Assembly (NCBI GenBank): GCA_000720995.1
Contig: JOEL01000046.1
Span: 1 to 51,232 of the forward strand
Direction: 5' to 3'
DNA length: 51,232 nucleotides
Origin: Streptomyces celluloflavus
Lineage (GTDB): Bacteria; Actinomycetota; Actinomycetes; Streptomycetales; Streptomycetaceae
Below are positions 1 through 51,232 of the stretch, piece by piece. A program made the position numbers and the translations under genes. The number at the start of each line of letters is the position of its first letter. The stretch's first letter is position 1. The notes beneath the pieces were generated by a model. That model did not search any database. It was given only the letters and a program-made list of their open reading frames with translations, and was not told the DNA's origin.

Positions 1-53
1 GCTGCAAGGAGAGAGGCGGGTGGGGGGGAGGGGGCAGAGGGGGCGGGCGGCGG

Positions 54-1019
54 TCAGCGCACCGGGACGTACCCGAGCCGTTTGTCGACGACGTTGCGCA
101 GGGGCTGCCCGGCCGCCCACCGGTCGAAGTTGTCCTGGAACTGCTCGGCGAGCGCGGTCCGCCAGCCCTGGGTGTCGCCGCTCATGTGCGGCGAGACGAT
201 CAGATGCGGTACGTCCCACAGCGGGCTGTCCGCGGGCAGCGGCTCCCGCTCGAAGACGTCCAGCGCCGCCGCGGCGATCCGCCATCCGCGCAACGCCGCG
301 ACCAGGTCCTCCTCGACGACCAGCGGGCCGCGCCCGACGTTGACGAAGCGGGCCGTGGGCTTCATCCGGGCGAACTCCGCCCGGCCGAAGAGCCCGCGGG
401 TCGTCCCGGTCAGCGGCGCCGCGCAGATCACCCAGTCCGCGGGGCCCAGCAGACCGTGCAGCGCCTCGGTGGGGTGCACCCGGCCGAACTCCGGGTCCGC
501 CGTCCGCTCCCGGCGGCCGACCAGCTCGACCGCGACACCCAGCGCCTTCAGGGTGTTGCCGATGGCCCGCCCGATGGGGCCCGAGCCGACCACGACCGCG
601 CGGGTGCCGGCCAGCCGCAGCGTCTCGCGGTGCTGCCAGCGCCGCTGGCGCTGCAACTCCCAGCTGCCGTGGAAATCCTTCGCCATGGCGATCACCAGAC
701 CGGCGACGTACTCGGCGATCGGCTGCTCGTAGATGCCCCGCGCGTTGGTCACCACGGTGTCGTCGGCGATCAGCGCCGGACCCAGCACCCGGTCCACGCC
801 GGCGCTCGCGGTGTGCACCCACCGGGGCCGCGGACCGTGCTCGGGCCACGCCCGGCGGACCACGTCGGAGGTGAAGTCCCAGACCAACAGCACGTCGGCG
901 GAGGGGAGTCGGGAGGCGAGGGACGCCTCGTCGGTGAAGCGCACCCGGGCCCGGCCGGTGAGCCGGTCCAGCTTCGGCGGCGGGTCGGAACCGAGGACGA
1001 GAACAGTGCTATCGGACAT
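54..1019 (-). CDS. D-2-hydroxyacid dehydrogenase
   Basis: NAD(P)-dependent reduction of a 2-keto acid to the D-2-hydroxy acid, or the reverse, in the cytoplasm; the substrate cannot be read from the sequence. The 321-aa product has the family's two-domain layout. The Rossmann motif GSGPIG lies near residue 146, followed by NVGRGPLV, DVFEREPLP and the late SPHMSG stretch that carries the catalytic His. The length is normal for the family. The ATG at 1019 starts divergently from the maleate-isomerase-like gene at 1222, so the 200-bp gap probably holds both promoters. Its placement suggests it acts in the same pathway as the three plus-strand genes that follow, but that is inference. Confidence 0.85.
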   Translation of the reverse strand: MSDSTVLVLGSDPPPKLDRLTGRARVRFTDEASLASRLPSADVLLVWDFTSDVVRRAWPEHGPRPRWVHTASAGVDRVLGPALIADDTVVTNARGIYEQPIAEYVAGLVIAMAKDFHGSWELQRQRRWQHRETLRLAGTRAVVVGSGPIGRAIGNTLKALGVAVELVGRRERTADPEFGRVHPTEALHGLLGPADWVICAAPLTGTTRGLFGRAEFARMKPTARFVNVGRGPLVVEEDLVAALRGWRIAAAALDVFEREPLPADSPLWDVPHLIVSPHMSGDTQGWRTALAEQFQDNFDRWAAGQPLRNVVDKRLGYVPVR

Positions 1020-1091
1020 GAGCCAGAAACCGTTCCGAAACGTCTGCCCCTTTCACTGAAGGGGCGCCGAAAGATGCCTGAGATGCGAGGA

Positions 1092-1121
1092 TTGACCACG
1101 CTAAGAAGTCGTATCTACCGT
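1092..1121 (+). promoter_or_regulatory. candidate promoter for the maleate-isomerase-like operon
   Basis: A TTGACC hexamer (1092-1097) is followed after 18 nt by TACCGT (1116-1121), a good match to a vegetative actinomycete promoter pointing to the gene at 1222. TTGAC here and GTCAA at 1122-1126 also form a loose inverted repeat around it. Two hairpins flank it: GCCCCTT/AAGGGGC (1046-1065) and ACGGCCAC/GTGGCCGT with a TGGT loop (1175-1194). The second sits in the leader, where it could affect translation. Confidence 0.4.
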
Positions 1122-1221
1122 GTCAACAACGGCTCTGTCCCGACGTCCCGGCTTGCACCGGCTGTACCACATACACGGCCACTGGTGTGGCCGTCAGCCC
1201 TCCGTTCTCCTAGGGGCCTAC

Positions 1222-2154
1222 ATGGACGTCTCCTTTCTGGGAGGCCCGCAGCCTCAGCTCGGAGTGGGCGTGGTCGCCCCCTTCGACTTCGCACTCGACC
1301 GCGAGCTGTGGCGCTGGGTTCCCGACGATGTGTCCCTCCACCTCACCCGGACTCCCTTCGTGCCCGTCGAGGTCGGCCTCGACCTGGCCAGGCTGGTCAG
1401 CGAGCACGAGACCCTGCATGCCGCCGTCCAGGCGCTGCATGCGGTATCCCCGCAGGTCATCGCCTATGTCTGCACCTCCGGCAGCTTCGTCTCCGGGATC
1501 GCGGGCGAACGGGCCATCTGCGCCGCCATGACCCGGGCGGGGACGGTGCCCGCCCTCACCACCTCGGGCGCCCTGGTCGAAGCGCTGCGCGAGACCGGCG
1601 CCCGGCGCGTCGCCGTGGTGACGCCCTACACCAAATCCGTCACCGACTCCCTGGAGGACTTCCTCGGCGAGGCGGGCATCACGGTCACCGGCCGCGCCTA
1701 CCTCGGACTGACCCGGCACATCTGGAAGGTGTCCTACCGCGATGTCGTCGACATGGCCCGTGCGGCGGCGGTCGGCGCGGCCGACGCGCTCTTCCTCAGC
1801 TGTACGAACCTGCCGACGTACGACGTCATCCCGCAGCTGGAGGCCGAGCTGCGGATGCCGGTGCTCTCCGCCAACCAGGTCACCATGTGGGCCGCGCTGC
1901 GCGCCATCGGCGCCGCCGCGGTAGGGCCGTACCAGGCGCTGCTCGACCCGGTGGCGCGGCGCGGACCGGCCGCGATGTCCGGACCGGCCGCGGTGCCCGG
2001 ACAGGGTGGCGGGACGCCGGACGGAACGCCGCGGGCCGACCCCGGGGCCGCCGCCCTCGCGGTCCCGCCGGCGCCGCCCGACACCGAGTGGGGCGACGGC
2101 CTCGATCCGCCGCCCCGTCTGCCCGAGGGCCCCGCCCCCCGGCCGCCGGGCTGA
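1222..2154 (+). CDS. maleate isomerase / Asp-Glu racemase superfamily protein
   Basis: Predicted cytoplasmic isomerase, racemase or decarboxylase of the maleate isomerase/arylmalonate decarboxylase branch. The 310-aa product carries both cysteines expected of a two-cysteine enzyme: C84 in CTSGSF and C194 in SCTNLPT. The last 75 residues or so are a Pro/Gly/Ala-rich tail without obvious fold. I chose ATG 1222 because the protein then begins directly at the conserved domain and AGGGG lies 5 nt upstream; an in-frame start at 1120 would add an unconserved leader. It is followed by a paralog at 2277, separated by a strong palindrome. Confidence 0.75.
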
Positions 2155-2175
2155 GCGCGGCCCGGAGATCCCACC

Positions 2176-2219
2176 GGGTGGCCGGGGCCGGCGGTGCGCA
2201 CCGCCGGCCCCGGCCACCC
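2176..2219 (+). terminator. perfect 44-nt palindrome between two paralogs
   Basis: A 22-bp arm (2176-2197) is followed with no spacer by its exact reverse complement (2198-2219); the centre reads GGTGCGCACC. It lies 21 nt after the stop of the first isomerase-like gene and 57 nt before the second. It could attenuate or terminate transcription between them, or stabilise an upstream mRNA. There is no U-tract, as usual in this genus. Confidence 0.6.
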
Positions 2220-2276
2220 CGGCCGCGGTGCGGCCCCTGCCGCGGCCCCGCCGCCGTATCCGCGAAGGAGACCCGT

Positions 2277-3026
2277 ATGGCATCGGTCGGCTTCCTCTAC
2301 CCCGGCCACTCCGCCGAGGACGACTACCCCCGGCTCGAAGCGCTGCTGGGCGGCACGGTCCGCCTGCCGCTGGTCCACACCGACATCGGCGAGGACGCCC
2401 ACCGGGTGGCCGCGCTACGGGAGATGGGCGCCGCCGGACGGCTCGCCGCGGGCGTCGCCGAGCTCCGGGAACGCGGCGCCCAGGCGGTCGTCTGGGCCTG
2501 CACCAGCGCCAGTTTCGTCTTCGGCCCGGACGGCGCCCGCGCACAGGTCAGGGAGCTGTCCGCCGCCGCGGGACTGCCCGCCTCCAGCACCTCCTTCGCC
2601 TTCGCGCACGCCGTCACCGCGCTCGGCGCCCGGCGGGTCGCGATCGCCGCCACCTACCCCGCCGACGTCGCCGAGCACTTCCACACGTTCCTGAAAGCCG
2701 CCGGTACGGACGTGGTCGCCACCCGCGGCAGCGGCATCCTCACCGCCGCCGAGGTCGGCACCTGGGACCGCGCACAGGTGCTGCGGCTGGCCCGCGCCGG
2801 GGACCACCCGGACGCCGAGGCGGTCCTGCTCCCCGATACCGCCCTGCACACCGCGGAGCTGCTGCCCGCCCTCGAAGCGGCGCTCGGCAAACCGGTGCTC
2901 ACCGCCAATCAGGTCACGGTCTGGGAGGGGCTCCGCCTCCTCGGCCGCGAGATCGCCTGCCCGGCACTCGGCACCCTCTTCACCCGGAGCGCACCGGCCC
3001 GCCGACCCGCGGACCACGGAGCCTGA
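2277..3026 (+). CDS. maleate isomerase-like paralog with one catalytic Cys replaced by Asp
   Basis: A 249-aa member of the same family as the upstream gene, without the low-complexity tail. It keeps the first cysteine (C75 in CTSASF). At the position of the second cysteine it has Asp187 in LLPDTALHT, where the neighbour has FLSCTNLPT. The usual two-base mechanism therefore cannot operate as in racemases or maleate isomerase. It may have a different reaction, or act as a partner subunit. The start is firm: GAAGGAG precedes the ATG by 6 nt. The stop at 3026 is 86 nt before the monooxygenase gene. Confidence 0.75.
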
Positions 3027-3051
3027 CCGCGCGGCGCGCCACCCCGGGAAT

Positions 3052-3072
3052 AACCGGAGAAGAGCTCCGGTT
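3052..3072. promoter_or_regulatory. inverted repeat upstream of the LLM monooxygenase
   Basis: AACCGGAG (3052-3059) and CTCCGGTT (3065-3072) form a perfect 8-bp inverted repeat around AAGAG. It lies 40 nt before the GTG start at 3113, where either an operator or a leader hairpin would sit. Confidence 0.35.
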
Positions 3073-3112
3073 ACCCTGCTCGCAGACCAGCGACGCGAGG
3101 AGGACCCGTACC

Positions 3113-4243
3113 GTGAGCGGCGAAGACGAGACCCGGGGCGACGACGAGATCCGGGGCACGGCCAGGGGCACCGCACCCGTCCCGCTGTCCGTACTCGACC
3201 TGGTGACGGTCGGCGCGGGCAGTACCGCGGCGGACGCGGTGCGCACCGCCGTCGGCATCGCCCGCACGGCCGAGCGCCGCGGCTTCCACCGCTACTGGGT
3301 CGCCGAACACCACTCCATGCCCGGCGTCGCCTCCTCCTCGCCCGCGGTGCTGCTCGCCCACCTCGCCGCGCACACGGCGACGATCCGGCTCGGCTCCGGC
3401 GGCGTCATGCTGCCCAACCACGCGCCGCTGGTGATCGCTGAGCAGTTCGGGACGCTGGAGGCGATGGCCCCCGGCCGCGTCGACCTGGGCCTGGGCCGCG
3501 CCCCGGGCACCGACGGCGCCACCGCCACCGCGCTGCGCCGCACCGCGCCGGGCCGGCCGGGCGCCCCCGCCCCGCACGAGGGCGCGGACGAATTCCCGCA
3601 GCAACTGGCCGAATTGACCCGCTTCCTCGACGGCACTTTCCCCGACGGCCACCCCTACGCCCGGATCCACGCGGTCCCCGGCCCGGTCCAGGGCACCTCG
3701 CCCGGCGGTGTGCAGTCCGCGCACCGGCCGCCCCTGTGGCTGCTCGGCTCCTCCGGCTTCAGCGCCCGGCTGGCCGGTTCGCTCGGCCTGCCGTTCGCCT
3801 TCGCGCACCACTTCTCCGCCGCCAACACCGTCCCCGCCCTCGACCTCTACCGGGCGTCCTTCCGCCCCTCCGAGGTGCTGGCCGCGCCCTACGCCCTGAT
3901 CGGCGTCTCGGCGCTGGCCGCCGAGGACGAGCGGGAGGCCCGCCGGCAGGTCCTGACCGGCGCGCTCTCCATGATCCGGCTGCGCACCGGCCGCCCCGGC
4001 CTGATCCCCACCCCGGAGGAGGCCGCGGCCCACCACTTCAGCGCGGTGGAACGCGACTTCGTCGACGGCTGGCTCGGCAATGTCGTCCACGGCACCCCGG
4101 ACGCGGTCCGCCAGGGCCTGGACGACCTCGTCAAGCGCACCGGCGCCGACGAGCTGATGATCACCGCCAACGCCCACGGCGCCCCGGCCCGGCTCCGCTC
4201 GTACGAGCTGATCGCCGACGCCTACGGGCTGCCGCAGGGCTGA
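3113..4243 (+). CDS. LLM-class flavin-dependent oxidoreductase
   Basis: Bacterial luciferase-like monooxygenase that would use reduced flavin and O2 on an unknown small organic substrate in the cytoplasm. The 376-aa product starts with a short charged leader, then shows the family pattern: SVLDLVTVG, the [12 protein letters not shown] strand, [13 protein letters not shown], and the [12 protein letters not shown] loop, ending in a family C-terminal helix region. The frame is open far upstream; I chose GTG 3113 because GAGGAGG precedes it by 9 nt. It is the last gene of the plus-strand set and converges on the GGDEF-EAL gene. Confidence 0.85.
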
Positions 4244-4273
4244 CGCGGGGCCGACGGTCCGGGGGCCTGTACG

Positions 4274-4304
4274 CCGGCCGGCTGCCGACCCGGGTGCCGG
4301 CCGG
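4274..4304. terminator. bidirectional terminator between convergent genes
   Basis: CCGGCCGGC (4274-4282) pairs perfectly with GCCGGCCGG (4296-4304) across a 13-nt loop, between the stop of the monooxygenase (4243) and the stop of the GGDEF-EAL gene (4305). Confidence 0.5.
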
Positions 4305-6251
4305 TCAGCGGCCGGTGCGGCGGCCCGCGTCGAGCAGCTCCGCGACCCGGTCGGGGGCGACCGGACGGGAGTAGAGCCAGCCCTGGCCGGTGTCACAGCC
4401 GATCCGGCGCAGCCGCTCGGCCTGCTCCGCGCTCTCCACGCACTCCGCGGTGACCGTCAGCCCGAGCCGGTGCGCCAGCGCGACCAGGGCCTCCACGATC
4501 ATCTCGTCCGCCGGATTGGGATGCTCCGGCGAGCGGAAACCGTGCACGAAGGACCCGTCCAGCTTCAGCACGGACACCGGGAGGCGGCTGAGGTAGGCGA
4601 GGTTGGAGTAACCGGTGCCGAAGTCGTCGATGGCGATCCGTACGCCCATATCGCTGAGCGCCTGGAGGGCCTGGAGCGGCCGGCCCGCCGAACCCATCAC
4701 CGCGGACTCGGTCAGCTCCAGCTGGAGCAGCCGCGCCGGCAGCCCCGACTCGGCCAGGATGCCGGCCACGTCCGCGACCAGATCCGAGTCCCACACCTGG
4801 CGTACGGCCACATTGACGCTGACGAACAGCGGCTGGCCGCCGGGGTGCGCCAGCTGCCAGGCGCGTGCCTGATGGCAGGCGCGCGCCAGGACCCAGCGGC
4901 CCAGTTCGACGATCGCGCCGTTCTCCTCCGCCAGCGCGATGAACCGATTCGGCGAGAGCGTCCCGAACTGCGGATGGCGCCAGCGCACCAGCGCCTCGAC
5001 GCCCTGTGCCCGCCCGTCGTCCAGCCCGACCAGCGGCTGGTATTCGAGCATGAACTCGCCGCGGTCCACGGCCGGCCGCAGCGTGCTGGACAGCGCCTGC
5101 CGGGTCATCCGGTGGGCGTTGCGCTCCGGGTCGAAGAGCGTCCAGCGGGCCTTGCCGTCCTCCTTGGCCCAGAACAGCGTGGTGTCCGCGGCCTGCATCA
5201 GACCGGTCGCCGTGGTGCCGGCGGCGGCCCGCTCCACCACACCGATGCTCGCCGAGACCGACAGTCGCTGCCCGGCCAGGTCGAACGGCCGCTGGAGCGC
5301 GTCCAGGACGCACTGCGCCAGCTCGGCCAGCTGATCGGTGCCGGTGGAGTCCTCCACCAGGAGCGCGAACTCGTCGCCGCCCAGCCGCGCCACCAGACGG
5401 CCCCGGCCGGGGTTCGTCCCGCGCTCCGCGGCGGCGTCCGCGCAGTGCGTCAGCCGCTGCGCCACCGCGCTCAGCAGCCGGTCGCCGACGCGGTGCCCGA
5501 GGGTGTCGTTGACGGCCTTGAAACCGTCCAGGTCGAGATAGCAGAGCCCGATCCGGCCCGTACCGGCCGACTCGAAGGCGGCCGCCTCCAGCGCGGCGGA
5601 GAGCCGTTCGAAGAACAGCGCGCGGTTGGGCAGCCGGGTCACCGGATCGTGCATCTGGAGGTGCCGCAGCCGGGCCAGCAGATCGTGCCGGTCGCTGATG
5701 TCCACCACCGACAGCAGTGCCCGCTCCGCACCGGCCAGCGGTTCGACGGTCACCTCCACCCAGCGGGAGTGCCCGTCGGGGCGGGTCAGGCGGCGGGTGC
5801 AGCGCAGCCGCTCGCCGCGGCCGCACAGCACTTCGCGGTACGCGCTCCACACCCGCGGGTCCGCGCCGAGGTCGGTGAGGTCCGCGGCGGTGGCGTCGAC
5901 CAGGTCGTCGGGGTCGGCGCCGAGCAGTTCGCCGAGAGCGGGGTTGGCGGCGAGGACCAGACCGTCGCGGTCGAGGAGCGCCATCGCCAGGTGGGCGGAG
6001 TGAAAGGCGGTGCGGTAGTCGCCGAGCGAGGCGGCCGTCCGCTCGCGAGGCGCCGTGTCGGTGCAGTGGACGGTCCGGGCGCACGGCCGGCCGCCGGATT
6101 CCTTGGTCGTGCCATCACGCTCCGTCACTGAAGGAAGCGTCGCTCCGGGCGCGCGGCCCGTGCTGTCGGGGTGTCCGCTCACTGCTCGCTCCCGCATGGC
6201 GCTTGTCTCGTGCTGGAGGGGGGATCTCGCGCTGGAAAGTGTGGCGATCAT
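4305..6251 (-). CDS. PAS-GGDEF-EAL cyclic di-GMP turnover protein
   Basis: Cytoplasmic 648-aa protein that would make and/or break down cyclic di-GMP, the signal that controls BldD and development in Streptomyces. After a disordered N-terminus of about 75 residues comes a PAS/PAC domain (about 75-200), then GGDEF (about 205-375) with an intact LGGDEF signature and DLDGFK. The EAL domain (about 390-645) has EALVRW, DDFGTGYS and TAECVES. Both catalytic signatures are intact, so it could be bifunctional. No membrane segment is visible. The start is uncertain: neither ATG 6251 nor ATG 6197 has a strong ribosome site. It is monocistronic and divergent from the M6 peptidase. Confidence 0.9.
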   Translation of the reverse strand: MIATLSSARSPLQHETSAMRERAVSGHPDSTGRAPGATLPSVTERDGTTKESGGRPCARTVHCTDTAPRERTAASLGDYRTAFHSAHLAMALLDRDGLVLAANPALGELLGADPDDLVDATAADLTDLGADPRVWSAYREVLCGRGERLRCTRRLTRPDGHSRWVEVTVEPLAGAERALLSVVDISDRHDLLARLRHLQMHDPVTRLPNRALFFERLSAALEAAAFESAGTGRIGLCYLDLDGFKAVNDTLGHRVGDRLLSAVAQRLTHCADAAAERGTNPGRGRLVARLGGDEFALLVEDSTGTDQLAELAQCVLDALQRPFDLAGQRLSVSASIGVVERAAAGTTATGLMQAADTTLFWAKEDGKARWTLFDPERNAHRMTRQALSSTLRPAVDRGEFMLEYQPLVGLDDGRAQGVEALVRWRHPQFGTLSPNRFIALAEENGAIVELGRWVLARACHQARAWQLAHPGGQPLFVSVNVAVRQVWDSDLVADVAGILAESGLPARLLQLELTESAVMGSAGRPLQALQALSDMGVRIAIDDFGTGYSNLAYLSRLPVSVLKLDGSFVHGFRSPEHPNPADEMIVEALVALAHRLGLTVTAECVESAEQAERLRRIGCDTGQGWLYSRPVAPDRVAELLDAGRRTGR

Positions 6252-6489
6252 AGAGGCTGCCGCAACGGCCGAGCCAGCGACGCAGCCGTGATCATCAGCA
6301 CGCGTGACGGAACTTCAGCCATTTCTGCCCGGCTCTGTTCGCGTAGATTGCCCCGTTGGTCGTTTGTGACTTTCCGTAATGGTGTGGGGGTGTCCGGCGG
6401 TCACTCGTCCGGGCGCCGGTAGCAGGGCGAAGAGCGGTAAATCGGCACAGGGTGGGTGGGGCATCCCGATTTCCTCCCTGGAGGCCGAT

Positions 6490-7734
6490 GTGCCGTGCAT
6501 CCGGACACCCGACGGGGTGGTGGAACGCCGACGGCTGCGCCGCCTCGCGGCCGTCGCCACCTCCCTGAGCGCGATGGTCGCGACCTCCGTCGGCGCCGGG
6601 CCCGCCACCGCCTCCGCACCCGCCCTGCGCTGCGCGCTGGGCCGCACGGACGTCCACCACTCCGAGGGCCTCGCCAGCTGGAACGGCGCCTATCCGCGCC
6701 CCGACCACCCGCTCGACGCCGTGATGATCTTCCTGTCCTTCCCGGACGCCCGCCCCGCCCTCACTCCGCGGAAGCTGTCCGCGGACTACTTCCCCGCGAC
6801 CACCCGCTTCTTCGACCGCGCCTCGTACGGGAAGTTCCGGCTCCGGCCACACATCCAGGAGAAATGGGTACGGATGCCGCACTCCTCCCGCAGTTACGGC
6901 ATACGCCGCGACTGGGACCCCGGCCGCCGTACGGCCTATCTCCACGACGCGGTCGCCGCCGCGGCTCCCTCGGTCGACTTCAGCCGCTACGACCTGGTCT
7001 ATCTCGTCGCCGACCCCGGCGCCCCGGGCGTCGACTCGGACGCCACCAAGGTCGTCAACCTCGACCAGCCGATACACGTCGGCCACGCCGATCTGCGCCG
7101 GTTCGTCACCGTCTTCGAGCAGAGCCCGCCGGACCGCAACGTCCTCGCCCACGAGACCGGGCACGTCTTCGACCTGCCGGACCTCTACCACCGGCCGCAG
7201 AGCGGCAAGGGCGACTGGGACACCTACGTGGGCGACTGGGACCTCATGGGCAGCCAGTTCGGCCTGGCGCCGGAACCCTTCGCCTGGCACAAGTGGAAGC
7301 TCGGCTGGATCGACGACCGCCAGGTCGACTGCGCCGAGCCGAGCGCCTCCTCCGTGCACTCGCTGCGGCCCCTGTCCGCTCCCATGGAACCGGGCGACGA
7401 GCGCCGGTCGCGGCTGCTGGTGGTCCGCACCGGACCCGGCAGCGCCCTCGCCGTCGAGGCGCGCGACGCGACCGGTAACGACCGCTCCCTGTGCAAGGAG
7501 GGTGTCCTGGTCTACCGGGTCCGCAACGACACCGCCTCGGGGGCCGGCGCCGTACAGGTCCTCGACGGCCACCCCGGCACCGAGGCGTGCCGCGGCACCT
7601 CCGTCTACCCGCCGCTCGCGGACGCGCCACTGGGCGTGGGGGAGAGCCTGAACGTCGCCCAGGACGGCATCCGGATCCAGGTCGAGGGGCGGACGGTTGA
7701 CGGGGACTGGTCGGTCAAGGTGGGGCGCGGATGA
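6490..7734 (+). CDS. secreted M6-family metallopeptidase
   Basis: Predicted secreted zinc protease of the immune-inhibitor-A-like M6 family, 414 aa from GTG 6490, which has GGAG 6 nt upstream. A basic n-region (RRRLRRL), a hydrophobic core and an Ala-rich end near ATASA form a signal peptide of about 50 residues. The zinc motif is HETGH followed by VFDLPDLY, the M6 form of HExxH plus a downstream ligand, and WDLMG serves as Met-turn. Four cysteines in the C-terminal half suit an extracellular protein. The protein lacks the large C-terminal extensions of Bacillus InhA. Substrate is unknown. Confidence 0.8.
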   Translation: MPCIRTPDGVVERRRLRRLAAVATSLSAMVATSVGAGPATASAPALRCALGRTDVHHSEGLASWNGAYPRPDHPLDAVMIFLSFPDARPALTPRKLSADYFPATTRFFDRASYGKFRLRPHIQEKWVRMPHSSRSYGIRRDWDPGRRTAYLHDAVAAAAPSVDFSRYDLVYLVADPGAPGVDSDATKVVNLDQPIHVGHADLRRFVTVFEQSPPDRNVLAHETGHVFDLPDLYHRPQSGKGDWDTYVGDWDLMGSQFGLAPEPFAWHKWKLGWIDDRQVDCAEPSASSVHSLRPLSAPMEPGDERRSRLLVVRTGPGSALAVEARDATGNDRSLCKEGVLVYRVRNDTASGAGAVQVLDGHPGTEACRGTSVYPPLADAPLGVGESLNVAQDGIRIQVEGRTVDGDWSVKVGRG

Positions 7735-7810
7735 CGGGCCCGGCGTGGCGGACACCGGCGGCGCGGGGACGCCGGCGGCGTGGCGGACACCGGCCGTGCG
7801 ACGGGTACGA

Positions 7811-7840
7811 CGAAGGCCCCCACCGTGGTGGGGGCCTTCG
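7811..7840. terminator. bidirectional terminator, M6 peptidase / tRNA-Lys
   Basis: CGAAGGCCCCCACC (7811-7824) and its exact reverse complement (7827-7840) form a 14-bp inverted repeat separated only by GT. It lies between the peptidase stop and the 3' end of tRNA-Lys and can serve both. Confidence 0.75.
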
Positions 7841-7848
7841 ACTGTCTG

Positions 7849-7922
7849 TGCGCCGCCAGGGACTCGAACCCCGGACCCGCTGATTAAGAGTCAGCTGCTC
7901 TAACCAACTGAGCTAGCGGCGC
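7849..7922 (-). tRNA. tRNA-Lys (anticodon CTT)
   Basis: The minus strand folds into a complete cloverleaf. The 7-bp acceptor stem is GCGCCGC/GCGGCGC, the D-arm begins TAGCTCAGTTGG, and the anticodon stem GCTGA/TCAGC encloses the loop CTCTTAA, so the anticodon is CTT (codon AAG). The T-arm contains GGTTCGAGTCC. The discriminator is A and CCA is not encoded. Confidence 0.97.
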
Positions 7923-7978
7923 CTGCTGACGGGTGAAACATTAGCACCCGGACCGGGGAGGGCAAAAATCGGTTTGTC

Positions 7979-8626
7979 TCAGCGAGCGGACAGGGCCGAA
8001 ACGGGCCGCTGCGGGGCGCTGTCGGCACCGGCCCCGGCCTCGGCACCGGCCTCGGCCCCGTGCCCGGTGGCGGCCGCCGCGCGGGCGGCACGGACACAGG
8101 CCCACAGCAGGATGTCCGGGCCGGGCAGCCAGGGGATGCGGACGTCCGGCGCCACCAGCCAGCGGGAGCCGGCCGGGGCGTCGGCGGCGCCCTGGTCCGC
8201 ACCGTCCGCCGCGCCCCGTGGATACAGCGGCGGGACGGTCACCGCGTCGCCGCTGCCGTGACACAGCAGCGGCGGGACGGCGGCGGCCCACTCCTCCCAG
8301 GCGAGCAGCGCGGGCAGTCGCTGCGCGGTCCCGGGGGCCGCGAACAGCAGGATCCGGCCGCGGTGCGCCGCCACCGGGCCGGAACCGGGACCGGCGGACC
8401 ATAACCGGTCCACCATCCGGCGCCCGAAGAGCGCCGGGGCGTTGATCACGTCGAAGGCGGTACCGCACGGCAGCACGCTCGGCGCGGCCGGCCGCGCGGC
8501 CCACAGGGCGTGCACACTGCGCGGGTAGGGGCTGGCGGAGGCGAGCCAGTCGGCGCCGGCGAGGGTCACGTAGGACGCGGTGGGAAAGGCAAGGGTGCGG
8601 GGAGTGTCGGGCAGCCAGTCGCTCAT
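7979..8626 (-). CDS. conserved actinobacterial protein, possibly primase/polymerase N-domain-like
   Basis: A 215-aa soluble protein. It contains GTAFDVINAP, a central AAHRGRILLF segment and a late WLVAPD...PWLPGPD stretch. This spacing resembles proteins annotated in Streptomyces as bifunctional DNA primase/polymerase N-terminal domains, but I cannot see a catalytic triad and treat the link as weak. The last 35 residues are Ala-rich repeats such as GAEAGAEAGAGA. Upstream of the ATG the minus strand reads TAGACC followed by six bases, which fits a leaderless transcript. Function unknown. Confidence 0.6.
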   Translation of the reverse strand: MSDWLPDTPRTLAFPTASYVTLAGADWLASASPYPRSVHALWAARPAAPSVLPCGTAFDVINAPALFGRRMVDRLWSAGPGSGPVAAHRGRILLFAAPGTAQRLPALLAWEEWAAAVPPLLCHGSGDAVTVPPLYPRGAADGADQGAADAPAGSRWLVAPDVRIPWLPGPDILLWACVRAARAAAATGHGAEAGAEAGAGADSAPQRPVSALSAR

Positions 8627-8813
8627 GGGACAGGTCTACCGATACGACGCGAGCCGATTCCGCTGATTGCCGGAAACCGGGACAGGGCGGGCCGGTAAGG
8701 GGTATCTTCCGCGCCCCGCATATGCCAAGAACCCATGGCCGTGGACCATGAGCTCTCGCGGGACATATGAGGCGCGCGGTGTGCAGGGCCGGGCCCCGGC
8801 CCGCCCCGGTTGC

Positions 8814-9194
8814 TCAGTCCCCGCCGTCGAGAAGCACATCGTCCCGCATCAGACCGCGGCCGAACTCGACCATCTTCCGGGCGTAGTCCTCCGTCCAGCC
8901 CGCGCGCTCCGCGAGCACCGGCATCGGCAGCCGGTCGAAGCGCTTGGGGTCGGCCAGCTGCGCGGCCGCCAGCGCCTGGAACTCCGTCGCGCGGTCGGCC
9001 GCCGCGCGGAAGGCGTTGGTCAGCTCGGTGGCCCGGCCGAGCAGCTCACGCGGGTCCTCGATCGACTCCAGGCCGAAGAAGTGCTCGGGGTCCGCCGTGT
9101 CCTCGGGCGGCTCGAAGAGCAGCGGCGCGGGCTTCCTGCGCCGGTGGTCGGGCGCCGTACCGCGGGGGTCGGGAGCCGGTCGCGGCTCGGACAT
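8814..9194 (-). CDS. conserved hypothetical protein, 126 aa
   Basis: Not recognised. A charged, Pro-rich N-terminus (about 25 residues) precedes a mostly helical region containing LFEPPEDTADPEHFFGLES and a C-terminal segment ERAGWTEDYARKMVEFGRG. No membrane segment or cysteines are seen. The start at 9194 is well supported by GGAGGT 7 nt upstream; an upstream in-frame ATG at 9332 has no such site. It has the same orientation as its neighbour at 7979 but 187 bp separate them. Confidence 0.65.
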   Translation of the reverse strand: MSEPRPAPDPRGTAPDHRRRKPAPLLFEPPEDTADPEHFFGLESIEDPRELLGRATELTNAFRAAADRATEFQALAAAQLADPKRFDRLPMPVLAERAGWTEDYARKMVEFGRGLMRDDVLLDGGD

Positions 9195-9710
9195 GAAGGT
9201 ACCTCCAGGATCGTGTGCCGCAATCCATTCTCCCGCCCCGCGCAAGTAGGCCCTCGGGGACGGCGCCGAAGGGCCCGCACGGGGCCGGGACGGCACCCGG
9301 GCCGGGGCCGCCGGCGGCGCTCCGGGAGGCACACCAGGCCGGCGCGGCCGGCCTCCCGGCCCCGGGCCTGCCGCGCCCTGCCGAGAGCTCTCCGAACAAA
9401 CCGGGACGTTCTCATTTCAACTGGCGCGTCTCTTCGATCAGGGCCTGTTGACCATGAAGGCCGGATAACCGGAGAACGACCCCTGAGGCTTCCTGTCCAC
9501 CCCGTTCGGCGTCGCGCACGAACCGCTGAAGAAGCTGCTGCCCCAAGGGGTGACGGTCCGCCCGTTCGGACACTGCTCCCGCCGCGCCCGGGGCACCTCC
9601 CGCACGGTGCAGGTGCGGACGATCCGGTCCTACGGCGCACCTCGGCGTTGCCCGTTGTGGTCGCCGCCGGGGGCCGTCGTCGGGTGGAACCCCGCTCGCT
9701 TCAAGTTTGA
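9195..9710. other. 516-bp gap, no supported gene
   Basis: The left half is extremely GC-rich with short imperfect palindromes. From about 9400 the sequence is less GC-rich. One plus-strand frame around 9490-9650 reads plausibly like protein (for example TPFGVAHEPLKKLLPQG), but no start, ribosome site or known domain accompanies it, so I call nothing. Confidence 0.5.
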
Positions 9711-9956
9711 TCAGAAGCCGTGCCGCATACGGGCCTTGTCCCGGTCTCGCTGTTCCAGACCGGGGAACGAGCGTTCGTCGAGGGCTCGGGTGAGCTGTGC
9801 CTGGAGGACCGAGGCGTCATCGACGCTCAGGAACACCTCCTCTGTGGAGAGGTGCACCGGGCCACGGAAGACCATGGCCGAGACGGCGACACGGTCCCCG
9901 ACCAGACGTGCACCACCGGTGAGCCTCAGCCTGTGAGGGGCTTTGTCGTCCGTCAT
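9711..9956 (-). CDS. small protein following an XRE/DUF5753 regulator, 81 aa
   Basis: Unrecognised 81-aa protein with alternating hydrophobic strands (GDRVAVSAMVFRG, STEEVFLSVDD) and a basic C-terminus, GLEQRDRDKARMRHGF. It begins 62 nt after the stop of the XRE/DUF5753 regulator. That is where Streptomyces usually encodes a DUF397 partner, but this protein shows no DUF397 signature such as the WxKSSxS motif. It may be an alternative partner or a diverged one. Confidence 0.55.
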   Translation of the reverse strand: MTDDKAPHRLRLTGGARLVGDRVAVSAMVFRGPVHLSTEEVFLSVDDASVLQAQLTRALDERSFPGLEQRDRDKARMRHGF

Positions 9957-10018
9957 GCCGAGCACGCTACGGAGCGCGGAAGTGAGGGGCCATGTCGTTG
10001 CACGATCTTGCACGAGGA

Positions 10019-10867
10019 TTATCCGAGCGAGTTGATCGCCGCTGTGATGAGGGCACGGGCAGCCGAGCCGTAGACGGCCATCTCCGCCAGTTGGGAGAAC
10101 GCCTCGGCGTACACGGCGATCTCGCTGGGCGCCGACACGTTCACGGCGGCTGTGAGCAGTTCGACGCTCGTGCGGTGGTCGTCGAACAGATAGAACGCCT
10201 CCAGTGGCCACACGCGCCGCTCAGCCGTGAACGGGATGATGCCGAGGCTGACGTTCGGAAGGGCCATCACCGCCAGCAGGTAGCCGAGCTGGCCGGCCAT
10301 CGTGCCGGCGTCGCCGATGCGGTACCGGAGCACGGTCTCTTCCAGGAGCAGGGCGAACCGGTGGCCGCCTTCACGGACCACATGTGAACGCTCGACCCGT
10401 GAAGCCGCGGCCTCCGGCGAGTCGTCCGGGGTGCCTTGAAAAGCAGCGATAGTGGAGAGCAGAGCAGTCGCGTACGCCTCGGTCTGGAGTATGCCGGGCA
10501 CGACGTTCGAGCAGTACACGCGGAAGCGCCGGGTGCTCTCGTACAGGGGGACAACTTCCTCCTGTGCCCGGCGCATCCCGTGCCGGTGGAGCTTTTTCCA
10601 GTGCACATACATGTGGTCGGCACGGCGGTTCGCCGCTACCAGATCGGCGGCTTGGTCCTCTGCTCCGCACGCTGCGCACCATGCCCGGATGTCGCTGTCG
10701 GAGGCGGCTGTCCTGGCCCGCTCGATGCGTGACGACTTCGCCGGACTCCACCCACACCGAAGGGCCAGCTCCTGCCCGGTCAGCTCGGCGTCTCTGCGCA
10801 GCTCCCCGAGACGAGCGGCGAGGACTTCACGGGCGGCCTGAGCGCTGGACGAGGGGGAAGCGGACAT
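10019..10867 (-). CDS. XRE-family regulator with DUF5753 domain
   Basis: DNA-binding regulator of 282 aa. A helix-turn-helix of XRE type occupies about residues 14-70 (LGELRRDAELTGQELALRCG then SPAKSSRIERART). The DUF5753 domain fills the rest (YSNVVPGILQT-like segment written here as CSNVVPGILQTEAYA, and SLGIIPF). Members of this family, such as Scr1-type proteins, occur in dozens of copies in Streptomyces, usually paired with small proteins, and influence antibiotic production and development. Here it lies 27 nt after the DUF6879 gene, so the two are probably co-transcribed. Confidence 0.9.
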   Translation of the reverse strand: MSASPSSSAQAAREVLAARLGELRRDAELTGQELALRCGWSPAKSSRIERARTAASDSDIRAWCAACGAEDQAADLVAANRRADHMYVHWKKLHRHGMRRAQEEVVPLYESTRRFRVYCSNVVPGILQTEAYATALLSTIAAFQGTPDDSPEAAASRVERSHVVREGGHRFALLLEETVLRYRIGDAGTMAGQLGYLLAVMALPNVSLGIIPFTAERRVWPLEAFYLFDDHRTSVELLTAAVNVSAPSEIAVYAEAFSQLAEMAVYGSAARALITAAINSLG

Positions 10868-10894
10868 GAGTGGGCTCTTCGGCTCTCCGCTGGC

Positions 10895-11425
10895 TCAGAC
10901 CGTGTACGTCTCGTGCGGGATACCGCGCTCCCAGACGGCCTCGAACGCGGCCGACGCCAGCCGGACCACCGCCGGCTCGGAGCGAATCTCCCAGCCCGGT
11001 CGGGACCAGTCGCCGGCCCCGGAGAAGTGGTTGAACAGCACGGTCTCACCGTCGAACACCCAACAGTCGTTTCCGGGCAGGGCGATGTCCGACGCCTGGC
11101 GCCTGGGCAGCCAGCGGACTCGCTCCCCGGCACGCACGTTGACCACCGTGCCGGCGTGCTCGTACCGGATGTAATCGGTGACCGGTTCGGAGACGACGCG
11201 GGCGCGACGGACCACCACGCCCCGGGCTACCGTGCCCCGAATCACCTCAACCCAAGGCGCCCAGTACTCGGAAGCGGGGTCCACGTCCCGTTGCCCCGTG
11301 CGCTGCCAGGTCTCGAAATCCTCGGCCTCATCGCCGACCCCGTACGCGTCGCGCATCTCCAAGTGCACGGCCGAGTGCTTGGCCGCTGCCAGCAGCTCGT
11401 CAAATCCCGGCTCGTTCTGCGACAT
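10895..11425 (-). CDS. DUF6879 family protein
   Basis: A 176-aa protein with the family pattern: AVHLEMRDAYG near the start, GVVVRRARVVSEP, YIRYEHAGT, the RWLPRRQASDIALPGND segment, and WVFDGETVLFNHFSG. The role of the family is not known. It is repeatedly found beside XRE/DUF5753 regulators in Streptomyces, as here. Its start lies 26 nt inside the 3' end of the upstream 85-aa gene, which implies translational coupling. Confidence 0.85.
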   Translation of the reverse strand: MSQNEPGFDELLAAAKHSAVHLEMRDAYGVGDEAEDFETWQRTGQRDVDPASEYWAPWVEVIRGTVARGVVVRRARVVSEPVTDYIRYEHAGTVVNVRAGERVRWLPRRQASDIALPGNDCWVFDGETVLFNHFSGAGDWSRPGWEIRSEPAVVRLASAAFEAVWERGIPHETYTV

Positions 11426-11657
11426 CGCACGCCTCCCTGAGCATCGGCACCATACGGGCCGGAATCCGGATCACGGCCTCCTGCGGGGGAATCCCCGGCG
11501 TGTGTCCGGGAACCTCGAACGCCGCGCACTCCGCCGCCAGCTTCTCGTCCGGTTTCCGGCCCTGGAGCACCAGTTCCGCGTTCTCCTCGTCCACCCAGAT
11601 GGTGGGGGAACCCTGCTGCCCCGTGTCCGGATCAATCCCGATGAACCGCAGTGCCAT
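11400..11657 (-). CDS. small conserved partner of the DUF6879/XRE module, 85 aa
   Basis: An 85-aa protein beginning MALRFIGIDPDTGQQGSPTIWVDEENAE-like, in short RFIGIDPDT and SPTIWVDEE, followed by VIRIPARMVPMLREAC. I recognise the pattern as the usual first gene of Streptomyces DUF6879/XRE cassettes, function unknown. The ATG at 11657 is preceded by CGGAGGCAGTC, a good ribosome site. The 136 bp upstream, before the helicase stop, could hold a separate promoter; a TTGACG occurs there on the minus strand. Confidence 0.75.
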   Translation of the reverse strand: MALRFIGIDPDTGQQGSPTIWVDEENAELVLQGRKPDEKLAAECAAFEVPGHTPGIPPQEAVIRIPARMVPMLREACDVAERAGI

Positions 11658-11793
11658 GACTGCCTCCGGTGTCGAATGGCTTACGCCAGCTTGCATGAGC
11701 TTCCCGGTGGCGAGTCGTCAGCGTCAAGGGCGCGGCAGTGGCCGTGCAGCCCGCACCTGCGCTGCGAGCCTCCGCCTCCCCCGCTCCGTCAAC

Positions 11794-13128
11794 TCAAGGC
11801 CGCCACCGCACCCGGTGCTCCGAGAGGTGTGCCAGGACGGCGTGATGGGCCTCCCAGCCGTCCGGGAACTTCACCGCCACGCCGAGCTGTACCGGCTCCG
11901 TCGAGGGGTGTTCGTCCAGCAGCTCCGCGACGCCGGCCCGGCACACCACGATGCAGGCATGGCGGTGGCGCGAGGCGAGTACGCACAGCCGGCCGGTCTC
12001 CAGGTGGAAGGCGGTGGCGTCCGGCCGGCCGGAGAGCGGGTGCAGGACGACCGTGACATCGAACTCGCGTCCCTGGAGGCGGTTGGCGGTGTCCACCGCG
12101 ACGCCGCTCACCCCCAGATCGGTGAGCGCCGCGCGGACGGCCGCCGCCTGGTCGCGGTGGGCCGTGCCGACCGCGATCCGGGCGGCCGTCAGCGGCGCCG
12201 GATCCGCCGACCGCTCGCTGGTCGCCGCGCCGCCGCGGTCCAGCAGCCGGCGCACCACCAGGGCCACCGCGCGCACCGCCTCCGGATCCGTCCGCGGCGT
12301 ATGGCGGGCGGGGAGTTCGAGCAGGCCCCAGCCGGACTCGGCGGCCTCGTCCAGGACGCGGTCCACGCCCGAGCCGTCCCCGGCCACGGCGAACGCCAGC
12401 CGCCGGTCGCCGTGGCCGGTGCCGCTGCGGAACGGCGTGTACGGATAGAACGCGGCGGAGACCAGCGGCGCGGCGGAGGCCGGCAGCCGCCACGAGACCG
12501 GCAGCCGGTGCTGCGGCAGACCGGGGTTGTGGGCCAGCAGCGTGGCGACCGCGCTCGACGACGGGTCGTAGGCCAGCCCGGCCCACTGGTCGGCGCCGAC
12601 CACGCTGAACGGGTCCAGCTGCCCCGGATCGCCGACGAACAGCGCCCGTTCGAAGAGCCCGGCGACGGACAGCAGCGCGTCCGACCGCATCTGGTACGCC
12701 TCGTCCACGATGGCGTGCCGCCACGGCTCGGCCACCTTGATGAAGGCCCATTTCGCGGCCGTCGAGACGACGACGTCCAGCTCGGCCAGGTCCGCGATCT
12801 TCGCGGACGTACGGACCGCGGGCAGCCCGGTCAGCGCCGGATCGTACGCGCCGGGCTCGCTGCTGTGCAGCCGGCCGACCGGCAGCTGCGGATCCTGTTC
12901 GGCGAGCCGCAGCACCAGGTCGTCCACCTGGGCGTTGGTCTGCGCGACCACCATCAACGGGCGCCCCGCGGCGGCCAGTTCGCGGGCCGCCCGGACCACC
13001 AGGGTGGACTTGCCGGCGCCGGGCGGGGAGTCGACCACCACTCCGCGGTGGTCGCCGTGCAGCGTGTCGTGCAGGATCGCGTCGGTCGCGGCGGCGGCCG
13101 CCGCGGCGGGGGTGCGGGTGCCGGTCAC
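11794..13128 (-). CDS. SF1 (Upf1/Dna2-like) helicase / AAA ATPase
   Basis: A 444-aa superfamily-1 helicase-type ATPase. Motifs in order: Walker A SPPGAGKST (about 34-42), Walker B IVDEAYQM (about 139-146), motif III FVGDPGQLDPF, motif IV-like SWRLP, motif V DTANRLQGREFDV and motif VI ASRHRHA near the C-terminus. The set is complete, so ATPase activity is likely. The length is short for a free-standing helicase, with little room for accessory domains. The GTG start overlaps the TGA of the upstream gene by 4 bp (GTGA), so it is the third gene of a tight operon with a nuclease and an unknown protein. Confidence 0.85.
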   Translation of the reverse strand: MTGTRTPAAAAAAATDAILHDTLHGDHRGVVVDSPPGAGKSTLVVRAARELAAAGRPLMVVAQTNAQVDDLVLRLAEQDPQLPVGRLHSSEPGAYDPALTGLPAVRTSAKIADLAELDVVVSTAAKWAFIKVAEPWRHAIVDEAYQMRSDALLSVAGLFERALFVGDPGQLDPFSVVGADQWAGLAYDPSSSAVATLLAHNPGLPQHRLPVSWRLPASAAPLVSAAFYPYTPFRSGTGHGDRRLAFAVAGDGSGVDRVLDEAAESGWGLLELPARHTPRTDPEAVRAVALVVRRLLDRGGAATSERSADPAPLTAARIAVGTAHRDQAAAVRAALTDLGVSGVAVDTANRLQGREFDVTVVLHPLSGRPDATAFHLETGRLCVLASRHRHACIVVCRAGVAELLDEHPSTEPVQLGVAVKFPDGWEAHHAVLAHLSEHRVRWRP

Positions 13129-14666
13129 AGCAGATCCTCCGCGGTCACGGGGTCGGGGCTCTCCGCGGCCGGGTCCGGCGGCGGGCCGCCGTGCGTCCAG
13201 GGAGTGTCCTGCGGGTCGGGCAGCGCGGGGCCGCCGCGCGGGGCGTGCTCGAAGAGGGTCCAGCACACCGTGTCGTCCGGCTCCGGCACCGAACCGGGCG
13301 CCGGCTCCCGGCCGCGCCCCATGCCGCCGGTCAGCCGCACCACCGGCGCATCCGGCTCGTCCGGCGCGAACCCGGCGAACTCGGCGGTCTGGGTCTTCCC
13401 GTCGGCCAGTGAGCGGTAGAGCTTGCCGCCCTCGGACAGCTGCGGCCGGTCGGCGGTGCGCAGCGTGACGAGCGGGCGCGGCATCGGCCGCCGGCCCTCG
13501 GAGAACGCCGGCTCGACCGCGGTGACGGTGCCCTGGAACGCCGCACCGGCCAGCCGCCGACCCGCCATCACCAGCGGGTCGTCCAGGGCCTCCTGCGCGT
13601 CCAGCTGCGCCTGCGCGCTCTCCCGGGCGGAGAGTTTCCGCGCGGCGGTGACGGCGTCGTCCCGGCGGGGCTGCGGTGGCTCCCCGGCGCGTACCCGGTC
13701 GCGGTGCGCGGTGTACGACCAGCGGTCGCGTTTCCAGCGGTCGGCGACGTGGGCGCCCGCCGGGAGGGCGCGCAGCAGGTCGATGCCGTGCCACACGGCG
13801 TCCCAGGTCGGCCGCAGCAGGCTCTCGACGAGGTCGCGGACGCCGTCCTCGGCGCCCGGCAGTCCGGCGTCGTAGCGGGCCATCGCGGGGGCGAGCAGCC
13901 GGTTGTCGAACGCCGGGTCGGTGGCGGGCCCGGCCGGCGGGCAGCGCAGCTGGCCGTCCGCGTCCCGCGCCGACTCCGCGTACTCGGCCGCGGCCCGCCC
14001 CGAGGTCCCCGGCGGCGGGTCGATCCAGACGAGCAGCGCGCCCAGATGCTGGTCCTCCAGCATGCTCTGGCCGGTCGCCCAGTGGCGGGTCAGCAGCCCC
14101 GTCATGGGCAGCAGCAGACTCGCGCCGGGCACCCGGGCCCGCTCGCCGACATGCGTGAACCAGCGGCCCAGGAGCGGGACCTGCGGCGGCGCGGGATACG
14201 GCGCCTGCGGATCCTGCTCGGCCGTCCGGCGGAACCGCATCGAGCGGCCCAGCAGCCGTACGTACCCGACACCGGGCGTGCTCGGCACGATCAACTGCGG
14301 TGCGTCCGCGCAGAGTTCGACCTGGACCGGGACTTTCTTGCCGGTCTCCGGGTCGGTCTCCTGGCGTTCCTCCCACTCGATGCCGTCCGCGAAGCCGTCC
14401 AGGTACGGCAGCACCGCCTCGGCCAGCTCGGCGAGGAAGGCGAACCGCAGATCGCGGTCGCGCGGCTGCGGTACGGCCAGCAGCAGCGGCTTCTCGCGGT
14501 CCGTGCCGACCAGCGCGCCGAGCGGGGCGCCGGCCTCGCCGGAGGTCGTCAACGGCACCAGGACCAGGGGGCGTTCGGAGAGGTGGCGGTGGCGGACCGT
14601 GGTCAGCGGCCGGGCGCGGCCGGCCGCCACCGCCTCCATCCGGGCCAGCGTCTCGATCAGTGACAT
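13125..14666 (-). CDS. conserved hypothetical protein between nuclease and helicase, 513 aa
   Basis: No domain recognised. The protein is soluble, acidic and Pro-rich at its C-terminus (PRGGPALPDPQDTPW). Conserved-looking blocks include [17 protein letters not shown] at the N-terminus, LIVPSTPGVGYVRLLGRS, QVPLLGRWFTHVGERA, and a middle helical part ending RKLSARESAQAQLDAQEA. Residues about 380-450 (FQGTVTAVEP, RPLVTLRT, GKLYRS) look like small beta modules. It overlaps the nuclease gene by 10 bp and the helicase gene by 4 bp, so stoichiometric production of the three is likely. It could be the scaffold, loader or specificity subunit of a complex; that is inference. Confidence 0.75.
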   Translation of the reverse strand: MSLIETLARMEAVAAGRARPLTTVRHRHLSERPLVLVPLTTSGEAGAPLGALVGTDREKPLLLAVPQPRDRDLRFAFLAELAEAVLPYLDGFADGIEWEERQETDPETGKKVPVQVELCADAPQLIVPSTPGVGYVRLLGRSMRFRRTAEQDPQAPYPAPPQVPLLGRWFTHVGERARVPGASLLLPMTGLLTRHWATGQSMLEDQHLGALLVWIDPPPGTSGRAAAEYAESARDADGQLRCPPAGPATDPAFDNRLLAPAMARYDAGLPGAEDGVRDLVESLLRPTWDAVWHGIDLLRALPAGAHVADRWKRDRWSYTAHRDRVRAGEPPQPRRDDAVTAARKLSARESAQAQLDAQEALDDPLVMAGRRLAGAAFQGTVTAVEPAFSEGRRPMPRPLVTLRTADRPQLSEGGKLYRSLADGKTQTAEFAGFAPDEPDAPVVRLTGGMGRGREPAPGSVPEPDDTVCWTLFEHAPRGGPALPDPQDTPWTHGGPPPDPAAESPDPVTAEDLL

Positions 14667-15955
14667 CCCGGCTCCTCGGGTCGGCGGCCCGCCACCGGGG
14701 CGGCGCCGGCCAGCGCCTCGGCGCGCAGCGCGGCCGCCCGGCGCAGGGCGGTGACGGCGGGGTCATCAGGGCTGTCAGGGCTGTCCGGGTAGCCGCCGCA
14801 CGGGGCGGACCCTTGCGCCGGCGGTCCCGGTGGTCCGGCCGCCGCCGCGAGAACCTCCCCGATGGTGCGCAGACCGCCCAGCTCGCCGCGCAGGCCGCGG
14901 CCCAGTGCCGCCACCGCGCCGTCCTCGCGGGAGCGTCCGCGGCAGTGGAAGGCCAGCTCGCAGGCGGCCAGGCACTCGGGGGCGTAATCCGCGTCGACCG
15001 CCGCCACGGCCGTGGCCAGCTCCCCGGCCGGGCGGGTCGCCGTCGTGCCGTCGTCCGCGAGCCGCAGATCGAAGGTGGTGCCCGGCGGCAGTGCGGCGGC
15101 GATCTCCTCGACCCGGGTGAGCCGGGCCAACTGGCGCCGGGTCGCGGACAGTTGCCGGCGGATGTCGACGGCCGCGGCGGTGGGGAGGTTGGAGAAGTCC
15201 TTCGGGCAGACCAGCAGCACCCGGTCGCGGACGCGCACCTCGCGGCCGGTCCGCGCGGCCACCTGCCGGGCCACCCGCTCCAGGGCGAGGACGTAGACCG
15301 CCGCCTGCCGGGCCGCGGCGCCCACCTTGGCGGCGTCCGCCGCGCCGTCGATCATCGGGAAGGACTTGATCTCCACGACCGTCCAGCCGCCGTCCGGATG
15401 CACCACCACCGCGTCCGGCTCCACATAGGCGGGCGAACCGGCCACCTCGACGGCGAGCAGCGGATGGTCCAGCAGCGACCAGCCGCCCGCCTCGGTCGCC
15501 GCGCGCAGCGCCAGCGCCGTCCGCGCCGCACGGCCCTCGGGACCGGCGGCGGACAGATCGGGGACGGCGGTCTCCGCATCCCCGGCCGCCTCCTGCGGTC
15601 CCGCGGCGCCCGGCCGCAGCCGCTCGCGCAGCAGCCGCATCAGCTCCGCGCCGCCGTCGGCCTTGACCCGCGCCTCGAAGGCGTTGCCGCGGACGATCGC
15701 GAACTGGGACCGGCCGTACGCGGCGGGGGAGCCGAGCGCCTGCGCCAGCGCGGCCTTGTCGACGCCCGCGCCGTCCAGCAGCGCGCGGCGCCGGCAGCCG
15801 GGGTTGGCGGCCAGCGCGGCGAGCGCGCGGGCGTCGAGCGCACGCGGCCGGACACCGGGGCCGCGCAGCTCGGTGAGCCGCTGCCGCAGGCCCGGCGTCG
15901 GCTGCTCCGCCGGCGGTACGGCCGCCGCGGATCCACTCTCGCGGGAAACGTTCAC
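14657..15955 (-). CDS. RecB/Cas4-like PD-(D/E)XK nuclease with Fe-S cysteines
   Basis: From GTG 15955 the product is 432 aa. It shows a full PD-(D/E)XK set: E94 in RGNAFE, D181 in EPDAVV, E195 and K197 in VVEIKSF, and the RecB-type Q217..Y221 in [11 protein letters not shown] cysteine at 54 (NPGCRRR) and three at 328, 332 and 338 ([12 protein letters not shown]) match the 1+3 cysteine arrangement that holds a 4Fe-4S cluster in AddB, Cas4 and Dna2. An end-processing DNA nuclease is therefore likely. The start is uncertain; an in-frame ATG at 16051 would add 32 low-complexity residues. First gene of the nuclease/unknown/helicase operon. Confidence 0.8.
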
Positions 15956-16169
15956 CCGCGGAAGTCTCGCATCCGGCACTGACAACCGCGGGGGCGCCCG
16001 CGCGCGGCCTCCTCCCGCCGCCCGCCCCGCACCGCGCCCGCCGCCGGACACCGGGCCCGCCCGACGCCCTCCCGGTTACGGACAAAATGACCCGATGCGC
16101 GATGATTGGGCCGTCCACCACCCGCATCGAGCGACAAGAAGCCGAGGAATTCGGCGAGAGGTACACCCC

Positions 16170-16763
16170 ATGGCAGCGCGCATTCTCCTGGCCCGGCACG
16201 GGCAGACGGAGTGGTCCCTTTCCGGCAGGCACACCGGCCGTACGGACATCCCGCTGCTGGACGAGGGCCGGCGCGGCGCCAAGCTGCTGGGCGAGCGGCT
16301 GCACCGCACCCCCTGGAACGGCCTGCCGGGCGCCGAGATCCGCACCAGCCCCCTGGTACGCGCCAAGGAGACCTGCGAACTGGCCGGCTTCGGCGACCGG
16401 GCACAGGACTGGGACGCGCTGATGGAGTTCGACTACGGCGCCTACGAGGGCCTGACCCCCGCCGAGATCAAGGCCGGGCGGCCCGACTGGCTCATCTGGC
16501 GCGACGGGGTGCCGGACGGGGAGACGCTCGCCGAGGTCTCGGCGCGCGCGGACGAGGTCGTCGACCGGGTGCGCGCGGCCGACCACGACGTGCTGGTCTT
16601 CGCGCACGGCCACATCCTGCGCGCCCTGGGCGCCCGCTGGCTGGGCCTGGACATCTCCTTCGGCGCCCGCATCCGCCTGGAGCCGACCTCCTTGTCGGTG
16701 CTCGGCTGGGCCTACGGGGAGCCGGCGATCGAGCGCTGGAACGACACCGGTCACCTGGGCTGA
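16170..16763 (+). CDS. histidine phosphatase superfamily protein
   Basis: Cytoplasmic phosphatase or mutase of the phosphoglycerate-mutase-like family, 197 aa, a usual length. The phospho-acceptor is H10 in the LARHGQTEW motif; the second catalytic His is in [11 protein letters not shown]. The GDGDTxxG signs of true mutases are missing, so a phosphatase is more likely. ATG 16170 has GAGAGG 8 nt upstream. It is divergent from the nuclease operon and convergent with the TPR regulator. Confidence 0.85.
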
Positions 16764-16833
16764 GACGCGCCGCGCCCGGCGCCGGCTCGCCCCGCGGACA
16801 CCGGCCGGGGGAGCCGCGACGCCGGGCCGGACC

Positions 16834-18264
16834 TCAGGCAGGCCGACCGCCCGCCGGGCCCGGGTACTTCGCCGGGTCCCGGTGCGCGACCGGACCGGCC
16901 GGGGCCGGCGGCGCCGCGTGCCGGTCCAGGAAACCGGCCACCACGGCGGAGCTGCGGTGCGGCCGCAGCGCACGGGCCGTACCGTCGAGCATCGTGTGGA
17001 TCCGGGCCGAGCGGACCTGCGTCAGCAGCGTCAGCACCCGGCTCCCGGTCGCGGCGGCCTCCTCGGGCGCACCGCTGTGCGCCAGATCGTCCGCCAGCTC
17101 CGCCGTGAACAGGGCGATGTTGCGGACGAAGTGCGGATCCTGCAGGGCCACCGCCCGGCGCGCGTGGCGCGCCGCGCGCGCCCGGTCGTCCAGGGCCGAC
17201 CAGCACTGCGCCTCCAGACCCGCCAGCTCGGCCTCGCCGTAGAAGGTCATCCACTCCGGGTCGTCCTCGCGCGGCCCGGCCGCGAACAGCCGCCGGGCCG
17301 CCGCGAGCGCCCGCTCGCACCCCGTACGGTCCGCCAGCCCCGCCCAGCCGCCCGCCTCGCGCAGCGCCAGCAGCGACCGCAGCCGCGGCGAGGCCAGCCG
17401 CTCGGCGGCCCGCTGCGCGGCCTGCGCGGCGTGCAGTGCCTCCCGGGGCCGGCCGGCGTCGCGCGCGAGGAAGGACGTATTGCAGAAGGCGTGCGCCTCC
17501 AGGGCCGGATCGTCGTGGACCCGGGCGGTGGCGAGCGCCTCGGCGTAGTGCGAGCGGGCGTCGTCGAAGCGGCCCGAGTCATGCGCCAACCAGCCGACGG
17601 AGAGGGCGAGTTCACCCGTTCCGAGGTGCAGCCGGGCGGCGACCGCACGGCGGTGGACGCCGGTGTCCAGCAGCGCGTAGGCGGCCCGCAGCGGCCGGGC
17701 GGCGCGGTGGTAGAGGCCCTCCGCGCCGTGCCGGTCGTCCAGCAGTCGGATCCGGCGGACGGCCTCCTCGACGGCGGCCGCCTCCGCCGCGCCGGCGCGG
17801 CGGCCGGACGGTACGCGGGGGCCGGGGACGGTGGCGGTGGACCCGTAAAGGTGCGGGGCCGGAGCCGGGCCCCCGGTGCGGAGCGGGACACCGGGATCGC
17901 CGGGACCGGCCATCAGCGGCGCGGCGGCGGACAGCAGGGGAGTGGCACCGGCCGCCGCCGCCCGGGCCCCGCGTCCGCGCACCGTCTCGCGCGGTGCGAA
18001 GCCCATGTCGGGCAGCGTCAGACCGGGGAACATATGCCGGAACACCCGCTCGTACGCGTAGTTCGGACACCGGATGTCCCCGGACTCGACGCGGCCCACA
18101 TAGCGGGCGTCGCACGAGACCTGCTCGCCGATCTCCCGGGCGGACCGCCGGACCGCCGCCGCGAACTCACCCGGCGACAGCCGCCCGCGCAACTGCCGGA
18201 AGGCGGTGTTCGGGCGGGTGGGTACAGTGCGGGACGACGCTGAATGCGCTGGTGGCGACGGCAT
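16834..18264 (-). CDS. XRE-type transcriptional regulator with TPR repeats
   Basis: A 476-aa regulator. The N-terminal helix-turn-helix lies at about residues 22-75 (LSPGEFAAAVRRSAREIGEQ, then ARYVGRVESGDIRCP). A flexible Pro/Gly/Ala linker follows (about 90-165). Helical TPR-like repeats fill the rest, for example DSGRFDDARSHYAEAL and AGRPREALHAAQAAQRAAE. The layout is like Streptomyces developmental regulators of the NsdA/NsdB type, but I do not assign it to either. Start 18264 has GGAGAAG 8 nt upstream. The gene is divergent from the 171-aa protein at 18535, with two inverted repeats between them. Confidence 0.75.
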   Translation of the reverse strand: MPSPPAHSASSRTVPTRPNTAFRQLRGRLSPGEFAAAVRRSAREIGEQVSCDARYVGRVESGDIRCPNYAYERVFRHMFPGLTLPDMGFAPRETVRGRGARAAAAGATPLLSAAAPLMAGPGDPGVPLRTGGPAPAPHLYGSTATVPGPRVPSGRRAGAAEAAAVEEAVRRIRLLDDRHGAEGLYHRAARPLRAAYALLDTGVHRRAVAARLHLGTGELALSVGWLAHDSGRFDDARSHYAEALATARVHDDPALEAHAFCNTSFLARDAGRPREALHAAQAAQRAAERLASPRLRSLLALREAGGWAGLADRTGCERALAAARRLFAAGPREDDPEWMTFYGEAELAGLEAQCWSALDDRARAARHARRAVALQDPHFVRNIALFTAELADDLAHSGAPEEAAATGSRVLTLLTQVRSARIHTMLDGTARALRPHRSSAVVAGFLDRHAAPPAPAGPVAHRDPAKYPGPAGGRPA

Positions 18265-18534
18265 GGCGGACTTCTCCGTGTCCTCTGTGTGCCCTCTGAC
18301 TGCCCTCTGCTGTGCCCTGGTGCGGCGGGTTCGCGGCCGGGCGGAGCGGCGGGAGATGACCGTACCGGGTGTGATGGGGGCAGCACACAGGGTTTGGCTA
18401 CAAACCGGATATCCCACCCGCGATCTGCCATGAAGTGCCAACCTTTGCAGCGTTATGCCGCCGTAGCTGTTGACGTCCTGCGCCGTTGAACAACGGGTAA
18501 AGGGTGCGGCGCGTGCATTGAGGAGGGGTTCTCC
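18265..18534. promoter_or_regulatory. divergent regulatory region with two inverted repeats
   Basis: Less GC-rich than its surroundings. It holds GGTTTG-GCTA-CAAACC (18391-18406) and CCGTTG-AA-CAACGG (18483-18496), both perfect 6-bp arms, and TTGACG at 18471-18476 pointing to the plus-strand gene. The second palindrome lies just downstream of that TTGACG, where it could block transcription of the 171-aa gene. The neighbouring XRE/TPR protein is the obvious candidate to bind. Confidence 0.4.
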
Positions 18535-19050
18535 GTGTGGGAGACCGGCGTGAGCAGGGGCGTCAAGGGTTCCGCGGGGCAGGCCGTCGGCCGTCCGGCG
18601 CACTCCGGAGGCGGCGCACCGGGCGGCACCGGGCGCCGGCCCGCCAGGGACCTGGGGGTGCTGTCGGAGCACGCGCAGCCCTGTGACCTCGTCACCGTGC
18701 CCGCCCGGCAGGGCCTGGAGGCCGTCGACATCCTGCGGCTGCGCAACGGCGTCGGCCCGGTCCTGCACGACGGCGCCTGCGACACCCTCGGCTTCCTGGT
18801 GCCCCCCGGCACGGCCGCCGGCTGGGACGTACCGGGCAGCGCCTGCACCCAGACCTACGGGCGCGGGGCCGCACCGGGCGCGGTCTGCGGCGGCGAGGGA
18901 GCGGACCCGGAGCCGCCGGTGACGGGCACCGGCTGGCTGGTGCCCCCGGAGGGCGCGTTCGCGGCGGCGCCCACCACCGATCCGGCCGTGCTGCGCGCGG
19001 CGCTCGGTGAGGCGGCCCGCACGATCGAGGCCGTCGACCGCTGCCGGTGA
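18535..19050 (+). CDS. conserved Streptomyces protein divergent from the TPR regulator, 171 aa
   Basis: Unrecognised soluble protein. After a Gly-rich leader of about 35 residues come segments HAQPCDLVTVPARQGLEAVD, TLGFLVPPGTA and a matching GTGWLVPPEGAF, then a C-terminal helix ALGEAARTIEAVDRCR. The repeated FLVPPG/WLVPPE motif suggests two similar halves. The GTG start at 18535 has a near-perfect GAGGAGGGG 8 nt upstream. The paired placement with the XRE/TPR regulator suggests a functional link. Five cysteines may bind a metal or form disulphides; no signal peptide is seen. Confidence 0.65.
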   Translation: MWETGVSRGVKGSAGQAVGRPAHSGGGAPGGTGRRPARDLGVLSEHAQPCDLVTVPARQGLEAVDILRLRNGVGPVLHDGACDTLGFLVPPGTAAGWDVPGSACTQTYGRGAAPGAVCGGEGADPEPPVTGTGWLVPPEGAFAAAPTTDPAVLRAALGEAARTIEAVDRCR

Positions 19051-19094
19051 GCACCGCGGTCGCGGCCGGTGCGCACCGGCCGCGACCGCGGTGC
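19051..19094 (+). terminator. perfect 44-nt palindrome after the 171-aa gene
   Basis: Begins at the base after the stop codon. The 22-bp arm (19051-19072) is followed directly by its exact reverse complement (19073-19094), and the centre again reads GGTGCGCACC as in the palindrome at 2176-2219. A strong terminator for the plus-strand gene. Confidence 0.7.
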
Positions 19095-19113
19095 GCAGCC
19101 GAGACAGATACAT

Positions 19114-19151
19114 CAGTGAGGGGCCGTCCGGTGCCGGGCGGCCCCTCACTG
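19114..19151. terminator. hairpin terminator, mainly for the flavoprotein gene
   Basis: CAGTGAGGGGCCG (19114-19126) pairs perfectly with CGGCCCCTCACTG (19139-19151) around a 12-nt loop. The right arm includes the stop of the minus-strand flavoprotein gene. Confidence 0.65.
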
Positions 19152-20468
19152 CGGTGTCCGCGACCGCGGCGCCCGCCGGCGCGGCGGCAGCACCGTCGCC
19201 GTACGGCGTGCCGCGGCGCCCGCCGCGACCCGGATGTCGTCCGCCGGCGGACGGTGGACGGCGCCGCCGCGCCGGTCGACCAGCCGGCGCTGCACCCCGC
19301 GCAGCAGCCGCCCGGCGGTGAAGTGCGCGCCGTACACGAAGCGCATCGACGGGCCGAACGACGGCGCGGTCAGCAGCCCCGCGAAGAACAGACCGGGCCA
19401 GGAGGACTCGAAGCACCCGCTCAGTTCGGGCGCCCGGCTGGCGCCCACCGTCCGCAGCGCGCCGCGCACCCGGGCGTCGAGCAGCCGCACCCGGCCGAGG
19501 TCGGGGGTGAAGCCGGTGGCCGCCACCACATGCTCGGTCTCCAGGGATCTGACGGTGCCGTCCCCGCGGACGAGGGCGAGCCGCACCCCGTCGCCTCGGG
19601 CGTCGGCGGCCGCGATCCGGTGCCCCGGCACGACCGGTACGGCGGGCTCGAAGCGGTCCCGCAGCCACCAGGCGCCCGCCGGGACCGGCGCCGTCTCGGC
19701 GATGCGTACCCGCGTCGTGGCGGGCAGCCGCCGTACCGCCCAGGGGGTCTCCGACCACGCCCAGTTCGCCCACCCGGTGCCCAGTCCGCCGTGCGGATCG
19801 CGCAGCGCCCGCAGCCGTCCGCGGTCCAGCGGCTGCGGCGGGGCGTCCCAGCGGAGCCGTCCGGCGCGGGCCACGATGCGGGCCGTGGCGCCCTGTTCGG
19901 CCAGCAGCGTCGCGGTTTCCAGGGCGGACTGGCCGGAGCCGAGCACCGTGACGTCCCGGCCGGCGAAGCGGCTCAGCACGCGGTGGTCGCTGCTGTGCGA
20001 GGCGAGGGCCGGCGGCAGACCGTGCAGCGGCATCGGACGGTTGACGAACGGCAGCACGCCGACGGCGAGCACGACGGTGCGGGCCGCGATGGTCTCGCCG
20101 CCGTCCGTCGTGACCCCGAAGCCGCCGCCCGCGGGGTGCACGGAGATGACCGTGACCTCCTCCACCTGCGGCACCGTCCGCTCGCCGAACCACCGGCCGT
20201 ACGCGGTGAACGTCCGGACGGGCAGCGGGACACCGTGCCGCACCGGGATGTCGCGGGCCGTGCAGTAGTCCGCCAGGGTGTGCTCGCCCGCCGGGTCGGA
20301 CAGGTGGGCGGCCCACGCCTCGGACTTGAGGAGCATGCCGTCCGGCATATGGTCGCGCCACAGGGCCATCGGCCGCCCCAGGATCCGCAGGCTCAGACCG
20401 GCCGCCGCCGCGTGCGCGGCGATCGAGAGTCCGTAGGGGCCGGCGCCCACCACCACCAGGTCGTACAT
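19146..20468 (-). CDS. FAD/NAD(P)-binding oxidoreductase (N-hydroxylating monooxygenase-like)
   Basis: A 440-aa flavoprotein with two dinucleotide folds: GAGPYG at residues 9-14 for FAD and GSGQSA near 175 for NAD(P)H, plus ATGFTPD near 330, a combination found in lysine/ornithine N-monooxygenases and related Baeyer-Villiger-like enzymes. Substrate is not evident. The C-terminal 40 residues are Arg/Ala-rich. The ATG at 20468 begins exactly at the conserved strand MYDLVVVG and has AGGGAA 6 nt upstream; the open frame extends to 20741 but is unlike protein there. No operon partner. Confidence 0.8.
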   Translation of the reverse strand: MYDLVVVGAGPYGLSIAAHAAAAGLSLRILGRPMALWRDHMPDGMLLKSEAWAAHLSDPAGEHTLADYCTARDIPVRHGVPLPVRTFTAYGRWFGERTVPQVEEVTVISVHPAGGGFGVTTDGGETIAARTVVLAVGVLPFVNRPMPLHGLPPALASHSSDHRVLSRFAGRDVTVLGSGQSALETATLLAEQGATARIVARAGRLRWDAPPQPLDRGRLRALRDPHGGLGTGWANWAWSETPWAVRRLPATTRVRIAETAPVPAGAWWLRDRFEPAVPVVPGHRIAAADARGDGVRLALVRGDGTVRSLETEHVVAATGFTPDLGRVRLLDARVRGALRTVGASRAPELSGCFESSWPGLFFAGLLTAPSFGPSMRFVYGAHFTAGRLLRGVQRRLVDRRGGAVHRPPADDIRVAAGAAARRTATVLPPRRRAPRSRTPQ

Positions 20469-21355
20469 GGAAGTTCCCTGCTCTCTCTCATCGTGCGACG
20501 GCGGGCCCGCACCGCCCGCCGCGCCGGTGCCGGGCCCGCCACCGGGCGGCGCGTCCGCCGCGGTCCGCGGTCCGGGTGCCGTACGGGCCCGCGGCGGGCC
20601 GGCGAATCCGGCGGCGGCCCGCGCACCGCTCCGTTCGGCACCGGGCCGGCGGAACTCCACGGGAATTCCCCGCGGCGCGGCGCTCGGCGTCCGGTGCCGG
20701 TCCGCGTCTCGCGCGGATATTCCGTATCGCGGGCGGCGCACCGGAAAACGGGAAGACCGCCGCCGGACCGCCGAACGCGTCTGCCGCCGAATGCGCCGAA
20801 ATCAAATGCGGGAGTATTCCGACAATCGGGCCGCCGGGCCGTTTCGCGGCCGAATGCGGCGCGCCCGAGCCGCCACATCATTCGCCGGGACGGCGGAATC
20901 CGGGACGCGAAACGGAGCGCGCCGGCCGGCCGGGACGGCATATACGTCAATTCCGCCACCCGAATGCCGCGGTATGGCCGCGGGCGTCGCGGGTAACCGG
21001 ATCGCGCGCCGGGATCCCCCGGGTGCCGGTGCGGATGCCGCTGACGGAGTGGCCGACGGTGTCAAGGACACCGGGGCGCACCGGACTCCGCGCCGGGTGC
21101 GGCCCATCGACTTCCGCATGGCTCCCTCTCCGACTTCTCTCAGCCAAACAGGAGTGCACTCTGACAGAAAGCATGCGGGAAATCGCGACAGGCACGCCGG
21201 ATGCCCGCCCGGGATTCCGATCAGCGGAATACCGGACTTCGGCGGGTCGCAGCGCGCCTTTTGGCCGAACGTCTTGAAGGATGAATGACCGCATCCCCGA
21301 CTCAAATCGCTCGTTGAGTCCGATGCCCCATTCGCGAACTGAAAGGAGAATGGTG
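20469..21355. other. 887-bp gap upstream of the chaplin gene
   Basis: No supported gene. The part from about 20700 to 21300 is noticeably less GC-rich and has many CCGAA/CGGAA repeats. The right end carries the chaplin control region, described separately. A long non-coding leader or a small RNA could be present, but nothing in the sequence proves it. Confidence 0.5.
21299..21320 (+). promoter_or_regulatory. inverted repeat and possible sigma-BldN -10 element upstream of chaplin
   Basis: GACTCAA (21299-21305) and TTGAGTC (21314-21320) form a perfect 7-bp inverted repeat with 8-nt spacing. The right arm overlaps CGTTGA (21312-21317), the -10 sequence known for BldN-dependent chaplin promoters. 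A matching -35 (TGTAAC-like) is not found at the expected spacing, so this is tentative. Confidence 0.35.
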
Positions 21356-21751
21356 ATGAAGCGGATCGTCAAGACCGCTGCGCTGGCCACGGCCACCTGC
21401 ACCATGGTGCTGGGTGGCGCGGGTATCGCCACGGCCCACAACGATGGCGGCCGTCACGACGGCAGGCACGGTGGCCGGCACGACGGTCGCCACGAAGGCC
21501 GTTTCGACGGCCGGCGCGGTGACCGTTTCGACGGCGGCCGTCGCGAGGGCCGCCGCGGCGGCTGGGACGGCGGTCGTCGCGAGGGGCGCCACGGTGCTGC
21601 CGCCTACGGCTTCGCCGCGCACTCCCCGGGCGTCCTCAGCGGCAACACCATCCAGGTGCCGGTGAACGTCCCGATCAACCTGTGCGGCAACAGCATCGAT
21701 GTGATCGGGCTCCTCAACCCGGCCTTCGGGAACACCTGCATCGACAGGTGA
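21356..21751 (+). CDS. chaplin with a Gly/Arg/His/Asp-rich insert
   Basis: Short-type chaplin, a secreted amyloid-forming protein that coats aerial hyphae. The 131-aa precursor has a signal peptide (residues 1-27, ending IATA) and a chaplin domain at 81-129. That domain includes AAYGFAAHSPGVLSGN, VPVNVPINLCGNSIDVIG and the second cysteine in FGNTC, so both domain cysteines (110 and 128) are present. Between them residues 31-80 form a degenerate repeat of (D/E)GR(H/F/R), for example GGRHDGRHGGRHDGRHEGRF. Usual short chaplins have almost nothing there. ATG 21356 is chosen over ATG 21350 because AAAGGAG is 7 nt away. Confidence 0.85.
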   Translation: MKRIVKTAALATATCTMVLGGAGIATAHNDGGRHDGRHGGRHDGRHEGRFDGRRGDRFDGGRREGRRGGWDGGRREGRHGAAAYGFAAHSPGVLSGNTIQVPVNVPINLCGNSIDVIGLLNPAFGNTCIDR

Positions 21752-21758
21752 TCCGGGT

Positions 21759-21785
21759 GCCGGTCCGGAAGGGCCTCGGACCGGC
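21759..21785 (+). terminator. terminator after chaplin
   Basis: GCCGGTCCG (21759-21767) pairs perfectly with CGGACCGGC (21777-21785) across a 9-nt loop, 8 nt after the chaplin stop. Confidence 0.6.
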
Positions 21786-21916
21786 GAGGGCCGAGTGTGC
21801 TGCGGCGGGCCACCCCGACTTCGGTCGCGGGCGGCCCGCCGCTCTGCTGTGCGCCGGCCCTCCGCACCGCGCTGACCAGCGACTACGGGATCCCGGGCAC
21901 GGGCCATACTGAAGGC

Positions 21917-22777
21917 ATGGCGAAGAGCAGGCGCGGGCGCGGCGGCCCGGAGTCCGTCGTGGAGACGGTGCACGGCGGGGTCGCGGAGCTACGGCCCGAC
22001 CGGGAGCGGCCGCGCGGCTGGACGCTGCTGATCGACGGCGCCCCGCAGTCGCATGTGGACCTGGACGACCCGGCGTACCTGGAATTCGCCTACCAGCGGC
22101 GGCTCGGGCACATCGCCGATCTGGCCGCGCCGCCCGGCAAGCCGCTCCAGGCAGTCCACCTCGGCGGCGGCGCGCTGACCATGGCGCGCTACATCGCCGC
22201 GACCCGGCCGCGCGCCACCCAGCAGGTCATCGAGATCGACGCACCGCTCGTCCAACTGGTGCGCAGACAGCTGCCGCTGGAGAGCGGCTGGCGGATCAAG
22301 GTGCGCGGCGCGGACGCCCGCGCGGGGCTGGCGAAGATACCGGACGGCTGGGCGGACCTGATCATCGCGGACGTCTTCGGCGGGGCCCGCACGCCCGCGC
22401 ATCTGACCAGTACCGAGTTCGTCGGCGAGGTGCGGCGGGCGCTGCGCCCCGGCGGTTTCTACGCGGCGAATCTCGCGGACGGGCCGCCGCTGCGGTTCCT
22501 GCGCGGCCAGCTCGCCACCGTCCGTACGGTCTTCCCCGAGATGTGTCTGACGGCCGATCCCGCGGTGCTGCGGGGCAAACGGTTCGGCAACGCCGTACTG
22601 CTGGCGGCCGACCGGGAACTGCCCGTCGCCGAGCTGACCCGGCGGGCGGCGACCGACCCCCACGCGGGGCGGGTCGAACACGGGCGGGCGCTGCGGGACT
22701 TCACCGGCGGCGCGGCACCGGTCACCGATGCCACGGCGGTGGCCTCGCCCGTCCCGCCGGCCGAGGTCTTCGACTGA
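21917..22777 (+). CDS. spermidine synthase-like methyltransferase-fold protein
   Basis: A 286-aa Rossmann-fold protein of the spermidine-synthase-like group. It has the nucleotide motif HLGGGALTMARY, the acidic strand end VIEIDAPLV, ADAR, and DLIIADVFGGARTPAHLTS, the segment that holds the catalytic Asp in polyamine synthases. It lacks the transmembrane half of the fused MFS versions. Whether it transfers aminopropyl groups is unknown. ATG 21917 has no spaced ribosome site but CATACT ends 6 nt upstream, which suggests a leaderless transcript. Confidence 0.8.
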   Translation: MAKSRRGRGGPESVVETVHGGVAELRPDRERPRGWTLLIDGAPQSHVDLDDPAYLEFAYQRRLGHIADLAAPPGKPLQAVHLGGGALTMARYIAATRPRATQQVIEIDAPLVQLVRRQLPLESGWRIKVRGADARAGLAKIPDGWADLIIADVFGGARTPAHLTSTEFVGEVRRALRPGGFYAANLADGPPLRFLRGQLATVRTVFPEMCLTADPAVLRGKRFGNAVLLAADRELPVAELTRRAATDPHAGRVEHGRALRDFTGGAAPVTDATAVASPVPPAEVFD

Positions 22778-22882
22778 CGGCACGGGGGCGGCCGGCACCC
22801 GCACACCACGGCCCGGTCCGGACGGCTGCCTCACCCGCGGACCGTACGGCCCCCGGTTCGCCGCTTGGTCTCAACGCCCGTG

Positions 22883-23503
22883 CTACGTCGCGTTGTTACT
22901 GGTATCCACGACCGGCGCGTGGTCGTACCAGGTGCAGATGACGGAGGTGTGGCCGCCGCCGCTGATGAAGTCGACGCGGAGCCAGTACTCCTGCTTCCAG
23001 ACCTGCATCTGCCAGCCCGGTTCGGGGGTCGCCGAAACGAGCTGGGCGGCCGCCGAGCCCAGGTCGAGGACGACCCGGCCGCCCGCCGTGAGATAGCTCT
23101 TGACCTGGCCGCCGGTGGCGGGCGGGGCCGCGGGCGGCGGGGTGGGGGAGGGGCGCCGGGGAAGCTCGGCGCTGCCGCCGCCGGGGTCGCCGCCGGAGCC
23201 GGTGGCGCCGGCCGCTCCGGACGGCCGGCCGGCGGACGGGGGCGCGCCGTGGCGGGCCGGTCCGGACGGTTCGGGTGGTTCGGGCGGTCTGGGCCGGTGG
23301 GTGGAGGAGGCCCGGGGCGCGGCCCCGCCGTCCGGATGGGCCGCCGAGGACGGCGGCAGGTCGGAGAGGGGCAGCGCGCGCGGCGGATCGTACGCCGTAC
23401 CGGAGAGCACGGTGTGCACGCCGAACCACGACAGCGTGGCCGCCGCACCCGTCGCAAGCGTCCAGGCCGCCACGTGAACCAGTCCTCGTCGCATTCGGCT
23501 CAT
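22883..23503 (-). CDS. membrane-anchored or secreted protein with Pro-rich linker
   Basis: A 206-aa protein. An N-terminal hydrophobic segment (about residues 8-30, VHVAAWTLATGAAATLSWFG) serves as anchor or uncleaved signal. A long Pro/Ser/Gly-rich linker (about 45-125) leads to a compact C-terminal domain of about 75 residues with VVLDLGSAAAQLVS, WQMQVWKQEYWLRVDF and a single Cys in SVICTWYDH. Family not recognised. It is divergent from the response regulator at 23614, so it may be a sensor accessory or target of that two-component system. Start is ATG 23503 or ATG 23494. Confidence 0.65.
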   Translation of the reverse strand: MSRMRRGLVHVAAWTLATGAAATLSWFGVHTVLSGTAYDPPRALPLSDLPPSSAAHPDGGAAPRASSTHRPRPPEPPEPSGPARHGAPPSAGRPSGAAGATGSGGDPGGGSAELPRRPSPTPPPAAPPATGGQVKSYLTAGGRVVLDLGSAAAQLVSATPEPGWQMQVWKQEYWLRVDFISGGGHTSVICTWYDHAPVVDTSNNAT

Positions 23504-23613
23504 ACTGCACCACCCGGACACGCAGCGGGAGTTGGTCCCGAGCGACGGGCCCATACCGCTCACACGCCAATCGCAGGTAAAGAAGCCCGCCCGAATGGCG
23601 TACGGTGCCGCCC

Positions 23614-24306
23614 ATGGCAAGTGTGCTCGTCGTCGAGGACGACCAGTTCGTACGCTCGGCCCTCATCCGGCATCTGACCGAGGCGTCCCACACGGTACGG
23701 AGCGTCGGCACCGCTCTGGAGGCGCTGCGCGAGGTGGCGCACATCGGTTTCGACGTGGTCATCCTCGACCTCGGCCTGCCCGATCTGGACGGGGCCGAGG
23801 CGCTGAAGATGCTGCGCGGCATCACGGACGTACCCGTGATCATCGCGACCGCCCGGGACGACGAGGCGGAGATCGTACGGCTGTTGAACGACGGTGCCGA
23901 CGACTACCTCACCAAGCCGTTCTCCGTGGAGCACCTCTCGGCCCGGCTGTCGGCCGTGCTGCGCCGCTCGCGGGCCACCGCCGCGGGCGCCGAACCGCCG
24001 TCCCGGGTGATCCGGGTCGCCGGGCTGTCCATCGACCCGCTGCGCCGGCAGGCCGAACTGGACGGCGCCATACTCGATCTGACCCGCCGGGAGTTCGACC
24101 TGCTGGCCTTCCTCGCCGGGCGGCCCGGTGTCGTCGTGGCGCGCAAGGAACTGCTCGCCGAGGTCTGGCAGCAGTCCTACGGGGACGACCAGACCATCGA
24201 CGTCCACCTCTCCTGGCTGCGCCGCAAGCTCGGCGAAACCGCCGCGAAACCAAGGTACTTGCACACCCTGCGCGGGGTGGGCGTGAAGCTGGAGCCACCC
24301 CGGTGA
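23614..24306 (+). CDS. OmpR/PhoB-type response regulator
   Basis: Two-component DNA-binding regulator, 230 aa. The receiver domain (about 1-115) has the acidic pair E8-D9-D10, phospho-acceptor D52 in ILDLGLPD and the conserved Lys in YLTKPF. A winged-helix effector (about 135-228) has LTRREFDLLAFLAGRPG and VDVHLSWLRRKLGE-type recognition features. ATG 23614 is likely leaderless: TACGGT ends 7 nt upstream. Its stop overlaps a GTG that begins a series of 20-bp repeats leading to the kinase gene. Confidence 0.9.
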   Translation: MASVLVVEDDQFVRSALIRHLTEASHTVRSVGTALEALREVAHIGFDVVILDLGLPDLDGAEALKMLRGITDVPVIIATARDDEAEIVRLLNDGADDYLTKPFSVEHLSARLSAVLRRSRATAAGAEPPSRVIRVAGLSIDPLRRQAELDGAILDLTRREFDLLAFLAGRPGVVVARKELLAEVWQQSYGDDQTIDVHLSWLRRKLGETAAKPRYLHTLRGVGVKLEPPR

Positions 24307-24362
24307 GACGGGAGCCGTCCCGGTGAGAGAGAAGCCGCCGCTGTGAGACGGGAGCCACCGCT
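24283..24362 (+). repeat. four tandem 20-bp units between response regulator and kinase
   Basis: Units begin at 24283, 24303, 24323 and 24343, and a fifth partial copy begins at 24363. Each starts GTGA and carries a GGAGCC or AAGCC core, for example GTGAGACGGGAGCCGTCCCG. The first unit is the last codons of the response regulator. Each unit supplies a GTG and a Shine-Dalgarno-like GGGAG or GAGAA; only the GTG at 24363 opens the kinase frame. Confidence 0.8.
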
Positions 24363-25772
24363 GTGAGATGGGCCGTGGTCAAGGTGGCCCTCGCCGTCAC
24401 CGTGATGGTCGTGGTCGCGTTCGCCGTTCCCCTCGGCCTCGTCGTCAAGGAGATGGCCCGCGACCGCGCGTTCTCCAACGCCGAACGGCAGGCCGCCACC
24501 ATCGGCCCGGTCCTCGCCATCACCAGCGACCGCGCCCAGCTGGCGAGGGCCGTCGCCAGCGCCGAGACCGGCCCCGGCGGCCGGATCGGCGTGCACGTCC
24601 CCGCGTCCGCCAAGGGCGCCGAACCCGTCGGGATCGGCTTCCGGCGGGCCGCGCCGCAGGACATCGCGGCCGCCGTCACCCTCGGCCGGGCCTCCATCGC
24701 GCCGGTCCCCGGCGGCTCCGCACTGCTCCAGCCGACCGCCGTCGCCGCCGGTATCGCGATCGTCGAGGTCTACGTCCCCGACGCCGCGCTCACCAACGGC
24801 GTCACCACCTCCTGGGCCGTACTGGCCGGCGTCGGACTGGCGCTGGTCGTCGGCTCGGTCGCCGTCGCCGACCGGCTCGGCACCCGGCTGGTGCGCCCGG
24901 CCGAGCGGCTGGCGCGCGCCGCGCACACCCTCGGCCGGGGCGGACTCGGGGTCCGCGTACCGGAGGACGGCCCCAGGGAACTGCGGTCCGCGGCCGCCGC
25001 GTTCAACGCCATGGCCGACCAGGTCGTCCAACTCCTGGCCAACGAACGCGAACTGGCCGCCGACCTCTCGCACCGGCTCCGTACCCCGCTGACCGTGCTC
25101 CGGCTGAACGCCGCCTCGCTCGGCGACGGCCCGGCCGCCGACCAGACCCGGGCCGCCGTCGCCCAGTTGGAGCGCGAGGTCGACCAGATCATCCGCACCG
25201 CCCGGGAGCAGAAGGCGCAGACCCGGCAGGCCGCCGCCGAGGCCGGCTGCGATGCCGCCGAGGTGATCCGCGAGCGGATGGGCTTCTGGTCGGCGCTCGC
25301 GGAGGACGAGGGGCGCACGGTACGCATCGCCGGCGCGGACCGGCCCGTCCGCATCCCCGTCGCGCGCCCGGATCTCGCCGCGGCCCTGGACGCGCTGCTC
25401 GGCAACGTCTTCCGGCACACCCCCCAGGGCACGGCCTTCGCGGTGGATGTGCACCACGCCGGGGCCGCCGGCAATTCGGTGATCGTGCTGGTCTCGGACG
25501 CCGGCCCCGGTATCGCGGACCCGGCAGCCGCGCTGCGCCGCGGCCACGGCGGCGGCGGGGACGGCTCCACCGGCCTCGGCCTGGACATCGTGCGGCGGCT
25601 CGCCGAATCGACCGGCGGCGAGGTGCGCATCGGCCGGTCCGTCCTGGGCGGCACCGAGGTACGGGTGTGGCTGGTGCTGGACGAGGGGCGCGCCCCGCAC
25701 GGCGTACGGCGCGGGCACCGGCTGCGCCGCAGGCTCCGCGCCCGGGGGAGGCGGGCCGCGGGGCGGGCATGA
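24363..25772 (+). CDS. sensor histidine kinase
   Basis: Membrane sensor kinase, 469 aa, partner of the preceding regulator. Transmembrane segments lie at about residues 5-27 and 149-170, enclosing an extracellular sensor of about 120 residues. A HAMP-like region follows, then the dimerisation domain with H237 in DLSHRLRTPLT. The ATPase domain has N-box GNVFRHTP, G1 SDAGPGI and G2 STGLGLDI. The C-terminal 25 residues are Arg-rich. GTG 24363 follows GGGAG at 8 nt. Signal unknown; the divergent anchored protein at 22883 is a possible sensor partner. Confidence 0.9.
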   Translation: MRWAVVKVALAVTVMVVVAFAVPLGLVVKEMARDRAFSNAERQAATIGPVLAITSDRAQLARAVASAETGPGGRIGVHVPASAKGAEPVGIGFRRAAPQDIAAAVTLGRASIAPVPGGSALLQPTAVAAGIAIVEVYVPDAALTNGVTTSWAVLAGVGLALVVGSVAVADRLGTRLVRPAERLARAAHTLGRGGLGVRVPEDGPRELRSAAAAFNAMADQVVQLLANERELAADLSHRLRTPLTVLRLNAASLGDGPAADQTRAAVAQLEREVDQIIRTAREQKAQTRQAAAEAGCDAAEVIRERMGFWSALAEDEGRTVRIAGADRPVRIPVARPDLAAALDALLGNVFRHTPQGTAFAVDVHHAGAAGNSVIVLVSDAGPGIADPAAALRRGHGGGGDGSTGLGLDIVRRLAESTGGEVRIGRSVLGGTEVRVWLVLDEGRAPHGVRRGHRLRRRLRARGRRAAGRA

Positions 25773-26338
25773 GGACCCCGGCTCCACCCGTCAGGCGGCT
25801 CTTAACCGCCCCCTTCCGCTCCCTTAAGGCACCCATAATTCCGCCAACCGCCGCACCGAACAGGTCATTTGTCCGTTTCGCGGCCGCTAGCGTGCGGGAC
25901 GTACCTCAGCTCCCCGCATGACGACAGGCAGGCACGTGATGGGTTCCTCGGCACACCACCGGCGCATGGGCCGCACCGCCGCACCGGCCCGGACGGCCGC
26001 GGCCCGCACGTCGGCGTACGACGCCCGGCGCGCCGCGCGCCCGCCCGGCGGCTCGGCCGCACCGGGCCCGCCGGACACCACCCGGGCCCGCGCCGCCGGT
26101 ACCCGGGTCCGCGCCGCCCGCACCTGCTGACGACGAACCTCGCGGCACGGGTCACCCCCCTCCCCCCGGACCGCGTTCCCCAGGCGGGGCGCAGCGGCTC
26201 TCCCCCCACCCGCTGCGTCCCGCCGTCCCGCCGCCGCCCGGATCCGCCCCGCACACCTGGCGCGGTCCGTGGCCCGGCCGGTCCCCCCGCCGGCCCGGTG
26301 AGCGGACCCCCGGCGGGGCGGGCACCTGCTACGGCCGC
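25773..26338. other. 566-bp gap after the sensor kinase
   Basis: Contains CTCTTAACC and CCCTTAAGG (about 25799-25828) and TAGCGT (25888-25893), a -10-like element. A 70-codon frame from ATG 25918 to 26130 encodes an Arg/Ala-rich peptide without a ribosome site or known domain; I regard it as unlikely but possible. The right half is very GC-rich with no pattern I recognise. Confidence 0.45.
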
Positions 26339-27334
26339 TCAGCCCGCCCCGCCGCCGGCGCCCGCAGCACCCACACCCTCCGCCACCCCTTCCGCTCCCG
26401 TCGCTCCCGCCCCACCCCGTACGGCCGTACGGAACGCGATCGGCGTGATCCCCGCCCGGCGCTGGAAGAACTTGGTGAAGTTGGTGGCGTCGGCGAAGCC
26501 CAGCCGGTCCGCGATCCGGGCCGCGGACCGGTCGCCGTGCGCCAGCAGCCGCTTGGCCTCCAGCACCACCCGGCGGTCGATGAACTCCTTCGCCCCGACC
26601 CCGGCGGCGATCTCGGTGGCCCGGGAGAGGGTGCGCGGCGCATACCCCAGCGCCTTGGCGTAGTCCGCGACGCGGCGGCTGCGGGCGAAGTCGCGCTCCA
26701 CCGCGTCCCGGAACCGCAGATACGTCTCGCTCGCCTCGCAGTTCCCGTCCGCCCCGCCGTCCGCCGGTCCGGCCGGATACGCGGCACGCAGTACGAGCAC
26801 CGCCAGCAGATGGCGCAGCACCTCGACATGCACCTCCAGCGGCAGCCCGCCCAGCTCGCCGAACTCGTGGTGCAACTGCCGCAGCGCCTCGTCCATACGG
26901 TGCGCCGCCGCCCCTTCGAGATGCCGTACGGCCGGCCCGTACCAGTCCTCTATCCGGGCCGCCGCGGCGGTGGACGGATCGAGAAAGCCGGACTCGAAGA
27001 GCACCAGCCGGCCCTCCGCCCCCGCCAGGTCACCGAAGTGCTGGACCTGCCCGGGACGGGACCACAGCCAGTCGCCCGGGGCGAGGACATGCTCCCGGAA
27101 GTCGACACTGTGCAGCAGCCGGCCGCTGTCCACGGTCAGCAGATGGTGGAAGCCGGGGCGGTGCGGGGTGGCCAGCTGGCACGCGTCCGCGCGGGCGCGC
27201 AGCTCGGCGAGCGTCATCACCTCCACACCGGCCGGCCGCCCGGCCGGCGCCGAGAACGGCACCTCCGGGATCTCCGCGAGATCCGCGATACCTGGAGCCG
27301 GTCCCTCACCCTCCTGTCGTTTTTTGACCATCAT
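26339..27334 (-). CDS. AraC-family transcriptional regulator
   Basis: A 331-aa regulator with an N-terminal cupin-like sensing region (HRPGFHHLLTVDSG, APGDWLWSRPGQVQHFG) and a C-terminal double helix-turn-helix (about 215-310). The latter includes VADYAKALGYAPRTLSR and IADRLGFADATNFTKFFQR. The last 25 residues are a Gly/Ala tail. It is divergent from the oxidoreductase at 27454, the normal arrangement for a regulator and its target. The TCAGC-GCG-GCTGA element between them is a candidate site. Confidence 0.9.
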   Translation of the reverse strand: MMVKKRQEGEGPAPGIADLAEIPEVPFSAPAGRPAGVEVMTLAELRARADACQLATPHRPGFHHLLTVDSGRLLHSVDFREHVLAPGDWLWSRPGQVQHFGDLAGAEGRLVLFESGFLDPSTAAAARIEDWYGPAVRHLEGAAAHRMDEALRQLHHEFGELGGLPLEVHVEVLRHLLAVLVLRAAYPAGPADGGADGNCEASETYLRFRDAVERDFARSRRVADYAKALGYAPRTLSRATEIAAGVGAKEFIDRRVVLEAKRLLAHGDRSAARIADRLGFADATNFTKFFQRRAGITPIAFRTAVRGGAGATGAEGVAEGVGAAGAGGGAG

Positions 27335-27373
27335 CCGTCCCCTGCCTACCCCGAAATATCCCGCTGGTACCCC

Positions 27374-27400
27374 TAGCGTAGAAGACGTCAGCGCGGCTGA
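27374..27400 (+). promoter_or_regulatory. candidate promoter and operator for the NAD(P)-binding oxidoreductase
   Basis: TAGCGT (27374-27379) is a plausible -10, and TCAGC-GCG-GCTGA (27388-27400) is a short inverted repeat where transcription would begin. TACCCC occurs twice upstream, about 21 bp apart (about 27347 and 27368), consistent with two-turn AraC-type half-sites. Confidence 0.3.
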
Positions 27401-27453
27401 TGACGGAAAACGGAAGTCCTTACCGGACGCACGGAACAGCTGGGAGAACCACC

Positions 27454-28104
27454 ATGTCCACGATCGCTCTCTTCGGGGCCAATGGCACCATCGGCAGCCG
27501 CATCCTCGGTGAGGCGCTGAACCGCGGCCACCAGGTCACCGCGGTCGTCCGCGACCCCGCGAAGATCACCACGACCCACCCGAACCTGACCGTCATCACC
27601 GGCGACATCCTCGATCCGGCCTCGGTCGCCGCCGCGGCCAAGGGCCACGACGTCCTGGTCAGTGCGGTCGGCGGCGGTGACGGACCGGGGCATATCGCCA
27701 CCATCACGCCCGCCGCCAAGTCCCTGGTCGCCGGTCTGCGCACGCTCGGCGACGCGGCACCGCGGCTGATCACCGTCGGCGGCGCCGGCTCGCTGCGCAC
27801 CCCCGACGGCAAGCAGGTCTGGGACGCCGAGGGCCTCCCCGAGTTCCTGCTCCAGATCATGCACGCGCACGGCGACGCGCTGGACTACTACCGCACCGTC
27901 TCCGATGTGCGCTGGACCAACCTCAGCCCCGCCGCCACCATCGCCCCCGGCGAGCGCACCGGCAGCTACCGCACCGCCACCGAGGACCTGGTCACCGCCG
28001 CGGACGGCAGCAGCCGCATCTCCACCGAGGACTACGCCGTCGCCGTCCTGGACGAGATCGAGCAGCCCCGCCACCTCGGCGAGCGCTTCACCATCGGCTA
28101 CTGA
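27454..28104 (+). CDS. NAD(P)-dependent oxidoreductase, NmrA/SDR-like
   Basis: A 216-aa atypical short-chain dehydrogenase. The dinucleotide motif is FGANGTIGSRI (residues 6-16), followed by VVRDPAKI and VITGDILDP, typical of NAD(P)H-binding NmrA-like proteins. The Tyr-x3-Lys catalytic motif of classical SDRs is not evident. GGGAGAA precedes ATG 27454 by 7 nt. The divergent AraC protein is the likely regulator. Substrate unknown. Confidence 0.8.
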   Translation: MSTIALFGANGTIGSRILGEALNRGHQVTAVVRDPAKITTTHPNLTVITGDILDPASVAAAAKGHDVLVSAVGGGDGPGHIATITPAAKSLVAGLRTLGDAAPRLITVGGAGSLRTPDGKQVWDAEGLPEFLLQIMHAHGDALDYYRTVSDVRWTNLSPAATIAPGERTGSYRTATEDLVTAADGSSRISTEDYAVAVLDEIEQPRHLGERFTIGY

Positions 28105-28411
28105 GCCGACCGGCCGCCGCATTGCGGCGCACCGACCGCGCATCGGCCGCGCAGCGGCCCGCAGGAATATCGAGGCCCCCGACCCGAGGTCGGGGGCCTC
28201 GACGGTGAGGTGGGTAACGGGGCGCGAAGCAGTTCTCCGAGGACTGCCAACGACCGATGCCGGGAAGGACACCGCACTCCCCGACCCGGACCCCCCGACC
28301 GCTCCACCACTCGCCGAAGACCGGTGGCCGGACGGCTGCTGACGGAGGGTCGGCGCAGGCGGCGCGCCCTCCGACGGCGGGATCGCCGAGGTCGCCGGGG
28401 CGCGCCGCCGG
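28105..28411. other. 307-bp gap between convergent genes
   Basis: Holds the terminator at 28171-28201 and, just after it, a 19-bp sequence (28206-28224) resembling the 3' end of tRNA-His at 31066. Otherwise nothing is recognised. Confidence 0.6.
28171..28201. terminator. strong bidirectional terminator
   Basis: CGAGGCCCCCGACC (28171-28184) pairs perfectly with GGTCGGGGGCCTCG (28188-28201) around CGA. It follows the oxidoreductase gene and faces the convergent hemC-like gene. Confidence 0.8.
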
Positions 28412-29383
28412 TCAGTGCGGGATGCCGGCGATGATGTCGCGGGCGCCCTGACGCAGCAGTTCGGCGCAGACGCGGGAGCCGAGAACGGCCGGGTCGTTCA
28501 TGCCCTCGCCCCACAAGTGGGCGTGGACGAACCGGGAACCGTCACCGGAGAAGACCATGCCGCGGAGGCTGAGTTGTCCGTCGGGTCCAGTGACGCAGTG
28601 GCCGGCGATCGGGGAGTTGCAGTGTCCGCGCAGGCCGCCGAGCATGACGCGTTCGGCGGCGATCTCGGTCATGGTGCGTTCGTGGTTGAGCTGCCGAAGC
28701 AAATGGGCGACGGGGCCATCGTCCTCGCGGCATTCGAGTCCGAGGGCACCGGCCCCGACGGCGGGCAGCATCTCGCCGACGCCGAAGACCTGCCGGGCCC
28801 GGTGCGCGAGACCGAGGCGTTCGAGGCCGGCGCGGGCGAGGACCATCGCGTCGAGCTTGTGGTCCATGGGTTTGCGGCCGTCGAGCTTGTCGATGCGGGT
28901 GCCGACCAGGCCACGGACGCGTACGACGTCGAGGTCGGGGCGGACGCGGTTGATCTGGGCCTTGCGGCGTACGGCGGAGGTGGCGACGGAGGCACCGGGC
29001 GGCAGGTCGTCGAGCGTCCGCACGTCGGATCCTTGGGGGACGAGCAGGACGTCGCGGACGTCGTCGCGCGGCAGGTAAGCGGCGAACACCAGACCTTCCG
29101 GCAGGGGGACGTCGCCGGGCACATCCTTGACGCAGTGCACGGCCATGTCGATGCGGGAGCGCTGCAACATCTGGTCGATCTCGCGGACGAACAGGCCCTT
29201 CCCGCCCAGCCGCGCGAGGTCCCCTGGCCATTTGTCGGCCTCGGTCGTCACGGGCTCGATCTCGATGTCGAGATCGGGTTCGCGCTCGCGGAGCAGGGCG
29301 GAGACCTGGTCGACCTGGGCGAGAGCCAACGGTGAACTACGGGTGCCGATACGGAGTTTGCGGGCCGGGAAGTCGCTACTCAT
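28412..29383 (-). CDS. hemC: diverged hydroxymethylbilane synthase (porphobilinogen deaminase)
   Basis: Would polymerise four porphobilinogens to hydroxymethylbilane in tetrapyrrole synthesis. The 323-aa product has the family frame: GTRSSPLALAQ, GGKGLFVREID, and VHCVKDVP with the catalytic Asp. Key blocks deviate from textbook HemC: ATSAVRR where GTSSLRR is usual, RGLVGTRIDKLD for RGNVxTR, and GHCNSPIAG where GCQVPIG carries the dipyrromethane-binding Cys. A Cys is still present in that loop. No other haem gene is nearby, so this is probably a second copy with a special role. Its ATG overlaps the stop of a Nudix remnant (ATGA). Confidence 0.8.
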   Translation of the reverse strand: MSSDFPARKLRIGTRSSPLALAQVDQVSALLREREPDLDIEIEPVTTEADKWPGDLARLGGKGLFVREIDQMLQRSRIDMAVHCVKDVPGDVPLPEGLVFAAYLPRDDVRDVLLVPQGSDVRTLDDLPPGASVATSAVRRKAQINRVRPDLDVVRVRGLVGTRIDKLDGRKPMDHKLDAMVLARAGLERLGLAHRARQVFGVGEMLPAVGAGALGLECREDDGPVAHLLRQLNHERTMTEIAAERVMLGGLRGHCNSPIAGHCVTGPDGQLSLRGMVFSGDGSRFVHAHLWGEGMNDPAVLGSRVCAELLRQGARDIIAGIPH

Positions 29384-29640
29384 GTCGTCCTCTCGTGTCG
29401 GGCTTCACGGTAGGCGGTGGTGCCTGGTGCCTGGAGCGGGCCGACGACGCGAGCGGCGACGGGCCGGGCATAACAGTGCGTCGGCTTCCTCGGGAGTGGC
29501 CCAGCGCCACGCGGCGAGTCCGTCACTCTGAAGAGTGATGGAGTCGCTGTCCCCGGCAGCGGGGATCGGGGCCGGCGAACAGGAACGCCTGGGCGGCGCC
29601 GAGAGGGGACTCGCCCTGCTCGCGAGGAAGTCCAAGCCCT
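29380..29640 (-). pseudogene. Nudix hydrolase remnant with two frameshifts
   Basis: Three minus-strand frames join into one Nudix-like C-terminal half: REQGESPLGAAQAFLFAGP in the first, then GDSDSITLQSDGLAAWRW with ATPEEADALL in the second, then ARPVAARVVGPLQAPGTT with AYREARHERTT and TGA in the third. The catalytic Nudix box and N-terminus are missing. The final TGA overlaps the hemC ATG by 4 bp, so the two were once an operon. Confidence 0.65.
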
Positions 29641-29976
29641 TCACAGAGACAGGGAAGGCGCTGCTCCGGTAGCTGCTGACGTCGAATCGACGCCTTGGCC
29701 GCCCCGATGGATTTCTCCAGACATGAGAAACGCCCCGGTACGGTGGCGGGACGTGAAGGAATTAAAGGGAGTGTTTTTGGCCAGACGGACCGGAATGGAG
29801 ATGGGAGGCAAGTGCTTCAGATGGGAGGAGATTCAAAGCAGAGAAGTCACCCGTAGGAATCAAAAATCTTGACAGCTATTGCCTGCCATTTGCGCCTGAT
29901 GCCAGGCTTGTGCGGGATGCAAGGCTGTCGAATGTGCCGCATCTGTGCAATTTCCTTGTCTGAGAGGTGGCAGGTG
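29641..29976. other. AT-richer gap upstream of the orphan gene
   Basis: Unusually AT-rich for this genome. It contains a 49-codon frame from ATG 29723 to TGA 29872 (begins MRNAPVRWRDVKELKG, includes a TTA codon) that I do not call as a gene, and a perfect TTGACA at 29869-29874 whose -10 partner is unclear. Confidence 0.45.
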
Positions 29977-30270
29977 ATGGGTGAGCCGATCCAGGTCGTG
30001 CCGGCAAGTGCGGCACTGTCCGGGGCTTTCTTCGCGGACATCGGGATTCACGGACTTTTCACGCTGTCGTTCAGCATCCCGAGCGTAACCAATGCCAATG
30101 TGGTCATGGTGTCAATGACCGAACTTAACGGCAACACTAATTTGCCGTTTATCGGAGACGCGACCATGACGGTGCATAACGTCGCACCCGGAAACGGCAC
30201 CGTGCAGGTCCGAGGAGAGGTGGACTGGGATTCCAATCTCTCAACCCGCGTATATTTCCTCGTGACCTGA
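29977..30270 (+). CDS. orphan small protein of foreign composition, 97 aa
   Basis: Unrecognised. The protein looks all-beta: GLFTLSFSIPSVTNANVVMV, MTELNGNTNLPFIGDATM, GTVQVRGEVDWDS and a final STRVYFLVT. There is no signal peptide, Cys or Lys. Codon choice is unlike that of its neighbours (CTT, AAT, TTG, TTT, ATA are used freely), which marks recent acquisition. GAGAGG lies 9 nt before ATG 29977. The even strand pattern suggests a small beta-sandwich, perhaps a binding or structural protein; no function is claimed. Confidence 0.6.
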   Translation: MGEPIQVVPASAALSGAFFADIGIHGLFTLSFSIPSVTNANVVMVSMTELNGNTNLPFIGDATMTVHNVAPGNGTVQVRGEVDWDSNLSTRVYFLVT

Positions 30271-30288
30271 AACCGCGCGCACAGCCCC

Positions 30289-30740
30289 TCAGCGATATGC
30301 CGGCAAGGTCACCTTGGCCACTGGACTTGAATTCCGGTCGTATGCGTAGGGCTGCCGCGCTCCGGCGCTCGCGGACCAGCGTTCCGGACCGGAGCCTGAG
30401 CCGGTGCCGCGGTACTGCCCGTCGTGGGGGTCGGCGAAGCCGCGGGGGATGATTCCGCTGATGCCGCCGAAAGCTCCGACCGTACTGCGGGTCACCGTCG
30501 GAGGTCACACCCTCGCGGGCGTATTCGTCGTGCCCCAGGAAGGTCGCCTCCTCCGCTGCGTGATCGCCCGCGCGCGGCAAGCTCGTCTTCGTGCGACAGC
30601 GCGACGTGCGCAGCGGTGGCCCGCTCTCCACCGCGGCCACGCACGATGCGGAGGTCGCGGTGGTGGTCCCCGTGGGTCCGCTCGGCAATACCGGTGAGCC
30701 GGTCGGCGTAGCGCGTGGCCCAGTGGGTGTACGGCACGAC
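30289..30740 (-). pseudogene. decayed gene spread over three frames
   Basis: The minus strand reads as one protein only if frames are switched twice. It runs PYTHWATRYADRLTGIAER with HVALSHEDELAARG, then DHAAEEATFLGHDEYAREG, then FGGISGIIPRGFADPHDGQ and ending SPVAKVTLPAYR with a stop. The style of the last part suggests a secreted or surface protein, but I do not recognise the family. No start is seen. Confidence 0.5.
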
Positions 30741-31024
30741 GCTGGGTCTGGGGCCCCAGGCTCTACGAATCTCCCGCCGCGGACCCGGCCGGTCGGCCGG
30801 GGCTGCGGCCCATGGCCGTCCTCGAGTTTCTTGACGGTCTTGGCACCCTCAAGATCGCCGACCTTCTCAGGCGGGGGCCGCGGCCGGTGCGCCCGCCGCT
30901 TCACCTGACAAGCGAAGCCTTCACTCGTCGCGGAGGCGTTCCGTGATGCGCGCCACGCCCGGAAGGTACGGGCGTCCGGAGGGAGGAGCGTTCCCGCGGT
31001 GTTGCCCCGTTCCCGGGAATGACC

Positions 31025-31058
31025 AAGGGCCCGACCTGCTTTCGCAGGTCGGGCCCTT
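31025..31058 (-). terminator. terminator downstream of tRNA-His
   Basis: AAGGGCCCGACCTGC (31025-31039) pairs perfectly with GCAGGTCGGGCCCTT (31044-31058) around TTTC, just past the tRNA 3' end on the minus strand. Confidence 0.85.
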
Positions 31059-31065
31059 GCTTTGC

Positions 31066-31142
31066 TGGGGTGAGTAACGGGACTTGAACCCGCGACATCC
31101 TGGACCACAACCAGGTGCTCTACCAGCTGAGCTATACCCACC
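31066..31142 (-). tRNA. tRNA-His (anticodon GTG)
   Basis: Complete cloverleaf on the minus strand: extra G at position -1, acceptor GTGGGTA/TACTCAC, D-arm TAGCTCAGCTGG, anticodon arm CCTGG-TTGTGGT-CCAGG giving GTG, T-arm with GGTTCAAGTCC. The discriminator is C, as expected for tRNA-His, and CCA is encoded. Confidence 0.97.
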
Positions 31143-31208
31143 ATGACCGGTGCTGTGTGGTTCTTTTTCCCCACCGGCTGAGAAAAAGTGTACAGGGTCG
31201 AGAGGGGT

Positions 31209-31243
31209 GCTCGCTCCCGGTTTCGGTGAGTCCGGGAGCGAGC
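31209..31243 (-). terminator. terminator of the adpA-orn operon
   Basis: GCTCGCTCCCGG (31209-31220) pairs perfectly with CCGGGAGCGAGC (31232-31243) around an 11-nt loop, 8 nt past the orn stop. Confidence 0.75.
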
Positions 31244-31250
31244 TGCGTCA

Positions 31251-31877
31251 CTACGGCGTGGACTGTGGCTCGGCCGGCAGCACGTGCTTCGCCGCGATGG
31301 CCTTCGCGGTGTCCGAGTCGGGACCGGGCTGCGGTACGAAGACCGCCTCCCGGTAGTAGCGCAACTCCGCGATGGATTCACGGATATCGGCCAGCGCCCG
31401 GTGGTTGCCGCTCTTGTCCGGACTGTTGAAGTACGCCCGCGGGAACCAGCGCCTGGCCAGCTCCTTCACGGAGGAGACATCGACGATCCGGTAGTGGAGA
31501 TAGCTCTCCAGGGTCGGCATGTCGCGCAGCAGGAAGCCGCGGTCCGTGCCGACGGAGTTCCCGCACAGCGGGGCCTTCCCCGGCTCCGGCACATGCTGCT
31601 TGATGTACGCAAGCACCTGCGCCTGAGCCGCCTCCAGTGTCGTGCCGCCGTCCAGCTCCGAGAGCAGCCCGGAGGCGGTGTGCATCTGGCGCACCACCTC
31701 CGGCATGGTGGTCAGCGCCTCGGCCGGGGGGCGGATCACCACATCCACCCCGTCGCCCAGCACATTCAGCTCCGAGTCGGTGACCAGCGCGGCCACCTCG
31801 ATGAGCGCGTCATTCGCCAGCGAGAGTCCGGTCATCTCGCAGTCGATCCACACCATGCGATCGTTCATATGACTCAC
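31251..31877 (-). CDS. orn: oligoribonuclease
   Basis: 3'-5' exonuclease that degrades short RNAs and pGpG, the end product of cyclic di-GMP breakdown; needed for normal growth and development in Streptomyces. The 208-aa product has the DEDDh set: D and E in WIDCEMTGL, Asp in the GTDRGFL block, and HRALADIRES near the C-terminus. The first ATG (31877) overlaps the adpA stop as ATGA; the family start MNDRMVW corresponds to ATG 31868, so either may be used. Co-transcription with adpA is the classic arrangement in this genus. Confidence 0.95.
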   Translation of the reverse strand: MSHMNDRMVWIDCEMTGLSLANDALIEVAALVTDSELNVLGDGVDVVIRPPAEALTTMPEVVRQMHTASGLLSELDGGTTLEAAQAQVLAYIKQHVPEPGKAPLCGNSVGTDRGFLLRDMPTLESYLHYRIVDVSSVKELARRWFPRAYFNSPDKSGNHRALADIRESIAELRYYREAVFVPQPGPDSDTAKAIAAKHVLPAEPQSTP

Positions 31878-33169
31878 CCTACGGGGCGCTCGCGCTGACC
31901 GGGCAGCACGGGGCGGCCCGCACCACGGCTGAGGGACGCTTCCGGCAGCCGGGCGGCGAACGCGTCCGGCTGTGGCCTGCCGATCTCGCCCGCCTCGGCG
32001 GTGGCCAGCGCGGTCGCCTGGCCGTGGCCGGCTACCGCGGCCGCCGCGAACCGGTCGACGCCGCCGACCCCCAGCGCGGCACGCTCACCGCGCTCCGGCC
32101 GGTCCACCCGCTCCGGTCGCAGCACAGGCTCGGGCGCACCGTTCTGCGGCCGTCGCGCGCGGTACGCCGCGCGGTAGGCCGCCGGCGAGGCGCCCAGCTG
32201 CCGCCGGAAGTGGCCGCGCAGTGCGACCGGCGAGCGGAATCCGCAGCGCCCCGCGACCTCGTCCACCGAATAGTCGGAGGTCTCCAGCAGCCGCTGGGCC
32301 TGCAGGACCCGCTGGGTGATCAGCCACTGAAGGGGTGCGCTCCCGGTGAGGGAACGGAATCGCCGGTCGAAGGTGCGCCGGCTCATATAGGCGCGGGCGG
32401 CCAGCGTCTCCACGTCGAACTGTTCGTGGAGGTGCTCCAGCGCCCAGGCGACGACCTCGGCCAGCGGGTCGGCGCCGATCTCCTCTGGTAATGACCTGTC
32501 GAGGTACCGCTGGTGCCCTAGATCGGCGGCGGTGCGGCGCTGCGGTACGACGAGCCGGCGGGCCAGCGCGTTCGCGGCGTCCGCGCCGTGGTCGGTCCGC
32601 ACGATGTGCAGACAGAGATCGATACCGGCCGCCGTCCCCGCGGAGGTGAGCACATCGCCGTCGTCGACGAAGAGCTCGCGGGGATCGACATGGACGGACG
32701 GATAACGCTTGGCGAGCGTCGGTGCGTACATCCAGTGTGTGGTGGCCGGCCGGCCGTCGAGAAGTCCGGCGGCGGCGAGGACGAACGCCCCCGTGCACAA
32801 CCCGACAATTCTGGCCCCTTCTTCATGCGCGCGGCGCAGCGCGTCGAGCGCGGCGGGCGGCGGGGCCTGCGTGATGGAACGCCAGGCCGGTACGACGACC
32901 GTCCCGGCACGGGCGATCGCCTCCAGCCCGTAAGGGGCCGACAGTTCAAGCCCCCCGGTCGTGCGCAAAGGCACATCTTCGCCCGCGCACACAAGCAGCC
33001 GGTAGCGCGGAACCCCTGCGTCTTGGCGGTCGATGCCGAAGACCGAGAGCGGAATGGAGCTCTCGAAAATGGGGCCGCCACTGAAGAGGAGTACCGCGAC
33101 TATTTCGCGGCGTCGTCGTGCGGCGAGCTTGCGTGCGGCATCTGGTACGGCAGCGGAGTCCTGGCTCAT
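31874..33169 (-). CDS. adpA: AdpA, central developmental and antibiotic regulator
   Basis: AraC/XylS-type global regulator of aerial growth and secondary metabolism. The 431-aa product has the DJ-1/PfpI-like dimerisation domain (LLFSGGPIFESSIPLSVFG, VGLCTGAFVLAAAGLLDG) and the highly conserved DNA-binding domain (YMSRRTFDRRFRSLTG, GRCGFRSPVALRGHFRRQ). The Leu227 codon in DRSLPEE is TTA (32489-32491), so translation depends on the bldA tRNA, as in other Streptomyces. The C-terminal tail is longer than I recall for S. griseus AdpA (about 405 aa). ATG 33169 is preceded by GAGGGGGG at 11 nt. Overlaps orn by 4 bp. Confidence 0.97.
   Translation of the reverse strand: MSQDSAAVPDAARKLAARRRREIVAVLLFSGGPIFESSIPLSVFGIDRQDAGVPRYRLLVCAGEDVPLRTTGGLELSAPYGLEAIARAGTVVVPAWRSITQAPPPAALDALRRAHEEGARIVGLCTGAFVLAAAGLLDGRPATTHWMYAPTLAKRYPSVHVDPRELFVDDGDVLTSAGTAAGIDLCLHIVRTDHGADAANALARRLVVPQRRTAADLGHQRYLDRSLPEEIGADPLAEVVAWALEHLHEQFDVETLAARAYMSRRTFDRRFRSLTGSAPLQWLITQRVLQAQRLLETSDYSVDEVAGRCGFRSPVALRGHFRRQLGASPAAYRAAYRARRPQNGAPEPVLRPERVDRPERGERAALGVGGVDRFAAAAVAGHGQATALATAEAGEIGRPQPDAFAARLPEASLSRGAGRPVLPGQRERPVG
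32489..32491 (-). promoter_or_regulatory. TTA codon (bldA dependence) in adpA
   Basis: In-frame leucine codon TTA between the two domains of AdpA. Established knowledge: TTA is rare in Streptomyces and read only by the developmentally controlled bldA tRNA. Confidence 0.95.
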
Positions 33170-33517
33170 GGCACTTAAGCCCCCCTCGGTCGTCTCGCCC
33201 TCTCGGTACTGCACAGTTCCCCCGCCGTCACTACCAAGATCGAATCTACTGTGTCCCGTGAGGATGGAGTGCCAAGTTCACCACCCGCTGGTATGTCGAT
33301 ATGGCAACTTGGCGCGAAGCATTCGATCACGAAGCGTTCCACTCGTCGGGCCTACAGGGAAGTACGCCTCTCGGCTCTGCCCGTTCGCAGTAGGGCACAA
33401 CCATGCCGAGCGGTCCTTTCCTCCCTGCTCACACACGGGTTGGGGGGTGGTCGGGCCAAGGGGAGCGGTCAGGCGTGAAGTTGGCCGAAAACGGTCGCGG
33501 CGGGACTTGCGGGCGGC
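33170..33517. promoter_or_regulatory. adpA upstream control region
   Basis: A 348-bp non-coding region. GCCAAGTT (33271-33278) and AACTTGGC (33306-33313) form an 8-bp inverted repeat. TGGCGCGAAG (33310-33319) fits the AdpA consensus TGGCSNGWWY at nine of ten places, consistent with known autoregulation. AATCTA at 33243-33248 is TAGATT on the minus strand, a -10-like element for adpA. Nothing coding is seen. Confidence 0.5.
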
Positions 33518-33823
33518 TTATCGGCCCGGCGTGCGCCCGTGGAAGTGCCGCCCGCCCCCGTGCGCCGCTGCCCCGGAATGACCCCTTCTGTCCCGGTGTC
33601 GGCCGGCGCTCTCGGCGAGTGCGCGGGCGGCGGTGCGTTCGGATTGCCGCAGCAGTGCGCGACAGGCGCAGGTCACCGCCGCGAGACCGGCGGCGGTGCC
33701 GGCGGCGCCGCCGAGGGAGGCGCCGGAGACGAGAAGGACAAAGGGGACGAGCGCACAACTGAACGCGCCCCAGCGCACGACTTCGGTCACTGGGTCGGGT
33801 GATGTACTGGGCGGCATGGGCAC
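33518..33823 (-). CDS. small membrane protein upstream of adpA, 101 aa
   Basis: A 101-aa protein with two adjacent hydrophobic segments at about residues 18-35 (GAFSCALVPFVLLVSG) and 37-53 (SLGGAAGTAAGLAAVTCA), then a basic, His/Gly-rich cytoplasmic tail. Function unknown; a small protein occupies the same place upstream of adpA in S. coelicolor, as far as I recall. GTG 33823 has GGGAG about 8 nt upstream; ATG 33817 is an alternative. Confidence 0.7.
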   Translation of the reverse strand: MPMPPSTSPDPVTEVVRWGAFSCALVPFVLLVSGASLGGAAGTAAGLAAVTCACRALLRQSERTAARALAESAGRHRDRRGHSGAAAHGGGRHFHGRTPGR

Positions 33824-34187
33824 CGTGTACTCCCTTCGGACGGGCAGGTACTACAACGCCGCCGCCGATCATGAGTCACCGTGATGGGTACGTACGGGGG
33901 CAGTCCGGGGCATTGCCATCCGGGCCGCGCTCCGGCATGCTCCGGGGAACGTTCGAGGGCTGACCCGCGTCGCCGGGCGTCGGCACGCCCGCTGCGGGCT
34001 CTGGGCAGCGGGGGAGTGGCGCCGTACTCTTGGGGTATGAACTTGGGAAGATGATTCCCGGTCGTATCGTTCCCCTTTGAACTATGGCTCTGCGCCTCGA
34101 TCGAGTCAGCTCAGTCAACTACCGGATCAAGTCAATCGCCGTTCCCCGTTCGCCCCTCCGCAAGAGGACGTCCTCGCCGAGACACCA
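33824..34187. promoter_or_regulatory. upstream region of the universal stress protein gene
   Basis: 364 bp without a supported gene. GAGT (34014-34017), 15 nt, then GGGTAT (34033-34038) resembles a stress sigma-B-type promoter of Streptomyces (GNNT-N14/16-GGGTAY), pointing to the stress protein at 34188. The leader would be about 140 nt. Confidence 0.35.
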
Positions 34188-34709
34188 ATGGCCGGTCACG
34201 AAATTCCTGAACCCGCGGACCGCAAGCAGGTCGCCGATCCGATGGCGGGCCTGGAAGCGGCGGAAGAGACACGCCACTCCTGCGACCCCGCCTTCCAGCA
34301 CGGCGTGGTGGTCGGCTTCGACGGCTCCATGTCGAGCGAGCGGGCGTTGGCGTATGCAATCGGTATGGCCCGGCGCCTGGGCTCCGGGCTGATCATCGTC
34401 CATGTGGCCAATCGGCTGCCGACGACCGTCTGGGCGGGCTGCGAGCCCCCGGTCTTCGTGGACGTGCCGGACCACCGTACGGAAGTGCTGGGCCTGGAGC
34501 TCGCCTGCGCCGACCACCTCTCCGAGGTCTCGTGGATCCTCGTCGAACGCGGCGGGGACATCTGCCACGAGCTGGAGGAGGTCGGCCGGGAGTACGAGGC
34601 CGATGCGATCGTGGTCGGCTCGACGCACGGTCTGGTCGGCCGGATCTTCGGCTCGGTCGCCGGACGGCTGGCGCGCCGCGCCCAGCGCCCGGTGATCGTG
34701 ATTCCCTGA
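34188..34709 (+). CDS. universal stress protein family protein
   Basis: A 173-aa single-domain UspA-like protein. The N-terminal strand VVVGFDGSMSSERAL begins the fold and the C-terminal VVGSTHGLVGRIFGSVAGRLARRAQ-type segment (here VVGSTHGLVGRIFGSV) forms the nucleotide-binding loop. About 35 unconserved residues precede the domain. ATG 34188 is chosen because the upstream frame (to 34077) is not protein-like, though no strong ribosome site is seen. From memory, a USP occupies this spot between adpA and glmS in S. coelicolor. Confidence 0.8.
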   Translation: MAGHEIPEPADRKQVADPMAGLEAAEETRHSCDPAFQHGVVVGFDGSMSSERALAYAIGMARRLGSGLIIVHVANRLPTTVWAGCEPPVFVDVPDHRTEVLGLELACADHLSEVSWILVERGGDICHELEEVGREYEADAIVVGSTHGLVGRIFGSVAGRLARRAQRPVIVIP

Positions 34710-35115
34710 CGGACCCTTAGTCGCCGCCTCCTCCCCGTCCGCCGTGCGCTTGCGTCCTCGCGACTCCCTCAAGTGCGATCAACTCTCCTCGGTTTGCGCA
34801 CAGTTGAGGGGGCGTCATGGGGATTGTGCGCAGTTGAGCTCTCTGCTGCCGCGTGCAGGTGAATTGTGCGCTTGTGAGGGGTAGGAGCCGGGTACGTGAG
34901 CGCCGCGGTCCGGGCCCCGGGCGCCGCGCGCACGGAAACGGCGTGCCGCCGGCCGGGAGGTGACGGTTCCTGAGGCGGCGGCATCCAGGCCGGCGTATGG
35001 GCGACGCCGGCTCAGGGGAGGCGGCGGCTTCGCGCGTTGGGTGGCACGCGCGGAGCCGCCGCCCGTCCCGCTGGTGCGCGGTGGGCGGCGGCTCCGTCGG
35101 CCGTGGGAGCGCCGG
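34710..35115. other. 406-bp gap with repeated ATTGTGCGC / CAGTTGAG elements
   Basis: CAGTTGAG occurs at 34801-34808 and 34831-34838 (exactly 30 bp apart). ATTGTGCGC occurs at 34823-34831 and 34863-34871 (40 bp apart). TGCGCACA (34795-34802) is the inverse of TGTGCGCA (34825-34832). The cluster looks like multiple binding sites of one protein. No gene is supported; the right end has the glmS terminator. Confidence 0.5.
35052..35095 (-). terminator. terminator of glmS
   Basis: GGAGCCGCCGCCC (35052-35064) pairs perfectly with GGGCGGCGGCTCC (35083-35095) across an 18-nt loop, 21 nt past the glmS stop. Confidence 0.7.
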
Positions 35116-36945
35116 CTACTCCACCGTGACGGACTTGGCCAGGTTGCGCGGCTTGTCGATGTCCCGGCCGAGCGCCAACGCCGTGTGGTAGGCGAGCAGT
35201 TGCAGCGGGATGCCCATCAGGATCGGGTCCAGCTCGACCTCGTTCTTCGGGACGATGATGGTGTGGTCGGCCTTCTCCTGCTCCTGGTGCGCGACGGCGA
35301 GGATGCGGCCGCTGCGGGCCTTGATCTCCTCCAGCGTCGCGCGGTTCTTCTCCAGCAGGTCGTCGTCCGGCACGATCGCCACCGACGGCACATCGGGCTC
35401 GATGAGCGCCAGCGGGCCGTGCTTCAGCTCCGAGGCGGGGTAAGCCTCCGCGTGGATGTAGGAGACCTCCTTGAGCTTCAGGGACGCCTCCAGCGCCACC
35501 GGGTAGCCGCGCACCCGGCCGACGAACATCATGCTCTTGGCGTCCGCGTAGTCGGCCGCCAGCTTCTCGATGGCGGGCTCCTCGGCCAGCACCTCGGCGA
35601 TCTGGGCGGGCAGCTTGCGCAGCCCCGCGATGATCCGCTTGCCGTCGGCCACCGACAGGTCCCGGATACGGCCCAGGTGCAGGCCCAGCAGCGCGAACGC
35701 CACCGCGGTGTTGGTGAAGCACTTGGTCGACACGACGCAGACCTCGGGGCCCGCGTGCACGTACACGCCGCCGTCCGTCTCGCGGGCGATGGCGCTGCCG
35801 ACGACGTTGACCACGCCCAGGACGCGGGCGCCCTTGCGCTTGAGCTCCTGGACCGCGGCCAGGGTGTCGTAGGTCTCGCCGGACTGCGAGACGGCGATGT
35901 AGAGGGTGTCCGGGTCGACCACCGCGTTGCGGTAGCGGAACTCGGAGGCCGGTTCGGCGTCCGCGGGGATGCGGGCCAGCTCCTCGATCAGCTGCGCGCC
36001 GATCAGGCCCGTGTGGTAGGCCGAGCCGCAGCCCAGGATCTTCACCCGGCGCACCCCGCGCGCCTCGCGGGCGTCCAGGTTCAGGCCGCCCAGGTGGACG
36101 GTCGAGAAGCGGTCGTCGATCCGGCCGCGGAGCACCCGGTCCACCGCGTCGGCCTGCTCCGCGATCTCCTTGTGCATGTACGTGTCGTGGCCGCCCATGT
36201 CGTACGACTCGGCCTCCCACTCCACGGTGGTCGGCTCGGCCGAGGTGCGGGAGCCCTCGGTGGTGTACGTGCGGTAGTCGTCCGCCTTGAGGGTGGCCAT
36301 CTCGCCGTCGTCCAGGGTGACGACCTGGCGGGTGTGCGAGACCAGCGCGGCGACGTCCGAGGAGACGAACATCTCGTGCTCGCCGATGCCCAGCACGACC
36401 GGCGAGCCGTTGCGGGCGACGACGATGCGGTCCGCGAAGTCGGCGTGCAGCACGGCGATGCCGTAGGTGCCCTCGACGACCCGCAGCGCCTCGCGGACCT
36501 TCTCCTCCAGCGTCGGCGCGGCGGAGCGGCCGATGAGGTGGGCCAGCACCTCGGTGTCGGTCTCGGAGGTGAAGTCGACGCCGTCGGCGGTCAGCCGGGC
36601 GCGCAGGTCGGAGGCGTTGTCGATGATGCCGTTGTGGACGACCGCGACCTTGCCGTCGGTGTCGGCGTGCGGGTGGGCGTTCTCGTCCGTGGGCGCGCCG
36701 TGGGTGGCCCAGCGGGTGTGCGCGATGCCGGTGGTGCCGGCGAACCGCTTGGGCAGCCGGGACTCCAGCTCGCGGACCCGGCCCTTGGCCTTGGCGGTCT
36801 TCAGGCCGCCGGCGGCCTTGCCGGTGCCGTTGGCGTGGATGGCGATACCGGCCGAGTCGTAGCCGCGGTACTCCAGGCGCTGCAGCCCCTCAAGGAGCAG
36901 CGGAGCGACGTCGCGTTTGCCGATGTATCCGACGATCCCGCACAT
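35116..36945 (-). CDS. glmS: glutamine--fructose-6-phosphate aminotransferase (isomerising)
   Basis: Makes glucosamine-6-phosphate from fructose-6-phosphate and glutamine, the first step of UDP-GlcNAc synthesis. The 609-aa length is standard. The N-terminus MCGIVGYIG exposes the catalytic Cys of the class-II glutaminase domain (1-220, with RWATHGAPTDENAHPH). Two SIS sugar-isomerase domains follow (LGCGSAYHTG, SQSGETYDT; GRVRGYPVALEASLKLKE), ending in the family C-terminus KPRNLAKSVTVE. From memory this locus matches SCO2789, one of two glmS copies in S. coelicolor. It is near a hexosaminidase, which links it to GlcNAc use. Confidence 0.97.
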   Translation of the reverse strand: MCGIVGYIGKRDVAPLLLEGLQRLEYRGYDSAGIAIHANGTGKAAGGLKTAKAKGRVRELESRLPKRFAGTTGIAHTRWATHGAPTDENAHPHADTDGKVAVVHNGIIDNASDLRARLTADGVDFTSETDTEVLAHLIGRSAAPTLEEKVREALRVVEGTYGIAVLHADFADRIVVARNGSPVVLGIGEHEMFVSSDVAALVSHTRQVVTLDDGEMATLKADDYRTYTTEGSRTSAEPTTVEWEAESYDMGGHDTYMHKEIAEQADAVDRVLRGRIDDRFSTVHLGGLNLDAREARGVRRVKILGCGSAYHTGLIGAQLIEELARIPADAEPASEFRYRNAVVDPDTLYIAVSQSGETYDTLAAVQELKRKGARVLGVVNVVGSAIARETDGGVYVHAGPEVCVVSTKCFTNTAVAFALLGLHLGRIRDLSVADGKRIIAGLRKLPAQIAEVLAEEPAIEKLAADYADAKSMMFVGRVRGYPVALEASLKLKEVSYIHAEAYPASELKHGPLALIEPDVPSVAIVPDDDLLEKNRATLEEIKARSGRILAVAHQEQEKADHTIIVPKNEVELDPILMGIPLQLLAYHTALALGRDIDKPRNLAKSVTVE

Positions 36946-37070
36946 GAAGTGACCCTCCGAGATGGTTGTTCCGGGGTGGACGTTCCGGGGCGGACCCGTG
37001 GTCTGTGCCGCGGTCCGTCCGGTGTTCCCGCTTGCGTTCGTTCCTGCTGGTGTTCGGGGTGCCCGGTGCC

Positions 37071-37370
37071 TCAGCCGTAGACGAGACGGCGCAGCTGGCG
37101 CATCGAGAGATCCGGCGGGGCCACGGCGCGGTGTGGCAGCTCGTGGCGGATCCGTTCGAAGATCTCGTCGTTGCGCAGCCCCTGGGACTGGAGCTCGCGA
37201 TGGCGGCGGCGTACGTACGCCGCCGCCGGTTCGTCGAAGTACGCGAGCACGTCCAGCACCACCCGGGTGGCCTCACCGCGCTGCAGCGGTGTGCTGCGCA
37301 CCAGGTGGTCCACCAGGTCTTCATGGGGCGCGTGACCTGCGTCAGCGCTGCGGGTACGTCGTTCGAGCAC
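37071..37370 (-). CDS. conserved hypothetical protein upstream of glmS, 99 aa
   Basis: Unrecognised helical protein of 99 aa. Conserved-looking parts are DLVDHLVRSTPLQRGEATRV, LDVLAYFDEPAAAYVRRRH and a C-terminal PDLSMRQLRRLVYG. It lies 125 nt upstream of glmS in the same direction and is divergent from the hexosaminidase, so both may share a GlcNAc-responsive control region. The codons for AAAYVRRRH include a perfect palindrome around GTACGTAC, probably incidental. Confidence 0.7.
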   Translation of the reverse strand: MLERRTRSADAGHAPHEDLVDHLVRSTPLQRGEATRVVLDVLAYFDEPAAAYVRRRHRELQSQGLRNDEIFERIRHELPHRAVAPPDLSMRQLRRLVYG

Positions 37371-37452
37371 CCGTCGATACTGGAGGGCCGTCCGGAGATT
37401 CGCAAGAAATCTGCCCGATATCGGGCAGGATCATGAGAAGAGCGTCGGAATG

Positions 37453-37463
37453 TGGTCGCGACC
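37453..37463. promoter_or_regulatory. DasR-type (dre-like) palindrome
   Basis: TGGTCGCGACC contains the perfect palindrome GGTCGCGACC, which keeps the GGTC/GACC core of the dre consensus (ACTGGTCTAGACCAGT). It lies between the divergent 99-aa gene and the hexosaminidase, 98 nt before the latter. DasR control of chitin and GlcNAc genes is established; this site is inferred. Confidence 0.45.
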
Positions 37464-37561
37464 TTGACCGGATCGGAGGGCCGGGGTACGCATGGTGACC
37501 GCTCGGTCGCTCCATGCCAGGCAGGGCACGCCCTGCACGATGCTCGCCGAAGGGACCGCCG

Positions 37562-40500
37562 ATGAGACGACACAGGCTGCTGCTTTCGCTGTTACTGGTC
37601 GCGGCGGCGGGGACGGCGACCGCCGCCCTGCCGGCGCAGTCCGCCGCGGCGCGGACCGCCACGCCACTGGACCGGGTGATCCCCGCGCCCGCGTCCGTAC
37701 GCGCCGGCGGAAGTCCGTACACGATCGACGGCCGCACCCGTATCCGCGTCCCCGGCGGTTCGGGCGAGGCCCGGCAGGTCGCCGGCTATCTGGCGGAGCT
37801 GCTGCGGCCCGCCACCGGCTTCGGCCTGCCGGTGACCACGCGGGAGGGCCGCGACGGCATCGTTCTGCGGCTCGGCGGGCGGGACGCCAAGGGGCTCGGC
37901 GCGGAGGGCTACCGGCTCCGCTCCGGCGGCCGCTCGGTCACCCTCACCGCCGCCCGCCCGGCCGGCCTCTTCCACGGTGTGCAGACGCTGCGGCAGCTGC
38001 TGCCCGCGAACGTCGAGAAGCGCACCGCGCAGCGCGGCCCGTGGCGGATAGCCGGCGGGACCATCACCGACACCCCGCGCTACGGCTACCGCGGCGCGAT
38101 GCTCGACGTCTCGCGGCACTTCTTCACCGTCGGCCAGGTCAAGCGCTATATCGACCAGCTGGCCCTCTACAAGATCAACACCCTGCATCTGCATCTCTCC
38201 GACGACCAGGGCTGGCGGATCGCCATCGCGTCCTGGCCGAATCTGACCACGTACGGCGGCAGCACCCAGGTCGGCGGCGGCCCCGGCGGCTTCTACACCA
38301 AGGCCGACTACCGCGAGATCATCCGCCATGCCGCGAGCCGCTATCTGACCGTGATCCCCGAGATCGACATGCCGGGCCACACCAACGCCGCGCTCGCCTC
38401 CTACGCCCAGCTGAACTGCGACGGCGTGGCACCGCCGCTCTACACCGGCACCAAGGTCGGCTTCAGCTCACTGTGCGTGCCCAAGAAGCAGACGTACGAC
38501 TTCGTCGACGACGTCCTCCGCGAGCTGGCGGCGATGACCCCCGGCCGCTACCTCCACATCGGGGGCGACGAGGCGCACTCCACCAGCCATGAGGACTTCG
38601 TGGCCTTCATGGACAGGGTGCAGCCGGTGGTCGCCCGGTACGGCAAGACGGTGATGGGCTGGCACCAGCTGACCGGCGCGCACCCGGCCGAGGGCGCCGT
38701 CGCGCAGTACTGGGGTTACGACGCGACCGGCCCGGAGGAGCGCGCACAGGTCGCCGACGCCGCCCGGCACGGCACCCGGCTCGTCCTGTCGCCCGCCGAC
38801 CGCGCCTACCTCGACATGAAGTACGACCCGAGCACCCCGCTCGGCCTGTCCTGGGCCGGGTACGTCGACACCAGGCGCTCCTACGACTGGGACCCGGCGA
38901 CGTACCTCCCGGGCGTGCCCGCGCGGGCGGTCCTGGGCGTCGAGGCCCCGCTGTGGTCCGAGACCCTCTCGACCTCCGCGCACCTGGAGTACATGGCCTT
39001 CCCGCGGCTGCCCGGTATCGCGGAGCTCGGCTGGTCCCCCGCGGCCACCCACGACTGGGACGGGTACAAGGAGCGGCTGGCCGCCCAGGCTCCACGCTGG
39101 GACGCCCTGGGTATCGGCTACCACCGCGCGCCGGGAGTGCCCTGGCCCGCGGTGTGGTCCTCGCCGGCCGGGCGCCGCGGGGCGCCCGGCCGGTCCGGTC
39201 GCGGGGCGCCGGTGCCCCGGCCGGCGTGCCGTTGCCCCCTACAGCCCCAGCTCCCGGGCGATCAGCATCCGCTGGACCTCGCTCGTGCCCTCGCCGATCT
39301 CCAGGATCTTGGAGTCGCGCCACATGCGGGCGACCGGGTATTCGTTCATGAAGCCGTAGCCGCCGTGGATCTGGGTGGCCTCCCGGGCGTTGGTGACGGC
39401 GATCTCCGAGGAGTAGAGCTTGGCGAGCGCCGCCTCCTTCTTGAAGGGTTCGCCGTGCACCAGCCGGGAGGCGGCGTCGCGCCAGGCGAGCCGGGAGGTG
39501 TGGGCGCGCATCTCCATGTCGGCGAGCTTGAACTGGATCGCCTGGTTGGCGCCGATCGGCTTGCCGAAGGCGTGCCGGGTCTTCGCGTACGACACCGACT
39601 CGTCGACGCAGCCCTGGGCGAGGCCGGTGGCCAGCGCCGCGATGGCGATCCGGCCCTCGTCCAGGATGCGCAGGAACTGGGCGTAGCCGCGGCCCTCCTC
39701 GCCGAGGAGGTTGGCGGCCGGGACGCGGACGTCGGTGAAGGACAGTTCGCGGGTGTCGGAGGCGTTCCAGCCGACCTTGGAGTACGGGGCGGCGACGGTG
39801 AAGCCGGGGGTGCCGGAGGGCACGATGATGGCGGAGATCTCCGGGCGGCCGTCGGCCTTGCGGCCGGTGACGGCGGTGACGGTGACCAGACCGGTGATGT
39901 CCGTACCGGAGTTGGTGATGAAGCACTTGCTGCCGTTGATGACCCAGTCGTCGCCGTCGCGTACCGCGGTGGTGCGGGTGCCGCCCGCGTCCGAGCCGCC
40001 GTCCGGCTCGGTGAGGCCGAACGCGCCCAGGATCTCGCCCGTGCACATCCGGGGCAGCCACTCGCGCTTCTGCTCCTCGGTGCCGAAGTGGTAGAGGGGC
40101 ATGGCGCCCAGCGAGACACCGGCCTCCAGGGTGATGGCCACCGAGGAGTCGACCCGGGCCAGCTCCTCCAGGGCGATGCCGAGCGCCAGATAGTCGCCGC
40201 CCATCCCGCCGTACTCCTCGGGGAACGGCAGCCCGAACAGGCCCATCCGGCCCATCTCGCGGACGATCTCGTACGGGAAGGCGTGCCGTTCGTAGAACTC
40301 GCCGATCGTCGGCGCGACGACGTCATGGGCGAACGCCTCGACCGTACGCCGGAGTTCGGCCAGCTCGGAGGGGAGGCGGTGGTCGAGGGACATGGGGGTC
40401 ACTCCTTGTGGGAGAGGGCGCGGACGGTGCGGGAGGGGCTCGGCCGGCCCAGGACTTCGGCCATCCACACGCTGGTGGCGGTGAGACGGTCCAGATCGAC

Positions 40501-40669
40501 GCCGGTCTCGATGCCGAGGCCGTGCAGCATCCACACGAGGTCTTCGGTGGCGAGGTTGCCGGTGGCGCTCTTGGCGTACGGGCAGCCGCCGAGGCCGCCC
40601 GCCGAGGCGTCGACGGTGGTGACGCCGTGCTGGAGCGCGGCGAAGGTGTTGGCGAGCGCCTGGCCGTAG
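37562..40669 (+). CDS. secreted beta-N-acetylhexosaminidase (GH20), stop codon missing at the expected end
   Basis: Cleaves GlcNAc from chito-oligosaccharides outside the cell. A clear signal peptide (MRRHRLLLSLLLVAAAGTA) is followed by the GH20 N-terminal domain and the catalytic barrel with YRGAMLDVSRHFF, HLHLSDDQGWRIAI, PEIDMPGHT and the Asp-Glu pair in HIGGDEAHS. The protein should end near WDALGIGYHRAPGVPWP (about 39146; some 530 residues). Instead the frame stays open to 40669 and would add about 500 residues that are only the antisense of the two next genes. A TGG at about 39160 is one base from a stop. The functional gene is therefore about 37562-39160. GAAGGGA precedes ATG 37562. Confidence 0.7.
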   Translation: MRRHRLLLSLLLVAAAGTATAALPAQSAAARTATPLDRVIPAPASVRAGGSPYTIDGRTRIRVPGGSGEARQVAGYLAELLRPATGFGLPVTTREGRDGIVLRLGGRDAKGLGAEGYRLRSGGRSVTLTAARPAGLFHGVQTLRQLLPANVEKRTAQRGPWRIAGGTITDTPRYGYRGAMLDVSRHFFTVGQVKRYIDQLALYKINTLHLHLSDDQGWRIAIASWPNLTTYGGSTQVGGGPGGFYTKADYREIIRHAASRYLTVIPEIDMPGHTNAALASYAQLNCDGVAPPLYTGTKVGFSSLCVPKKQTYDFVDDVLRELAAMTPGRYLHIGGDEAHSTSHEDFVAFMDRVQPVVARYGKTVMGWHQLTGAHPAEGAVAQYWGYDATGPEERAQVADAARHGTRLVLSPADRAYLDMKYDPSTPLGLSWAGYVDTRRSYDWDPATYLPGVPARAVLGVEAPLWSETLSTSAHLEYMAFPRLPGIAELGWSPAATHDWDGYKERLAAQAPRWDALGIGYHRAPGVPWPAVWSSPAGRRGAPGRSGRGAPVPRPACRCPLQPQLPGDQHPLDLARALADLQDLGVAPHAGDRVFVHEAVAAVDLGGLPGVGDGDLRGVELGERRLLLEGFAVHQPGGGVAPGEPGGVGAHLHVGELELDRLVGADRLAEGVPGLRVRHRLVDAALGEAGGQRRDGDPALVQDAQELGVAAALLAEEVGGRDADVGEGQFAGVGGVPADLGVRGGDGEAGGAGGHDDGGDLRAAVGLAAGDGGDGDQTGDVRTGVGDEALAAVDDPVVAVAYRGGAGAARVRAAVRLGEAERAQDLARAHPGQPLALLLLGAEVVEGHGAQRDTGLQGDGHRGVDPGQLLQGDAERQIVAAHPAVLLGERQPEQAHPAHLADDLVREGVPFVELADRRRDDVMGERLDRTPEFGQLGGEAVVEGHGGHSLWERARTVREGLGRPRTSAIHTLVAVRRSRSTPVSMPRPCSIHTRSSVARLPVALLAYGQPPRPPAEASTVVTPCWSAAKVLASAWP
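39239..40393 (-). CDS. acyl-CoA dehydrogenase, isovaleryl-CoA-dehydrogenase-like
   Basis: FAD enzyme that would oxidise isovaleryl-CoA or a similar acyl-CoA in leucine breakdown. The 384-aa product has LTEPDGGSDAGG and FITNSGTDI (substrate and FAD binding) and the C-terminal segments IHGGYGFMNEYPVARMWRD and IGEGTSEVQRMLIAR. It is last in a minus-strand operon after HMG-CoA lyase (5 bp apart), which supports a role as the liuA-type step. From memory it corresponds to SCO2779. Confidence 0.93.
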   Translation of the reverse strand: MSLDHRLPSELAELRRTVEAFAHDVVAPTIGEFYERHAFPYEIVREMGRMGLFGLPFPEEYGGMGGDYLALGIALEELARVDSSVAITLEAGVSLGAMPLYHFGTEEQKREWLPRMCTGEILGAFGLTEPDGGSDAGGTRTTAVRDGDDWVINGSKCFITNSGTDITGLVTVTAVTGRKADGRPEISAIIVPSGTPGFTVAAPYSKVGWNASDTRELSFTDVRVPAANLLGEEGRGYAQFLRILDEGRIAIAALATGLAQGCVDESVSYAKTRHAFGKPIGANQAIQFKLADMEMRAHTSRLAWRDAASRLVHGEPFKKEAALAKLYSSEIAVTNAREATQIHGGYGFMNEYPVARMWRDSKILEIGEGTSEVQRMLIARELGL

Positions 40670-41340
40670 GTGTCGTGGAAGTGCACGCCGAGCCGGGAGG
40701 TGGGCACGCCCGCCTCGTTGAGGGAGGCCAGCAGGGTCTGGACGTGGCCGGGGGTGGCGACGCCGATGGTGTCGCCCAGGCTCAGCTCGTCGCAGCCCAG
40801 GTCCAGCAGCGCCCGGCAGACCCGCACCACCCGCGCGATGGGCACCGGGCCCTCCCAGGGGTCGCCGAAGCACATCGACAGATAGCCGCGGACGTGCACC
40901 TTGGCGTCCTTCGCCCGGTCCACGACCGGCGCGAACATCGCCAGCGCCTCGTCGACCGTGCGGTTGAGGTTGGCCTTGGCGAACGACTCGGTGGCGCTGG
41001 CGAACACCGCGATCCGGCGGGCCCCCAGGGCGAGCGCGCGGTCCAGCCCGCGCTCGTTGGGCACCAGGACGGGCAGCCGGTGCGGGTCGAGGTCGCCCAG
41101 CAGCGGGAACAGCTGCTCGGCGTCGGCGAGTTGGGGCACCCACCGGGGGTGCACGAAGCTGGTGGCCTCGACGAGCGGCAGCCCCGCGGCGGCGAGCCGG
41201 TGGATGAACTCGGCCTTGATCTCGGTGGGGACGACGGTTCCTTCGTTCTGGAGGCCGTCGCGGGCCCCCACCTCGTGGATGCGCACCCGGGTGGGCAGCC
41301 CCTCCACGGCGACTTCCATGGGCAGTCCGGCAGCGGTCAT
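40399..41340 (-). CDS. hydroxymethylglutaryl-CoA lyase
   Basis: Splits HMG-CoA to acetyl-CoA and acetoacetate, the last step of leucine catabolism. The 313-aa TIM-barrel protein has [11 protein letters not shown] at the N-terminus, [24 protein letters not shown] and the signature [20 protein letters not shown] with its catalytic Cys loop. Its ATG overlaps the stop of the carboxylase alpha gene by 4 bp (ATGA). Confidence 0.95.
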
Positions 41341-43325
41341 GACGCCTCCTCGCGCGTGTCGTCGGGGGTGGACCCGTGCGGGTCGACGACGGCCAGGACC
41401 TGGTCCATGGCGACCGTCGCGCCCGCGGTGACGTCCAGTTCGGTGACGGTCCCGGCGTGCGGTGCGGCGATGACGTGCTCCATCTTCATTGCCTCCACCA
41501 CCAGCAGGCCCTGGCCCGCGGTGACCTCGTCGCCGACGGCCACCTTGACGACGGTGACCGTGCCGGGCATCGGGGCGGTCAGCGCGTCCGCGGTGTGTGC
41601 CCCGGCGGCCCCGCGCAGCGTCGCCGCCACCGGGTCGTGGTCCTGGACGTGCCAGGCGTCGCCGTCCCGGCCGAGCCAGTCGCCGGCGCGGTGGAAGGTG
41701 TGCAGGACGCCGTCCACGGTCACCCGCACCCGGTCCGGTGTCACCTGGCCCGCTGCCGCGTCGGGCCGCACGTCGCAGGGGACCGGGTCGTGGCCCGCCA
41801 CCCGCAGCCAGTGCCGGACCGGGGCCGCCTCGCCGCCGAGCCGGAAACCGGTCGGCGCGGCGAACGGGTCGCGCCAGCCGCCGTCGGGCACGGCCGGTTC
41901 GAGGGCGGCCTGCCGGACCGCGGCCGCCGCCGCGTAGACCTCGGGCGGCACCTCGCGCTCCACCAGGCCGGCCGCCTCGCGCTCCACCAGGCCGGTGTCC
42001 AGGACGCCCGCCACCACGTCCGGATGGGCCAGCAGCCGGCGCAGGTAACCGGCGTTGGTGGTGACGCCGAGGGTGACGGTGGCGGCGAGCGCGGCGCGCA
42101 GCGCGCGCAGCGCCGCCGGCCGGTCGGGGCCGTACGCGATGACCTTGGAGAGCATCGGGTCGTACAGGCTGCCGACCGCCGCGCCCGGTGACAGGCCGGA
42201 GTCCGTGCGCACCCCCTCGCCCTGCGGTTCGCGCAGCAGGCGGACCGTGCCGCCGGTCGGCAGGAAGTCGCGGGCCGGGTCCTCGGCGCAGATCCGGGCC
42301 TCGACCGCGTGCCCGGTCAGGGTGATGTCCTCCTGGGTGAACGGGAGGCGCTCACCGGCCGCGATCCGCAGCTGCCACTCCACCAGGTCGAGGCCGGTGA
42401 CGTACTCGGTGACCGGGTGCTCCACCTGGAGGCGGGTGTTCATCTCCATGAAGTGGTACGCGGAGGCGTCCTTGCCCGGGACGATGAACTCGACGGTGCC
42501 GGCGCCGCGGTAGCCGCAGGAGCGGGCCGCCCGGACGGCCGCCTCGCCCATCGCGGCGCGGGTCGCCGCGTCGAGCAGGACGGACGGGGCCTCCTCGACG
42601 ACCTTCTGGTGGCGGCGCTGGAGGGAGCATTCGCGCTCGCCGAGGTGGAGGACGGTGCCGTGGCCGTCGGCCAGGATCTGGATCTCGATGTGCCGGGGGC
42701 GGTCGATCCAGCGCTCGACGAGGAGGGTGTCGTCGCCGAAGGAGCCGCGGGCCTCGCGGCGGGCGGCGGCGATCTCCTCGCCGAGCAGCGCCGCGTCCCG
42801 GACCAGCCGCATGCCCTTGCCGCCGCCGCCCGCGGACGGTTTGAGCAGTACCGGCATGCCGATCTCGCGGGCGGCGGCGGCCAGTTGGGCGTCGCTCAGG
42901 CCGCTGCCCGAGGAGCCGGGGACGACCGGCACCCCGGCCGTGCGCACCGTCTCCTTGGCGCGGATCTTGTCGCCCATCAGGTCGATGGCCTCGGCGGACG
43001 GGCCGATGAAGACCAGCCCGGCGGCCGCGCAGGCGCGGGCGAAGGCGGCGTTCTCGGCGAGGAAGCCGTAGCCGGGGTGGACGGCCTGGGCGCCGCTGCG
43101 GGCGGCGGCGGCCAGCAGCCGGTCGGCGGACAGATAGCTCTCGGCGGCCGGTGCGGGGCCCAGCCGGACGGCCGTATCGGCCTCCCGGACGTGCCGGGCG
43201 TCCGCGTCCGCGTCGCTGAAGACGGCGACCGAGCGGATGCCGAGCGCGCGCAGCGTACGGATGACGCGGACCGCGATCTCGCCGCGGTTGGCGACCAGGA
43301 CGGTGTCGAACATGGTCGTGGGCAT
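41337..43325 (-). CDS. biotin-dependent acyl-CoA carboxylase alpha subunit (methylcrotonyl-CoA type)
   Basis: Carries biotin carboxylase and biotin carrier on one chain of 662 aa. In order: [22 protein letters not shown]-grasp loop [51 protein letters not shown], and the biotinyl domain with EAMKMEHV. The adjacent beta subunit, HMG-CoA lyase and acyl-CoA dehydrogenase point to 3-methylcrotonyl-CoA as substrate. The start is uncertain: ATG 43325 (MPTTMFDT) or ATG 43313. A 24-bp in-frame duplication (41951-41995) repeats LVERE in the linker. Confidence 0.93.
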
Positions 43326-43402
43326 GGCGGTGCTCGTCCCTGTGGGCATCCCTGTAGACATCCCTCGTGTGTCCGGTATTCCTGCGGTGTCCGGCACGGC
43401 GC

Positions 43403-45061
43403 TCACATCCGGAAGACGCCGTAGCCGGGGGCCGCGCCGTCCCTGGCGGGGAGCGGGGCGTTGGCGCAGGCGGTGAGCGCCAGACCCAGCACCTGCCGGG
43501 TCTCCAGCGGGTCGATCACGCCGTCGTCCCAGAGCCGCGCGGTGGCGTAGTAGGCGTTGCCCTGGGTGTCGTACTGCTCGCGGATCGGGGCCTTGAAGGC
43601 GTCCTCCTCCGCGGCGCTCCACTCCTCGCCGCGCGCGTCCAGCTGATCGCGTTTGACGGTGGCGAGGACGGACGCGGCCTGTTCGCCGCCCATCACGGAG
43701 ATCTTGGCGTTCGGCCACATCCACAGGAAGCGCGGGGAGTAGGCCCGGCCGCACATGGAGTAGTTGCCCGCGCCGTAGGAGCCGCCGATGACGACCGTCA
43801 GCTTGGGGACGCGGGTGCAGGCGACCGCCGTCACCATCTTCGCGCCGTGCTTGGCGATACCGCCCGCCTCGTAGGAGCGGCCGACCATGAAGCCGGAGAT
43901 GTTCTGGAGGAAGAGCAGCGGGATGCCGCGCTGGTCGCACAGCTCGATGAAGTGGGCGCCCTTCTGGGCGGATTCGGAGAACAGGATGCCGTTGTTGGCG
44001 ACGATCCCGACCGGATGGCCGTGCAGATGCGCGAAGCCGGTCACCAGGGTCGTGCCGTACTCGGCCTTGAACTCCGCGAAGCGGGAGCCGTCGACGAGCC
44101 GGGCGATCACCTCGCGGACGTCGTAGGGCGTACGGGAGTCCGCGGGCACCACGCCGTAGAGACCGGCCGGATCGACCGCGGGCTCCTCGACGGGCCGCAC
44201 GGTCCAGGGCAGCGGGGCGCGGTCGCCGAGGGTGGCGACGATGGTGCGGACGATGCGCAGCGCGTGCGCGTCGTCCTCGGCGAGATGGTCGGTGACGCCG
44301 GAGGTCCGCGCGTGCACCTCGCCGCCGCCGAGCTCCTCGGCGGTGACGACCTCGCCGGTGGCGGCCTTCACCAGCGGCGGCCCGCCCAGGAAGATCGTCC
44401 CCTGGTCGCGGACGATCACCGCCTCGTCGCTCATCGCCGGGACGTACGCGCCGCCGGCCGTGCAGGAGCCGAGCACCGCGGCGATCTGCGGGATGCCCGC
44501 GCCGGACATCCGCGCCTGGTTGTAGAAGATCCGCCCGAAGTGCTCACGGTCGGGGAAGACCTCGTCCTGCATGGGCAGGAAGGCGCCGCCGGAGTCGACG
44601 AGATACAGGCACGGCAGGCGGTTCTCCAGGGCGATCTCCTGGGCCCGCAGATGCTTCTTGACCGTCATCGGGTAGTACGTGCCGCCCTTGACCGTGGCGT
44701 CGTTGGCGACGATCACCGTCTCCCGGCCGGAGACCCGTCCGATACCGGCGATCACCCCGGCGGCCGGCGCCGCCCCGCCGTACATCCCGTCCGCCGCCAG
44801 CGGCGACAGCTCCAGGAACGGCGAGCCGGGGTCCAGCAGGGCGTCCACCCGGTCCCGGGGCAGCAGCTTGCCGCGCGCGGTGTGCCGTGTCCTGGCGCGC
44901 TCGCCGCCGCCCAGCCGGGCCGCCGCGAGCTTTTCGCGCAGCCGTGCGGCCAGCTCGCGGTGCGCGGCTTCGTTGGCCTGCCAGGAGCCGGGCGCCGCCT
45001 CGCCGCCCGGACCGCGTCCGGCGGGACCTGCGTCGCTCTCCAGCACCGGTGCCTGCTCCAT
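43403..45061 (-). CDS. acyl-CoA carboxylase beta subunit (methylcrotonyl-CoA type)
   Basis: Carboxyltransferase subunit, 552 aa. It has the N-terminal half with [20 protein letters not shown] and [20 protein letters not shown], CoA-binding segments [10 protein letters not shown] and [16 protein letters not shown], and the C-terminal half with [20 protein letters not shown] and [20 protein letters not shown]. The [11 protein letters not shown]-type sequence is typical of methylcrotonyl-CoA carboxylases. First gene of the minus-strand liu-type operon; its promoter shares the operator region with the divergent TetR gene. Confidence 0.95.
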
Positions 45062-45143
45062 CAGTACGAGCCCCCTTGCTCGGTCGTCGGCCCGCTCGCC
45101 AGGGCCGCCGCCGCGCGGCCCCCGCGGATGCGGCCGGGCGCGC

Positions 45144-45161
45144 GGTTAATGGGCGTTAACC
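45144..45161. promoter_or_regulatory. TetR operator copy 1
   Basis: GGTTAATGGGCGTTAACC: perfect 6-bp arms with 6-nt spacing, in the 153-bp divergent region between the carboxylase beta gene and tetR. A second 18-bp copy starts exactly 32 bp further on. Confidence 0.7.
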
Positions 45162-45175
45162 GCCCGTCGCTTTCA

Positions 45176-45207
45176 GGTTAACGAGCACTAACCCGGCTGT
45201 CTACAAT
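45176..45207. promoter_or_regulatory. TetR operator copy 2 with leaderless promoter
   Basis: GGTTAACGAGCACTAACC (45176-45193) is an imperfect 18-bp twin of copy 1. It overlaps a TTAACG -35-like hexamer (45178-45183), 18 nt before TACAAT (45202-45207). That -10 ends 7 nt before the tetR ATG, so tetR is probably transcribed without a leader and represses itself. Confidence 0.65.
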
Positions 45208-45214
45208 TGGCCTC

Positions 45215-45829
45215 ATGAGTCCTGCGCACGCCTCCGCCTCCACCAGCCGCCGCGAGCAGATCCTCAAGGAGGCGGCCCGGCTCTTCGCGGAGCGCGGCTT
45301 CCATGGTGTCGGGGTGGACGAGATAGGGGCGGCCGTGGGGATCTCGGGCCCCGGCCTCTACCGCCACTTCGCGGGCAAGGACGCGATGCTCGCCGAACTG
45401 CTGGTGGGGATCAGCGAGCGGCTGCTGGACGGCGGCCGGATGCGGATCGCGGAGGGCGGCGAGAGCCCCGAGGCGGTCCTCGACGCGCTGCTCGACGGCC
45501 ATATCGACTTCGCACTGGACGACCGGCCGCTGATCACCGTGCACGACCGGGAGCTGGACCGGCTGCGGGAGGCCGACCGCAAGCGGGTGCGGCAGTTGCA
45601 GCGGCAGTACGTCGAACTCTGGGTGGACGTGGTGCGCAAGGTGCACCCCGGCGCCTCCGAGACGCAGTCCCGCGCCGCCGTGCACGCCGTCTTCGGCCTG
45701 CTGAACTCCACCCCGCACCTCGGGCGGCCGGGCGCGCTCCCGGGCCGTACGGAGATGGCGGAGCTGCTGCACCGGCTGGCGCTGGGGGCGTTCCGCGCGG
45801 TCGCGGCGGAGCCGGCGGCCGGGGCGTAG
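45215..45829 (+). CDS. TetR-family regulator of the liu-type genes
   Basis: A 204-aa repressor. The N-terminal helix-turn-helix (about 12-58) reads REQILKEAARLFAERGFHGV, then IGAAVGISGPGLYRHFAGK, typical of TetR proteins. The C-terminal ligand-binding part is helical. It is divergent from the carboxylase-lyase-dehydrogenase operon and upstream of a second acyl-CoA dehydrogenase, with twin operators in between. An acyl-CoA of the pathway is the likely inducer, by analogy with other TetR-type regulators of acyl-CoA catabolism. Confidence 0.9.
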   Translation: MSPAHASASTSRREQILKEAARLFAERGFHGVGVDEIGAAVGISGPGLYRHFAGKDAMLAELLVGISERLLDGGRMRIAEGGESPEAVLDALLDGHIDFALDDRPLITVHDRELDRLREADRKRVRQLQRQYVELWVDVVRKVHPGASETQSRAAVHAVFGLLNSTPHLGRPGALPGRTEMAELLHRLALGAFRAVAAEPAAGA

Positions 45830-45835
45830 CGGGGG

Positions 45836-45866
45836 CGCGGGCGCCGGACGGTGGCGGGCGCCCGCG
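45836..45866 (+). terminator. terminator after tetR
   Basis: CGCGGGCGCC (45836-45845) pairs perfectly with GGCGCCCGCG (45857-45866) over an 11-nt loop, 7 nt after the tetR stop. Confidence 0.55.
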
Positions 45867-45986
45867 GTGCGGCGCCGTGACGGGGCGACCGGCACCTCTG
45901 GACAGCTTTGATGACCGGCCGGTAGCTTTCGCTGAGCAAGCGCTTAGGTGGCTGCGGCTGGACCGCGTACAAGAGGAGGACGTCCC

Positions 45987-47144
45987 ATGCGTCGCACGGT
46001 GTTCAACGAAGATCATGAGGCGTTCCGCGAGACGATCCGCGCCTTCATCGAGGCCGAAGTGGTCCCCGTCTACGACCGGTGGATCGAGGCCGGCCAGGCG
46101 CCGCGCGACTTCTACAAGAAGCTGGGCGAGCTGGGCGTCTTCGGCATCGAGGTCCCCGAGGAGTACGGCGGCGCGGGCGAGCACGGCTTCAAGTTCAACG
46201 CGGTCATCACCGAGGAGTGCGCACGGGCCGGCGTCAGCTTCGGCGGCTCCAGCGTGCACACCGCCCTCTGCCTGCCCTACCTCCTCGCGTACGGCAACGA
46301 GGAGCAGAAGCGGCGCTGGCTGCCGCCGTTCATCTCCGGCGACATGATGACGGCCATCGCGATGACCGAACCGGGCACCGGCTCCGACCTCGCCGGGATG
46401 AAGACCACCGCCAAGCTCTCCGCGGACGGCACGCACTACGTCCTCAACGGCGCCAAGACCTTCATCACCGGCGGCGTACTCGCCGACCGCGTCATCGTCT
46501 GCGCCCGCACCGCGCCCCCGTCGGCGGAGGACCGCCGGGCCGGCATCACGCTGCTCGTCGTGGACACCACCTCCGAGGGGTACGCGGTCGGCCGCAAGCT
46601 GGAGAAGCTCGGCCTGAAGACCTCGGACACCGCCGAACTCTCCTTCACCGACGTCAAGGTGCCGGTCGAGGACCGCCTCGGCGAGGAGGGCAAGGCGTTC
46701 TCGTACCTGGGCCAGAACCTCCCGCAGGAACGGCTGGGCATCGCCGTCGGCGCCTACGCCCAGGCCGCGGCCGCCGTCCGGTTCGCCACGGAGTACGTCC
46801 GGGACCGCGAGGTCTTCGGCAAGACCGTCGCCTCCTTCCAGAACACCAAGTTCGTGCTCGCGGACTGCCGCTCCGAGGTCGACGCCATGGAGGCCGTCGT
46901 CGACCGGGCCCTGGAGGCGCACGACGCCGGCGAGCTGACCGCCGCCGACGCCGCCTCCGCCAAGCTCTTCACCACCGAGCGGGCCGCCGTCGTCATCGAC
47001 AAGTGCCTCCAGCTGCACGGCGGTTACGGCTACATGCAGGAGTACCCCATCTCCCGGCTGTACGCCGACACCCGCGTCAGCCGGATCTACGGCGGCACCA
47101 GCGAGGTCATGCGCTCCATCGTCGCCAAGTCGATGGGCCTGTGA
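45987..47144 (+). CDS. acyl-CoA dehydrogenase
   Basis: A second FAD-dependent acyl-CoA dehydrogenase of 385 aa. It shows [47 protein letters not shown] and the C-terminal [26 protein letters not shown] lies 8 nt before ATG 45987. The upstream gap holds the palindrome AAGCGCTT (45938-45945) within AGCAAGCGCTT, a sequence type seen in operators of acyl-CoA regulators. It is probably co-transcribed with the thioesterase 49 nt downstream. From memory it corresponds to SCO2774. Confidence 0.93.
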
Positions 47145-47193
47145 ACACCGGCCGCACCCGTACCCGGCACCCCGCACCGAAAGCACCGCGTAC

Positions 47194-48156
47194 GTGAACG
47201 ACGCCCTGTGGTCCCTGCTCGAACTGCTCGACCTGGAGCGGATCGAGCAGGACATCTTCCGCGGACAGAGCCGCCCACCCGTCGCCCACCACCACCCCGG
47301 CATGAGGCGCTGCGCGCCGCCCCTCCTGTTTTCGGTCGTCACGCGCGTGTTCGGCGGGCAGGTCGCCGCCCAGGCGCTGGTCGCGGCCGGCCGGACGGTC
47401 CCCGCCGACCGCCCGCCGCACTCCCTGCACGCGTACTTCCTGCGGCCCGGCGACCCCGGCGCGCCGATCGTCTACACCGTCGACCGGATCCGCGACGGCC
47501 GCTCCTTCACCACCCGCCGGGTGGTCGCCGTCCAGCACGGCCAGCCGATCTTCCACCTCTCCGCCTCCTTCCAGGTGCCCGAGGAGGGGCTCGAACACCA
47601 GGAACCGATGCCGCCGGCACCGGACCCGCTGACCCTGCCCACCGCCGCCGAGCTGCTGCCGCGCTACGCCGACCGGTTCATCGGACCCGGCGTCACCGAA
47701 CGGCTGCTGGAGGCGCGGGCCGCGGTCGATCTGCGGTATGTGGACGCGCCGCCGTACGGCAGCGTGGGCGAGGCCCGCGAGCCGCGCTCCCAGGTCTGGT
47801 TCCGTACCAACGGCACGCTCGACGACGCCGTCGCGGCGGGCGGCGCCCCGGCCCTCGCCCGCCCGCTGCTGGACATCTGCCTGGTCACCTACGTCTCCGA
47901 CATGACCCTGCTGGACTCGGTGCTGCTCGCGCACGGCCGGGGCGGCTGGGCGGTCGGCGACGTGGTCGGCGCGAGCCTGGACCACGCGATGTGGTTCCAC
48001 CGGCCGCTGCGCGCCGACGAATGGCTGCTCTACGACCAGGAGTCACCCACCGCCCAGGGCGGCCGGGGCCTGGGCCGGGGCCGGATCTTCACGGCGGACG
48101 GGCAGCTGGTGGTCTCGGTGATCCAGGAGGGCGTGATCCGGGTGCCGCGCGGATAG
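47194..48156 (+). CDS. acyl-CoA thioesterase II (TesB-like) with a short insert
   Basis: Double hot-dog thioesterase that hydrolyses acyl-CoA, 320 aa. The family motifs are RVFGGQVAAQALVAAGRTV, HSLHAYFLRPGD, DGRSFTTRRVVAVQ, LDICLVTYVSDMTLLDS and SLDHAMWFHRP. Between IFRGQS and RVFGGQ it carries about 22 residues (27-48, RPPVAHHHPGMRRCAPPLLF) where relatives usually have only a few. The GTG start at 47194 has a weak ribosome site. It follows the acyl-CoA dehydrogenase in the same direction. Confidence 0.88.
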   Translation: MNDALWSLLELLDLERIEQDIFRGQSRPPVAHHHPGMRRCAPPLLFSVVTRVFGGQVAAQALVAAGRTVPADRPPHSLHAYFLRPGDPGAPIVYTVDRIRDGRSFTTRRVVAVQHGQPIFHLSASFQVPEEGLEHQEPMPPAPDPLTLPTAAELLPRYADRFIGPGVTERLLEARAAVDLRYVDAPPYGSVGEAREPRSQVWFRTNGTLDDAVAAGGAPALARPLLDICLVTYVSDMTLLDSVLLAHGRGGWAVGDVVGASLDHAMWFHRPLRADEWLLYDQESPTAQGGRGLGRGRIFTADGQLVVSVIQEGVIRVPRG

Positions 48157-48170
48157 CGGCGCGGCGGATC

Positions 48171-48197
48171 GGGCGCCCCGGCCGGGGCCGGGGCCCG
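48171..48197. terminator. terminator between thioesterase and phosphatase genes
   Basis: CCCCGGC (48176-48182) pairs with GCCGGGG (48187-48193) around CGGG, extended by GGGC at the left and GCCC at the right, between two convergent genes. Confidence 0.45.
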
Positions 48198-48249
48198 TCC
48201 GCGGCCGGCCGGTGCGCCTTCGGCGGCGTCCCGGCGGCGGGGGCGGCCG

Positions 48250-49038
48250 TCAGTGCAGACCGGCGGCGTCCAGGAGGTAGGCGGTCAGCGGGTCGTAGTA
48301 ACGCGGGCTCAGGACATGGTCGTCCAGGGGGATGGTCACCTGGAGCGTGCCCTCGGCCTCGGCGAGGAAGAGCGCCGGGTCGTTGCAGTCGGCGAAGCCC
48401 ACCGCCTCGATACCGCGCCGGCCCGCGCAACCCGCCCAGCCGTGATCGGCCATCACCAGCTCCGGCAGCGGCCGGCCCACCCGCTCCAGCCCGTCCAGGA
48501 TCGCGGCCATCGGCTCGGGGGAGTGGGTGTGCCACAGCGTCGCACCGCGCTCCAGCATCGCCACGTCCCCGAACTGGAAGACCATGCCGTCGTCCGCCTG
48601 CAGCCCGTCCGGGATGACGACGATCTCGCAGCCGCGGGCGCGCAGCGCCTCGGCCGTGGCGCGGTGCACATCCAGCAGCCCGCCCGGGTGGCCGGTCGCG
48701 AACAGCACCCGCTGCCGGTCCGCCGCCGCCTTGCGCAGCACCGCGGCCGTACGCTCCAGGGCGTCCACCGTCAGCTCCGGGTCGATGGTGTCCTGGCCCT
48801 CCCGGTGGTGCGGATCGTCGCTCACCCCGCAGCGCTCCGCCATCACGGCGAGCACGTCCTGCTCGTCCGTCCACCGGTCGCCGAGCTCCAGCCCGAGCCA
48901 GTAGTGGCGGTCGCCGTTGGCGAGCTTGCGGTAGTGGGAGAGGTTGTTCTCGCGGGGGGTGGCGACATCACCGGCGATCCGGGTGCGTACGAGATGGTCG
49001 ACGAGTTCGGCGCGCGTGGGGGCAGAGGGTATCGGCAT
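48250..49038 (-). CDS. conserved phosphatase-family protein
   Basis: A 262-aa protein I recognise as a conserved Streptomyces family annotated as phosphatase; from memory near SCO2771. Features: [20 protein letters not shown] near the N-terminus, [22 protein letters not shown], and VMADHGWAG with [12 protein letters not shown]. The His, Asp and Asn residues in these motifs could bind metal. The biochemical role is not proven. ATG 49038 (MPIPSAPTR) fits the family start; ATG 49047 is also in frame. CACAAT 7 nt upstream suggests a leaderless mRNA. Confidence 0.65.
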
Positions 49039-49341
49039 GGGACCCATTGTGCCCGTACGGATTTGCGAAGGGCGGGGGCGTCGGGGGTGCGGGCAGCAGG
49101 GCTTCGGGACGCCGGGGGCGGGGCTCCGGGGGCGGGGGATCGGAGGCCGGGGGACCGCATACGGGCGGCCGTACCCGGGGGGCCGGGTTTCCGGCTCTCC
49201 GGGTTTCCGCGTTCCTGGGCTACTGGGCTACCGGGCTCCGGGCTTCCGCGGCCGGTGCCTGGCCGGAACGTCGAACGGGGTCCGCCGCATCCACACAATT
49301 GTCGATGTGCGGATTCCGTGGCCGCTCCTACCCTCGGCGTC

Positions 49342-50310
49342 ATGACCACCGCATCCAGTGAGCCCGTGGGCCCCGTCGACTCCTCCCGTGTCCCGCGCTA
49401 CGCCGGACCGGCCACCTTCGCCCGGCTGCCCCGCCTCGACGAGGTGTCCCGGGCCGATGTGGCCGTCGTCGGCGTCCCCTTCGACACCGGCGTCTCCTAC
49501 CGCCCCGGCGCCCGCTTCGGCGGCAACGCCATCCGCGAGGCGTCCCGCCTGCTGCGCCCGTACAACCCGGCCCAGGACGCGTCCCCCTTCGCCCTCGCCC
49601 AGGTCGCGGACGCCGGTGACATCGCCGCCAACCCGTTCAACATCAACGAGGCCGTGGAGACCATCGAGGCGTCCGCCGACGCGCTCCTCGACACCGGCGC
49701 GCGCCTGATGACCCTCGGCGGCGACCACACCATCGCGCTGCCGCTGCTGCGCTCGATGGCCAAGAAGCACGGCCCGGTCGCGCTGCTCCACTTCGACGCG
49801 CACCTGGACACCTGGGACACGTACTTCGGCGCCGAGTACACCCACGGCACCCCCTTCCGCCGGGCCGTCGAGGAGGGCATCCTCGACACCTCCGCGCTCT
49901 CGCACGTCGGCACCCGCGGCCCGCTCTACGGCAAACAGGACCTCGACGACGACGCGAAGATGGGCTTCGGCATCGTCACCTCCGCCGATGTGATGCGCCG
50001 CGGCGTGGACGAGGTCGCCGACCAGCTCCGCCAGCGCATCGGCGACCGCCCCCTCTACATCTCCATCGACATCGACGTCCTGGACCCGGCCCACGCCCCC
50101 GGCACCGGCACCCCCGAGGCCGGCGGTCTCACCTCCCGCGAACTCCTCGAAATCCTGCGGGGGCTGGCGACCTGCAACCTGGTCTCCGCCGACCTGGTGG
50201 AGGTCGCCCCGGCCTACGACCACGCCGAGATCACCTCGGTGGCCGCGTCCCACACGGCGTACGAACTCACCACGATCATGTCGCGGCAGATCGCGGCGGC
50301 GCGGGGCTGA
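49342..50310 (+). CDS. speB: agmatinase (ureohydrolase family)
   Basis: Mn-dependent hydrolysis of agmatine (or a related guanidino compound) to putrescine and urea. The 322-aa product has all metal motifs: [19 protein letters not shown] and [22 protein letters not shown]. The frame is open about 1 kb upstream, but the family start is ATG 49342. No ribosome site is seen; TACCCT (49329-49334) ends 7 nt upstream, indicating a leaderless transcript. Guanidinobutyrase is an alternative function that sequence alone does not exclude. Confidence 0.93.
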
Positions 50311-50318
50311 GTGCTGCC

Positions 50319-50371
50319 CGCTGCCCCTCCTTCCGTCCGAGTGCGGTCCGAGTACGGAGAGAGGGGCAGCG
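50319..50371. terminator. terminator after agmatinase
   Basis: CGCTGCCCCTC (50319-50329) pairs perfectly with GAGGGGCAGCG (50361-50371), with an inner CCGT/ACGG pairing, between two convergent genes. Confidence 0.6.
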
Positions 50372-50397
50372 GTACGGGACGCGCTGTTCGGCGCGCG

Positions 50398-51184
50398 TTA
50401 TTCGTTGTCGAGGAGGTACGACCAGGCTTCGGATTCGGCTCCGGTCTCGTCGATGAGCCACAGCGCTCCGGAGATGTGCTGCCGGAGCAGGTACTCCTCG
50501 TCCCTTCCCTCGACCGTTTCCCGGATGCGCAGTCCGGTGAGCCACTGCGCGACCATGGTGAGGAATTTCTCCAGGCCGGACGCGACCAGCAGGCCGTCGA
50601 CGGGGTCGTCCGCCTCCCGGGGAACGCGCAGGACGTGCCCGGTGGTTCCGTCCAGGACCAGCGTGCCGCCCATCCACAGTCCGAGCCGGAAGAACGGGCC
50701 CTCGCTCTCCGGCTCGTCCGCTTCCTCGGGCCACTCGAACGCGCTCAGGAAGCCGTCCCAGTCCGGCGCGATGCGCAGACCGCTCTCGTTGAGCTCGGGC
50801 AGCCCCGGCTCCGCCAGGACGCGACGTGTGCCGTCGTCATGGAGGCCGGCGGGCAGGCGCTCGGGTGCGAACGTCCGGAAGGCGTCGGCGCCGACGACCG
50901 TCCGGAGGTCCGCCGGGCCGGGCGGCGAGGCGTCCACCGGAGTCGTGGGGCCGGGGGCGGCGTACGCACCGGACAGCGGTGCGCGCTGCGGTGGCTTCGC
51001 ACCGTCGAACGCGTCGGCGGGGTGCAGGGCGAAGAGGCCGCCCGATCCGCCGAGGAACAGCAGGTCGCCGATCCGCAGCATGGGGCACCCGAGCAGGCTC
51101 GGGTGCGCGGAATCGGTGTCCGGGACGCGGTCTTGCAGCTCGGCGATCGTGGTGATGCGTTGGGGCTGGGGCTGGGGCTGGGGC
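50398..51184 (-). CDS. SUKH-type (SUKH-4-like) immunity protein, 5' end missing
   Basis: Partial gene; the start lies beyond the contig end. The visible 261 residues include LLGCPMLRIGDLLFLGGSGG, TFAPERLPAGLHDDGTRRVL, EPGLPEL, LWMGGTLVLDGTTGHVLRVP and a C-terminal SGALWLIDETGAESEAWSYL. The pattern of a late GTLVLDGTTGHV strand after FxxFxPERLPxGL fits SUKH-4 immunity proteins, which neutralise polymorphic toxins. The residues PQPQPQPQ at the visible N-terminus come from a GGGGCT hexanucleotide run next to the adapter and may be incomplete. An apparent start further out (MGSEMCIRDR) is encoded by the adapter and is not real. Confidence 0.6.
51161..51184. repeat. GGGGCT hexanucleotide run at the contig end
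   Basis: About four tandem copies of GGGGCT next to the adapter; probably why assembly stopped here. Copy number is unreliable. Confidence 0.7.
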
Positions 51185-51232
51185 CTGTCTCTTATACACA
51201 TCTCCGAGCCCACGAGACTAAGGCGAATATCG
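51185..51232. other. Illumina Nextera adapter and index (sequencing artefact)
   Basis: CTGTCTCTTATACACATCT is the Nextera mosaic end; it is followed by CCGAGCCCACGAGAC, the index TAAGGCGA (the N701 index) and ATATCG, one base off the expected ATCTCG. This is library DNA, not genome. Confidence 0.98.

Follow-up and report, generated by a model that had tools for sequence, protein, structure and literature searches.

AddAB, AdnAB and RecBCD are multi-subunit, ATP-driven helicase-nucleases, and in AddAB and AdnAB a UvrD-type helicase is fused to the nuclease. Eukaryotic Dna2 unites an Fe-S RecB-family nuclease and a Upf1-type SF1B helicase in one polypeptide. The two parts are linked by a stalk of two long helices that bears a beta barrel (PMC4716839). 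Bad, a bacterial DNA2-like enzyme, also pairs an Fe-S nuclease with an SF1B helicase (PMC7430649), and both Bad and the TIGR03491 (TM0106-type) fused nuclease-helicases are single polypeptides with a central domain of their own. Archaeal Mre11-Rad50-HerA-NurA joins Mre11-Rad50 to a helicase and a nuclease (PMC5715905, PMC8910471). The anti-plasmid Wadjet system JetABCD cleaves circular DNA, and the portion of its description drawn on here does not address removal of the linear product (PMC10586767).

Here we describe a three-gene locus from Streptomyces celluloflavus, located in a window that comprises the whole analyzed stretch of 51,232 nt. Judging from sequence, we propose with moderate confidence that it encodes a split Dna2-like, three-subunit DNA-end-processing complex, the accessory form of which probably destroys Wadjet-cut DNA. 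No description of this trio turned up in searches of a single open-access library, in agreement with an earlier note on this DNA whose author knew of no described system with this exact gene order.

Gene Organization

The three genes lie on the reverse strand of the window in the order nuclease (432 aa, 14657..15955, recognized by motif conservation and fold search), middle subunit (513 aa, 13125..14666, defined by its ORF, profile searches and a predicted model, and matching no known family) and SF1B (Upf1/Dna2-type) helicase (444 aa, 11794..13128, recognized by profile matches and motifs). The nuclease stop overlaps the middle start by 10 nt (ATGTCACTGA, 14657..14666) and the middle stop overlaps the helicase start by 4 nt (GTGA, 13125..13128). 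The unit proposed in the earlier note, including both overlaps, is borne out by the window ORFs and by relatives. The GTG start of the nuclease is backed by the homologous starts MNVSRES (locus L098) and MNVFRDS (L027).

A small conserved protein of 126 aa (8814..9194, reverse strand) is of uncertain membership in the system: in L023 and L035 the homologue comes immediately after the helicase, and in the window other genes intervene, which we take to be Scr1, DUF6879 and DUF397. Regulation of the trio by an SOS box was considered and set aside. The search for the exact core GAACNNNNGTTC was confined to the loci, and a window search for the 16-base pattern, with up to three mismatches, found no site in the 300 bases preceding the nuclease; the window as a whole contained 36 such sites against 19 expected, a number reached in 1 of 100 shuffles.

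Nuclease Subunit

The PD-(D/E)XK residues and the 1+3 cysteine pattern fall where the earlier note had placed them. E94 (15674..15676), D181 with E195-x-K197 (15365..15415), Q217, and the candidate Fe-S ligands C54 (15794..15796) and C328-x3-C332-x5-C338 (14942..14974), all encoded on the reverse strand, are invariant among 14 aligned Streptomyces sequences, window included. In a broader alignment of 60 rows, which includes two identical terminal-repeat pairs (L130/L131 and L150/L151), all four cysteines are present in 59, the remaining row having an X at C54, and the E94/D181/E195/K197 set is full in 54; the window has both. The catalytic residues are replaced in one Streptomyces clade (L133, L146, L147, L149 and L154) and in L165, and nuclease activity is thus apparently not always required.

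At E-values up to 1, searches of Pfam, NCBIfam and PADLOC gave no match for the nuclease. Its predicted model (pLDDT 77.6) most resembles RecE, MGME1, SSO0001 (presumably a Cas4), a Cas4-family protein and EXO5, although these matches are marginal, a single one falling below an E-value of 0.001 (9.9e-4). Weaker fold matches were to Dna2, AdnAB (E 0.046 at best), AddAB (0.092 at best) and RecBCD entries. Two groups of hits from the solved-structure profile search were judged to be chance: a sortase, and designed proteins (E 4e-11 and 2e-7) matched over 30 positions in which no single stretch passed by itself. The motifs support assignment as a putative RecB/Cas4/Dna2-type Fe-S nuclease.

Helicase Subunit

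The helicase matches AAA_11 and AAA_12 above the Pfam cut-offs, and its solved-structure matches are DNA2 and SMUBP-2 only. Motif I (PPGAGKS, residues 35–41, 13006..13026) and motif II (D142-E143, 12700..12705) are encoded on the reverse strand, and the Walker A lysine and DE box are kept in 58/58 helicase rows, as expected of the Upf1/Dna2-type SF1 helicase that had been claimed. With motif I at residue 35 there is no space for an N-terminal barrel domain. SF1B helicases move 5′ to 3′ on single-stranded DNA.

In five TIGR03491-type fused proteins tested, the helicase half is homologous to the trio helicase (hhalign probability 99.6), whereas the nuclease and middle protein gave no significant profile match to the same proteins. 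TIGR03491 was absent from all four Streptomyces in a 60-genome sample; the genomes are too few to treat it and the trio as mutually exclusive. Partial, low-scoring matches to the Mokosh, Gabija and PLuB helicases reflect generic SF1 likeness, the nuclease and middle protein having none, and no member of the trio gave a system-specific match in PADLOC-DB v2.

The trio shares with AddAB, AdnAB and RecBCD a multi-subunit helicase-nuclease plan and an AddB-like cysteine pattern, alongside the weak fold matches given above. Its helicase, however, is Upf1-type (AAA_11/AAA_12) and resides in a separate small protein, not UvrD-type (SF1A) and fused to the nuclease, and for this reason we regard the trio as Dna2-like rather than AddAB-like. 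Of the earlier "split Dna2- or AddAB-like machine," the split and the Dna2 likeness are retained and the AddAB likeness is dropped.

Middle Subunit

Searches with the middle protein against Pfam, NCBIfam and PADLOC were empty at E-values up to 1, consistent with the earlier description of a 513-aa protein without known domains; a TOBE_2 match reported by Pfam (E 0.14) fell below the cut-off. The solved-structure profile search also returned nothing, and profile comparison did not identify the protein as a TIGR03491-type, helicase or nuclease relative. Its predicted model has an alpha/beta N-terminal part followed by long helices and a C-terminal beta barrel. No fold match was significant (best E 0.017; Upf1 at rank 24, E 0.056). 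The candidates by fold were all generic barrels (V/F-ATPase, ferredoxin reductase, L35Ae), and no match to viral models had an E-value below 0.001.

The gene order nuclease, middle, helicase equals the Dna2 domain order nuclease, barrel/stalk, helicase. Dna2 is one polypeptide whereas the trio is three proteins, with a helicase that has no barrel of its own, and the model of the middle protein places long helices before a barrel. From this model we infer that the middle protein may supply a Dna2-like barrel/stalk, although no fold or profile comparison of the middle protein gave a significant match.

Conservation and Distribution

The nuclease is present in 142 of 150 Streptomyces genomes, where the core trio occupies a conserved neighborhood. 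The trio recurs in further families of actinobacteria, and two genomes that belong to other classes also carry it. Among the best 80 of at least 582 helicase loci, the middle protein accompanies the helicase in 79 and the nuclease in 76, the misses lying at contig edges, and in the phylum sample the nuclease stands beside the middle protein in all 11 genomes that carry the latter. The grouping is not due to chance. Neither of the two outcomes that the earlier note named as speaking against its reading was observed: structure prediction did not lack nuclease-like folds, the cysteines are present, and the three genes do recur together elsewhere. For a further 47 loci, fetched by a nuclease, middle or fourth-protein match, presence of those proteins is partly by construction; the helicase was absent at two of them (L135 and L159) within the examined flank. 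An extra nuclease match in genome G158 (L178) had no trio around it.

With starts chosen by script, the 10-nt overlap is conserved in 63/76 and the 4-nt overlap in 50/76 Streptomyces loci; in distant lineages the nuclease-middle overlap is 4 nt in 36/46 and the middle-helicase overlap is 4, 10 or 11 nt in 30/44. Nuclease and helicase are separate genes in the window and in all 46 loci measured, and the distance matrices of the three proteins correlate (r 0.93–0.94). Phage records yielded no middle protein, and a pattern-based, non-exhaustive search of viral contigs for the middle protein and the nuclease found neither. From its neighborhood we read the window copy as a syntenic operon of the core chromosome and not as a defense island.

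Mobile Sister Group

In a mobile sister group the trio is joined by a fourth gene (about 281 aa) and by an Mre11-Rad50 pair of its own (SbcD-SbcC), giving clusters composed of SbcC, SbcD, the fourth protein, nuclease, middle and helicase. The accessory SbcC keeps one CxxC in 10/10 and the accessory SbcD keeps the Mre11 motifs in 13/13 sequences examined. SbcC gave SMC-type PADLOC matches (mad3, 1.3e-23; LmuB, 4.1e-17), and the fourth protein and SbcD matched no PADLOC-DB v2 model; a UVR Pfam match of the fourth protein (E 0.081) was below cut-off. Compared with archaeal Mre11-Rad50-HerA-NurA, the helicase and nuclease belong to other families, and the actinobacterial cluster has the fourth protein and, mostly, Wadjet.

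At 11 of 16 SbcCD-linked loci, which are partly close relatives, JetA starts no more than about 2.5 kb from the cluster, on either flank. Among these 11, Wadjet is of type I at four, type II at five and type III at two, with all four Jet genes found for types I and II and type III verified by JetA3 alone. The Jet genes are separate from the trio, which matches no Jet model. The closely related trios L139 and L142 carry different Wadjet types. Searches with all Jet query sets found no Wadjet in the examined flanks of the other five loci (L130, L132, L148, L150 and L152; the SbcC side of L132 ends at the chromosome end), and no JetA near 80 core loci, 17 fourth-gene loci without SbcCD or 13 loci without either. 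SbcCD and the fourth gene were likewise absent from the examined flanks of the 80 core Streptomyces loci. Other neighbors include a type IV restriction-like helicase at L130 and a type III methyltransferase at L137.

In a first tree, 15 SbcD-linked rows and L166, at which no SbcCD was found, formed one clade (SH-aLRT 99), with L168 outside it on a long branch. In a second tree of 57 rows, which omits L168, L131 and L151, the SbcCD label needs two changes in all; neither tree includes L143 or L144.

Searching through the fourth gene recovered the SbcCD-linked version in 10 of 150 sampled Streptomyces, of which four have a Wadjet of type I or II no farther than about 20 kb away and two more have an extra JetA3. 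A rough, arm-limited chance figure for the four in ten, with assumptions chosen post hoc, is 3e-5. By a 25-kb cut-off set after data inspection, four of five single-contig chromosomes have a cluster no more than about 25 kb from an end (near both ends in two), and in two plasmids, one annotated circular, the cluster is near the record end. The earlier alternative of "DNA repair or anti-phage defence" divides along lineages: no defense neighbors were found in the flanks of relatives of the window copy, which is near-core, whereas the defense association belongs to the mobile sister group.

Proposed Function and Alternatives

From gene order, motifs, co-inheritance and neighbors we infer complex formation, motor polarity, the scaffold role, the pathway order and the whole function of the core copy. 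The SF1B motor would travel on single-stranded DNA, 5′ to 3′ by family, the Fe-S nuclease would cut it, and the middle protein would join the two, perhaps as the barrel/stalk that the helicase lacks. The window copy would process DNA ends or flaps, probably together with housekeeping SbcCD; since SbcCD, the fourth gene and Wadjet are all missing from its vicinity, assigning the accessory function to this copy would be an extrapolation. The mobile version would be a foreign-DNA destruction module: Wadjet linearizes circular DNA, Mre11-Rad50 opens the ends, and the trio unwinds and degrades the product. More tentative, and in our estimate somewhat short of even, is the fuller scheme in which Wadjet of three types linearizes, a dedicated Mre11-Rad50 and its new partner process the ends, a split Dna2 finishes, and the window trio is a resident, possibly domesticated branch.

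The strongest alternative, which we consider unlikely though worth weighing, is that the trio serves purely in genome maintenance (end resection, flap or stalled-fork processing), the Wadjet and SbcCD of mobile copies being hitchhikers in subtelomeric islands. The near-universal nuclease and its conserved neighborhood in Streptomyces fit this, as do the core loci devoid of such neighbors. SMC-type defense systems also cluster at Streptomyces chromosome ends anyway, Wadjet being enriched there (PMC10482375), so that trio-Wadjet adjacency may partly be shared habitat. Yet Wadjet of three types borders the cluster, following either the helicase or SbcC, across branches and families, and the rough post hoc chance figure for Wadjet proximity is low.

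Somewhat less probable is that the trio, in its core form as well, acts as a self-contained defense that, like other helicase-nuclease defenses, degrades linear or damaged DNA on entry. The Wadjet, restriction-like and methyltransferase neighbors of mobile relatives are compatible with it, but most defense systems are not nearly universal and syntenic as the trio is in Streptomyces, PADLOC recognizes nothing beyond a generic helicase, and both the phage-record search for the middle protein and the pattern-based, non-exhaustive viral-contig search for the middle protein and nuclease were empty. Comparably improbable is a role of the mobile version in linear replicons (telomere processing, end-first conjugation, or competition between linear plasmids and chromosomes); the terminal positions suggest it, but they depend on a post hoc cut-off in regions rich in accessory genes, and presence in so few Streptomyces means that the version is not required for linearity. 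Action of the Upf1-type helicase on RNA or RNA-DNA hybrids, with the nuclease removing R-loops or primers rather than breaks, is very improbable, because SbcCD and Wadjet neighbors point to DNA ends and RecB/Cas4/EXO5-type Fe-S nucleases act on DNA. Dna2's DNA contacts can nonetheless accommodate RNA (PMC4716839).

Significance

If the split Dna2-like reading is true, most Streptomyces have a helicase-nuclease complex family with a subunit matching no known fold, and the trio offers a split model of Dna2. Mobile relatives beside a DNA-end-cutting pair and Wadjet suggest an undescribed route of shredding foreign DNA, and the accessory trio suggests what may come after Wadjet's cut. Under the fuller, more tentative scheme, bacteria would have a counterpart of the Mre11-Rad50 and Dna2 resection pair that serves immunity and is often located close to linear replicon ends, where Wadjet cannot harm its carrier. 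The SMC-type systems Wadjet and Lamassu have been noted at Streptomyces chromosome ends (PMC10482375), and these terminal systems would gain a mechanistically suggestive member.

A Core Operon in Streptomyces

The three-gene operon described in the earlier note is real and correctly placed: three minus-strand genes encode a nuclease (14657-15955), a middle protein (13125-14666) and a helicase (11794-13128), and the 10-nt (nuclease-middle) and 4-nt (middle-helicase) overlaps are both present in the window sequence. The helicase matched AAA_11 and AAA_12, and its relatives of solved structure are DNA2 and SMUBP-2. The middle protein, for which no known domain had been claimed, indeed matched no family in Pfam, NCBIfam or PADLOC, nor did the nuclease. 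The region immediately upstream of the trio showed no SOS-type site, and the single SbcD of the window genome is located elsewhere. A conserved 126-aa protein (8814-9194, minus strand; no NCBIfam or Pfam family), whose homolog at L023:9375-9833 was matched in 57/57 sequences searched (56 long loci plus the window), is encoded directly 3′ of the helicase in loci L023 and L035. Small genes intervene in the window (9711-11425, minus strand), which we take to encode a Scr1/XRE-type regulator and DUF6879/DUF397-like partners; they look to be inserted in this genome.

The nuclease is present in 142 of 150 Streptomyces genomes (140/147 counting good genomes only). All 80 helicase loci kept, the best 80 of at least 582, were from Streptomyces; the middle protein was found in 79 and the nuclease in 76, contig ends cutting the others. 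With starts picked by script, the 10-nt overlap is retained in 63/76 and the 4-nt overlap in 50/76 of these loci. Most of 56 long loci share the genes that flank the trio: a divergent phosphoglycerate-mutase/acid-phosphatase-like gene (window 16170-16763), an NsdA-family regulator and a GGDEF protein, among others. Because the trio is near-universal in the genus and its overlaps and flanking genes are conserved, the copy in the window is part of the core chromosome, a syntenic operon rather than a defence island.

Co-inheritance Outside the Genus

Co-occurrence of the three homologs in other genomes had been set as a test, and the trio does recur. The profile of the middle protein matched 70 of 394 genomes sampled from the class, spread over 15 of 137 genera. 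Among 296 genomes of the phylum it matched 11, in all of which the nuclease adjoins the middle gene, and the nuclease profile matched 14; two of the three extra genomes, both outside the window's class (G310 and G393; loci L137 and L177), carry complete trios with diverged middle genes, and no trio was seen in the third (G158). Nuclease and middle genes were found together in 46 of 47 fetched loci and the helicase as well in 44, with no helicase within the flank examined in L135 and L159. The nuclease-middle overlap is 4 nt in 36/46 loci, and the middle-helicase overlap is 4, 10 or 11 nt in 30/44. Between the three families, distance matrices show correlations of 0.93–0.94, a value reached by 0/500 permutations; the three genes are inherited as a single unit. 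A search of phages did not recover the middle protein, and neither it nor the nuclease was found in viral contigs.

Several neighbors were recorded at these loci. As read from sequence, a GGDEF-EAL gene follows the nuclease-middle pair in L135, a GGDEF protein also lying near the core Streptomyces trio. In the L137 region (L137:1353-11558), the genes beside the trio are those of a type III Mod methyltransferase and of a phage-type integrase, present as a fragment, together with one that reads from sequence as UvrD-RecB-like, and an RNase_H_2 (PF13482) protein adjoins the L177 helicase on the same strand (L177:3062-4753).

Nuclease and Middle Protein

The catalytic set is complete in 54 of 60 nuclease rows, and cysteines C54, C328, C332 and C338 are all present in 59, the remaining row having an X. 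Five Streptomyces loci (L133, L146, L147, L149, and L154) have H94, L195 and R197 in place of catalytic residues, and L165 has other replacements (T94/A195). Since all six retain the four Fe-S cysteines despite these changes, the predicted Fe-S fold appears to outlive nuclease activity. The folds closest to the AlphaFold nuclease model (pLDDT 77.6) are RecE, MGME1, SSO0001, ACE1, and EXO5, with a best E of 9.9e-4, the sole match below 0.001; Dna2, AdnAB and AddAB were weaker matches.

The middle protein model (pLDDT 75.3) has an N-terminal alpha/beta part, long helices (272-300, 308-326, and 338-360) and a C-terminal barrel (376-470). In Dna2, two long helices form a stalk that carries a beta barrel, placed between the nuclease and the helicase (PMC4716839), and the trio gene order, nuclease-middle-helicase, is that of the Dna2 domains. 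The trio helicase has motif I at residue 35, leaving no space for such a barrel. It is attractive to infer that the middle protein supplies a Dna2-type barrel in trans. A profile comparison gave no support for this assignment, and a fold search with the model returned no significant match, only generic barrels, with Upf1 at rank 24 (E 0.056).

A Mobile Version Linked to SbcCD and Wadjet

A plasmid search recovered two Streptomyces plasmids in which the trio follows a fourth gene (hyp281, 281 aa), divergent from SbcD-SbcC, with a Wadjet type I operon directly 3′ of the trio. The hyp281 gene occurs in 14/150 Streptomyces genomes and 33/46 trio loci, and was not found in the window's genome (E 0.001). 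SbcD adjoins the trio at 16 distinct loci; SbcC was not found in L139, and the SbcC-SbcD pair of L144 is in pieces. Each of 10/10 accessory SbcC proteins examined has one CxxC (nine with an LSGGE signature), and 13/13 accessory SbcD proteins examined have DWH, GNHD and GH(I/L)H motifs. In a first tree, 15 SbcD-linked rows and L166 formed one clade (SH-aLRT 99), with L168 outside on a long branch; in a second (57 rows, L168 left out), the SbcCD label needs two changes.

A JetA start lies within ~2.5 kb of the cluster at 11 of the 16 SbcD-linked loci. The neighboring Wadjet is type I in L142, L143, L144, and L153, type II in L139, L141, L162, L168, and L134, and type III in L138 and L140, where JetA3 alone was verified by model. 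For type I, the four Jet genes were all recovered, through model matches in L143 and tblastn at the other loci. They were likewise all found for type II, for which model matches were complete in genome G095 and partial in L141/L214, L162/L221 and L168/L228, tblastn taking their place in L139/L211. JetA lies directly 3′ of the helicase (~70–225 bp) in L139, L141–L144, and L162 and directly 3′ of SbcC (~100–150 bp) in L138, L140, and L168; one or two genes separate it from the cluster in L153 (a helicase) and L134. The trios of L139 and L142 are nearly identical, whereas their Wadjet types differ.

Other genes also neighbor this version. In one sub-clade, a ResIII helicase with helicase-associated (HA) repeats is directly 3′ of the trio helicase (L134:11910-14150, L152:5708-7981, L153:5794-8043), and a type IV restriction-like helicase neighbors the L130 trio. 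In G095, a gene whose RmrA/capP-type matches are weak separates SbcC from JetA2 (L230:15113-16588). Two paired genes, with products of 1341 and 391 aa (L150:6-5203, L151, L222:8613-13729), matched nothing in Pfam or PADLOC under the limits applied; in one genome they are next to the accessory trio, and in a genome from another family they are ~7 kb beyond it.

With query sets for type I, for type II in three versions and for JetA3, no queried Jet gene, SbcCD or hyp281 was found at the 80 core Streptomyces loci in the flanks examined (~6–9 kb, shorter at contig ends; at least 3 kb downstream in 72/80). In the flanks examined, no Jet gene was found at 17 loci with hyp281 without SbcCD or at 13 with neither, nor Wadjet at five SbcCD-linked loci (L130, L132, L148, L150, and L152). 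Among 150 Streptomyces genomes, full-length type I JetC occurs in 5 and type II JetD matches in 64 (E 1e-3, fragments counted). A type III Wadjet-like gene is near-core, since JetA3 matches 147; the cluster-adjacent JetA3 of G086 and G138 are second copies. The window genome itself has two JetA3 matches (G000:C2:409717-411165 and G000:C7:9704-11167) and a type II JetD on another contig (G000:C20:48228-49448). Of 10 SbcCD-linked genomes in this sample, four have type I/II within ~20 kb, for which a rough, post hoc chance figure is 3e-5, granting that both live in chromosome arms, and two have an extra JetA3. In four of five single-contig chromosomes the SbcCD-linked cluster is ≤ ~25 kb from an end (in two, near both ends); in the fifth, G110, it is 524 kb away.

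Helicase-nucleases are a known kind of system, and we found the trio's association with SbcCD and Wadjet undescribed in the literature searched: no paper on the trio or this link appeared among the matches listed in open-access literature, subscription journals being mostly outside. A survey of actinobacterial defences reports that Wadjet and Lamassu sit at the ends of Streptomyces chromosomes (PMC10482375), and the main text of a subtelomere study contains none of the terms helicase, nuclease, SbcC, SMC or defence (PMC8627663).

Proposed Mechanism

The trio is most likely a split Dna2-like machine working on DNA ends. JetABCD cuts DNA that is circular and spares linear molecules, and ends are the substrate of Rad50 complexes (PMC10586767); the accessory cluster may therefore be read as linearizing, then opening, then degrading its target; the linear replicon of the carrier would itself escape Wadjet. 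The core copy probably serves housekeeping end processing.
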